Of a stretch of DNA of 45,811 nucleotides, positions 1-45,811 are shown one piece after another; the stretch's first letter is position 1; every line of letters starts with the position of its first letter. The DNA is from a candidate division WWE3 bacterium CG_4_9_14_0_2_um_filter_35_11 (GTDB taxonomy: Bacteria; Patescibacteriota; WWE3; 2-01-FULL-39-13): the NCBI GenBank assembly GCA_002789015.1, contig PFSJ01000025.1, forward strand, positions 1-45,811, read 5' to 3'. The notes under the pieces are model-generated. The model saw only the letters and a list, made by a program, of their open reading frames with translations. It was not told the origin of the DNA and ran no database searches. The position numbers and the translations under genes were made by a program.

Positions 1-2
1 GA

Positions 3-929
3 ATTGGGGGCGGTTCACAGGCGGACCTTGAATCAAAAATGATTGATGTTTCAAAAGCTTCTCAGGTTTCAGGAAATAAAATTAATTACACGGTTACTAT
101 CACAAATATTTCAGGTGAAGCCTCGGTTGATGTTACATCTATAGTTGATAGGCTGAGCTTCACGTATCCATGCGACCAAGGTGGGGCGACTACAAATTAT
201 ACGGGAAGCGGATGGGTTTCTAGTGTCACAGGAGATTTTCCTGCAAACACACCAAAAACCGTAGCAACATCCCTTTCATTTACTTATTCAGTCGATAACA
301 CTATCGAAGGAACTTATCTTAATACAATAGAAGTAGCAGCTGCTGGCGAATCAGGCAAATCAGCCATTTCATCGGTCAGCAACAATATCGGCCGAGGCGG
401 ATGTATAACATGTCCAACAGGATGGCCATTTACTGACTACAAAGGTAATCTTGCGGTAACACAAGGGCCACACACAACAAATCCTAACAGTTCCCACGGA
501 AGAGTCGAGGCCGTAGATATTGCACCACGTGGCTACGTCTATAATGTAAATGATGGACAAAAAATAATTGCAACACACAGAGGGACAGTTTCATTTAATA
601 TGTCTTTAACAGGATACGGAAACTTAGCAGTTGTGACTTCGGACGGAGGTTATTCCACATACTATGCACACTTAAATAGTTTTGATGGATCTATAAGAAG
701 TGGCGATCTAGTAGAAGCTGGGAGGGTTTTAGGCATTATGGGAAATATAGGAAACTCAACAGGCACACACTTACATTATGAATTTAGACCTCCAACCGGA
801 AATGCAAATTACGAATGTTTAGCCGGTCATAAGTTAAAACTAGAAAGTGTTAATGGACAAAGCTATATTCCAAAGACAATACCAGTTGCATGTTATGGTT
901 CAGGGGCGTGTAATATTTCAGTACCATGA
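3..929 (+). CDS. Secreted M23-family (LytM/peptidoglycan endopeptidase) protein with N-terminal beta-sandwich (DUF11-like) region; 5' end truncated by window
   Basis: ORF 39..929 stays open upstream to the window edge. Contains 'VDIAPRG...YSTYYAHLNS...GNSTGTHLHYEFRPP', typical of M23 peptidases (HxH motif 'HLHYEF'). Confidence 0.85.
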   Translation: MGGGSQADLESKMIDVSKASQVSGNKINYTVTITNISGEASVDVTSIVDRLSFTYPCDQGGATTNYTGSGWVSSVTGDFPANTPKTVATSLSFTYSVDNTIEGTYLNTIEVAAAGESGKSAISSVSNNIGRGGCITCPTGWPFTDYKGNLAVTQGPHTTNPNSSHGRVEAVDIAPRGYVYNVNDGQKIIATHRGTVSFNMSLTGYGNLAVVTSDGGYSTYYAHLNSFDGSIRSGDLVEAGRVLGIMGNIGNSTGTHLHYEFRPPTGNANYECLAGHKLKLESVNGQSYIPKTIPVACYGSGACNISVP

Positions 930-1957
930 AAAAAATAAACTATAAAGGAATTTTAATAATCTTCATGTTCATTACAGCACTAACTGTGCTTTACATAACT
1001 TTTAGCGATGAAATTGATAATAAATTAAACATAAATAAAAAAGCAGATTATCCATTGGCAACAGTTGATATTCTTCCGGACATAAAGCAAGACCTAAATA
1101 TTACGTCGATTGGAAATCCATCAATTTCTATAGTAAATCAATTTAATACTTCGGCGTTTTCTAATCTTCCAAAAGAAGCCCCAATGTATACATATGAAAA
1201 ATCAACATACTTAAAGAAAGAGAATGAACTTAACCTTTTCAAAACATTTGGACTTCAAAATATACCCTATCAACCAAGACAAGATGATTTATTAGGTAGA
1301 TCAGTTTCTGTCTCAAATGGAACTGCTTCATTAAGTATTTATGAAGACCAAGGCATGATGTCTTATTCAAAAAATGTTGTAGGGGAGCTTTCGTACTTCA
1401 CGTCAATTACAGATCCACAGATATACAGAAATAAAGCGGAAAGTTATTTAAATTCGATTGGAATAGATTTAAGTTCATTTGTATTTTCGAAAACTAAATA
1501 TTATTCGATTGCAGGTCCAGAAGCAGAAGAAACATCTTCCCCAACAAGGGCAAAAATAATAGAGGTCTTATTTTTAGCCAAAGCTAATGAGCTTCCAATA
1601 ATTGATAACAGTACAGATCCAAGTGGCAATTTAGTTCGAGTTTGGCTTGATGTAAATCAGAATATTGTTAGAGTTGATTATCAAGATACAGGCAAAATCG
1701 GCACAAAAACATCTGTTTTTAAATTGAAAACAACAGATCAAATTGTAAATGGTATAAACCAAGGAAAGTTAAAAATTATAAAAACAGAAACTCCATTTGG
1801 ACAAAAAATAAAATCCACAAACATTCAGTCATTAAAACTGGCATACTATGCAATCGATGGATTATTAGTTCCAGTCTATATACTGCAAGCACAATCAATA
1901 ACAGAAACTGGAGCGACTGGGCCAACATATCTAATAATGGAGGCAGTCGAGAAATGA
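926..1957 (+). CDS. Hypothetical membrane-anchored/secreted protein
   Basis: 343-aa ORF, ATGA overlap with upstream M23 gene, N-terminal hydrophobic segment (ILIIFMFITALTVLYITF). Confidence 0.75.
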   Translation: MKKINYKGILIIFMFITALTVLYITFSDEIDNKLNINKKADYPLATVDILPDIKQDLNITSIGNPSISIVNQFNTSAFSNLPKEAPMYTYEKSTYLKKENELNLFKTFGLQNIPYQPRQDDLLGRSVSVSNGTASLSIYEDQGMMSYSKNVVGELSYFTSITDPQIYRNKAESYLNSIGIDLSSFVFSKTKYYSIAGPEAEETSSPTRAKIIEVLFLAKANELPIIDNSTDPSGNLVRVWLDVNQNIVRVDYQDTGKIGTKTSVFKLKTTDQIVNGINQGKLKIIKTETPFGQKIKSTNIQSLKLAYYAIDGLLVPVYILQAQSITETGATGPTYLIMEAVEK

Positions 1958-4900
1958 GAAATAATTTAGCTAGAAATATCATAATTGCAGTCTTAGTTTT
2001 TTGCTTTTCTTTTGCTCTTTCATTAAAAGAAGCTAACGCACAATGCATTTTCAACATAGCTGACTGGTCGGAAAGTGGCGTTACAACATGCCTTGAAAAC
2101 GGAGGAGTAATCGGATTAGTAGGAACAGTCGGAAACTGGGGCGAAAACTACAGAAGGACTGCTCAAATAGTACAAAATTACAATAATGGCAAACAAAACA
2201 GTGATATGGTTACAATTGAAGTTAGACTATATAACGACTCAAGACCACACACTGCACAAGAGATTCAATCAGCTATAGCTATGATGCTGTCCTATCCTAT
2301 AGGTACAAACCCGATCATTAGAATAAATAACGAACCGACAGATTCTTATGCTTGGGCGGGTTTAAGTTATGAGGAAAAGATAGAAGCTATAGCACAAACG
2401 CAATATGCAGCAAGACAAGCGATCAACCAAGCTGGAGGTGGCATTCTTTTAGCAAGTGAGATGCTTGACATGTGGAACGGGGAAAACCCACAAAATGTTT
2501 GGGCCGCAGTAACACAATATATACAATCACACCAATCTGAATTTCCCGGAGTAAATAATTATCATGATTTATATGATGTTTATTCTATCAGTGGATACTT
2601 TAATACCGGTAATTTTGGGGTTTTAGGAAATAATAACTTGGCGGATGTTCTCTCATCCTTACCCCTGGGGAAAGCTTGGAGATTTAGCGAATTTGGATAC
2701 ATTGCGCCAGGAGCAAGGCCAACATACGAGATAAATAATCTAAGACAAGTACTAACGGAATTTGTTGCTTGGCTTGCAAATAATCCAAGTTTTGCTTCTA
2801 ACTTTGCGGGATTTGGAATTTTCACGAAAGATCCGCATCAATCAACATCAGATATTGCAGCAGCTATTATGCAAATTATTGCAGATAATCCTGGCCTAGG
2901 ATCAGCATTAGCTGCACTTGATATTTTTGGGGTCGGAGATCCTGCCAAATTTCAAGCATGGCTACAAAATTTATTGACACAGGGGGTTATTGTTGCTTGC
3001 AAGGATATAAGTGGAAACCTACTGGGATATGCACCTGATCAAAATGCATGTAACCTACAATTTGGTAACGCACCGGGTAGTAGCTGTGGAGGGCCAATTG
3101 ACCTAGACCAAGTTGGATTTAAAGCAGAAATGGCACTTTGGAGGTTTACTGCAAAATTCAATGCGAAAGAGATAGACGATGGTGACTTGTATTCAGCCTC
3201 TAATTATATTAAAAGTAACTTTGTTTTAGAAACGGTTAACTCATATCCTCATTTCAATCTCGAACCATTTGCAAATCAATTAGTAGGTTCCAAAGTTGAA
3301 GGAACACAAAATGTTGCAACAAGAGTCGAAGACTTTAAAGCACCAACACAATTATCTTCAAGAGTCCCAGGAAAAATAGAACCTTCTGGATTTAGCATTG
3401 GACCGCAAGAATACCAAAGACCAGATGAAAATGAAGAGGATTATACAAAACGAGTCTTTGACACAAGTACAAGTTCACTAGGACAAAAAGAAAAATACGG
3501 GGAAAAAGCAGAAATGAAGGTTACGAATTTTAAAGCTTGTATACAAAGACTTACATGTAATCCAGCTGTAGAAAAATGCTTAAAAGAAAGCTACTTGTTT
3601 AATAGTCAATGTCCTGCAGGACAACCTAATTGTCACGAATGCGTCGATGGAGTCGATAACCTTGGGGATGGTAGCGGATGTATCTCCTACGGAAAGGTAT
3701 TTACACTAGGTGGCAAGCTAAGCTTTGAAGAACCTGCGGATCTTTTAACAGTATCAAAATCTCTAGATAATTTAGGCAAAAAATATTCGGATATAAAAGA
3801 TGAAAATAGTTCTTACGCAAAAGCAAAAAGTCAGAAGAACCTTTTGGTAAATAACGTTAATTACAATGCATACACACCACAACAAGTGCAAGCACAGGTT
3901 ACAAAAGTAAAAGCAGCAGACCCTAGCGGATCCTTAAATAGCAGCATAACGCTTGGAGCGTCATCAAACGGTAGTGGATACAACGTTAATTATAGATATT
4001 GTATAGGGCATCAATCTCCATGCGGAATGGGAGATTTAAGATCAGTAATAAATGGAACGCAAATTAACCTGTGGAAATCGACAACAAGCGACGACCCTAA
4101 TGATGCTTGTCTAGAACCAGGATGGGGAGGTGCTCCATCCTTTGATAATGTTTCGCTACCGTTTACAGTAACAGTAACAACGGGAGGAAATAGAACAGGC
4201 CCACAAGGTATATGTCCCGATTCTGACACACAATCCTGCACAATTAGCGAAGTAAACGGTGTGCTAACTACAACTTGCGGAGGCACATTACCTCCACCAC
4301 CTCCAGTTGATTGTAGAAATTGTCCATCATGGGCGCCAGCCTCTGCTTGCGCAAAGATAGTAAAACAGACACTACCGACTGTAAACGAATGTTCAGATGG
4401 CAAATGTCAATCAGGAATAAGAGATGTTGAAGAACAAGTCCCACTTAGCCAAGATGTAGACATAAACTTCTCTTTTAGTGGAATTCCTGTTATTGGAACA
4501 TTATTTAACGCAATTGGACTAAATGAAATCTCGTGTCAAAGAGAAAGTTCTTCGTTTTGTACAAATAGAGCCCCTTGTGCATTACCTGATCAAGGAGCTT
4601 GCCCATGCACAACATGGGAGACAGGTGGTAATGGCAAGTGGCAATGTGCATTTAACGCTGCAGAATACGCTTTATATGCCTACCCTACTAGTAATTTAAT
4701 CGGAGATTACGGAAATAAAACATCATATATAAGACCACTTGAAGCAATATTTAAGGTTCCAGGCCAAACAGATAAATATTTCACTAAGGAAAGCGCAATG
4801 TCTACGGTATCTTTAAAGCTTAAACCGGAAGATATTGATATACAAACATCAGGACAGTTTTACATTGATGCACAAAAAGATGCAAAATACTTCAGAATCA

Positions 4901-5937
4901 AAGAAGGCGATACGAAGAAGATTAATGTTGAGTATTATGATTTTTATCAACCTTTGTATAGCAGTATTTGTTTGGCAGATCAGTTTACTAGGGTTCCCAA
5001 TTCGGCTTCTTTGGATTATCAGGATAATTGTAATTCGTTTGCGTTTTATCCAGGAAATAGAAATGGAGCACCTTTAGATTCACTTGACCCAACAACTCCG
5101 ATTACTTTTTCTGGAAATGTTGAAAGTGACATTGCAACAGCTGCGGGTAATAACGGAGTTCCTGCAGCGGTATTAAAAGCAATTTTAGAAGTAGAACTTG
5201 GATCTGTTGAGTTTGATCCAAACAATTACACATGCACGAGAAATTCGGCAACGGCAACGGGTCCAATGCAAATTACTGATGGGACCGTGTTCGGATATTT
5301 AAGAGGAACTGAACCAATTGATTGGAATATTAAAACCTGGAATGCAGGAGAAGATTTCAGCTCTGATGGCAGGTGCCATATTGAACACGCAATGGAAATC
5401 GCCGCAAGAATATTAAAAGGCAAGGCAGATTACGCTGTTTCACAAGGTTGGGTTACTGACTCCGCTGATTTTATGTATAACCCACAAATGGCTATTTATG
5501 CGTCTGGTGGATATTATGGGACAAGGCAGTGTAATCCAACAGCAGAAACACAAAATAGATGGGGACAAAATATCAGCTACTGTGATTTTTTTATATACAA
5601 AGTAGGCCAATATGGAGGGTATCCAGCGGCAAGTCCACAGATATGTCAAACTCTAAAACCCACTTGCGATGGTGTTGGGCCTTTTAATGCTGGTGAAGGT
5701 GCTCAATCTGGACCAACTCAAGGCACTAAAACAGAAGCTCCTGTTTCGCAGGGATCTTCCTCTCCAGTCACTAATCCAAAGGGTGATACGCAAACCCAAA
5801 AAGGCTTTTTGATCGATGTCCAAAATTTGATGAATAAGTATAAGGATCAAATAAAATCAACAAATCCAACAATAAATGATTTGCCACCCGCAATGGTAGA
5901 AGAAATTAAAGCACTCGCACAAAAGTATAAAAATTAA
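1954..5937 (+). CDS. Large secreted protein: putative TIM-barrel glycosidase-like N-terminus plus C-terminal lytic transglycosylase/lysozyme-like domain
   Basis: Signal-like N-terminus. 'RINNEP' and 'RFSEFGY' resemble clan GH-A acid/base and nucleophile motifs. C-terminal 'AAVLKAILEVELGS...ATGPMQITDG' resembles SLT-type domains. Overlaps upstream gene (ATGA). Confidence 0.7.
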   Translation: MRNNLARNIIIAVLVFCFSFALSLKEANAQCIFNIADWSESGVTTCLENGGVIGLVGTVGNWGENYRRTAQIVQNYNNGKQNSDMVTIEVRLYNDSRPHTAQEIQSAIAMMLSYPIGTNPIIRINNEPTDSYAWAGLSYEEKIEAIAQTQYAARQAINQAGGGILLASEMLDMWNGENPQNVWAAVTQYIQSHQSEFPGVNNYHDLYDVYSISGYFNTGNFGVLGNNNLADVLSSLPLGKAWRFSEFGYIAPGARPTYEINNLRQVLTEFVAWLANNPSFASNFAGFGIFTKDPHQSTSDIAAAIMQIIADNPGLGSALAALDIFGVGDPAKFQAWLQNLLTQGVIVACKDISGNLLGYAPDQNACNLQFGNAPGSSCGGPIDLDQVGFKAEMALWRFTAKFNAKEIDDGDLYSASNYIKSNFVLETVNSYPHFNLEPFANQLVGSKVEGTQNVATRVEDFKAPTQLSSRVPGKIEPSGFSIGPQEYQRPDENEEDYTKRVFDTSTSSLGQKEKYGEKAEMKVTNFKACIQRLTCNPAVEKCLKESYLFNSQCPAGQPNCHECVDGVDNLGDGSGCISYGKVFTLGGKLSFEEPADLLTVSKSLDNLGKKYSDIKDENSSYAKAKSQKNLLVNNVNYNAYTPQQVQAQVTKVKAADPSGSLNSSITLGASSNGSGYNVNYRYCIGHQSPCGMGDLRSVINGTQINLWKSTTSDDPNDACLEPGWGGAPSFDNVSLPFTVTVTTGGNRTGPQGICPDSDTQSCTISEVNGVLTTTCGGTLPPPPPVDCRNCPSWAPASACAKIVKQTLPTVNECSDGKCQSGIRDVEEQVPLSQDVDINFSFSGIPVIGTLFNAIGLNEISCQRESSSFCTNRAPCALPDQGACPCTTWETGGNGKWQCAFNAAEYALYAYPTSNLIGDYGNKTSYIRPLEAIFKVPGQTDKYFTKESAMSTVSLKLKPEDIDIQTSGQFYIDAQKDAKYFRIKEGDTKKINVEYYDFYQPLYSSICLADQFTRVPNSASLDYQDNCNSFAFYPGNRNGAPLDSLDPTTPITFSGNVESDIATAAGNNGVPAAVLKAILEVELGSVEFDPNNYTCTRNSATATGPMQITDGTVFGYLRGTEPIDWNIKTWNAGEDFSSDGRCHIEHAMEIAARILKGKADYAVSQGWVTDSADFMYNPQMAIYASGGYYGTRQCNPTAETQNRWGQNISYCDFFIYKVGQYGGYPAASPQICQTLKPTCDGVGPFNAGEGAQSGPTQGTKTEAPVSQGSSSPVTNPKGDTQTQKGFLIDVQNLMNKYKDQIKSTNPTINDLPPAMVEEIKALAQKYKN

Positions 5938-6548
5938 ATTACCACCTTATAACTTAGGCTGATTTTATCAACTGGATAATTCCCAAAATATTCAAATATC
6001 CAAGGGTTTTTAAAAATGAATTTTTCATAAACTCCTGGCTTTGAATAAGCATGTGGCATTTTCAATAAATAAAAAGCGCTTCTGATATCACCACTTTTAA
6101 ACCTTAAATCAGACTCATAAATAATTAACGGATCCTTAATTTTCATTAACTTTAAAATAAACCTGTGTAATGGACTAAGCTTTTCATTCAAAATAATCAA
6201 ATTAATTTCAGAATATTTTCCAAATAATCCAAAAAGGTCAAGTGAATCTATAAAATTAAAAATCTTCTTATGCTTTTTTAACTTTTTCAAAATCAATTTA
6301 GAAACCATGATTTTCTCTAATTGTTTAGCTTTTCTTATTTCGAAATTTGAATCAGGCAATCCAAGATATAAATCTTCAAACAAAACAACCTCTCTAGATT
6401 TTATTAAATCAGAAATTATCGAATTCAGCTCATCCCTCTTATATTGCCTACTTAAATTCTTTGTAACGAAAAAATCAAGAACTTCCTCCCTTGTCGGCAA
6501 ATGATCTATCGCATCAAAAAATTTTAAAGTCAAAAAGATTTGTTTCAT
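5934..6548 (-). CDS. Hypothetical protein
   Basis: 204-aa ORF, tightly packed next to rnhA on the same strand. Confidence 0.6.
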   Translation of the reverse strand: MKQIFLTLKFFDAIDHLPTREEVLDFFVTKNLSRQYKRDELNSIISDLIKSREVVLFEDLYLGLPDSNFEIRKAKQLEKIMVSKLILKKLKKHKKIFNFIDSLDLFGLFGKYSEINLIILNEKLSPLHRFILKLMKIKDPLIIYESDLRFKSGDIRSAFYLLKMPHAYSKPGVYEKFIFKNPWIFEYFGNYPVDKISLSYKVVI

Positions 6549-6553
6549 CAGAA

Positions 6554-6967
6554 TTATGTATTCGAGTCCAAAGCCTCATTAACTAACTTATCTGCCAATG
6601 AATTTTCTTTTCTCTTAACATGATTAAAGCTTATTTGACTGAATTTTGATTTCAGATTTACAACCCTTTCAAAAAGTAACTTAAGATTTTCGTCTTTGAC
6701 TCGATAAGCTCCATTTATCTGCTTAACAACAAGTTCACTGTCCAAAAAACAGTTAAGAGAATCGATTCCTAACTCCAAAGCAACCGACAAACCTTTGATA
6801 AGTGCCGAATATTCAGCAACATTATTTGTAGAAACACCAGTAAACTCCTTAAACTGATTAACAATTTCCCCTGATGAATTTTTAATAACTCCTCCAATGG
6901 CAGAAGGCCCCGGATTACCTCTTGCACCGCCATCTGTATTTAATGAAAAAGTTTCAGACATGAGCAT
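6554..6967 (-). CDS. rnhA: Ribonuclease HI family protein
   Basis: 'FSLNTDGGARGNPGPSAIGGVI', 'NNVAEYSALIKGL', 'LDSELVVKQINGAYRVK', 'KRKENSLADKL' are RNase HI motifs. Confidence 0.9.
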   Translation of the reverse strand: MLMSETFSLNTDGGARGNPGPSAIGGVIKNSSGEIVNQFKEFTGVSTNNVAEYSALIKGLSVALELGIDSLNCFLDSELVVKQINGAYRVKDENLKLLFERVVNLKSKFSQISFNHVKRKENSLADKLVNEALDSNT

Positions 6968-7038
6968 ATACTACCAAGCTGACAGAGACTTTCATATACC
7001 AATTTCGCACAAAGCTGATAGACTAAATTAGAACTGCC

Positions 7039-9615
7039 ATGTCAAAAATTCTACTCATAGGTGACAACGAAATAACTTCATATTTAAAAGATGCTTTATC
7101 AAAAAGTGGACATATTGTCGAAGTAGAAAACCTCGGGGAAATCAACAATTTCACATACAAAGACCTATCAGCGATTATCGATTTAACAAACGCCGAAGAC
7201 ACAAATGAAGACTCAAAAAGATTCATACACAACACAGGAGCCGTCAAACAATTAATGGATGCGGCAAAAGTAAATAACGCTCCATATCTTTTTATATATA
7301 AAGAAAACCAAGAGCCAAAACTTGAAGACTCAATAAACATTGCAATCGACTTCATTTCTCAATATGGAAAAAACAACGGGTACCTATCAACAATAATTCA
7401 AATCGAAGATATTTACGGCCAAGATATAAACACATCTCAAAGCCTAAATGAATTAATATCAAACATACTCGCAAATAAGCCAATAAAAATAGTAAAAGAC
7501 GTAAACGATTTATATCTAATGCATCAAGACGACCTTGTTTCTGGAATAGAAAAAATACTTAAAGATTTCGAAACTGGCGAATCAAAAGCTCAATATACAC
7601 TATTTAACCCTGAACCAATCACTGAAATTGAAATGGTTCACTTTATAAAAGACTTAACAGATTTAAAAACACAAATAGAATATTCAGGCGACGAATCAGA
7701 ATTCGAAACAAATGTATTAGATGAAGAAACAACGTCATACTTCCCCAATAATTGGGAACCTGTAGTTACGCTTGAAAAAGGCTTACAAGATTTATTCAAA
7801 AAATACGACATTCCTTTAAAAGGAGAAGAAAGAGAAGAACTAACAATAATACAAACAAGACTTTCGCAGGATTTGCTAGAAGAAAGATTAAAACTAAACG
7901 AGCATTATGAAAAGAAAAACAGCGAACTAGAAAATGAAATCGCAAAGCTTGAAGGCAGACTAGAACAGTCAAAACCGAAAATGGAAGAAGCTCTCACGCC
8001 GAAGATTAAAAAACAAATTCCTGCAAAAACTTTATTAAAACTTGGAGCGACTTTTGCGTTAATTCTCGCACTGCCATCGTTTATATTTATCTACTCCGTA
8101 GCTTCATCAATCGGGAATATCGATAAAGCTCAAAAAGCATTCAATGCACTTGATCTAAAAACTGCAAATGTATATGGCAAAAAAGCATACGACAAGCTTC
8201 ATAACATCGAATCTATTCCATATCCAATACTTGCAATATCAAGCATATTTGGAATTCCAAAAGATAATTCCTACAGCCTTTTAAATACAAGTAAAAACAT
8301 TTCGGAAATGATATATTTTGCATCCTCATTTGGAATAAGCGAAAACAAATCTAATATATTAAGTGATAACAACGTATTAGGTGCAACTGCTGATCAAACA
8401 AAAGACATCGAATTAAATAAAGCTTATGAGCTTGCAAACCTTGTAGAGTCTGATGTTTTTCATATCTACAGCGACACTGAATTTCAAAAAAATAAATTAG
8501 TAATCGAAGGTATGAAAAACATAAATCCAGCAATTAGAGATCTGCTCGGATACACGTCAAATCAAACATATCTTCTAATATTCCAAGACCCAGAAGAAAT
8601 GAGAGCAACTGGAGGAAAGATAAAAGAATATGCCATTTTAAAAATCGAAAATGGGAAATTCAATATAACAAAGACAGGACCAATATCTGAAATTGACGAA
8701 CAACTTGAATTAAATAATGCGCTGGAAAAGCCTCCAGAAGAAATCGTAACTGCATTTAATGACGACCTGTTCCATTTAAGAGATGCTAATTGGAATCCTG
8801 ACTTTAAACAAAGTGCAATGAAAATAAAAGACTTATACCAAAAAGGGACAAAATCAGAAATTGATGGAGTTATCGCAATCAATTATCCATTCGTAAAGTC
8901 TCTGTCCATCACGAATACAGACAAAAGCCTAGGTGCGATTTTTGATGAAATATTTAAAGACGGAGAACCTCAAACAGCACTTGTACATTCAATTTTAAAC
9001 GGGCTATTAACAAAGGACATACAAATCTTTAACGAAAACGAAAAAATAATGAACGCATTATCAAAAAACAGCTGGACCGGAGAAATTAGCCAATCAGCTA
9101 CAGACGATTATTTTTATATTGTCGATACAAATCTTGGAAAAAACGATATAAACAAAGATATCGAAAAAACGGTTTCATACAAAGCCCGCCTTCCTGAATC
9201 AGACAATGGATTAAATCGAGAATTAGTTATTACTTATAAAAATTTATCAAATGAAATAAATTCGGGGAATTCAGAATACATAAATTATTTAAGGATTTTT
9301 GTTCCAAATGATGCGCTTTTAAATTCAGCAACATTAGTAACAGAATCCGGCGAAACAAATATAATTCGAAGCATAAAAACATCATCTTTTGGACCTTTTA
9401 CAATTTATTCAACAGACATATTAGTTATGCCAGAAAAAACGGCATCATTAGTACTTAATTATGAATCATCACCAAAGACATACGATGGAAAATCCTTTAG
9501 TTTATCTGTTCAAAAACAGCCGGGGACAAAGCCAGAAGAAGTAAATATTGAAATATCTGGCAGACAAAAAAGTATAAAACTAGAAAAAGACGAGATACTC
9601 AAATTGCCCCTTTGA
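7039..9615 (+). CDS. DUF4012-domain protein with N-terminal Rossmann/SDR-like domain, coiled coil and TM segment
   Basis: N-terminus 'KILLIGDNEITSYLKDALSKSGHIVEV'; TM 'LLKLGATFALILALPSFIFIYSVA'; C-terminal 'TYLLIFQDPEEMRATGGKIKEYAILKIENGKF' typical of DUF4012. Confidence 0.8.
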   Translation: MSKILLIGDNEITSYLKDALSKSGHIVEVENLGEINNFTYKDLSAIIDLTNAEDTNEDSKRFIHNTGAVKQLMDAAKVNNAPYLFIYKENQEPKLEDSINIAIDFISQYGKNNGYLSTIIQIEDIYGQDINTSQSLNELISNILANKPIKIVKDVNDLYLMHQDDLVSGIEKILKDFETGESKAQYTLFNPEPITEIEMVHFIKDLTDLKTQIEYSGDESEFETNVLDEETTSYFPNNWEPVVTLEKGLQDLFKKYDIPLKGEEREELTIIQTRLSQDLLEERLKLNEHYEKKNSELENEIAKLEGRLEQSKPKMEEALTPKIKKQIPAKTLLKLGATFALILALPSFIFIYSVASSIGNIDKAQKAFNALDLKTANVYGKKAYDKLHNIESIPYPILAISSIFGIPKDNSYSLLNTSKNISEMIYFASSFGISENKSNILSDNNVLGATADQTKDIELNKAYELANLVESDVFHIYSDTEFQKNKLVIEGMKNINPAIRDLLGYTSNQTYLLIFQDPEEMRATGGKIKEYAILKIENGKFNITKTGPISEIDEQLELNNALEKPPEEIVTAFNDDLFHLRDANWNPDFKQSAMKIKDLYQKGTKSEIDGVIAINYPFVKSLSITNTDKSLGAIFDEIFKDGEPQTALVHSILNGLLTKDIQIFNENEKIMNALSKNSWTGEISQSATDDYFYIVDTNLGKNDINKDIEKTVSYKARLPESDNGLNRELVITYKNLSNEINSGNSEYINYLRIFVPNDALLNSATLVTESGETNIIRSIKTSSFGPFTIYSTDILVMPEKTASLVLNYESSPKTYDGKSFSLSVQKQPGTKPEEVNIEISGRQKSIKLEKDEILKLPL

Positions 9616-9801
9616 AGAATATAGTGCTGGTGCTAAAATATCCCAGTCTTGATTGATCAATATGGAATTGAACAAAGATTTAAGAAACAAGTCACAACCT
9701 GCTAATAATAAGTTAAAAGAAAATACTGTTAACAAGGAAAAAATTAAATATCAAGAAATTTTGCAATTAAAAACGTTATTTAGATCAGAAATAAACAACT
9801 T

Positions 9802-10488
9802 ATGGAAATATCTGCAAAACAAAGAACAATTAAAGGTTCAAAGGTAAGCCAATTAAGAAGAGCAGGCTTAATTACTGGATCAATATTTTCAACAAAATCA
9901 TCAAGAGAAAAAACCGATTCAATCAAAATATCGCTTGATCAGACCATTTTTTCTAAACTTTATAAAGACGCAGGAGAGTCAACGCTTATTAAAGTAGTTG
10001 TGGAAAAAGATAAAACCAGAGAATGTCTTATTTCCGAAGTTCAATATCACCCTGTAACATTAAGCCTAACAAACGTAAATTTTTATGAAGTTGATCTAAC
10101 TTCCAAAATTACTGCAAATATTCCTATCGAAATAATTGGTGAAGAATTAAATCCAATAACCAAAGCAGGAGAAGCAATTTTGCTAACAGTTTTATCTGAA
10201 ATAGAAGTTGAATGTTTACCAAGAGATCTTCCACAACATTTTGAAATTGATGTAAGCCAAATGAAAGAAATCGGAGAAATGATTTCAATCGCAGATGCAA
10301 TTCATGTTGATGAATCAAAAGTCACAATACTAACCGACAAAACAGAAGTATTGCTAAAACTTGATTTCGCTGAACAAAAGGAATTAGAAGTCGAAGAAGA
10401 AAAATCAGTCGAAGATGTTGAAGTAGAAGATAAAGGCAAGAAAGAAGACGAGGAAGGCGAAGAAGATTCTAAAGAAGCTAAAGAGTAA
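9802..10488 (+). CDS. rplY: Large ribosomal subunit protein bL25 (TL5/CTC type) with acidic C-terminal tail
   Basis: 'AKQRTIKGSKVSQLRRAGLITGSIF' and 'EVECLPRDLPQHFEIDVSQMKEIGEMISIADA' are bL25/CTC signatures. Confidence 0.9.
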   Translation: MEISAKQRTIKGSKVSQLRRAGLITGSIFSTKSSREKTDSIKISLDQTIFSKLYKDAGESTLIKVVVEKDKTRECLISEVQYHPVTLSLTNVNFYEVDLTSKITANIPIEIIGEELNPITKAGEAILLTVLSEIEVECLPRDLPQHFEIDVSQMKEIGEMISIADAIHVDESKVTILTDKTEVLLKLDFAEQKELEVEEEKSVEDVEVEDKGKKEDEEGEEDSKEAKE

Positions 10489-11041
10489 TCAAAGCCAAAA
10501 ATTCTTTGTTTTTACCCTTCTTGCCTTCAATCGGGGACTTTACTAAAGATTTAAAATTTAATCCCGTATCTTTAATATCAGATTTTACTTTATCTAAAAC
10601 TTCGTTTAATTTTTCATCCAAAACTTTACCTTGCTTCAAAAAAGATTTATCCGCTTCATAATGAGGCTTAATTAAAGAAATAATATTTCCTCTTTCTTTG
10701 AGCATTAGTTTTGCTTTAGCTAAAATCATTTTTTGAGGAGTCCAACCAACGTCGATACAAATAAAGTCAAACTTTTCGGTTAACTCAACATACAAAGCAT
10801 TTGTTCTTTCCATAACAACAACATGCGAATCATTTCTTAATCCCCAATTTAATTCTCCATAAGCAGTATCAATCGCATAAACTTTTTTTGCATTGCGTTT
10901 TAAAAGGCAATCAACAAAACCTCCAGTACTACAACCAAGGTCAGCGCAAATTAAATCTGAAACATCGATATTGAAATTAGTTAGTGCGAAATCGAGTTTG
11001 TCTCCTGCACGGGAAACAAAAGTTCCCATTAACTCGGCCAT
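10478..11041 (-). CDS. TlyA/FtsJ-like rRNA methyltransferase lacking the S4 domain
   Basis: 'FVSRAGDKLDFALTNFNIDVSDLICADLGCSTGGFVDCLLKRNAKKVYAIDTAYGELNWGLR' matches the methyltransferase part of TlyA proteins; no N-terminal S4 segment. Confidence 0.85.
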   Translation of the reverse strand: MAELMGTFVSRAGDKLDFALTNFNIDVSDLICADLGCSTGGFVDCLLKRNAKKVYAIDTAYGELNWGLRNDSHVVVMERTNALYVELTEKFDFICIDVGWTPQKMILAKAKLMLKERGNIISLIKPHYEADKSFLKQGKVLDEKLNEVLDKVKSDIKDTGLNFKSLVKSPIEGKKGKNKEFLALITL

Positions 11042-13329
11042 TTTGAGATAATAATAAAATTTGATTCGCCTTTCGGTTTTTTAATTTCCTGCCAAACAGC
11101 TTCAGTCACAAAAGGCATAAAAGGATGCAAAAGTTTGATTGCGGTAAGGAATGCTCTTCTTAATGTAAACATGGCTGATACATCATCTCGTGACTTTATA
11201 GACTCTAAATAATCATTGGCCAAGGTGTTCCAAATAAAATCATAAATTGATTCGCCGGCAAGTTTAAATTTATATCTATCGAGATCCTTTGTAACTTCAT
11301 TTATTAATATTTCTAGCTTCTTCAAAAATTCAAGTTCTTCGGGTTTTAAATCAGCATCAGGCAAATCGTCTGGAATATTTAAATTACTTTCTTCTATCTT
11401 TTGATTAATAAATCTTCCTACATTCCAAATCTTATTCGCGAAATTTCTATATCCGCGAACTTTATCTTCATCAAATGGTGAAAACTTTGCTTCGGTATTT
11501 CCGCCAACAATAAGTCCCATGCGCAAAGCATCTGTGCCGTACTTTTCGATCATTTCTACAGGATTAACTCCATTATTTTTGCTCTTACTCATTTTTCTTC
11601 CATCTTTTCCTGTAACCATTCCATGAAAATAAACATTTTTAAAAGGAATCTCTTTTGTTAAATAAAGGCCGAACATAATCATTCGAGCAATCCAAAAGAA
11701 CATAATGTCATAACCAGAATCCAAGAAATCTGTCGGGTAATATTTCTTGAAATCCCCTGAATCTGGAAATCCAGTTGTAGTTAATGGCCATTGTCCAGAA
11801 CTAAACCAAGTGTCAAAAGTATCTGTTTCTTGAAGAAAATCATCGCCTGGAGAATCCTTTTGAATAACATACTTCGCATCTTCGGTTGTAATAACCTTTT
11901 GAAGACCAGATTTTATTTCAGAAAGAGAAATTCCAGCTTTTAGAAGGTCGGAGACCTTGCCAGTTTTATATTCTTTGAAGTTTGTCAAAAAGGTTACTTG
12001 CAAATTCGGATTTTCAGAAACACTATACCAAGCAGGAATTCTGATTCCAAAAACTGTTTGCCTACTTATTGGCCAAGGTTTCTTTTCCTTGATCCATCTT
12101 AAAGTGTCTCGTTTCCATTCAGGCAGGTTAAATTTAACCTTGTTTTTTTCGATAGCGGAAATAACAGGATCAAGCAATTTATCCATATTTATAAACCAAT
12201 TCGGAAGAATCATTGGCTCGATTACATTTCCTTCCTTGTAATCAACTAATAAGCGATTTTCGTAATTATCATTTATCTTTTCGATTGAACCTTTTTCCTG
12301 CAAAATCTCTACGACTTTCTTTCTTGCTTGAGCTGGGAAAAGTCCTTTGGTTTCACCTGCGTTTTCATTCATACGGCCATCAAGACTTATCAAAGAGATG
12401 ATTTTTAGACCATGCTTTTTGCCGATTTTATAATCATTAAAATCATGCCCAGGAGTGATTTTTAAACATCCGGTTCCAAATTCAATATCAGCATATTCAT
12501 CTTCAATAACAGGAATCTTTTCATTTGTTAACGGATTTATAACTTCTTTCCCAACAAATCCTTTATATCTCTTATCTTTTGGATTAACGGCGATTGCGAC
12601 ATCAGCATAAATAGTTTCTGGACGAACCGTAGCGACTGTCATATATGAGGGTAGCCCTTCTTTTTTAGGGGCTACCCCTATTGCATATTTGACATAGTAC
12701 AAAGGAGAAACCGAATCCTTATATTCGGTTTCTAAATCACTAAAGGTCGTTCCATAAAACGTCGAATAATTCACCATATAACCTTCGCGGTAAATCAGAC
12801 CTTCTTTATACATTTTGATAAAAGTGTCATAAACAGTATCAACAACTTTTTTATCAAGCATAAAAGTATTTCGTTTCCAATCAGCGCTCATACCCAAAAG
12901 TTTTAATTGATTAATTGCGATATCTGAATTTTCATTTACAAAACTCAAAACATCGTTAAAAAAAGTTTCGCGATCAAAATCAAAACGACTTTTGCCTTCC
13001 TTTTTTAATTTATTTTCATAAACATATTGAGTCTCAAAGCCAGCGTGATCCGTTCCAGGAAAATATAAAGCATCGTAACCTTGCATTCTTTTGAACCTAA
13101 TTAATATATCTTGTAAAGAATATGTTGCATGACCACAGTGAATTGGTGCATTCGCATTTGGAGGAGGCATCAAAACACTAAATGGCTTTCCAGAAAATTC
13201 ATTGTCGGAGTCTCTTAAACCATTTTGCTCTCTCAGCGTTTTCGCCCCTTCGGGCGAAAACGCCCCACTCTTTTCCCACATTACATAAATCTCTTTTTCT
13301 AATGTTTTATGATCGTACGTTTTATTCAT
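11029..13329 (-). CDS. valS: Valyl-tRNA synthetase (short, lacks C-terminal coiled coil)
   Basis: 'VLMPPPNANAPIHCGHATYSLQDILIRFKRMQGYDALYFPGTDHAGFETQ' (HIGH-region variant HCGH), KMSKS motif 'KMSKSKNNG', C-terminal 'MPFVTEAVWQEI'. Confidence 0.93.
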   Translation of the reverse strand: MNKTYDHKTLEKEIYVMWEKSGAFSPEGAKTLREQNGLRDSDNEFSGKPFSVLMPPPNANAPIHCGHATYSLQDILIRFKRMQGYDALYFPGTDHAGFETQYVYENKLKKEGKSRFDFDRETFFNDVLSFVNENSDIAINQLKLLGMSADWKRNTFMLDKKVVDTVYDTFIKMYKEGLIYREGYMVNYSTFYGTTFSDLETEYKDSVSPLYYVKYAIGVAPKKEGLPSYMTVATVRPETIYADVAIAVNPKDKRYKGFVGKEVINPLTNEKIPVIEDEYADIEFGTGCLKITPGHDFNDYKIGKKHGLKIISLISLDGRMNENAGETKGLFPAQARKKVVEILQEKGSIEKINDNYENRLLVDYKEGNVIEPMILPNWFINMDKLLDPVISAIEKNKVKFNLPEWKRDTLRWIKEKKPWPISRQTVFGIRIPAWYSVSENPNLQVTFLTNFKEYKTGKVSDLLKAGISLSEIKSGLQKVITTEDAKYVIQKDSPGDDFLQETDTFDTWFSSGQWPLTTTGFPDSGDFKKYYPTDFLDSGYDIMFFWIARMIMFGLYLTKEIPFKNVYFHGMVTGKDGRKMSKSKNNGVNPVEMIEKYGTDALRMGLIVGGNTEAKFSPFDEDKVRGYRNFANKIWNVGRFINQKIEESNLNIPDDLPDADLKPEELEFLKKLEILINEVTKDLDRYKFKLAGESIYDFIWNTLANDYLESIKSRDDVSAMFTLRRAFLTAIKLLHPFMPFVTEAVWQEIKKPKGESNFIIISKWPS
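12649..12677. repeat. Intragenic inverted repeat in valS (GGGTAGCCC family)
   Basis: GGGTAGCCC(12649-12657)...GGGCTACCC(12669-12677). Confidence 0.9.
13236..13263. repeat. Intragenic perfect palindrome in valS
   Basis: GCGTTTTCGCCC-CTTC-GGGCGAAAACGC, 12-bp perfect arms. Confidence 0.95.
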
Positions 13330-14621
13330 TTTGACAAAATAGCCTTCACAACTTTAAGATCTGTAATTGGATCTCCTCCAGAATCTATCGTGGCTTTTAA
13401 AGCCTGAACATAATTATCATTTCCAGAGTTATCAGTAATAAATGAAGTACTAGCATATGGTGCAAGCTCAGCAACTGGATATAAATACGGCATATTTTTC
13501 AGTTCAGAGGCTAAGTTCTTGTCGCTATATACATATCCAACCTTATTAGTTTTTTTGACTTCTGAAAACAAGGTTTTTTGCTGATCTGCTGCACTTAACC
13601 AATTCAAAAATTCCCATGCCGCATTTTTTTGATCATCATCTAAATCAGCACTAGCTGATTCAACCCAGATCGAAGCCCACGATTTCTGTTTAATATTTCC
13701 ATCAATATCAGGTAACTGAGGAACATCCGTAACTCCAAACTTTAAAGTTGGATTTATGCTTAGAATTTTTTCGATATCTTCTCTTTTAACAAAAACCATC
13801 GCAACTTTCTCGGTGGCAAAGGATAAAATAGAATTTTGCATGGAGCTATTCCAAACTTTATCTTTTATTGCAAAAGCTCTATAAAAACTTAAGGCGGCCG
13901 AAGCAGCATCAGTATCTAAACCAGAAGGAATACTTACACCACTTTGAGTAAGCATTAAACCAAGAACATCAGTTGAATTAGTAACATTTAATGCAGTTCC
14001 AAGCGCCAAACCAGATCTAGTAATTGTATCTCCATTTTTTATTGTTAATCTTAATGCCAAAGACCTAATGTCCTCCCAAGTAACGGGTTTTTGAAGCCCT
14101 GCCTGATCAAACATATTTGTATTGTATAAAAGTACCAAGCCATCATATTTTAAAGGAACGCAATATATCTCTCCTGTCGTTGAACCACATTGATCGACTG
14201 CAATTCCATAGAATCTGTTTTTGTATGAAGATGCGTTTGAAAGTTCTCCCTTGGCACTTGATAATTCATTAAAATATTCAGGAACCCATGTCGAATGTAT
14301 TCTAAATATAGAAGGCCCAGTCGATTCTTTTAACCTAGATAACAAAGTTTGTCTATATCTAACTAAATCATCATCAAATTGTTTGTTTGAATAGTTAATA
14401 GTTACATTTGGATGAAGCACCTTGTATTGCTCAATCAATACTGTCATATCTGCCTCGGACTCATTTATTCCCCAGTATTCTAAAGTAACTGGTTTTGAAA
14501 CTGGAGCTTTATCCTTCCTCGTATACCAAAAGGCAAAAGCAGCAAGAACCACAACAAGTATAAAAACACCAATAAATAGAAATTTCTTGTTCGGTAATTT
14601 AAAAGTTGGAATCATATGCAA
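13326..14621 (-). CDS. Extracellular solute-binding protein (ABC sugar-binding family 1-like)
   Basis: N-terminal TM, then 'VTLEYWGINESEADMTVLIEQYKVLHPNVTINYSN...' typical of family-1 solute-binding proteins. Confidence 0.85.
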   Translation of the reverse strand: MHMIPTFKLPNKKFLFIGVFILVVVLAAFAFWYTRKDKAPVSKPVTLEYWGINESEADMTVLIEQYKVLHPNVTINYSNKQFDDDLVRYRQTLLSRLKESTGPSIFRIHSTWVPEYFNELSSAKGELSNASSYKNRFYGIAVDQCGSTTGEIYCVPLKYDGLVLLYNTNMFDQAGLQKPVTWEDIRSLALRLTIKNGDTITRSGLALGTALNVTNSTDVLGLMLTQSGVSIPSGLDTDAASAALSFYRAFAIKDKVWNSSMQNSILSFATEKVAMVFVKREDIEKILSINPTLKFGVTDVPQLPDIDGNIKQKSWASIWVESASADLDDDQKNAAWEFLNWLSAADQQKTLFSEVKKTNKVGYVYSDKNLASELKNMPYLYPVAELAPYASTSFITDNSGNDNYVQALKATIDSGGDPITDLKVVKAILSK

Positions 14622-15052
14622 AGGATTTTATCGGAAGTGACCTGCCGATGCAATTAAATTTGATTCTCAATAAATAATCCGTTCAAAAATAACATCAGAA
14701 TATCAGCTAAATCTAACGGCTAGAGAACCTTGTAACCGATAGTCGCATATATAGTATAACTTAGTATTTTAATATAGGTCATTGTTAGTAAGTGCCACAT
14801 TTCTCAACCGTATTTAACCCAGAACATAGAAATGAATAAACAGTAACCGACTACTGATATAAAAGGAAAATTAATATGACAAAATCCTAAACGTTTAATA
14901 TCAAAAGCTGAAACGAAATATCAACAATATCAAAACAGAATTCCGCAGGTATATAAACTAAATTTAACGTTATAAACATATCCACAGACACTACTACATC
15001 TACTTCTGTATTTTGAACTTTATTTAGTCACTAATGGAAAACGGGATAACTT

Positions 15053-16444
15053 TTAATCGGAAGATAAAATATTATTTTTAATTTGATCCACTTCTTTTGC
15101 AAAATCAAAATCGGTTTTTATCAAATCGATAATCTTTTCTACACCATGAACTATGGTTGAATGATCTCTATTTCCTATAAACTCCCCTATCACTTGAAAA
15201 CCTGAAGAAGTCATTTCTCTAATAAAGTACATGCTAACTTGTCTTGGCAATACAAAAGTCTTTAATCTTCTACTTCCTTTAATATCTTTAATTGTGACTC
15301 CATAATATTTAGCAACTTCTCTCATTATTGAAGAATATGTAATCCGGCTTTGTTTTTGTTTTTCAATATTCCCCATTATTGATGAAGCTAATTCTTTGGT
15401 TAGATCTTGTCCTTGGCTTCTTGCGGTTGTTACTGTTTGAAGTAATTTTGCTTCAAGCTCCCGTATATTACTTTCAACTGTAGATGCAATATATTCAATT
15501 GCATCATCGGGAGCATTTAATTTTAGTTCCTCATTTTTTGATCTTAAAATCGCGATTCTAGTTTCATAATCTGGTTTTTGAATATCCGCAATCATTCCAC
15601 TTGAAAATCTTGATGAAAGCCTTTCTTCCAATGTTCTTATTTCATGTGGAGGTCTATCTGAAGTCAGAATTATTTGTTTATGATTCATGTAGAGCGTATT
15701 AAAAGTGTGGAAAAATTCCTCCTGCGTTGCATCTTTTCCGGCTATTGAATGAACATCGTCAATAATTAAGACATCTACATTCCTATATTTTTTCTTTAAT
15801 GCTGTTCTTTTTGTGCTATTTCCTTTTCCTCTTTGAATTGCATCTATAACTTCATTTAAAAATTCTTCACCTGTTTTATAAATGATTATTTTTTCTGGAT
15901 GTTTTTTCAGGATCTCATTTCCGATAGCTTGAATTAAGTGTGTTTTTCCTAAACCTACGCTGGAATATAAAAAGAACGGGTTATATATTTTTCCAGGAGC
16001 ATCTGCGATTGCTGTAGAAACCGCATAGGCCAGACGGTTATTGTTTCCAACTATGAATCGAGAAAATGAGTATTGAGTGTTTATTCCATATTCACGAGCT
16101 TTTGAGAATGCGTTTTCTTCTGCAAGGTTGTCGTCTTGTTTGAAAAGTGGTCCAAGATCATTTATTGAAATTTGTGTTGGCTCTTTTTTTGTAACGGTGA
16201 ACATTAAGCGAAATTCTGGGCCTATTATTTTTGCACAGACTTCCTTTATATATCCATAAAGACGCTCTTCAACGAAGTTTCTTTGGAATTCACTTGTGGT
16301 TGTAACTTCGATTACTTTATCTGTTTCATCGATTCTTTTTATATAACAACCTGGTATGTATGCTTTGAAATATGAAGGATTTGCAACAACTTCTAATTCA
16401 CCCTTCACCGATTTCCATATTTCATCTAATCTTGTATCTTTCAC
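15053..16444 (-). CDS. dnaA: Chromosomal replication initiator protein DnaA
   Basis: '[25 protein letters not shown]' Walker A, '[15 protein letters not shown]', '[25 protein letters not shown]', domain IV '[15 protein letters not shown]'. Confidence 0.98.
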
Positions 16445-16468
16445 GATATGGACATTCTATTCATCAAG

Positions 16469-16498
16469 TTATCCACAGTCAACTGTTATTTATCCACG
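16469..16498. promoter_or_regulatory. Two DnaA-box-like 9-mers in dnaA-rpmH intergenic region (TTATCCACA 16469-16477; TTATCCACG 16490-16498)
   Basis: Exact match and one-mismatch match to the consensus DnaA box TTATCCACA, same orientation, 21 bp apart. Confidence 0.8.
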
Positions 16499-16547
16499 AG
16501 AGATATATTGCTTCCATCTTAAACATTGTGTTAGAATCCTCACAATT

Positions 16548-16703
16548 ATGCCTAAAAGAACTTGGCAACCAAAAGTAAAAAAAGGAAATAGAAAGCATGG
16601 ATTCCTTAAAAGAATGCTTACAAAAGCAGGAAGAAACGTTTTAAAAAGAAGACGTGCAAAAGGACGAACAAGGCTTGCTATTAATCGTGGATGGGTAGCT
16701 TAA
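16548..16703 (+). CDS. rpmH: Large ribosomal subunit protein bL34
   Basis: [51 protein letters not shown]. Internal start of ORF 16356..16703. Confidence 0.96.
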
Positions 16704-16713
16704 CACTTCATTA

Positions 16714-17061
16714 ATGTACAGTAGACAATATAGCTTGAAAACGAGATTCAGTTTTCGCAATATATTAAGAAGTGAAGGTAGTTATTCATCTAGGTTTCTC
16801 CTTGTAAAGTATAAGAAATCAAACGGTTTGAAATTTGGAATAATAACTTCCAATAAGTTTTCAAAAAAAGCTGTTATTCAAAATAAGATTAGGCGATATA
16901 TCGCAGGTTCTATACAAAAAAACGTATCGAAATTTCCAATTAATTACAATTTCGTATTTATTCCCAAAAAAACAGTCCTGTTTAATGATAAAGTATCAAT
17001 AGATGCTAAAGAAATTGATTTTGAAATTAATACGTTTTTATCAAAAGTGGTTTTCTCTTGA
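16714..17061 (+). CDS. rnpA: Ribonuclease P protein component
   Basis: Position after rpmH; '[21 protein letters not shown]' RNP motif. Confidence 0.88.
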
Positions 17062-17239
17062 TCAAGGTTTTCTCGGAAAAGTTTTCCATCTAAATGTTTG
17101 CAGATTTGAACCGTATTGTTCGGAATATACTTATCAGGCAGTTGATAAATATGGAATTATTAAAGGGTCGTTTATGGGAATATACAGAATATTAAGATGT
17201 AATCCATTTTCAAAAGGTGGTTATGATCCTGTACAATAA
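17003..17239 (+). CDS. yidD: Membrane protein insertion efficiency factor YidD
   Basis: '[10 protein letters not shown]...[45 protein letters not shown]'. Overlaps rnpA by 59 bp. Confidence 0.95.
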
Positions 17240-17245
17240 ATCATT

Positions 17246-18013
17246 ATGAATATTCTAACTGAAGCTTGGAACCTATTTTTATATGTTCCGTTATTAAACC
17301 TGTTAATTGCTTTCTATCATATATTTTTTAATAACCTTGGTTTTGCAATAATTGCAATTACTGTAGTTATCAAAATTCTTACATACCCTTTAACAAAACC
17401 TTCGATAATTGCGGCTCAAAAACAAAAAGAGTTGCAACCTCAAATTGCAAAATTAAAACTTCAATACAAAAACAAACAAGAATTTGCACAAAAACAAATG
17501 GAATTGTTTAAACAAAACGGAATAAATCCTGTTTCTGGATGCTTGCCTCAGATTATTCAATTCATTGTTATCATTGCGTTATATCGTGCATTCACACACA
17601 TACTTAGTGCAAATGGAGTTTCAATTAGTGAATTGAACAGCCTTTTATATAATTTTGATTATCTTAAATTCGCAAACGACGCTGTATTAAACACTAATTT
17701 CCTATACTTAAATTTGGCAAAAGCAGACCCGCTTTATATTGTTCCAGCTTTGTCGGCAGCATCGCAATTTCTACTTTCAAAATATATGATGCAGTCTTCA
17801 AAGAAAATAGAAAAGGTAGTTAAGGATACTCCTGACAAGAAAGATGATTTTATGTATAATATGCAAGAACAAATGATGTATATGATGCCGATTATGACAC
17901 TGGTCATAGGTATCAGTTTGCCTTCCGGTTTGGTTTTATACTGGTTTGTTTCAACCCTGCTAGCTGTATTTCAGTACATGATTCTTAATAAAAATAAAAA
18001 TGGATCAAAATGA
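17246..18013 (+). CDS. yidC: Membrane insertase YidC/Oxa1
   Basis: 'GFAIIAITVVIKILTYPLTKPSIIAAQKQKELQPQIAKLKLQYKNK...PVSGCLPQIIQFIVIIALYRAF'. Confidence 0.95.
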   Translation: MNILTEAWNLFLYVPLLNLLIAFYHIFFNNLGFAIIAITVVIKILTYPLTKPSIIAAQKQKELQPQIAKLKLQYKNKQEFAQKQMELFKQNGINPVSGCLPQIIQFIVIIALYRAFTHILSANGVSISELNSLLYNFDYLKFANDAVLNTNFLYLNLAKADPLYIVPALSAASQFLLSKYMMQSSKKIEKVVKDTPDKKDDFMYNMQEQMMYMMPIMTLVIGISLPSGLVLYWFVSTLLAVFQYMILNKNKNGSK

Positions 18014-18464
18014 TATTAAAAATAAAATAAACGAGAAACTAGTCGAATTACTTGATCTATTAGGGATAAAGTACGAAATCGAATTTGTAGAAACAGACGC
18101 TGACTCAATCAAAATAGAAATTAAGACTGAACAATCAAATTTACTAATTGGATATCATGGAGAAACCTTAAGCTCATTGCAGCACATCTTAAATGTTATG
18201 TTGTATAAGGAATTTAAAGAACAGGCTAGAGTTGTTATTGATATTTCTGGTTATAGGCAAGAAAGAGAAAGAAAATTAATTGAGCTTGCGATAAGTGCTT
18301 CTGATAAAGCCAGATTCATAAATAAATCAGTAGCCTTATATCCGATGAATAGCTATGAAAGGAAAATTATCCATGAAAAAGTATCAACACTAGATGGGGT
18401 TTCTTCAATTTCTGAAGGTGAAGGATATAGTCGAAGGGTAATTATAGTCCCCGAAAGTAGTTAA
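18000..18464 (+). CDS. jag: KH-R3H RNA-binding protein Jag/KhpB
   Basis: 'NLLIGYHGETLSSLQHILNVML' (KH) and 'ARFINKSVALYPMNSYERKIIHEKVS' (R3H); follows yidC. Confidence 0.9.
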   Translation: MDQNDIKNKINEKLVELLDLLGIKYEIEFVETDADSIKIEIKTEQSNLLIGYHGETLSSLQHILNVMLYKEFKEQARVVIDISGYRQERERKLIELAISASDKARFINKSVALYPMNSYERKIIHEKVSTLDGVSSISEGEGYSRRVIIVPESS

Positions 18465-18471
18465 CTTCAAA

Positions 18472-19638
18472 ATGAAATTTACTGTAATTAGAGAAAATTT
18501 ATCAAACGCATTAAACGTCGTAAGTAAAGCTGTAAACCAGAGAAGTCCACTTCCAATACTTTCAAATATTTTAATAAAAACGGAAAAAGGGATGATTCAA
18601 CTTTTTGCTTCTGATTTACAAATGAGCATTTCTGCAAGTGTAGGAGCGAAAATTGATGAACCCGGAGAAATTACAGTTCCAGCAAAAATATTTATTGAAT
18701 TTGTTAACCAAGTAAATTCCGATAAAATTGATTTTTCTTTAAGTGGGGCTGTCTTAAAGTTATCGACAGATAAAGTAAACGCAACTTTATCAGGAATCCC
18801 TGCTTCGGAGTTTCCTGTTATGGATAGACCGAAAAAAGGATATGAAGTTACATTGCCTTCGGATTTATTTTCTAAAGCAATTCAAAAAGTTCAATATGTT
18901 GTCGCAATTGATGAAGGAAGGCCTGTTTTAACTGGAATTTATTTCAAAATAACTAAAAACGAATTGGTAATTGCAGGAACTGATGGATATCGAATGGCTG
19001 AGTATTCATTTGGTCTTCAAAATGCTCCATTTGGAATAAAAGAAGACGAAGTTGTTTCTTGTGTTGTGCCGGCGAAGGCTTTTTCAGAAAATATAAAAGC
19101 CTTCGCCGGCAAATCAAACGACATGACTTTTGCAATCTATCCAGAAAATAATGTTGTAACTCTTAAAGTTGACGATTATGTTGCGCAGATCAGAATGATA
19201 GATGGAGAGTATCCTGATTATTTATCAGTTGTTCCATCTGAATTTTCAACTTCAATTGTTATTGATTCTTCGGAGTTTTCAAATGGAATTAAGCTCGCAA
19301 GTATTTTTGCTCGCGATATTGGGAATATGATTAAACTTGTAATAAAAGATGGAGTTATTGAATCAATTTCTCAACCATCAGAATCAGGAAGCAATATTAC
19401 AAAAATGTCAGCAGATGTTGAAGGTGAAGATATTGCAATCGCTTTTAATGCTAAATATCTTCTTGATTTTGTTAGTAATCAGTCTTCAAGCGGAGATATT
19501 ATATTTAAAACAAGCGATCCTTTAAAGCCTGTTTTATTTTCAGTCAATACAGAGGAAAATTATTTTGCAGAAGGTAAAAAAATTAATGGGTTTAAAAGAT
19601 ATTTTCATCTTATTATGCCAATGAAATCTAGTTGGTAA
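18472..19638 (+). CDS. dnaN: DNA polymerase III beta subunit (sliding clamp)
   Basis: 'MKFTVIRENLSNALNVVSKAVNQRSPLPILSNILIKTEKGMIQLFASDLQMSIS', 'EFPVMDRPKK', 'VVAIDEGRPVLTGIYF', C-terminal 'HLIMPMK'. Confidence 0.96.
   Translation: MKFTVIRENLSNALNVVSKAVNQRSPLPILSNILIKTEKGMIQLFASDLQMSISASVGAKIDEPGEITVPAKIFIEFVNQVNSDKIDFSLSGAVLKLSTDKVNATLSGIPASEFPVMDRPKKGYEVTLPSDLFSKAIQKVQYVVAIDEGRPVLTGIYFKITKNELVIAGTDGYRMAEYSFGLQNAPFGIKEDEVVSCVVPAKAFSENIKAFAGKSNDMTFAIYPENNVVTLKVDDYVAQIRMIDGEYPDYLSVVPSEFSTSIVIDSSEFSNGIKLASIFARDIGNMIKLVIKDGVIESISQPSESGSNITKMSADVEGEDIAIAFNAKYLLDFVSNQSSSGDIIFKTSDPLKPVLFSVNTEENYFAEGKKINGFKRYFHLIMPMKSSW
19067..19111. repeat. Intragenic perfect inverted repeat in dnaN
   Basis: TGCCGGCGAAGGCTTTT-(11 nt)-AAAAGCCTTCGCCGGCA, 17-bp perfect arms. 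Confidence 0.95.
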
Positions 19639-19641
19639 TTT

Positions 19642-21588
19642 TTACGATTGATTTATTTGTATTGTCCCGTTTTTAAAATCTTCGGTTCCTTCCTGTCCAG
19701 ATGAATATGGGTTTGGCATTTGTCCTGGTATGGTCGGACTTTTTATTTGTTCTTTGGCAGCCACCTTATTTGCAAGTTCTGTTACAGCGGCTTCATCTTT
19801 TTGTCTTTGAGCAATTTCACGCGGATTTGTTGTAATAAGTTCATGTTCTGATTGAGATGCTTTTACCTGCATTGCAACATGATTTGTTCCTGCAAAAAAT
19901 AAACCTTCGCCAATTCCAGCTGAAAGTAAGAAGTTTTTTTCTCCTTCTGACAGGTAAAATACTTCGGCAATTTTATCAATAGCCGCTGGATGTTGTTTTA
20001 ACAATATTTGTATTGAAGAGTTTGTGACAACTGCTTTTCCGTATTCTGTACTTAAGAAATCGTTAACATCTTGAGTTATTGTTGTTAACCCAAGGTAATA
20101 TTTTCTAGCTCTTTTTGCTAAAGAATAAACGAAGGCCGCAGAGTCTGGGTACTTCATTAATGTCCAGGCCTCATCGAGTAAAAGCAACCTCTTTTTTAAG
20201 TCGTGTTTAACTTTTGTCCAAATAAAGTCAAGAATCATAAACATGGCAATTGGTCTTAGTACGTCTTCAAGATTTCTTATCGAAAAGACAGTAAAGCTGT
20301 TGTCTAAATTTATGTTCGATCTTTGGTCAAAAACTCCAGCTAAAGAACCTTTTATGTATCGCTCCATTTTTTCTGCGAGAGATTTCGATTCGGGCTCATC
20401 CATGGCCTGTAGAACCTTGTATAGGTCTTCTAATAGCGGTGGTTCATTAGTTTGAGTCATTGGATCTTGAGTGATTCCTTTTAATCTATACGTGTCTACA
20501 AGGGCACGGTCCAGAATTGCTGACTCTGAGCTTGATAATTCTCCTAACATAATTCTAAACAGTGCATGAAGGCCTAGTATTTTTAAACTTAGTTGATCTT
20601 CTACTTCAGGGATTTTTGGTAAATCAAACGGATTGATTTTTGTTGAACTATTTACGCTAAAGTCTAGGTATTCGCCGCCAACGGCTTCGCATAATCTCTT
20701 ATATTCAGTTTCTGGATCAATAACAATTATGTCAATTCCAAATATCAATGATCTTAGGGCTTCAAGTTTTACTAAGTATGATTTACCTGCACCCGATTTT
20801 GCAAAAATTACTGAATTAGCATTTTCCAAAGAAAATCTGTCAAATATGATTAGTGATCCATTGTGCCTATTTAGCCCGTATAAAATCCCTTCACTTGAAG
20901 TTAATTCGCTTGATGTAAATGGGAATGTTGTTGCAACCGATGTTGTGTCCATATTCCTAATTACTTTTAGTTTGTCTAAGCATGTCGGAATTGTTGATTG
21001 AAAGGCTGCTTCCATGTCTAAAGTTGCTTTTTTGGATATCAAAGATAAAGATCCAAGTGTTGATTCAACCTGATATGTAATATTGTTTAAAACCTCTAAT
21101 GTGTCTGCTGACACTGTCACATAAAATGAAAAGTGGAAGAATCTCTCGATCCCTTTTACAAGTTGTTCCTGTAGCGATTTTGCATCTCCAAGTGCTGCTT
21201 GTACAGAAGGATCTATGACTTTACCTTTTTCTTTTGCAATGTTTATTGTTGCTTCCATTTCTGCAATTTTTCGTCTTAGATCGTCTAAGACATTTCTTGC
21301 GTTCATCGGATAGTAAAACATCGTGATAGTTATTGAGTGGTCAAAGTTTATTATTGGTTCAAGCCAGTTCGCTCCGACAAATCTTGGATATCCAGAAACG
21401 AATAAAGTTCTAAAATATTTGTCTCCAATTTTCATGTAGTTATAATCAACTTCGATTGCGCTTGGCGCGATTATATCTTTGACACTTGGTATGCCTTTTG
21501 CAAGTTTTCTTTCTGCACTTTCTTGTGTTTTTACTACAGTTGCTTCAACTTCTTTATCTTCTTTTTTCTTGCCTATATTTAAATTCAT
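19642..21588 (-). CDS. VirB4/TraC-family conjugation-type ATPase
   Basis: Walker A 'VIFAKSGAGKSYLVKLEALRSL', 'IIVIDPETEYKRLCEAVGGEYLDFS', Walker B 'RLLLLDEAWTLMKYPDSAAFVYSLAKRARKYYLGLTTITQDVNDFL'. Confidence 0.93.
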   Translation of the reverse strand: MNLNIGKKKEDKEVEATVVKTQESAERKLAKGIPSVKDIIAPSAIEVDYNYMKIGDKYFRTLFVSGYPRFVGANWLEPIINFDHSITITMFYYPMNARNVLDDLRRKIAEMEATINIAKEKGKVIDPSVQAALGDAKSLQEQLVKGIERFFHFSFYVTVSADTLEVLNNITYQVESTLGSLSLISKKATLDMEAAFQSTIPTCLDKLKVIRNMDTTSVATTFPFTSSELTSSEGILYGLNRHNGSLIIFDRFSLENANSVIFAKSGAGKSYLVKLEALRSLIFGIDIIVIDPETEYKRLCEAVGGEYLDFSVNSSTKINPFDLPKIPEVEDQLSLKILGLHALFRIMLGELSSSESAILDRALVDTYRLKGITQDPMTQTNEPPLLEDLYKVLQAMDEPESKSLAEKMERYIKGSLAGVFDQRSNINLDNSFTVFSIRNLEDVLRPIAMFMILDFIWTKVKHDLKKRLLLLDEAWTLMKYPDSAAFVYSLAKRARKYYLGLTTITQDVNDFLSTEYGKAVVTNSSIQILLKQHPAAIDKIAEVFYLSEGEKNFLLSAGIGEGLFFAGTNHVAMQVKASQSEHELITTNPREIAQRQKDEAAVTELANKVAAKEQIKSPTIPGQMPNPYSSGQEGTEDFKNGTIQINQS

Positions 21589-21590
21589 GT

Positions 21591-22286
21591 TTATGCAATC
21601 TTAGGTTCAACTAGGGCTGATGTATAGTCTTCAACGTTTCCTCTTAATTTTTGTGATTGAGCGGTTTCGCTGTTATATATTTCATAAAATAATTTGATTA
21701 ATTCTGTTGTGTTAAGTTGTTTTGCTTTAATACCGATTCGTGCGAATTCTTTTATTATAAAATTTTTTTTTGGTTCAAGGTCAGCAGTTGCTTCTTGTAG
21801 TATCTTATCGACGTTTATTCTTTGTTTGTTTGAACTTCCGCTAAATCCAAATAATGAGGCAAATGGATTAGCAGAACTTCCAATTTCAAATATTTTATAT
21901 GGGATTGTAACGTAAAAATTTTTATCTAAAACATTTTCTTTTGTGATTAATTCGTCTTGTATGAAGCTTCGGTATTTTTTTATTTGATCGCGGATTTTTG
22001 GATTTTGTTGTTTGTCTTCGATGTCTTTGACTTTTTCCAAGTATTCCGAAATGTCGATCCTTTTTGATCTAATAGTCACCTGAATTGGAAACGAAAGAGA
22101 ATTCAAAAGTGAGCTATATGCAGCAATTGCTGCATCTTGTTCTAGTACAGAAAGAAGGTCAAAGTTAATTGCCGTTGTTTCTAGAATGACAACTGCTCCA
22201 CCATCGTTAAGGACAACTAAATTGTCTCTTATATCGGCGATATCCAAATGATCTTGAGTTGTTGATTTTATCTTTTTATTATTCAT
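21591..22286 (-). CDS. TraC-like domain protein (T4SS-associated)
   Basis: 'TTQDHLDIADIRDNLVVLNDGGAVVILETTAINFDLLSVLEQDAAIAAYSSLLNSLSFPIQVTIRSKRIDISEYLEKV', between PrgI and VirB4 genes. Start assigned to the internal Met (MNNKKIKS) of ORF 21591..22331. Confidence 0.8.
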   Translation of the reverse strand: MNNKKIKSTTQDHLDIADIRDNLVVLNDGGAVVILETTAINFDLLSVLEQDAAIAAYSSLLNSLSFPIQVTIRSKRIDISEYLEKVKDIEDKQQNPKIRDQIKKYRSFIQDELITKENVLDKNFYVTIPYKIFEIGSSANPFASLFGFSGSSNKQRINVDKILQEATADLEPKKNFIIKEFARIGIKAKQLNTTELIKLFYEIYNSETAQSQKLRGNVEDYTSALVEPKIA

Positions 22287-23913
22287 TGGCGATAAGATTA
22301 ATAGGTCGAATCTGTTGTCCAAACGCTTCAACCGAAATTATATCAAACTTTTGTCCACCCTTAATTGCTTCGACTGAATATCCTCCATTTGGTACTGCAG
22401 TTTGCGTTTTGAATTGTCCAAGTTGGTTTGTTTTTAATGCTCTCATAACATCACCGTTTGCATCCTTAATAATCACAACTGCATTTTCTAGTAGATCACC
22501 ATCTTTGTTCTTTACTATTCCGTGAATAATATTTGATTTCTGATCTGCAATTTGATTTTGCTTTCTTCTTAAATGTGGTGGTAGATGAACGTCAGCAGTA
22601 TTTATATCTGGCTCTGATTGCGGTGGGTTTGTATCATCTGGTTTCACGAAGGTTTTACCAGGATTTTTAAGTTCGAATAATTCTTTTTGTATTGCAGATA
22701 AATGTTGTGTTAAAAGTTCGTTTTTTGATTTTAAGCTAGTTACTTCGGTATTTAATGTTTCTTTGCTTTCTGAATCGCCGATGTTTTCAAGACTGCTTGA
22801 GCTTTTTGTTAGTGCTGTGGCTAAATCTTCTTTCTCTTCTTTTAGCTTATTAAACTTTTTGCTGAAAAATTCAATTCTACTTTGTGCTTGAGCTGCTTTT
22901 TCCGGCTTGTCTTTTAATTCTGTTTTTGCTTTTTTTGCGACATCAAGAAGTTCTGCAACTTTCTTTTCTAATGATGATTCTTGTGATTTTAGGTTTCTAA
23001 TACTTTCGGCAACTATCGTTCTTGGAATTCTGGATGTGGTTTTTATGTTAATTTCACCTTTTAATTCGACTGGTAGATTTGTCATTACCCTATCTATTTG
23101 GTTTAAGGATTCATTTCTTATTACAACCCGTGGCATGGCTTTTAACATTTCCATTTTTGAGTCCATTTCACTTTTAACTATTTCTTTCCTTTGGGGTGGT
23201 TTTTTCTCCTCTACTATTTCTTTTATCTCCTTTTTATCGTTCTTTTTTTCTTCTTTCTTTTCAATTTTTATGTCTTCTTCTACATCTTCTGGTTCATCTA
23301 AATCTGGAATTGTAATTGTTTCCGTAATTGGTTCTTGATACATTAATCCGCTTGGCATCCCTATTATTAGTGAAGGATTTGGAGTGATCTTTACAGGAAT
23401 GCTTCCTTCGTATGGTTTTGAGAAAGCGAACTGAATATCGTCTAATCGTTTACTTTCGAATTTGTCAAGCTTTGTCATTGATTCTGGGACTTGTCCTAAA
23501 TATTCATCTAGTTTGTTTCTGCTTTTTGCGGGGGTTAGTGTAATAATTTCATTTTTAATAATCTCAGCATAGTCGGCCAAGAAATATGCTGGAGGCGAAT
23601 AAGTTTTTCTCCAAACCATTTGGGTCGGTGAAATCATAGCTTTTATAAAACTTACTAGCCATTTATCGAGCCCTCTTTCTTGAATTGGAATAAAGGCTAC
23701 GGCAATAGACAAAGCACCAGATATTGAAATAAAAATATATTTCCAAAAAGTCGGAAGGCCTGTTTTATAAAAAGAATAAACAGTAACCATTCCAGCAAAC
23801 AAGTACATTAATTGTCTTACTGTAAGGTCCCCTATTACTTTAAATTCAACATCCATAACATTTTGAGGTACTGGATGTTGTCTGCTTGTTGATTGTTCCT
23901 CGTTAATTGGCAC
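22279..23913 (-). CDS. PrgI-family protein with long coiled coil and C-terminal carboxypeptidase-regulatory-like beta-sandwich
   Basis: 'PVPQNVMDVEFKVIGDLTVRQLMYLFAGMVTVYSFYKTGL...ISGALSIAVAFIPIQERGLDKWL' (PrgI); C-terminal 'IIHGIVKNKDGDLLENAVVIIKDANGDVMRALKTNQLGQFKTQTAVPNGGYSVEAIKGGQKF'. Confidence 0.85.
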   Translation of the reverse strand: MPINEEQSTSRQHPVPQNVMDVEFKVIGDLTVRQLMYLFAGMVTVYSFYKTGLPTFWKYIFISISGALSIAVAFIPIQERGLDKWLVSFIKAMISPTQMVWRKTYSPPAYFLADYAEIIKNEIITLTPAKSRNKLDEYLGQVPESMTKLDKFESKRLDDIQFAFSKPYEGSIPVKITPNPSLIIGMPSGLMYQEPITETITIPDLDEPEDVEEDIKIEKKEEKKNDKKEIKEIVEEKKPPQRKEIVKSEMDSKMEMLKAMPRVVIRNESLNQIDRVMTNLPVELKGEINIKTTSRIPRTIVAESIRNLKSQESSLEKKVAELLDVAKKAKTELKDKPEKAAQAQSRIEFFSKKFNKLKEEKEDLATALTKSSSSLENIGDSESKETLNTEVTSLKSKNELLTQHLSAIQKELFELKNPGKTFVKPDDTNPPQSEPDINTADVHLPPHLRRKQNQIADQKSNIIHGIVKNKDGDLLENAVVIIKDANGDVMRALKTNQLGQFKTQTAVPNGGYSVEAIKGGQKFDIISVEAFGQQIRPINLIANE

Positions 23914-25096
23914 GGTTAAATGTTATATTCGAAATTGATTTTGCTTGATCAACTGGAGTTACTTCTCCGTTTAAAATATCTACTATTGCAAGGCTTGCCG
24001 TTTGAAACTGATACAAAAGGCAACTTTCACCAAGACAGCTGTCAGCTTTAATTCCTGCGATTTTATCTTGTGTTATCCAAGTTGGCAAAATTATTCCTCT
24101 AAGAATATTTCTGTGAATATTCAATTTTGAATCATAAACTCCTAAAACTACAGTAAGATCATTGTTTTCGTTCCACCAATAAGCAAACGATTTTCCATTT
24201 GGTGAAACTTGAGGATTATAACCTATAAAGTTAGTGATTTCGGATTCGCCTTCTTCTCCAATAGCTTTATACAGCAGTTTTCCATCTTTTTTATATCCGA
24301 TTATTTGGTTGTCTACGAAAAATGGATCAGATGCGCCAGATATAAGATCGTTTTGAATTCCATTAATCCTATAAATATAAACGGCTGGATAGGTATTAGC
24401 TTGAACTTTTTCCGCAACCTGTGTTTGCATTAAGGTTGAGAAAACAAAATATTGTCCATCGTCTGAAAATAGTACCTTTGCATAAGTATTCGTCGAATCT
24501 GACACTAGAGGGATTGCCCTAAGTTGTGTGTCGATGGTTCCTGATTTAAATCTTAGATTAGTTGCGTTTCCTTCTTCGGAAATGTAGGCGATATATTTTC
24601 TATCTGGGCTCCATTCGAAAGCGTTTATTTTTGATGCAGTTGAGACTAGCTCTGGTTTAAGTGAATTATTTTTAATGTCATATGAGAAAAGCTCACAAGC
24701 GTTGCCTTGCGTAAGGCATTTGGAGTAGGTCAAAATCGCAGGCTCTTTCCAGGCAAGCGTTGTATAAATTCCGTCTGCGGATACAGGGATTTCTGAAATT
24801 AATATTTTCTCTTGAAAGTTATCTTCTAAAGCAAATATTGAAGTTCCATTTTTAATATAAGCAAAAAGGTACTTAATTTCTTTCCGGACAGTTTTTTCTG
24901 GTTGAATTTCTGGTGTCGGAGTTGGATCTTCTGGAACAATTGGCTTTTTCTGGCTAGCAATAAAAATTACTATTCCGATACCTATTGCAATTAATCCGAA
25001 AAAGAAGAAAAGTCCTTTAAATAGTTTTCTATAAAAGGACTTTTCGAAGAGCGGTTTTTTTTCAGCGAACTCTGATGTTTGGACAGGTGTTTCCAT
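23903..25096 (-). CDS. Membrane-anchored beta-propeller (TolB/WD40-like) protein
   Basis: N-terminal TM 'LFKGLFFFFGLIAIGIGIVIFIAS', repeats such as 'INAFEWSPDRKYIAYISEEG' and 'AKVLFSDDGQYFVFSTL' and 'YNPQVSPNGKSFAYWWNENN'. Confidence 0.75.
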   Translation of the reverse strand: METPVQTSEFAEKKPLFEKSFYRKLFKGLFFFFGLIAIGIGIVIFIASQKKPIVPEDPTPTPEIQPEKTVRKEIKYLFAYIKNGTSIFALEDNFQEKILISEIPVSADGIYTTLAWKEPAILTYSKCLTQGNACELFSYDIKNNSLKPELVSTASKINAFEWSPDRKYIAYISEEGNATNLRFKSGTIDTQLRAIPLVSDSTNTYAKVLFSDDGQYFVFSTLMQTQVAEKVQANTYPAVYIYRINGIQNDLISGASDPFFVDNQIIGYKKDGKLLYKAIGEEGESEITNFIGYNPQVSPNGKSFAYWWNENNDLTVVLGVYDSKLNIHRNILRGIILPTWITQDKIAGIKADSCLGESCLLYQFQTASLAIVDILNGEVTPVDQAKSISNITFNRAN

Positions 25097-25111
25097 CTTG
25101 AATAAAGTTTA

Positions 25112-26746
25112 TCACATCATCCCAGGCATTCCGCCCATGCCACCTTGTGGCATTCCTTGTGATTCTGGCTTCTCTTCTGGTTCATCTGCAATTAATGCAT
25201 CCGTTGTTATTATGCTGATTGTTACGCTAATTGCATTTTCTACGGCGGTTCTTGTAACTTTAGCTGGATCTATTACTCCGGCTGCTACCAAATCTTCCAT
25301 TTTACCTGTTAGTACGTTTAGGCCTATATTTTTGTCAAGATTTTCTTGGACTTCTTTGATATATGTTCCAGGTTCCATTCCTGCATTTGAAACGATTTTT
25401 CTAAACGGAGCTTCTAACGCTTCAAATAATATTTTTGCACCAACTTTTTCGTCGCCTTCTAACGTAAGTTTTTCTAAAACTTTTCTGGCTTTAAGAAGTG
25501 CGACTCCTCCACCTGGTACTACTCCTTCGGAAACAGCTGCTTGAGTAGCATTTTTGGCATCTTCTACTCTGTATTTCTTTTCTTTCATTTCAGCTTCTGT
25601 TGCCGCTCCGACGCTTATTATTGCAACTCCTCCAATTAATTTTGCTAATCTTTCTTGTAGTTTTTCTCTGTCGTAGTCAGAAGTTGATTTTTCAAGTTCT
25701 TGTCTGATTTGTATTTCTCGGTGTTTTATATCCTCTTTTAAACCCTTTCCTCCAATTATTGTTGTGTCATCTTTTGTTGATATAACTTTGTCGGCACGTC
25801 CAAGGTCTTCTATTGTTACGGAATCTAGCTTACGACCAACGTCTTCTGTTATCACTTTTCCGCCAGTAACCACAGAGATGTCTTCAAGCATTGCTTTTCT
25901 GCGATCGCCAAATCCAGGGGCTTTTAGAGCCAAAACCTTAAGTGTTCCTCTCATTTTATTTACAACAAGTGTAGCTAGAGCTTGTCCTTCTACGTCTTCT
26001 GCGATTATTACGAGGTTTTGTGTAACCTTTACCAGGTTTTCTAGCATTGGAACCAAGTCTTGAATATTGCTGATTTTTTTATCAGTAATAAGAATGTGCG
26101 CGTCTTCTATTTCAGCAATCATTTTTTCTGGATCGGTTACGAAATATGAAGACATGTAGCCACTATTGAAGTTCATACCTTCTTTTGTTTCGAGTTCCAT
26201 TTCTAGTCCGCGTCCTTCTTCGACTGTGATAACTCCGTCTGGGCCAACCTTTTCCATTGCTTCAGCGATGATTTGTCCAATTTTTTCATCTTGAGCGGAA
26301 TTTGTTGCAACTTGAGCTCTTTCTTCTTTTGTCTTTATTGGTTTTGCCATGTCAGCAATTGCTTTTGTAATTTCTTTGGCTGCTTTTTCAAGGCCTCTTC
26401 GAATAAACATTGGATTTGCGCCGGCGGCAACATTTCTAAGCCCAGCGTCAACGAGTGCTTGAGCAATAACAGTCGCCGTTGTTGTTCCATCGCCTGCGGC
26501 GTCATTAGTTTTTGTTGCCGCCTCTAAAACAAGCTTCGCTCCCATGTTTTCAAATTTATCTTTTAGATCAATTTCTTTTGCAACAGTCACGCCGTCGTGT
26601 GTAACGTTTGGAGCTCCCCATTCTTTGCTAAGTCCAACATTTCTTCCCAAAGGCCCCATTGTTGCGCCTACTGCATTTGCAAGTGCGTCAACTCCTGCTT
26701 TTAATTTATTTCTTGCTTCTTGGTTGTAAATTATTTTTTTTGCCAT
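25112..26746 (-). CDS. groL: Chaperonin GroEL
   Basis: '[35 protein letters not shown]', '[16 protein letters not shown]', C-terminal '[10 protein letters not shown]'. Confidence 0.99.
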
Positions 26747-26763
26747 TTTTATTTTTTAACTAA

Positions 26764-27054
26764 TTACTCGATAACGGCAAGTATGTCGCTATCGTTAACT
26801 ATTTTATATTCGACTCCATCTACCATTACATTTTCTCCTGCCCATTTTCCTTTTATCAAAACTGTTTGCCCTTTTTTGACTTCAGGTTTAATTAATTGTC
26901 CCGATTCTGAAAAACGGCCTTCTCCAACGGCGATTACTTCTGCCATGTGAGTTTCCTCTTGTGAGTCGTCTGGTAAAAAAATTCCACCAGAAGTTTTTTC
27001 CTTTGGGTCAAGTAATTTAAGGACTACTTTGTCTGAAAGTGGTTTTATGGTCAT
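26764..27054 (-). CDS. groES: Co-chaperonin GroES
   Basis: 'IKPLSDKVVLKLLDPKEKTSGGIFLPDDSQEETHMAEVIAVGEG...VKKGQTVLIKGKWAGENVMVDGVEYKIVNDSDILAVIE'. Confidence 0.98.
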   Translation of the reverse strand: MTIKPLSDKVVLKLLDPKEKTSGGIFLPDDSQEETHMAEVIAVGEGRFSESGQLIKPEVKKGQTVLIKGKWAGENVMVDGVEYKIVNDSDILAVIE

Positions 27055-27105
27055 ATGATTTTTATTAAAATATTAATTAAACTCAACGCTTCGAGTTAAA
27101 ATATA

Positions 27106-27522
27106 TCAGACCAAGCCCTTGAGTGTCAATGGAAAGTATTTAAGCCACGGGGAAAAGGATTTATAAGTGATGAGATATGTGAAAATGTCTATTGCAAAAT
27201 TAATAAGAAATCCAAGGAATAAATAAAATAGATAGCCTCCGAATAGGTACGAGAGGATTAAAAGGATAAAAAGAACCTCGAAATTATGAAAAATATAAAA
27301 ATGTGGAGTGTGGGATTTGAATTCGTGTTTGAAAAATTGTAATGCCGATTTTAAGTCCTTTGGATGATTAGAAAACAGATAATAAAAAAGATGGTCTATG
27401 TCGATTAAGAGAGAGCCACATATCAGTAAACCAATTTCATTTGGTTTAAACGATAACAAATATCCAACTAAGAGTGGAGTTAATATGTTGACAGAGATTT
27501 CTATCAGAAATTGTTTTGACAT
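27106..27522 (-). CDS. Small membrane protein with metal-binding-like motif (DUF457-like)
   Basis: 'GSLLIDIDHLFYYLFSNHP' followed by TM segments; 138 aa. Confidence 0.5.
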   Translation of the reverse strand: MSKQFLIEISVNILTPLLVGYLLSFKPNEIGLLICGSLLIDIDHLFYYLFSNHPKDLKSALQFFKHEFKSHTPHFYIFHNFEVLFILLILSYLFGGYLFYLFLGFLINFAIDIFTYLITYKSFSPWLKYFPLTLKGLV

Positions 27523-28060
27523 GTTGTTTACTCGGGTGCTAAAGTTAATTATTCATCTTGAAGATAATCCTAACAAATTGCGTATAACTGTAGAAGCTTT
27601 TATTGTACACAAAGATGAAATCCTGCTTTTTAAAAGAGATAATAAAATTAAAGTATTTCCTGGTTTTTGGTCTGTTCTTGGAGGACATATAGATTTTTCT
27701 GAAGATCCATTAACAGCTTGCATCCGAGAAATAAAAGAAGAGACAGGTTTGGTGGTTTCTTGTCCAGATCTAAAACTTAAGTTTATCTCCTATCATTACC
27801 ATATAGATAGAAACGAGACATGGAATATTTTTGGTTTTTTTGCGTCTGTTTCGGATAAGTCAAAAACTGTTAGTTCGGACGAAGGAAAATCTAGGTGGAT
27901 TCCTTTAGAAAAAGTTAGTGGGATGGATTTGTTTCCACCGGTTGCCCATTATTTAGATCATACGCTTAACCGTGATTTTGGATTGCTTTACTCAGTTAGT
28001 GAGTGGGAGAACGCAAAACTAGTCAAAGTATTATCGGAAAAATCGGATCGAGATGATTAG
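27521..28060 (+). CDS. NUDIX hydrolase
   Basis: Complete Nudix box 'GGHIDFSEDPLTACIREIKEETGL'. Likely start MLFTRVLK at 27521 inside ORF 27398..28060. Confidence 0.9.
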   Translation: MLFTRVLKLIIHLEDNPNKLRITVEAFIVHKDEILLFKRDNKIKVFPGFWSVLGGHIDFSEDPLTACIREIKEETGLVVSCPDLKLKFISYHYHIDRNETWNIFGFFASVSDKSKTVSSDEGKSRWIPLEKVSGMDLFPPVAHYLDHTLNRDFGLLYSVSEWENAKLVKVLSEKSDRDD

Positions 28061-28133
28061 GTTAAATAAAAATACAGTTTGCGATCTTGACTACGATTTA
28101 CATCAGGCTAAACAAAATGAAACTCGAGATTAA
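28053..28133 (+). pseudogene. Internal-deletion relic (26-codon mini-ORF) of the HTH/excisionase-type gene at 28571
   Basis: ATG...TAA encodes MIRLNKNTVCDLDYDLHQAKQNETRD, matching 'LNKNTVYDL' and 'LDYDLYQAEQ' of the intact HTH protein with the middle removed. Confidence 0.7.
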
Positions 28134-28305
28134 AAACGTAATAGGAAGTCTACGAAGATTGCTTGGGTGTTATTTTCTTAAGGTTCTATTCTTTTTGAGT
28201 CTAGTTTGTCAAATGAGTAGATTTGTTTGATTTAGCAGATTGAGTTTTATGATCACCCAGACAGAATTGCTTTTAAAAAAACATTTGTATCTATCAAGTA
28301 GCAGG

Positions 28306-28482
28306 TCATTCAGTTCCTTCGCGTAATATTATGCTTGCATTAATTTCTTTGGCCTTTTCGATATCGTCTTTTTTTGTGACGTATTTTTTATCCTTCTTGA
28401 ATTTATAACCAAAAAAGTCCTTTATGGTTTTGGTAACCGGTATTCGTCCTTTTAAGTTTACGGCGGAGGTGTTTTTAGGCAT
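28306..28482 (-). CDS. Small basic hypothetical protein (58 aa)
   Basis: Manual translation: MPKNTSAVNLKGRIPVTKTIKDFFGYKFKKDKKYVTKKDDIEKAKEINASIILREGTE. Below the cutoff of the supplied ORF track; lies divergent from the HTH/PIN pair. Confidence 0.4.
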   Translation of the reverse strand: MPKNTSAVNLKGRIPVTKTIKDFFGYKFKKDKKYVTKKDDIEKAKEINASIILREGTE

Positions 28483-28570
28483 TGTATATGTATTGTAGTA
28501 TGTGTAAGGACTTTTTGAAAAGTGGACTTCCTGTATTGACTAGTTTAGACCTGTTTGGTATTGTTTAGCC

Positions 28571-28828
28571 ATGCAAGATCCACAGAAGGTTTATACTCCA
28601 GAACAGGTAGCTGAAATGCTTCAATTAAATAAGAATACTGTTTACGATCTTATCGGTCGTGGTGAAATTTTGGCCAAAAAGTTCGGCAAAGTATATAGAA
28701 TTCCTAAAAGTTCTCTTTCTTTTATGTTTACAGGGCTTGATTATGATTTATATCAAGCGGAACAAACAGACTTGGCAAATTTAGATAAGATAAATTTTGA
28801 GCTTAAAAGTGTTAGAGAAAAAGCATGA
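28571..28828 (+). CDS. Excisionase/MerR-type helix-turn-helix protein, probable antitoxin
   Basis: 'YTPEQVAEMLQLNKNTVYDLIGRGEILAKKFGKVYRIPKSSLSFMF' is an HTH_17/excisionase-type domain; ATGA overlap with PIN gene. Confidence 0.85.
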   Translation: MQDPQKVYTPEQVAEMLQLNKNTVYDLIGRGEILAKKFGKVYRIPKSSLSFMFTGLDYDLYQAEQTDLANLDKINFELKSVREKA

Positions 28829-29259
28829 AGAGGATGCGTGTTTTTCTCGACTCGGATGTTGTTATCTCTTCGATGATGTCAAAAGAAGGCGCATCAAGAA
28901 TTTTGACATCTGGAAATGGACTTTTTCTTCCTGTCATCTCGGACTTTTCCTTACAGGAAATTATGAAAGTTTCTGAAAGACTTCATATCTCTAAAAGTAT
29001 TTTTGAACAAGTTATCAATTCTATTAAGGTTATAAAAACTAATCATTCACTTGAGAACTTTAAGAAAGAATTTTCTAAATATGTTTTAGATATTAATGAC
29101 GTTCATATCATTGGGAGCGCTGTGAATTTGAATGTAGGATTTTTAATAACATTCAACTTGAAGCATTATAAACAAGAAGACATCAAGGCAGATCTAAAAA
29201 TCATCACCATAACTCCTGGAAGTTTTTTACAATACATACGAGGGGTAAAACAGGGTTGA
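28825..29259 (+). CDS. PIN-domain putative toxin (ribonuclease)
   Basis: 'RVFLDSDVVISSMMSKEGAS', 'SDFSLQEIMKV', 'DINDVHIIGSAVNLNVGFLITFNLKHY' fit PIN acidic motifs; translationally coupled to HTH gene. Confidence 0.85.
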   Translation: MKRMRVFLDSDVVISSMMSKEGASRILTSGNGLFLPVISDFSLQEIMKVSERLHISKSIFEQVINSIKVIKTNHSLENFKKEFSKYVLDINDVHIIGSAVNLNVGFLITFNLKHYKQEDIKADLKIITITPGSFLQYIRGVKQG

Positions 29260-29276
29260 TCTATTTTGGAATTAAT

Positions 29277-29350
29277 TGGAGGCCCGAGTCGGAATCGAAC
29301 CGGCGGTGAGAGTTTTGCAGACTCCTGCCTTACCACTTGGCTACCGGGCC
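29277..29350 (-). tRNA. tRNA-Cys (anticodon GCA), CCA encoded
   Basis: Reverse complement GGCCCGGTAGCCAAGTGGTAAGGCAGGAGTCTGCAAAACTCTCACCGCCGGTTCGATTCCGACTCGGGCCTCCA folds as a tRNA with loop CTGCAAA; U73 discriminator as in tRNA-Cys. Confidence 0.95.
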
Positions 29351-29433
29351 ATTTGTGTATATTCTAACATGAATAAGCTTTATCTTTCGTTGCAAAGGTA
29401 GGCTTTTAATGTTAGCTTTTAGGTGTATTTAAA

Positions 29434-30594
29434 ATGAAAAAATTCGATATTTATCAAGTTATTACCGTTATCCTATCTGTAGCAATAATTGTCTCTATTG
29501 GTGTTTTTATCTATAACTTATCTTTTGGCGGTTTTGGAAAAGCCGCTTTAAGCGTTGATGTACAAAATGGTAAAGCTGCTGTCATTATAAACGGTAAAGA
29601 CAAGGGTGAGACCCCCGTTTATACAGAAGAATTAAATGCTAAAAATATAAACGTACAAATTAACGGTGAGGCGTCTTCCTATAGCACAATTATTAAACCT
29701 TCTGCTGGAACTTTGGCTGTTATAAAAAGAGAACTTGGCGTTGGCGGAGCTTTTGGTTCAGGCTTAAATATTTGGTTTATAAAAGGAAGTGCTGATGATT
29801 CTAGCATTTCGGTTATATCTCCAGATACAGATGGTGTTTCGGTTATTGTTGATGGTGTGGAAATGGGAAAAACTCCTATTAAATTTTCAACAAATGATTT
29901 ATTAAAACAAAGTGATGAAGGTAAATATGTTATTACTTTCAAAAAAGATAAATATCAAGACCAAGAAGTTGAAGTAAAGGTAAAGCCTGGGTATGAATTA
30001 AATATCAGAACTGATATGTTCCTAAAGCCAATGTCTGCGGAACTTGTTTCACTAACTGGTTTTGACGAAGGAATTAGATTTGTCGGATTTAAAGGGATGA
30101 CGGATGCGGCTTTTGCCGACCGAAAGGTCTGGGCAAAAGCCGCATCCTACTGGATTTCCGCCCACGGATCAATTATTTTTGACGGGAATAAAATCGAAAA
30201 GTTTGATTATTTTATCTCTGATGATGGAAAAATATATAACGCAGAAGCCAACGAGATTTCTGCAGATGATTTAAAAGCCGAATCAGGAAATGTAATTATG
30301 TACCTTGGTTCTTCAAGTGATTCGAATATTTCAGATTCCGCGAAAGCTTCAATTGAAGCCTCTACAGGAAAGGTTGTCGCTTCTGGTGCAAATGGAAAGA
30401 TTAAAATAAAACCAACAGGAATAGGATATTTAAAGGTCCGAAGTAGTAATTCGACTGGTAGCACTCAATTAGGAAAAGTTGATGAAGGCGCAACTTTTGA
30501 TGTTATTGAAGTTAAATCTGGATGGTATAAAATCGCATATGAAACTGGAAAAGAAGGATGGGTTAGTGGAACGTATGTCGAAAGCGTAAATTAA
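29434..30594 (+). CDS. Membrane-anchored PEGA-domain protein with C-terminal bacterial SH3 domain
   Basis: 'AAVIINGKDKGETPVYTEEL' and 'VSVIVDGVEMGKTPIKFS' (PEGA); 'GYLKVRSSNSTGSTQLGKVDEGATFDVIEVKSGWYKIAYETGKEGWVSGTYV' (SH3b). Confidence 0.85.
   Translation: MKKFDIYQVITVILSVAIIVSIGVFIYNLSFGGFGKAALSVDVQNGKAAVIINGKDKGETPVYTEELNAKNINVQINGEASSYSTIIKPSAGTLAVIKRELGVGGAFGSGLNIWFIKGSADDSSISVISPDTDGVSVIVDGVEMGKTPIKFSTNDLLKQSDEGKYVITFKKDKYQDQEVEVKVKPGYELNIRTDMFLKPMSAELVSLTGFDEGIRFVGFKGMTDAAFADRKVWAKAASYWISAHGSIIFDGNKIEKFDYFISDDGKIYNAEANEISADDLKAESGNVIMYLGSSSDSNISDSAKASIEASTGKVVASGANGKIKIKPTGIGYLKVRSSNSTGSTQLGKVDEGATFDVIEVKSGWYKIAYETGKEGWVSGTYVESVN
30102..30147. repeat. Intragenic perfect inverted repeat in PEGA/SH3 gene
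   Basis: GGATGCGGCTTTTGCC-GACCGAAAGGTCTG-GGCAAAAGCCGCATCC, 16-bp perfect arms plus inner GACC/GGTC. Confidence 0.95.
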
Positions 30595-30608
30595 TTTTAG
30601 TACCTGCT

Positions 30609-31187
30609 ATGTACGCTAAAACTTTAGTCAAGCTGATAGACTATGCAATATTTCCTGCGGTTTTAATCGCCTTTGCAAAGGTTGGTTCAGCTATCTTATT
30701 TTCACAATATTTCAATTTTTCATATAAGACAGAGGGCGTAAGGATTGTTTTCGAAAGTGTTGAAGCATTTGTTGCAATCAATTCATATTCATCCCTTGTT
30801 ATGTTTTTTGCTGTGCTTTCAGGTCTTGGTTGGGTAATTGTGAAAGCTAATCTATTTCATGATACACATATAAGACCTTCGTTTTCTGCAATGCTATTTA
30901 GCATGAATTTAGAAGATCTTATTCACACAACGGAAACAATCTACGCACAAGCCTTTATTTGGCTATCATTTGCCTGGTTAATTACAATTATTTTTGGAGT
31001 TTATAGTTATTTTGGTTTGTCTTATCTTTGGATATTTTTACTCTCCTTAGCTTTTTCTATCCTAGCGACAGCTCTTCTAGTTATTGATATAGAAAGAGAA
31101 ATTAAGTCTGATAAAGAGATTTTCAATATGCCTTTAGAGCCAACCAATCGCGTAGTTAAATTCGCAGAGGAAATATTTGTATCATGA
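30609..31187 (+). CDS. Hypothetical multi-TM membrane protein
   Basis: 192-aa hydrophobic ORF in a same-strand gene run. Confidence 0.65.
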   Translation: MYAKTLVKLIDYAIFPAVLIAFAKVGSAILFSQYFNFSYKTEGVRIVFESVEAFVAINSYSSLVMFFAVLSGLGWVIVKANLFHDTHIRPSFSAMLFSMNLEDLIHTTETIYAQAFIWLSFAWLITIIFGVYSYFGLSYLWIFLLSLAFSILATALLVIDIEREIKSDKEIFNMPLEPTNRVVKFAEEIFVS

Positions 31188-31606
31188 AAACAGTATTTAA
31201 GAATTCCTTATTGGTTACCGTTTTAGCTGGATTGTTAGTTTTGCCGATGTCAGGATTTAGCCTTTTTGATTATCCTAAACTCGATACAGCACCGTCACGG
31301 ATATTGGGTGTTAATTCCGACAGCCCGATGAAAGTTAAAGTAAGGGTTTTAGATCAGGTAGATTTGAGATTGTCCCTTTCTGGTGATTCTTCACAGAAAT
31401 TTTATAATGTTATTCCAGAAGAATATCTTTCTGATGAATATTCTGAATATGTTGTAGCTCCAAGAAATTTGTCTGATTCAGGCTACTCGTTTGAGATTTT
31501 AGATAACGGTTTATCAAAAGATTTGGTCGTGATGCATTCTGGCGATCTGGTGAAATCAAAGATTGTGGATGTTTCCGTGCTTATAATGAGGGCTACCCCT
31601 TTTTAA
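31184..31606 (+). CDS. Hypothetical secreted protein
   Basis: 140 aa, signal-like N-terminus, ATGA overlap with upstream gene; last codons lie in the left arm of an inverted repeat. Confidence 0.55.
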   Translation: MKTVFKNSLLVTVLAGLLVLPMSGFSLFDYPKLDTAPSRILGVNSDSPMKVKVRVLDQVDLRLSLSGDSSQKFYNVIPEEYLSDEYSEYVVAPRNLSDSGYSFEILDNGLSKDLVVMHSGDLVKSKIVDVSVLIMRATPF

Positions 31607-31630
31607 TTCTAAAAAAAGGGTAGCCCTCAT
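31586..31630. terminator. Bidirectional terminator-like inverted repeat
   Basis: ATGAGGGCTACCC-CTTTTT-AATTCT-AAAAAAA-GGGTAGCCCTCAT: 13-bp perfect arms plus T/A tracts. Confidence 0.8.
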
Positions 31631-31658
31631 AGGACCCTCGTCTGATATACTTTCTGCA

Positions 31659-32579
31659 ATGATTATTTATCATTTCGTGCGAGCTTTACGTCCTAGACAG
31701 TGGATTAAAAATACAGTTGTATTTGCCCCACTAGTATTCCAAGGAGTTTTATTCAATCCGTTATATTTTTCTAAAGCCTTTTTAGCTTTTCTATTTTTTT
31801 GTGGTGTTGCTTCTGCTTCTTATTTAATTAATGATCTTTGGGATGTCGATCGAGATAGGTTACATCCTGTAAAAAAAAATAGGCCAATTGCTTCCGGAGA
31901 TTTGCCAAAACCGTTTGCTTGGATGGCGATAGCTTTGTTGTACGGGATTTTAATTCCATCTTCTTTTTTGATTGTTGGAAAATATTTCGGAATAGTTTTG
32001 GTTATGTACGTAGTTTTGCAATTAGCTTACAATTTTAAGCTAAAAAACGTCATTATCGTTGATGCATTAACTATTTCAATTGGGTTTATTTTAAGAGCTT
32101 TTGCGGGAGCCCTTGCAATACCACTTTCAATATCTTCCTGGTTAATCCTAGCAATAACCGGTGTTTCATTACTTTTAGCTTTTGGAAAAAGGCGAGCAGA
32201 AAGGACGTTGCTTGAATCTCAAGGAATGTCAAAAGCAAGCACAAGGTCAATACTTAGACATTATCCAGATACTCTTCTTGATTCTATGATTTCAATGTCC
32301 GCATCATTTTCAATAATTACATACTCTCTTTTTGCATTTCAAGTTTCACCAGAAACTTCTATTGGGCGTGATTTGCAGTCATATATACCTTCTACTTTAA
32401 TTAGTGCAAAGTTATTAATGTTAACGATTCCTCTTGTTATATATGGAGTCGGAAGATATCTCTATGTTATTTATGAGAAAAGTGAAGGGGAAAGTCCGGA
32501 ACGCGTTTTATTGGATGATAAGCCTTTGTTTTATACCGCAATTTTTTGGATTATCTTTGTAATTCTTATAACCAATTAA
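31659..32579 (+). CDS. UbiA-family prenyltransferase, decaprenyl-phosphate phosphoribosyltransferase-like
   Basis: 'RALRPRQWIKNTVVFAPLVF...ASYLINDLWDVDRDRLHPVKKNRPIASGDL' resembles DPPR synthase-type UbiA proteins. Confidence 0.85.
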   Translation: MIIYHFVRALRPRQWIKNTVVFAPLVFQGVLFNPLYFSKAFLAFLFFCGVASASYLINDLWDVDRDRLHPVKKNRPIASGDLPKPFAWMAIALLYGILIPSSFLIVGKYFGIVLVMYVVLQLAYNFKLKNVIIVDALTISIGFILRAFAGALAIPLSISSWLILAITGVSLLLAFGKRRAERTLLESQGMSKASTRSILRHYPDTLLDSMISMSASFSIITYSLFAFQVSPETSIGRDLQSYIPSTLISAKLLMLTIPLVIYGVGRYLYVIYEKSEGESPERVLLDDKPLFYTAIFWIIFVILITN

Positions 32580-32582
32580 TTC

Positions 32583-34013
32583 CTATTGTTTTGGTTTTTT
32601 TATAAAGTTGATTGATGCAATGCCAGCTATAATTAATGTTGCTATTGTTGCTAAGGACAAGGCGCGAATTTGCCCTGAAGTTAATATTCCTATTGCACCT
32701 AATAAAATTGTAGTCGACCAATAAAAAACCGCGACTTTTTGTTTGCTCCAGCCAAGGCCTTCGAGTAATTTATGGTGCAGATGTTCTCTATCACCCCAAA
32801 ATGGAAGTTGTTTTCGTCTTAATCTTCTTACAATTGCAAAGAGTCCATCAAGGAATGGAATCATAAGTACGATTAATGTTGTGGCTACTTTTGTGCTTCC
32901 AAGTATTGATAATGCAGCAATTATTAATCCTGCGGAAGTCGCACCAAATCCCCATAATAATTTTTGAGGAGGCCATGTAAAAATCGCCATTCCTAGCCCA
33001 GCTCCAGAAGTTAAAGCTGCAAGCTTAATAAAGATTCCAACCCCTGGATCTTCATCTAGTGTTTGTAACATTAAAATTGAAATGACGAAAGCTGAAATTG
33101 TCACAAGGCCTGCATATACTCCATCAGTTCCATTTGCCCATGACATAAAATTCATTGTCCAGCCAATCCAGAGTGCGGCTGCAAGTGCTCCAAAATAATA
33201 GATTTTATGTTCGCCTGCGAAATTTATTACGTATTTATATGAATCAAGCTTTATGGCTTCACCAAACGGGTTAGATATGTAAATCAAAATTATCCCCGAT
33301 AAAACTGCAATAGAAATCGATAGCGCTTGAATTAAAAGTCTTTTGTAAGGACTTACATCTTTTTTGTCGTCAACGAGCCCAACAACAACACAAATTATTG
33401 AGCCGATTATTATTCCAATAATTTTTTGACTTGTAATTATTGGCAATAAGAATATCCCTGGTATTAGAATTCCTAGTAAAAACGCAAACCCGCCCGCTCT
33501 TGGAACCGGTTTTTTTAAAAGCATTCCTGGGTGTTTATGTCTAAATGGGTCGTCCATAAAATTATATTTTTTAGCAAATTTTATAACTAGTGGAGTAATT
33601 ATTACCGTAGATAAAAACGCTAAAACCATTGGAATCAACAAAAGTTTAATCCATATAGGGAATAATATTTCCTTTGTCGATGATATGTAAACGATTCTAA
33701 CTGCATATGAATTTATAACAATTGTGCAAAGAAGCGTTACAAATGAATAAAATCTTGAAATATAAAAATTTGATTTCGAGTTTTCATAAAATGAAAGTGC
33801 CGCATTTGTAATGATAATAAGTGCAGAAAGACCAAGTAGTATCCACATACTTGATTTGTTTGCGAGTTGTAAATTGCCCCATGGCAATGTATATAAAAAA
33901 GGAATTTTTAAAGGTAAATATTCATACGCGATTTTTACGTAATAAGCACTTAACAATAGAATGATTATGCATGTCACGTAAATCCATGTTAGCGAATTTA
34001 TTATAAATTTCAT
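32583..34013 (-). CDS. MraY/WecA-family glycosyl-1-phosphate transferase
   Basis: 'DDPFRHKHPGMLLKKPVPRAGGFAFLLG', 'VVGLVDDKKDVSPYKRLLIQ', 'FMSWANGTDGVYAGL', 'WGDREHLHHKLLEGLGWSK'. Confidence 0.9.
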   Translation of the reverse strand: MKFIINSLTWIYVTCIIILLLSAYYVKIAYEYLPLKIPFLYTLPWGNLQLANKSSMWILLGLSALIIITNAALSFYENSKSNFYISRFYSFVTLLCTIVINSYAVRIVYISSTKEILFPIWIKLLLIPMVLAFLSTVIITPLVIKFAKKYNFMDDPFRHKHPGMLLKKPVPRAGGFAFLLGILIPGIFLLPIITSQKIIGIIIGSIICVVVGLVDDKKDVSPYKRLLIQALSISIAVLSGIILIYISNPFGEAIKLDSYKYVINFAGEHKIYYFGALAAALWIGWTMNFMSWANGTDGVYAGLVTISAFVISILMLQTLDEDPGVGIFIKLAALTSGAGLGMAIFTWPPQKLLWGFGATSAGLIIAALSILGSTKVATTLIVLMIPFLDGLFAIVRRLRRKQLPFWGDREHLHHKLLEGLGWSKQKVAVFYWSTTILLGAIGILTSGQIRALSLATIATLIIAGIASINFIKKPKQ

Positions 34014-35557
34014 CTTGTTTTTGGAGTATAAAACGTTGTTTTTGGAAGTTCTCCGAACATCATTCTAGTTTCAGCATACAAAAATGGAATGAACGAAAAC
34101 GTGAGTAAATTTAACATTAATGCTGGACCTTCGATTACTGCGATAAATCTTCGCCAAAGGGGCCACTTTTTTGGCAAGCTACCCTTGTAGAGCTTCATCC
34201 TAACGTAAGTTGCTGGAATAAAAATGAAAAGACCACCAGTTAATATAATACTAAGCACTTGTGGTAATCCATAAACGGTTGATGAGTTTTTGAACGTAGT
34301 ATTTACAAGTGTCACAACCGAAAATCCTACTGTTATTAAAAAAGCGCTTGTTCTCATTAATAAATGTCTTTCGATTTTGGAATAGACCCACAATATTTTT
34401 TGTTCGAGCGTTGCTTTTTTATTATTCGCTTGTTTTAAAATTGCTTTTAAAGCAATGACTGTTGTGACAGATCCCCAACCCCATCTTACTAATTGCCTAT
34501 ATAAATTTTTATTAGCATTTAAAAAGTTTTTGCCACCAGTTGCGTCTCCATAGATTGGGATATAAAAATGTTTTTCAGAAAAATCACCTTGTCTTGCGGT
34601 AAAGGCTCTCCAATAAAAGACGGTATCGTCAATTAATGTTGTATCCCAGAAATTTGCCGTAACTAATGTATCAAGAGCACATGAATAACAAGAAAACGAT
34701 TCTTTTGGCATGTTAAAGAGATGACCTGACGTCCAGTTTGAAAGCATTCCAAGTGTTACATTATTGGCTTCGATTCTAGATGTTAATGGAACTGTCCAAA
34801 TATTATTGCTAAAAAGATGTACGACAGTTTCATAGAATCTATTGAAACGTTTTTCATCGGTTAAGTATTCATACGCGATTCGTGATAAAAATTCTTTATG
34901 AATTTTCCAGTCAGAATCATATGTTGTGAAAATATAGTTTCTTATATCTTCGTTTTCATTTTGTAGTTGCGTTACTGCATGTTTAGCCGCCCAAGTTCTA
35001 TTTGGTGAGGCAACTCCAACTATTTCGCCTGGAAGTCCTTTTGGGTGAACGAAAAACATTAGTTGTGGAAAATTATCTTTTTTATATTCTGATTTTATTT
35101 TTTCTATTGTTTCTTTAACTCTTTCTTCTCCAACTTCTTCCACTCCAATTACTAATAAGATATTTTTTATAGGGAAAGATGAATTCACGATAGTTTCAAT
35201 TGTTTCGCTTAACATTTGATAGCCTTCGTTAACAGTAGGAATAAGAATGAAATGCTTTAAATTATCAAGCGAAGTAGGCAGAGTTGCTTTATTTGGAAGG
35301 TTTTTGAAATCGAGGTCTTTGCATTTTTGGTACCAATCTATAGAGATTTCCTTTTCATATATTTTATATCCTTTAACAAGCCCGATTCCGTGTGTAATTG
35401 CCATATATACCCAATAAACCGCCAAGTATGTAAGAATGAAAGCAGCTATTTTGGGAGCAATTAATCCTAGCCATACTGGCATCAAAAGCATTGTCCAGGT
35501 TAATATTCCTGGAACTGCCATTAAAAATCTATCAAACTTGTTATTAGTATCAATCAT
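34010..35557 (-). CDS. Membrane glycosyltransferase (GT2-like)
   Basis: 'HFILIPTVNEGYQMLSETIETIVNSSFPIKNILLVIGVEE', 'NYIFTTYDSDWKIHKEFLSRIAYEYL', C-terminal TM segments. Confidence 0.8.
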   Translation of the reverse strand: MIDTNNKFDRFLMAVPGILTWTMLLMPVWLGLIAPKIAAFILTYLAVYWVYMAITHGIGLVKGYKIYEKEISIDWYQKCKDLDFKNLPNKATLPTSLDNLKHFILIPTVNEGYQMLSETIETIVNSSFPIKNILLVIGVEEVGEERVKETIEKIKSEYKKDNFPQLMFFVHPKGLPGEIVGVASPNRTWAAKHAVTQLQNENEDIRNYIFTTYDSDWKIHKEFLSRIAYEYLTDEKRFNRFYETVVHLFSNNIWTVPLTSRIEANNVTLGMLSNWTSGHLFNMPKESFSCYSCALDTLVTANFWDTTLIDDTVFYWRAFTARQGDFSEKHFYIPIYGDATGGKNFLNANKNLYRQLVRWGWGSVTTVIALKAILKQANNKKATLEQKILWVYSKIERHLLMRTSAFLITVGFSVVTLVNTTFKNSSTVYGLPQVLSIILTGGLFIFIPATYVRMKLYKGSLPKKWPLWRRFIAVIEGPALMLNLLTFSFIPFLYAETRMMFGELPKTTFYTPKTR

Positions 35558-36327
35558 TTTAATTTAAAAAAAGCAAAAGCATTTTCCGTCGTTTTATCTT
35601 CAACGATTTGTTGCGAAATGCCTTTAATTTCAGCTATTTCCTGCGCAATAAGTTTAACATATTTTGATGAGTTTACTTTAATTCCTGCCTTTCTCTCGCT
35701 TTCAGGGACAAGGTATGGAGAGTCTGTTTCAAGCATTATTCTTTCAATCGGAACCTTTCTTATCACATCACGTAAATCACTCGTATTTTTATACGTAATA
35801 ATTCCAGTGATCGAAAGCATTAGTCCTAGGTCCAATGCTTTTTTTGCAATATCATAATTTTCGGTGAAGCAGTGCCAGACGGCGGGAAATTCGGCTTGCC
35901 GAATTTCCCGCCTCAATAAATCAATTGTTTCATCAGTTGCTATTCTTGAATGTATTACGATAGGCAATTTGAGTTCTCTTGCGATTTCTATTTGGGAAAT
36001 GAATAACGGAATTTGATCATCCTTGCTCCTTTTAATTTCTGGAAGTCTTGGATTTGTAAAATCAAAGCCACATTCGCCAATTGCAATAACTTTTTCATTT
36101 TTTGCAAGTTCCTTTATGATTTTTATTTTTTCTTGGTCGGAGATTTCATTCTCTGGAATTATGTCGTGTGGGTAAAGTCCACATGTCGCAAAAACATGCT
36201 TATTCGTCTTTGAAATTTCAATGGCTTTTTTCGCTTCTTCTAGTGTGTGTCCAATTAATATTTCGATATCGGCCCGATCTTTTTCATTATAATTTGAGGA
36301 GATGTGTGTATGTGTATCAACAATCAT
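35554..36327 (-). CDS. TatD-family DNase/hydrolase
   Basis: 'MIVDTHTHIS', 'IAIGECGFDF', 'LPIVIHSR', 'WHCFTENYDIAKKALDLGLMLSITGIITYKN', 'IMLETDSPYLVP'. Start taken at internal Met. Confidence 0.93.
   Translation of the reverse strand: MIVDTHTHISSNYNEKDRADIEILIGHTLEEAKKAIEISKTNKHVFATCGLYPHDIIPENEISDQEKIKIIKELAKNEKVIAIGECGFDFTNPRLPEIKRSKDDQIPLFISQIEIARELKLPIVIHSRIATDETIDLLRREIRQAEFPAVWHCFTENYDIAKKALDLGLMLSITGIITYKNTSDLRDVIRKVPIERIMLETDSPYLVPESERKAGIKVNSSKYVKLIAQEIAEIKGISQQIVEDKTTENAFAFFKLK
35881..35912. repeat. Intragenic perfect palindrome in tatD-family gene
   Basis: GGCGGGAAATTCGGC-TT-GCCGAATTTCCCGCC, 15-bp perfect arms. Confidence 0.95.
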
Positions 36328-36328
36328 A

Positions 36329-36859
36329 TTATATGAACATGGGTAATATCGTTGCCAGTGCATATGATCCTAATATAGAGATTGAAAGTCCAAGGAAAGC
36401 TCCTCCTATAATATCAACTAGATAATGCTTCCCAAGAAATATTCTGCTTATTGCGACTGTTCCAGCAATGCCAAAAACAAGGATAGTAAATATTGTGTTG
36501 TATCTGTAATAGATTGTCATTAGAGTTGCTAGAGTGAAGATGTTTGACGTATGTCCAGACGGAAATGCACCACTTGAGAAATTCATTCCCCATAAATTAT
36601 TTTTTAATATGGTTTTTGGTCTGGGGCTTTTTAAAATAAACTTTATCAATTCTGTGATAAATAATTGTATTAGATAGATTGGAATGAAAACTATCATTGT
36701 TCTATATCCGCTTATTATTGATATTGCTAGCATCATTATCCCTGCACCGACTGAACTTCCAAGTTCTGTGAATATGAATATGAATTTTTTAACGAAAGTA
36801 TTGTTGATGTCTTTTTCGAAATCAAATGACATTCGAAGGACATTATTTAGTAGCCTCAT
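36329..36859 (-). CDS. PAP2-family phosphatase
   Basis: 'KFILKSPRPKT', 'SGAFPSGHTSNIFTL', 'SRIFLGKHYLVDIIGGA'. Confidence 0.92.
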   Translation of the reverse strand: MRLLNNVLRMSFDFEKDINNTFVKKFIFIFTELGSSVGAGIMMLAISIISGYRTMIVFIPIYLIQLFITELIKFILKSPRPKTILKNNLWGMNFSSGAFPSGHTSNIFTLATLMTIYYRYNTIFTILVFGIAGTVAISRIFLGKHYLVDIIGGAFLGLSISILGSYALATILPMFI

Positions 36860-36920
36860 TTTGAGCTATTCTATCATTTAGCCTTTTGACTGCAAGTAAA
36901 TTGTCTGATATCTTTGTCGC

Positions 36921-37922
36921 ATGGCGATAACAGAGTTCATGTCAGCACTTAACCAAGTTGCAAGTGAAAGAAATATAACTCCAAAAGATGTTTTGGATAC
37001 ATTGAGAACTGCATTGGTTGCTGCATATATTAAAGACAATCCAGATATAGAAGAAGATTCCGATCATAAAGTTGAGGCGGAAATCGATTCAGAATCTGGT
37101 GAAGTTAAAATACTAAGAAATGGAAAAGATGTAACTCCTGCAGGTTTTGGCCGTATTGCTTCTCAAACTGCGAAACAAGTAATTCTTCAAAAAATCAGGG
37201 AGGCAGAAAAAGAATCAATTGCGGAAGAATATCGTGAATTGATTGGCACAATTGTCCAAGGCTATATCTTTAGAATGGATAAAGACACAGTTATCATGGA
37301 TATCGGAAAGACTCATGGAATTCTGCCAGTATTTGAGCAAATCCCTTCTGAAAGATATATGGTTAATCAAAAATATAAGGTTTTAATTAAGGATGTTGCA
37401 GATTCTGATGATAGTTCGGGTTCTAATATCATTCTTTCAAGAAAAGACGCAGGTTTTATTGAAGAACTTTTTAGACAAGAGGTACCGGAAATTTTACAAG
37501 GTATTGTGAAGATTGAAAGTATTGCAAGAGAAGCTGGACAACGGACAAAGATCGCAGTTTCTTCGACTGAAGAAAAGGTCGATCCATCAGGAGCATGTAT
37601 CGGCCAGCGTGGTGTACGAGTTCAAGCTGTAACTGATGAACTGAATGGTGAGAAAATCGATATTATCAATTATAGTCGAGACGCTGATAGGTTTATTGCA
37701 GCATCTTTAGCACCAGCACATGTTTTGGATGTTGTCTTAAATGAGTCTGAAAAGTCTGCAAAAATTATAGTAGCGGAAGATCAACTTTCTTTAGCCATTG
37801 GAAATAAAGGGCAAAACGCTAGGCTTGCAGCAAAGCTTACCGGATGGAGCATAAATATTGACGGAAACGAAGTTGAAACTCCTGCTGAAGAAAAGGAGGA
37901 AGTTTCCGATGAAAACAGCTAA
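36921..37922 (+). CDS. nusA: Transcription termination/antitermination factor NusA
   Basis: NusA N-terminal, S1 and KH signatures: 'IGTIVQGYIFRMDKDTVIMDIGKTHGILP', 'VDPSGACIGQRGVRVQAVTDELNGEKIDIINY', 'LSLAIGNKGQNARLAAKLTGWSINI'. Confidence 0.96.
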   Translation: MAITEFMSALNQVASERNITPKDVLDTLRTALVAAYIKDNPDIEEDSDHKVEAEIDSESGEVKILRNGKDVTPAGFGRIASQTAKQVILQKIREAEKESIAEEYRELIGTIVQGYIFRMDKDTVIMDIGKTHGILPVFEQIPSERYMVNQKYKVLIKDVADSDDSSGSNIILSRKDAGFIEELFRQEVPEILQGIVKIESIAREAGQRTKIAVSSTEEKVDPSGACIGQRGVRVQAVTDELNGEKIDIINYSRDADRFIAASLAPAHVLDVVLNESEKSAKIIVAEDQLSLAIGNKGQNARLAAKLTGWSINIDGNEVETPAEEKEEVSDENS

Positions 37923-39432
37923 AACAAAAAAAAGTAAAAATCCTGAAATCAAACATTTAAGACCGCCTATTGTTACTTTAATGGGTCATGTTGACCATGG
38001 AAAAACCTCTATCCTAGATGCGATTCGCGAATCTCATTTAACAAAAAAAGAATCTGGTGGAATAACACAACATATAGGTGCATATACAGTCGAGAAGTCT
38101 GGTAAAAAGATTACTTTTATTGATACTCCTGGTCATGAAGCTTTCACTAAAATGAGAGCTCGTGGAGGGGCGGCTGCCGACATTGTTATTTTAGTCGTGG
38201 CTGCTGATGACGGAGTAATGCCTCAAACAAAGGAAGCCATTATGCACGCGACGGCAGCCGCAGTCCCTATAATAGTTGCCATTAATAAAGTAGATATTCC
38301 TGGTGTCGATATAATGCGAGTCAAAAAACAATTAGCTGATAACGGTATTTTAGTTGAGGGCTTTGGTGGCGATATTGTTGCTGTTTCTGTTTCAGCGACT
38401 AAGAAAACTGGAATCAGCGAGCTTTTAGATGTTATTAATTTGATCGCTGAAATGCAAGAAAGTTCTTTGACTTCAAACGTTTCAGATCCACTTAAAGTTT
38501 TGGCAATTGAATCAAGGCATGATCCAAGAAGTGGAATTATAGTTTCAGGAATCGTTAAAAGTGGAAGTCTTAAATTAAGAGATGAAGTTTGTACAAAGGA
38601 TGTTTCTGGAAAAGTTAAAGCAATTATTGATTCCAGCGGAAAAAGAATTTCTGTTGCAAGTCCAGGCGACGCCGTTGAGATTTTAGGTTTTACAGATACT
38701 CCTCAATCTGGTGACGTTATTACGACTCCAGAAAATCTCGAAAATTTATCGAAGGAAGAATCCACAGAAGTTGAGGTCAAATCCAGCGATGAAGTTTCCC
38801 CTGTTTCTGAAACACCATTGGTGCCAACGAGATCCTTGAAGTCTTTGAATTTGGTTATTAAAGCAGATACAGCCGGAACTTTGGAAGCGATTATTGCTTC
38901 AATAAATAAGATATGGGTTGAGGATGCAATTGCAAATATAATGTTTGCAGGTACAGGAGAAGTAAAAGAATCAGATATTTTATTAGCTTCAACAGGAAAA
39001 GCTGTAGTTGTTGCATTTAAGGTAGGAGTTCCTCCATCTATTTCAAAAGCAGCTGAAGCCCAAAAAGTTATTATTCGTGAGCACGAAATAATTTATAAGT
39101 TGCTTGAGGAAATTGAAGGTGCTCTTCAAGGAGTTGTCGAAATAGAGGAAGCGAAGGTTAAAGGAAAAGGTTTTGTAATAGAAAAGTTTGTTCTTCCTAA
39201 ATCAAGTACGGTAGTTGCCGGTGTTTTAATTGAGGCTGGTAAATTTAAAACTAATAGTAGAATCGGTGTTTACCGAGGAGAATCCGAAACACCAGTATAT
39301 GTAGCGCGTATTAAAAGTATGCACATTGGCCCAAATGAAGTTCAAATTGCAAATAAAGGTGATGAAGTCGGCTTGATTTTTAAACCAGAAACCACAGATA
39401 TAAATCTTGATGATCGCATTGTTGCATTGTGA
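37909..39432 (+). CDS. infB: Translation initiation factor IF-2 (short N-terminus)
   Basis: 'RPPIVTLMGHVDHGKTSILDAIRESHLTKKESGGITQHIGAYTV', 'FIDTPGHEAFTKMRARGGAAADIVILVVAADDGVMPQT'. Preceded by AGGAGG; overlaps nusA end. Confidence 0.96.
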   Translation: MKTAKTKKSKNPEIKHLRPPIVTLMGHVDHGKTSILDAIRESHLTKKESGGITQHIGAYTVEKSGKKITFIDTPGHEAFTKMRARGGAAADIVILVVAADDGVMPQTKEAIMHATAAAVPIIVAINKVDIPGVDIMRVKKQLADNGILVEGFGGDIVAVSVSATKKTGISELLDVINLIAEMQESSLTSNVSDPLKVLAIESRHDPRSGIIVSGIVKSGSLKLRDEVCTKDVSGKVKAIIDSSGKRISVASPGDAVEILGFTDTPQSGDVITTPENLENLSKEESTEVEVKSSDEVSPVSETPLVPTRSLKSLNLVIKADTAGTLEAIIASINKIWVEDAIANIMFAGTGEVKESDILLASTGKAVVVAFKVGVPPSISKAAEAQKVIIREHEIIYKLLEEIEGALQGVVEIEEAKVKGKGFVIEKFVLPKSSTVVAGVLIEAGKFKTNSRIGVYRGESETPVYVARIKSMHIGPNEVQIANKGDEVGLIFKPETTDINLDDRIVAL

Positions 39433-39509
39433 AATCCTGTCGCGAAGCTTGATACATTCCACGTTTTATAGTATTATTGTCCGATTCGGCCTATAGCCGT
39501 TGTCTCGTT

Positions 39510-40145
39510 ATGTCAAAGAAAGATTCTAGAATAACAAATTTAATAGAAAAGTCTCATTCGATAGCAGTGATTTGTGGATTGTCTGGTGAGTCAACGGTTC
39601 CTGTTGGGATTGCGATTGCATCCTATATAGAAGATGTGTATGGAAGGAAATCCGATATTTATTACAGCGGAGACTTTTCAATTGTGAACTCTGAACTTTT
39701 CTCACAGGCAGATATTAAATCAAAATTTATGCAGAAATCCTTAAAGATTTCCATTGATTTTTCCAACACTGATATTAAGACGGTTGATTATTATAAAGAT
39801 GGAGACAGTAAGCTTGTTTTAGAGGTAAGTCCGATTGTTGATAAATTTGAAAACGATAGAGTTAGCTTTGATGTTGTTGGCGCTCATTATGACTTAATTA
39901 TTGCAATCGGCTTGTCTGAGCTTAGCGATTTAGGTGATTTTTATTCTAAGAATGAGGTTGTTTTTGAAAAAGCAGAAATCATAAACATTGATAATTCTCC
40001 AAAGAATAAAAACTATGGATCATTAAATATTGTTGATTTTTCGGCGTCTTCCATATCTTTATTAATTTTTAGCAAGTTTTTAGAGTGGGGATATATTCCA
40101 AGTAAAAAGGCGAGTAAGAGTCTTTTAGTTGGTTTAAGTAATTAG
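39510..40145 (+). CDS. Degenerate DHH-like protein (putative NrnA-type relative)
   Basis: 'SHSIAVICGLSGESTVPVGIAIASYIEDVYGRKSDIYYSGD' and 'IINIDNSPKNKNYGSLNIVDFSASSISLLIFSKFL' parallel DHH N-terminal domain patterns; lies between infB and rpsO. Confidence 0.5.
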   Translation: MSKKDSRITNLIEKSHSIAVICGLSGESTVPVGIAIASYIEDVYGRKSDIYYSGDFSIVNSELFSQADIKSKFMQKSLKISIDFSNTDIKTVDYYKDGDSKLVLEVSPIVDKFENDRVSFDVVGAHYDLIIAIGLSELSDLGDFYSKNEVVFEKAEIINIDNSPKNKNYGSLNIVDFSASSISLLIFSKFLEWGYIPSKKASKSLLVGLSN

Positions 40146-40184
40146 TTGAAATCTCGTTGATTGCCTTATTTTATCGATATTGCT

Positions 40185-40287
40185 ACAATGTAAGCAACGC
40201 GAGTATTGGTAGATACGTATTCGTAGCGTCACAATGTAAGCAACGCGAGTATTGGTAGATACGTATTCGTAGCGTCACAATGTAAGC
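40185..40287 (+). repeat. 46-bp tandem repeat, two full copies plus ~11 bp, upstream of rpsO
   Basis: ACAATGTAAGCAACGCGAGTATTGGTAGATACGTATTCGTAGCGTC at 40185-40230 and 40231-40276, then ACAATGTAAGC and divergence. Confidence 0.97.
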
Positions 40288-40339
40288 GTAGCGCGCATTG
40301 ATAGCCGAGTGTAACGAGGCGTCAGAATACATACACATT

Positions 40340-40609
40340 ATGTCATTAACAAAACAAAAGAAAGAAAAAGTTATAAAGAGTTTTCAGAGGGTAGAAACCG
40401 ATACTGGTTCTGCCGAAGTTCAAGTTGCACTTTTATCCGAAAGTATATTAGCTTTAACTGATCATTTGAAAATTCATAAAAAAGATAGCCACTCAAGACG
40501 TGGTTTATTACAGATGGTTGGAAAAAGAAGAAAACTACTCCACTACCTTAAGTCTAAAAAAGCAACAATTTATCAAGATTTAGTTAAAAAGTTAAAATTA
40601 AAAGGTTGA
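40340..40609 (+). CDS. rpsO: Small ribosomal subunit protein uS15
   Basis: '[73 protein letters not shown]'. Confidence 0.97.
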
Positions 40610-40734
40610 TAAAAAGATAGTTGTTGAATTCGTAGTTCTCGTAGTTGATTATCTGGTGAATCACCAATTGAGTCGTTAGATATTCGATTACGAACTACCG
40701 CTTCCTCTGCTTTTTCTTTTTTATCAATAAAAAA

Positions 40735-42993
40735 ATGAATGAAAAGAAATCTCGCGTTGAAGACGCTAAAAATGAACAACGAGTAGTTGTTTCTGAAACC
40801 ATGTTTAATGGTGAGAAGTTGATTTTTGAATCTGGAAAGATCGCAAATAGTGCATCTATTGCAATTACCGCAACTTTAGGAGAAACAGTAGTTTTAGTTA
40901 CTGTTGTTTCAAGTCCAGGACTTTTAGAAGGAGACTATTTTCCTTTAAGAGTTGAGTATGAAGAACGTTTTTATGCAGGAGGCCAAATTGGCGGTTCAAG
41001 ATTTACTAGAAGAGAAGGCCGTCCAACAGACGAGGCTTCTGTAAGTGCAAGGTTAATGGACCACGCTATAAGACCACTCTTTCCTAAAGATTTCATGGAC
41101 GAGACTCAAATTATTACAACAGTTTTAGCTTATGACAGTAAAAATAGTCCTGTGCTTTTAGGTTTTCTAGCTGCTTCTGCAGCTCTATTTGCTAGTGGAA
41201 TTCCATTTAAAGGTCCGCTTGTCCCTTTGAGAATTCAAAAGACTAAGGGTGAAATTACTTTTGGTTTATCAGATTCAGATGAAGATACTGATATGGACTT
41301 GATTGTTACGTATCTTGAAAATGGTTCAAAGATTCAAGCAATCGAGGCTCACGCAAATATTGTTCCGGAGGCAGAGGTTGTTAAAGCTATTAATTCTGGA
41401 GCAGAAGTCACAAAGCAGCTATTTGATTTTCAAGTTGAGTTTGCGAAAAAGATGGGCCTTCCAGTTCGTGAATATACAAGAGCATGGCTAAACGCTGATG
41501 CTGTTAATGATTTTAAAGCTGATGTTTTGCCTGTAGTTTCAAACATGTACGACAAAGGATTTGTTTTTGAAGGTAAGGAGTGGCATCAAGGAATTTCAGA
41601 AGTAGAAGATGTTTTATTTGGAAAGTTCAAAGAAATTTATTCATTAATGCAGGTAAAAGCCTTGGTTTCCGAGGTAGAAAAAGAATTTATACGAGATTTG
41701 GTTTTAAATAAAAATAAAAGAATTGATGGTAGATCTATTGATGAAATAAGGCCTTTATCAGCAGAAGTCGGGCTTTTGCCAAGGGTTCACGGGTCAGCGC
41801 TTTTCAATAGAGGAAAAACACAGTCGTTATCTATTACAACGTTGGCTTCTGGTGCACAAAAGCAATTGGTTCAAAATATGGATAGCGAGGAAGAAAAAAG
41901 ATACATGCATCATTATAATTTCCCTCCATATTCAACTGGTGAAGTGCGTGGATTAAAAGGTCCAGGAAGAAGAGAAATCGGCCATGGAATGTTAGCTGAA
42001 AAGGCTTTAGTTCCTGTTTTGCCAAGGGAAGAAGATTTTGGTTATGCGATAAGAGTTGTTTCGGAAATTACTTCTTCGAATGGATCGACTTCAATGGCTG
42101 CTACTTGTGCGTCTTCGCTTTCTTTGATGGATGCCGGAGTTCCTATTTCCGAACACGTTGGAGGTATTGGCATTGGATTATTTGTTGATTCAGATAAAGC
42201 CGATTTAGCTGTTTCTGATTATATGCTTTTGACAGATATTATTGGATATGAAGATTTTGCCGGATATATGGATTTCAAAATGACCGGTACTAAAAACGGC
42301 ATGACTGCAATTCAAATGGAATTGAAGGTTCAAGGCGTTCCTTTGGAGCTTGTTGAAAATATCTTCGAAAAATCTAGAATAGCTCGACTTAAGGTTTTAG
42401 ATGTTATGAATTCAGCAATTAGCGTTCCAAGAGATTCTGTGAGTACTTATGCCCCAAAGCTTGTAACAATTAAGATCGAAAAAAGCATAATCGGACAAGT
42501 AATTGGATCAGGCGGTTCTGTAATTAAAGGTATTATGGAAGATTATGATTGTGAAGTTGATGTAAGTGAAAAAGAAGATCACGCATTAGTTTCAATTGCA
42601 GGTATTGATATTGAAAAAATAAATGCTGCAAAGGATTTCATATTATCAATTGTTACTCCTGTCGAAGTTGGAGATGTTTTCGAAGGAAAGGTAACAAGAG
42701 TTGAAACATATGGTGCGTTTGTTGAAATCGCTCCAAAGAAAGAAGGTTTGCTTCATGTTTCAGAGTATTCTTATGAATTTGTTGAAGATATAACTAAATT
42801 GGTTTCTATTGGAGATGTATTAAAAGTTAAAGTTAATGGATTAGAAAATGGAAAGATCTCATTATCTAAAAAGGACTTAGAAGAAAGACCGGAAGGATAT
42901 GTCGAAACTGAAAGAAAACCTAGACCACAAGGAGGAGGTGGTTTTGGAAGTACAGGAAGAAGAGATGACCGACGTGGCGGAAAGCGGTTTTAA
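40735..42993 (+). CDS. pnp: Polyribonucleotide nucleotidyltransferase
   Basis: 'EYEERFYAGGQIGGSRFTRREGRPTDEASVSARLMDHAIRPLFP', 'MHHYNFPPYSTGEV', KH 'IIGQVIGSGGSVIKGIMEDYDCEVDV', S1 'GDVFEGKVTRVETYGAFVEI'. Confidence 0.98.
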   Translation: MNEKKSRVEDAKNEQRVVVSETMFNGEKLIFESGKIANSASIAITATLGETVVLVTVVSSPGLLEGDYFPLRVEYEERFYAGGQIGGSRFTRREGRPTDEASVSARLMDHAIRPLFPKDFMDETQIITTVLAYDSKNSPVLLGFLAASAALFASGIPFKGPLVPLRIQKTKGEITFGLSDSDEDTDMDLIVTYLENGSKIQAIEAHANIVPEAEVVKAINSGAEVTKQLFDFQVEFAKKMGLPVREYTRAWLNADAVNDFKADVLPVVSNMYDKGFVFEGKEWHQGISEVEDVLFGKFKEIYSLMQVKALVSEVEKEFIRDLVLNKNKRIDGRSIDEIRPLSAEVGLLPRVHGSALFNRGKTQSLSITTLASGAQKQLVQNMDSEEEKRYMHHYNFPPYSTGEVRGLKGPGRREIGHGMLAEKALVPVLPREEDFGYAIRVVSEITSSNGSTSMAATCASSLSLMDAGVPISEHVGGIGIGLFVDSDKADLAVSDYMLLTDIIGYEDFAGYMDFKMTGTKNGMTAIQMELKVQGVPLELVENIFEKSRIARLKVLDVMNSAISVPRDSVSTYAPKLVTIKIEKSIIGQVIGSGGSVIKGIMEDYDCEVDVSEKEDHALVSIAGIDIEKINAAKDFILSIVTPVEVGDVFEGKVTRVETYGAFVEIAPKKEGLLHVSEYSYEFVEDITKLVSIGDVLKVKVNGLENGKISLSKKDLEERPEGYVETERKPRPQGGGGFGSTGRRDDRRGGKRF

Positions 42994-43026
42994 TTGCTTT
43001 TGATGTTATTCTGTTAGAATTGTTTT

Positions 43027-44121
43027 ATGTCTTCTGCTCTTAAGATTTGCGAAAAGTGTGATGGTGCATTTACTGGCTTAGTTTGCCTAAAGTGCGGGAA
43101 TTTTGCAGAATTCACAAACAAAGAAAATGATCAGCCAATCGCTTCAAAAGAAGAATTTGGTTTTTTGGCTTCCGTTATAAATGAAAACGCGGCTTTTGAA
43201 AAACCTGAAATCAATATTCCTAAATCGAAAAAGTTTAAGTTTTTATTTCCTCTAATTCTTGGTGTGCTTCTTTTTGGAATTGGATCGTTTGCATATTGGA
43301 GATTTGTTTATACTACTCCAGATTATATTAGCCCATTTGTACTTTCTGCTGTAGATGTAAGGCCTGGGGAAGTTGTTAGTGATGTTGTCGAAATTTCGGA
43401 TTCAAAGGAAAAGGCAATTCCGTTAGATATAAAACATGAGCAAGGCAGTTTTGATCAATATGATTTTGCTCAATTTGCTACTCCAGATACTTCACTTATT
43501 GTTTCAGCTTTTAATATTTCAGATGTTCTTACGAAATATTTTGATGATTTGGACGTACTGAAAAATATAAAAACTGAATTTGATATTTCAGATAGTGATA
43601 TTGATGTGTTTTTCTCGAAAGGGTTTGCAGTTTTATTTCCTAAGGAAGATTTTTCTACTTGGGGATTTTCAATTTATACAGCTGATAAAAGTTTCGCGGA
43701 TTCAAAGGTTAAGATTTTAAAAGCGAAGAAAGAGAAAAATAAGTTTATTTTTCATGATTATTTCGCAGGGGTTGTGGAAATAAAGCCAGCCGAAGGAACC
43801 GAAGATAAATCCATGTATTTCTTGTTGGTTTCAAATTCAAAAGAATATTTAGATCAGATGAAGGAGTCTTCAGAAGGAAATGTAACTAATTTGTCTACAG
43901 ATATAAAATATTCAAGAGTTAAAGATGATTTGCCAAATGTTGGTCAGGTCTTTATTTACCGAAAAATAGATTCATCGATTTGGGATTTATTTGTTGGTTG
44001 GATTGCTTCAAAGTATGACTATGTTGGTTTAGATAAAATTCTAATGGCGATTGATGCCCCTGGGACGGTTTTCTTTTCAAATAGCTCCAAATTAAAAATA
44101 ACAACCGCTGATATAATGTGA
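43027..44121 (+). CDS. Hypothetical membrane protein with N-terminal zinc-ribbon-like motif
   Basis: 'CEKCDGAFTGLVCLKCGNF' CxxC pairs; TM 'FLFPLILGVLLFGIGSFAYWRFVY'. Confidence 0.7.
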   Translation: MSSALKICEKCDGAFTGLVCLKCGNFAEFTNKENDQPIASKEEFGFLASVINENAAFEKPEINIPKSKKFKFLFPLILGVLLFGIGSFAYWRFVYTTPDYISPFVLSAVDVRPGEVVSDVVEISDSKEKAIPLDIKHEQGSFDQYDFAQFATPDTSLIVSAFNISDVLTKYFDDLDVLKNIKTEFDISDSDIDVFFSKGFAVLFPKEDFSTWGFSIYTADKSFADSKVKILKAKKEKNKFIFHDYFAGVVEIKPAEGTEDKSMYFLLVSNSKEYLDQMKESSEGNVTNLSTDIKYSRVKDDLPNVGQVFIYRKIDSSIWDLFVGWIASKYDYVGLDKILMAIDAPGTVFFSNSSKLKITTADIM

Positions 44122-44123
44122 AT

Positions 44124-44141
44124 AAGGGTAGCCCTTTTTTT
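44124..44141 (+). terminator. Short hairpin-T-tract terminator after the zinc-ribbon gene
   Basis: AAGGG-TAG-CCCTT followed by a T run directly after the stop codon. Confidence 0.6.
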
Positions 44142-44236
44142 AGACTTTTGTTAGAATACTCGTGCTTGGTGAAAGTTGAGTGAATATAACCTTCAAGCCA
44201 TATCGTACCGATCTCGGAGAAATCCGAAACTAATGC

Positions 44237-44313
44237 GGGCGGATAGCTCAACTGGTTAGAGCATCAAGCTTATACCTTGAAGGTTCATGGTTCGAGTCCA
44301 TGTCCGCCCACCA
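44237..44313 (+). tRNA. tRNA-Ile (anticodon UAU), CCA encoded
   Basis: GGGCGGA-TA-GCTC-AACTGGTTA-GAGC-A-TCAAG-CTTATAC-CTTGA-AGGTT-CATGG-TTCGAGT-CCATG-TCCGCCC-A-CCA, full cloverleaf, anticodon TAT, A73. Confidence 0.93.
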
Positions 44314-44325
44314 GAAAACTATAGG

Positions 44326-44353
44326 TTGTGTCTTCTCGGTTTTGTGGTAATAT
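44326..44353 (+). promoter_or_regulatory. Putative sigma70-like promoter for the T-box transcript
   Basis: TTGTGT (44326-44331), 16-bp spacer, TAATAT (44348-44353). Confidence 0.5.
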
Positions 44354-44380
44354 ATCTGCGTACATTAAATAGGAAATGCT

Positions 44381-44690
44381 AAGACGAAGAGAATTAGTAG
44401 CGCTTTTTTGGTGACACTAGAGACTATGCGGATGCTGAAAGCATAGCGTACAAATCTTGCGTGAATTACCTCTTTTGAGCTGACCTTCTGAAATCCCTTA
44501 GAGATATGGGACAAGGATAGTTCGGGTGCTCCCGTTATAGAGATTAAAGTATGTCACACCAGAAACGGAGTACTTTATAAGGTCAACACGGTGACGTGTT
44601 GGTGAAGCAGGGTGGTACAGCCAAATTTAAGGCCCTTGCATTAACAGTTGTAATTAATTTACAGATGTTTTTGCAAGGGCTTTTTTGTTC
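44381..44690 (+). promoter_or_regulatory. T-box riboswitch (tRNA-sensing transcription attenuator)
   Basis: Stem I base AAGAG/CTCTT with AGTA...GAA loop-E pair. T-box core AGGGTGGTACAGC at 44609-44621. Antiterminator AGGG..GCC/GGC..CCT competes with terminator GCCCTTGCA...TGCAAGGGC-TTTTTT. Confidence 0.92.
44632..44686 (+). terminator. T-box intrinsic terminator
   Basis: GCCCTTGCA (44632-44640) / TGCAAGGGC (44672-44680) followed by TTTTTT. Confidence 0.93.
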
Positions 44691-44718
44691 TTTGCTCAAA
44701 TATCTCAATAAAAATAAA

Positions 44719-45600
44719 ATGTCGTTAAGCATAATAAAAGAAGCTTCGTCATCAATATCGTCGTTGGAAGATGTTTTTGGCCCTATTGAAGTAACATGTA
44801 ATCCAATTGCGGTGAACCAAAGATTTGAGCATCAGTTAAAAGAGGAACATATAAAGTTAGTTACAGTTTTATGTGTGCCATGTAATTCTGGTGGGTGGTT
44901 TTGTCGACTGGACGACCCTAATCATAAATCCACAAAACAACTTGCGAGTATTGGTGAAGCGATAAGAAATATTCAGAAGTCGGGTTTTGCAGTTGACTGG
45001 ACTGTAATATTGGGTGATGTTTCTAATTTTGTTGGGTTGTGTTTAGATGGACGTGGCATTGGTGAAGCTGTTAATTTATCTACTTCCTTTTTGACGTCGC
45101 ATGGAAATGCGCCATTTGGTGGTGCTGATTTTTTAACCCGTGAATACGAGGAAAGTCTTAATAAGGACGTTTTTAACGGTAATGTATCAGTGGTTTCAGC
45201 TTTAGCAAAAACAACAGGGTTGGGTCCAAGTATAGTTCAAGAAAGATTTGAAATGTCTAATTCGCTAATACGAGATTTAGGTTGTAGCAATGAGTGGCGT
45301 TTGCAAGTTGAAAATCTGGCTTGGGCGAAAGGGGCGAAAATAAAGAGTTTCCCTGATAGTTTGCAAATGCTGTTAAGCTTGAGTAAGGATGAGTCGAATA
45401 TTTGGTCAGAGGCATTATTTGAATTAATTGGTTCTGCAAGGGTAAGAGCCTTGGTTTCCGCATGTTTTCCTGCAGATAGCATTTTGGTTTCTATGCAGTC
45501 ACCAGAAGTTGATGATTTTTTCCATTTGCTAGATAATGGCGAAAGTTTTCCGACAATCAGAATTTTTCCTAAGGAGTTACTTAGTAGTCTAGATGATTAA
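44719..45600 (+). CDS. Unknown protein under T-box control
   Basis: MSLSIIKEASSSISSLEDVFGPIEVTCNP...; internal start of ORF 44596..45600, first ATG after the T-box terminator. No family recognised. Confidence 0.75.
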   Translation: MSLSIIKEASSSISSLEDVFGPIEVTCNPIAVNQRFEHQLKEEHIKLVTVLCVPCNSGGWFCRLDDPNHKSTKQLASIGEAIRNIQKSGFAVDWTVILGDVSNFVGLCLDGRGIGEAVNLSTSFLTSHGNAPFGGADFLTREYEESLNKDVFNGNVSVVSALAKTTGLGPSIVQERFEMSNSLIRDLGCSNEWRLQVENLAWAKGAKIKSFPDSLQMLLSLSKDESNIWSEALFELIGSARVRALVSACFPADSILVSMQSPEVDDFFHLLDNGESFPTIRIFPKELLSSLDD

Positions 45601-45602
45601 AT

Positions 45603-45811
45603 ATGATGGATTTTAATATGAAAATTAATGATTTAAATCTTTCAGATCCAATTGGCGTAGGACAAGTTGATTGGTCGAGAAATGTGAATATATCTACCAT
45701 TTTATGCCCCTTTATTAGGTCTGAAAATGATAAATGTGTGTTTTCTTCCGATATAAGATTTTATTCAAAAACAGAGGGAGAGCATTTTATAGATCAAGAT
45801 GAATCAATAGA
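45603..45811 (+). CDS. Unknown protein, truncated by window end
   Basis: ATG at 45603 stays open to window end: MMDFNMKINDLNLSDPIGVGQVDWSRNVNISTILCPFIRSENDKCVFSSDIRFYSKTEGEHFIDQDESI...; 2 bp after preceding stop. Confidence 0.65.
   Translation, partial: MMDFNMKINDLNLSDPIGVGQVDWSRNVNISTILCPFIRSENDKCVFSSDIRFYSKTEGEHFIDQDESI

Follow-up and report, generated by a model that had tools for sequence, protein, structure and literature searches.

The 3' end of the window, by which we mean the whole stretch of 45,811 nucleotides analysed here (contig C15 of a 750 kb host genome in 31 contigs, G000), carries a tyrosine T-box that, with a probability of about two in three, switches on two divergent paralogous genes when tRNA-Tyr is uncharged, their products having the fold shared by cyclodipeptide synthases (CDPS), isonitrile synthases and class Ic aminoacyl-tRNA synthetases; a sister histidine operon would respond likewise and additionally contains histidyl-tRNA synthetase (HisRS). 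The computation supports this reading through the leader, its specificity, its mutually exclusive hairpins, a protein superfamily, a fold match, the link to tRNA-His and HisRS, and the depletion of the cognate amino acid. The features of the window are as follows.

44237-44313, forward strand: tRNA-Ile(UAU) gene just upstream of the leader, found by ARAGORN and Rfam.
44372-44640, forward strand: T-box leader (RF00230), 74.5 bits, E = 2.6e-14, model positions 1-219, full-length.
44467-44469, forward strand: specifier UAC (Tyr), from the RF00230 alignment, one base after the loop-E GAA.
44607-44639, forward strand: antiterminator, from folding, with the canonical 7-nt T-box bulge UGGUACA at 44613-44619.
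44629-44686, forward strand: intrinsic terminator, stem GCCCUUGCA/UGCAAGGGC followed by U6, -29.3 kcal/mol.
44719-45600, forward strand: ORF1, 293 aa from ATG, with Cys52 at the end of strand 1 and a single Tyr.
45603-45811, forward strand: ORF2, the start of a second, paralogous gene, incomplete.

The T-box at 44372-44640 is genuine. Its 74.5 bits are lower than the Rfam gathering score of 93 for RF00230, yet far above chance, and in a genome-wide RF00230 search of the host the leader reached E = 8.0e-17; because the score falls under the gathering threshold, the default Rfam scan of the window lists two tRNAs only and misses the T-box. The loop E (AGTA/GAA), the specifier loop, the stem III region, the T-box core AGGGTGGTACAGC at 44609-44621, the bulge and the terminator all lie where a preliminary description of this DNA had placed them, and the Rfam covariance model, which that description had named as the appropriate check, matches significantly. 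The antiterminator and the terminator both need the strand GGCCCUUGC (44631-44640), which forms the 5' strand of the terminator, so that the two hairpins are mutually exclusive, as had also been described. The terminator is markedly stable (z = -7.6, with 0 of 200 shuffles equally stable), and the antiterminator by itself is not stabler than its shuffles (z = -0.6), as expected for a short helix. In a second species of the genus (G001) the leader is almost the same, and in one stem both strands are altered jointly, as judged by eye, between that species and the window (GACCUU../AAGGAUAGUU versus GGUUAUCU/AGAUAAUCC). The promoter scan found no strict sigma-70 site; a TTGTGT-16 nt-TAATAT match at about 44326-44353 was spotted by eye only. 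There is in silico support for a mechanism in which uncharged tRNA-Tyr would stabilise the antiterminator and RNA polymerase would then reach ORF1 and ORF2.

Judged from its sequence, the leader is tyrosine-specific, because UAC occupies the specifier, UGGU fits tRNA-Tyr and like leaders stand at tyrosyl-tRNA synthetase (TyrRS) genes. The specifier loop reads GAA-U-UAC-C, and the covariance model puts UAC in the specifier position, where it complements the anticodon of the host tRNA-Tyr(GUA); this tRNA, the one tRNA-Tyr(GUA) among the tRNAs read, has the discriminator A, and its ACCA end pairs with the bulge UGGU. An equivalent specifier arrangement precedes TyrRS in L014 (G005) and opens the L011/L044 operon of G053, which holds TyrRS. 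UAC is also the usual Tyr specifier, accounting for 99% in TBDB (PMC7778990). The adjoining tRNA-Ile(UAU) gene, which likewise lies upstream of the T-box in G001, hinted at isoleucine, a specificity that was rejected since an AUA specifier is absent; the tRNA is probably an independent gene. The host TyrRS is encoded on another contig (C29), on which no T-box was found, and the PF00579 matches of the host are confined to two loci, on C2 and C29.

The preliminary description had considered a T-box exceptional in a genome resembling those of the candidate phyla radiation and had proposed an undescribed amino-acid-responsive system. T-box matches at E ≤ 0.001 occur in 25 of 58 relatives and in 130 of the 389 sampled phylum genomes, 13 of the matches in the phylum sample exceeding the Rfam curated cut-off, and most of those inspected serve ArgRS, ThrRS, HisRS, LeuRS, SerRS, GlyRS, Asp/AsnRS, TrpRS or TyrRS. 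Since such leaders are frequent and mostly stand ahead of aminoacyl-tRNA synthetases, the rarity argument fails; what survives of the proposal is that unnamed genes lie behind a real leader, also in G001. The leader is an ordinary T-box, but its regulon is not ordinary: one genome places a CDPS-fold family without a name under T-boxes for two different amino acids. A search of the open-access literature, with subscription journals outside its range, found no work that connects Patescibacteria, or the candidate phyla radiation, with T-box riboswitches.

A few of the inspected phylum T-boxes serve a TrpD-like transferase or an AstE/AspA-like deacylase. The leaders at L015, L018, L019 and L028 (G040, G038, G028 and G012, respectively), whose stem I appears reduced, have the bulge UGGC and are followed by a TrpD-like gene (Glycos_transf_3, about 440 aa); this bulge would fit a tRNA with a G discriminator, such as tRNA-Trp. 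The Tyr-type T-boxes (UAC) at L007, L009 and L012 (G026, G033 and G047) are followed by an AstE/AspA-like deacylase, an identity checked by Pfam for L007, and by a second conserved ORF of no known family. The deacylase is Tyr-poor, with 3 Tyr among 312 residues in L007 and 2 among 310 in L012. Another Tyr-type T-box, at L010 (G030), scores above the Rfam cut-off and precedes a 303-aa ORF that is sulfatase/phosphatase-like by eye, though without a Pfam match, and not poor in Tyr.

Behind the leader of the window, ORF1 comprises 293 aa from its ATG instead of the 294 first given, the second ORF follows after 2 bp as described, and ORF2 is truncated because the window ends with the contig (45811). 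Neither ORF1 nor the truncated ORF2 matches any family in Pfam, NCBIfam or PADLOC or any PDB sequence, which agrees with the earlier statement that neither was recognised as an aminoacyl-tRNA synthetase, biosynthesis enzyme or transporter; ORF1 has no PHROG match either, and, being free of Pfam matches, it is not assigned to the class Ic synthetases (PF00579; HIGH/KMSKS). A defence system was rejected, there being no PADLOC family and a single weak match at E = 0.03, and a viral origin was rejected after a pattern scan of IMG/VR gave no relatives; the viral structure library returned only a phage cyclodileucine synthase and giant-virus TyrRS/CDPS. ORF1 was found again only in G001, where it is 81% identical behind the same leader, and the T-box together with both ORFs recurs in a second species, a recurrence that the preliminary description had proposed looking for. 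The ORF2 counterpart of G001 is apparently split by a one-base difference in a T-run (L035:4000-4200), either a sequencing error or a real frameshift, and is followed by a third ORF (L035:4929-5489, 186 aa, no Pfam or PHROG match), which in the window would lie beyond the end of the contig. Elsewhere in the window, a 364-aa ORF (43027-44121), conserved at the equivalent place in G001, has a zinc-ribbon-like N-terminal start (CxxC...CxxC), a membrane segment and no Pfam match. A short hairpin AAGGGTAGCCCTT with a T-run, present at 44124-44136 of the window and at about 800-830 of L004 after unrelated genes, is probably a repeated terminator.

The second T-box of the host, on contig C10, has the specifier region GAACACGCC and the bulge UGGG, which fits the unusual C discriminator of the host tRNA-His, and is followed by two unnamed, better-conserved ORFs (B and C) and then by HisRS. 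This T-box is histidine-specific, and the genome holds a histidine operon parallel to the tyrosine operon. The same order, His T-box, unnamed pair and HisRS, is found in G001, and in G017 the His T-box is followed by a D-type member and HisRS. Relatives of the C10 proteins occur in Doudnabacteria, Amesbacteria, Woesebacteria, Uhrbacteria, Komeilibacteria and others. They frequently lie in tandem, a conserved C-type paired with a diverged B-type, and the two types are homologous (hhalign E = 3e-15). Amesbacteria and Woesebacteria have the gene order tRNA-His, B, C, HisRS; tRNA-His(GUG) lies directly upstream of members in L091, L093 and L086, and HisRS shares an operon with members of the superfamily at five loci. 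An AstE/AspA-like deacylase gene adjoins the C/B pair in L084. The superfamily is rare and patchy, because just 10 of the 389 genomes hold a C, B or D member. For scanning the collection, a profile of the whole superfamily was too divergent, and one of the C-type subset worked.

By profile comparison, ORF1 is a distant member of this unnamed superfamily, with a similarity that is remote but above chance. The profile of ORF1 and its G001 copy scores 34.6 against the superfamily (A6), the maximum over 60 column shuffles being 19.2, and the C-terminal part of the G001 ORF2 counterpart scores 36.9 against the ORF1-superfamily profile, where 60 shuffles reach at most 20.6; hhalign gives ORF1 a probability of only 30%. 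Such weak sequence similarity would also be expected if the leader were real and the genes behind it were unrelated, fast-evolving genes present by chance, which we regard as very improbable given that leader and ORF1 are both kept in G001, that independent His T-boxes are followed by genes of this kind and that the proteins avoid the cognate residue.

Built from 14 sequences, the C-type model reaches a pLDDT of 92.6 and a pTM of 0.90. Its best PDB match in Foldseek is the CDPS 5ocd of Fluoribacter (E = 1.6e-4, probability 1.00), followed by the isonitrile synthases PIsnA (with L-Tyr or product) and PvcA, the CDPS of Rickettsiella, tRNA-bound CDPS and then TyrRS. The AF2 model of ORF1 is of moderate confidence (pLDDT 65.3, pTM 0.70), and its first 15 PDB matches are all CDPS (probability 1.00, E = 4.5e-4); it is not independent of the homology claim, because its alignment already held the superfamily. 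The Rossmann-type fold of CDPS appears in both models, with the moderate confidence just given for ORF1, and their TM-scores to CDPS are only about 0.4-0.55. According to these models, the products of the window genes have a CDPS/isonitrile-synthase/TyrRS-like fold and are distant fold relatives of the tRNA-using CDPS. Modification of free tyrosine or histidine by an enzyme like the isonitrile synthases could account for PIsnA and PvcA among the top C-type matches, but it seems most unlikely, as these enzymes rank under the 15 CDPS for ORF1, no isonitrile-synthase (PvcA/IsnA) Pfam family matches in sequence, and consumption of the amino acid would be odd under starvation control.

Membership of the CDPS by sequence was rejected, since PF16715 gives no match in ORF1, in other superfamily members or anywhere in G000, and the catalytic serine is replaced by cysteine; hhalign against four phylum CDPS sequences likewise gave no profile match. 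CDPS carry an acyl-accepting Ser at the end of strand 1 (PMC5816076, PMC7613923), and at that place, mapped by strand position and not by superposition, lies the single residue invariant across the aligned members including ORF1, a Cys (Cys47 in the C-type, Cys52 in ORF1). The YxxxE pair and the later Tyr of CDPS have no clear equivalents by alignment alone; the LxxxE(M)P motif was dropped as a counterpart of YxxxE, as in the model it lies on the strand after the long helix and not in the helix. CDPS derive from class I synthetase-like domains (PMC2922099), and the CDPS overview left out sequences without the catalytic serine, so that Cys-bearing proteins would not be counted as CDPS.

The proteins might nevertheless form a true tRNA-dependent peptide synthase, which would use Tyr-tRNA (in the sister operon His-tRNA) to make a dipeptide, cyclic or linear, that perhaps signals to the host; the Cys would accept the acyl group in place of Ser. 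The best structural matches are indeed CDPS, including the Phe-tRNA-bound 6y4b, a CDPS of Parcubacteria makes the His-containing cHP and cHE (PMC7613923, PMC5816076), and tRNA-His and HisRS genes adjoin; yet we consider this unlikely, as the T-box would then induce an enzyme that uses up charged tRNA at the very time of its scarcity, and neither the catalytic Ser nor a CDPS family match is present. About as improbable in our estimate are non-catalytic or regulatory synthetase-like partners that attach to the cognate synthetase or to the tRNA and assist or adjust charging. For such partners speak the fold common to TyrRS, the HisRS gene in the same operon at five loci, tandem paralogues that could form a heterodimer and the loss in ORF1 of most superfamily-conserved residues apart from Cys52, but an invariant Cys and highly conserved motifs in the C-type point to catalysis by one partner at least, and the host TyrRS lies on a different contig.

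The composition of the proteins bears on the specificity of both operons. ORF1 contains 1 Tyr among 293 residues where 11.1 are expected (p = 1.5e-4, for a pattern noticed in the data and not planned), the lowest Tyr share among the 222 host ORFs of at least 200 aa that were read, and its G001 copy contains 1 among 295. The His-linked members, of 423, 289, 270, 162, 252, 367, 291, 366, 288 and 349 residues, contain no His at all, against a background of 2 His-free proteins in 107. The G001 ORF2 counterpart (10 Tyr among 251 residues) and the host TyrRS are not Tyr-poor. Among the HisRS of the class (L193-L222), 15 of the 22 proteins read lack any histidine, an extreme cognate bias, with or without a known T-box; cognate depletion therefore marks starvation proteins generally, and the His-free HisRS was dropped as proof of T-box control. 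A protein required under starvation should avoid the residue in short supply, a cognate bias described earlier (PMC4209129). The avoidance observed here supports the Tyr and His specifier calls independently of the RNA, and depletion of a protein in the cognate residue can serve as a separate line of evidence for regulatory specifiers.

In the starvation-induced reading that we prefer, the ORF1 and ORF2 proteins would be made and needed when tyrosine runs short and would act on the cognate amino acid or its tRNA, with the invariant Cys of one or both carrying out an acyl transfer. Their role may be to restore or spare the cognate amino acid, by salvage, release of bound amino acid or an aid to charging, and not to consume charged tRNA; this role is put forward tentatively and is favoured because inducing a Tyr-tRNA-spending synthase under tyrosine shortage would be odd, its main rival being a signalling cyclodipeptide. 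The AstE/AspA-like deacylases behind Tyr T-boxes (L007, L009 and L012) and beside the C/B pair (L084) would fit salvage and are only suggestive. Somewhat short of even odds, in our estimate, is the wider proposal of a single-amino-acid starvation system of Patescibacteria. In it, Tyr and His T-boxes of one genome would control tandem Cys-type enzymes, a new family with a fold related to that of CDPS and class Ic synthetases; these would have as their target the amino acid in short supply, or its tRNA, and would contain hardly any of that amino acid. If right, it would give T-boxes a new class of target and the CDPS/class Ic synthetase superfamily a new branch that bears Cys, and offer a first view of how host-dependent Patescibacteria, auxotrophic for amino acids, cope when one of these is lost. 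The substrate of this unannotated family is directly testable, because the T-box specifier names the likely amino acid.

Compared with known systems, the avoidance of the scarce amino acid resembles the cognate bias of amino-acid biosynthetic enzymes (PMC4209129), in which starvation proteins behave alike, but here it is seen in proteins without known function and reaches zero His and near-zero Tyr. The isonitrile synthases PvcA/IsnA are the second-best fold match of the C-type model; the present proteins differ in having no sequence match to them and a genomic context of translation instead of secondary metabolism. CDPS of PF16715 (AlbC, YvmC, ParcuCDPS) are the best fold match of both models and are likewise related to class Ic synthetases, and the residue at the end of strand 1, here assigned by strand position, could carry an acyl group in both; the present proteins differ by the lack of a sequence match, the Cys in place of Ser, the tandem paralogous pair, the T-box control and the adjacency to HisRS and tRNA-His. 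The leader of the window shares with other RF00230 riboswitches, for example tyrS leaders, the full architecture, the UAC specifier, the bulge and the antiterminator/terminator pair, whereas its targets belong to no named family of synthetase, biosynthesis enzyme or transporter, and its host belongs to the Patescibacteria group. In the case of T-box-controlled aminoacyl-tRNA synthetase operons, the induction logic is the same and the histidine version likewise holds HisRS; the tyrosine version is without a synthetase in the stretch seen, and in the operons described here it is the CDPS-fold genes that take the leading position.
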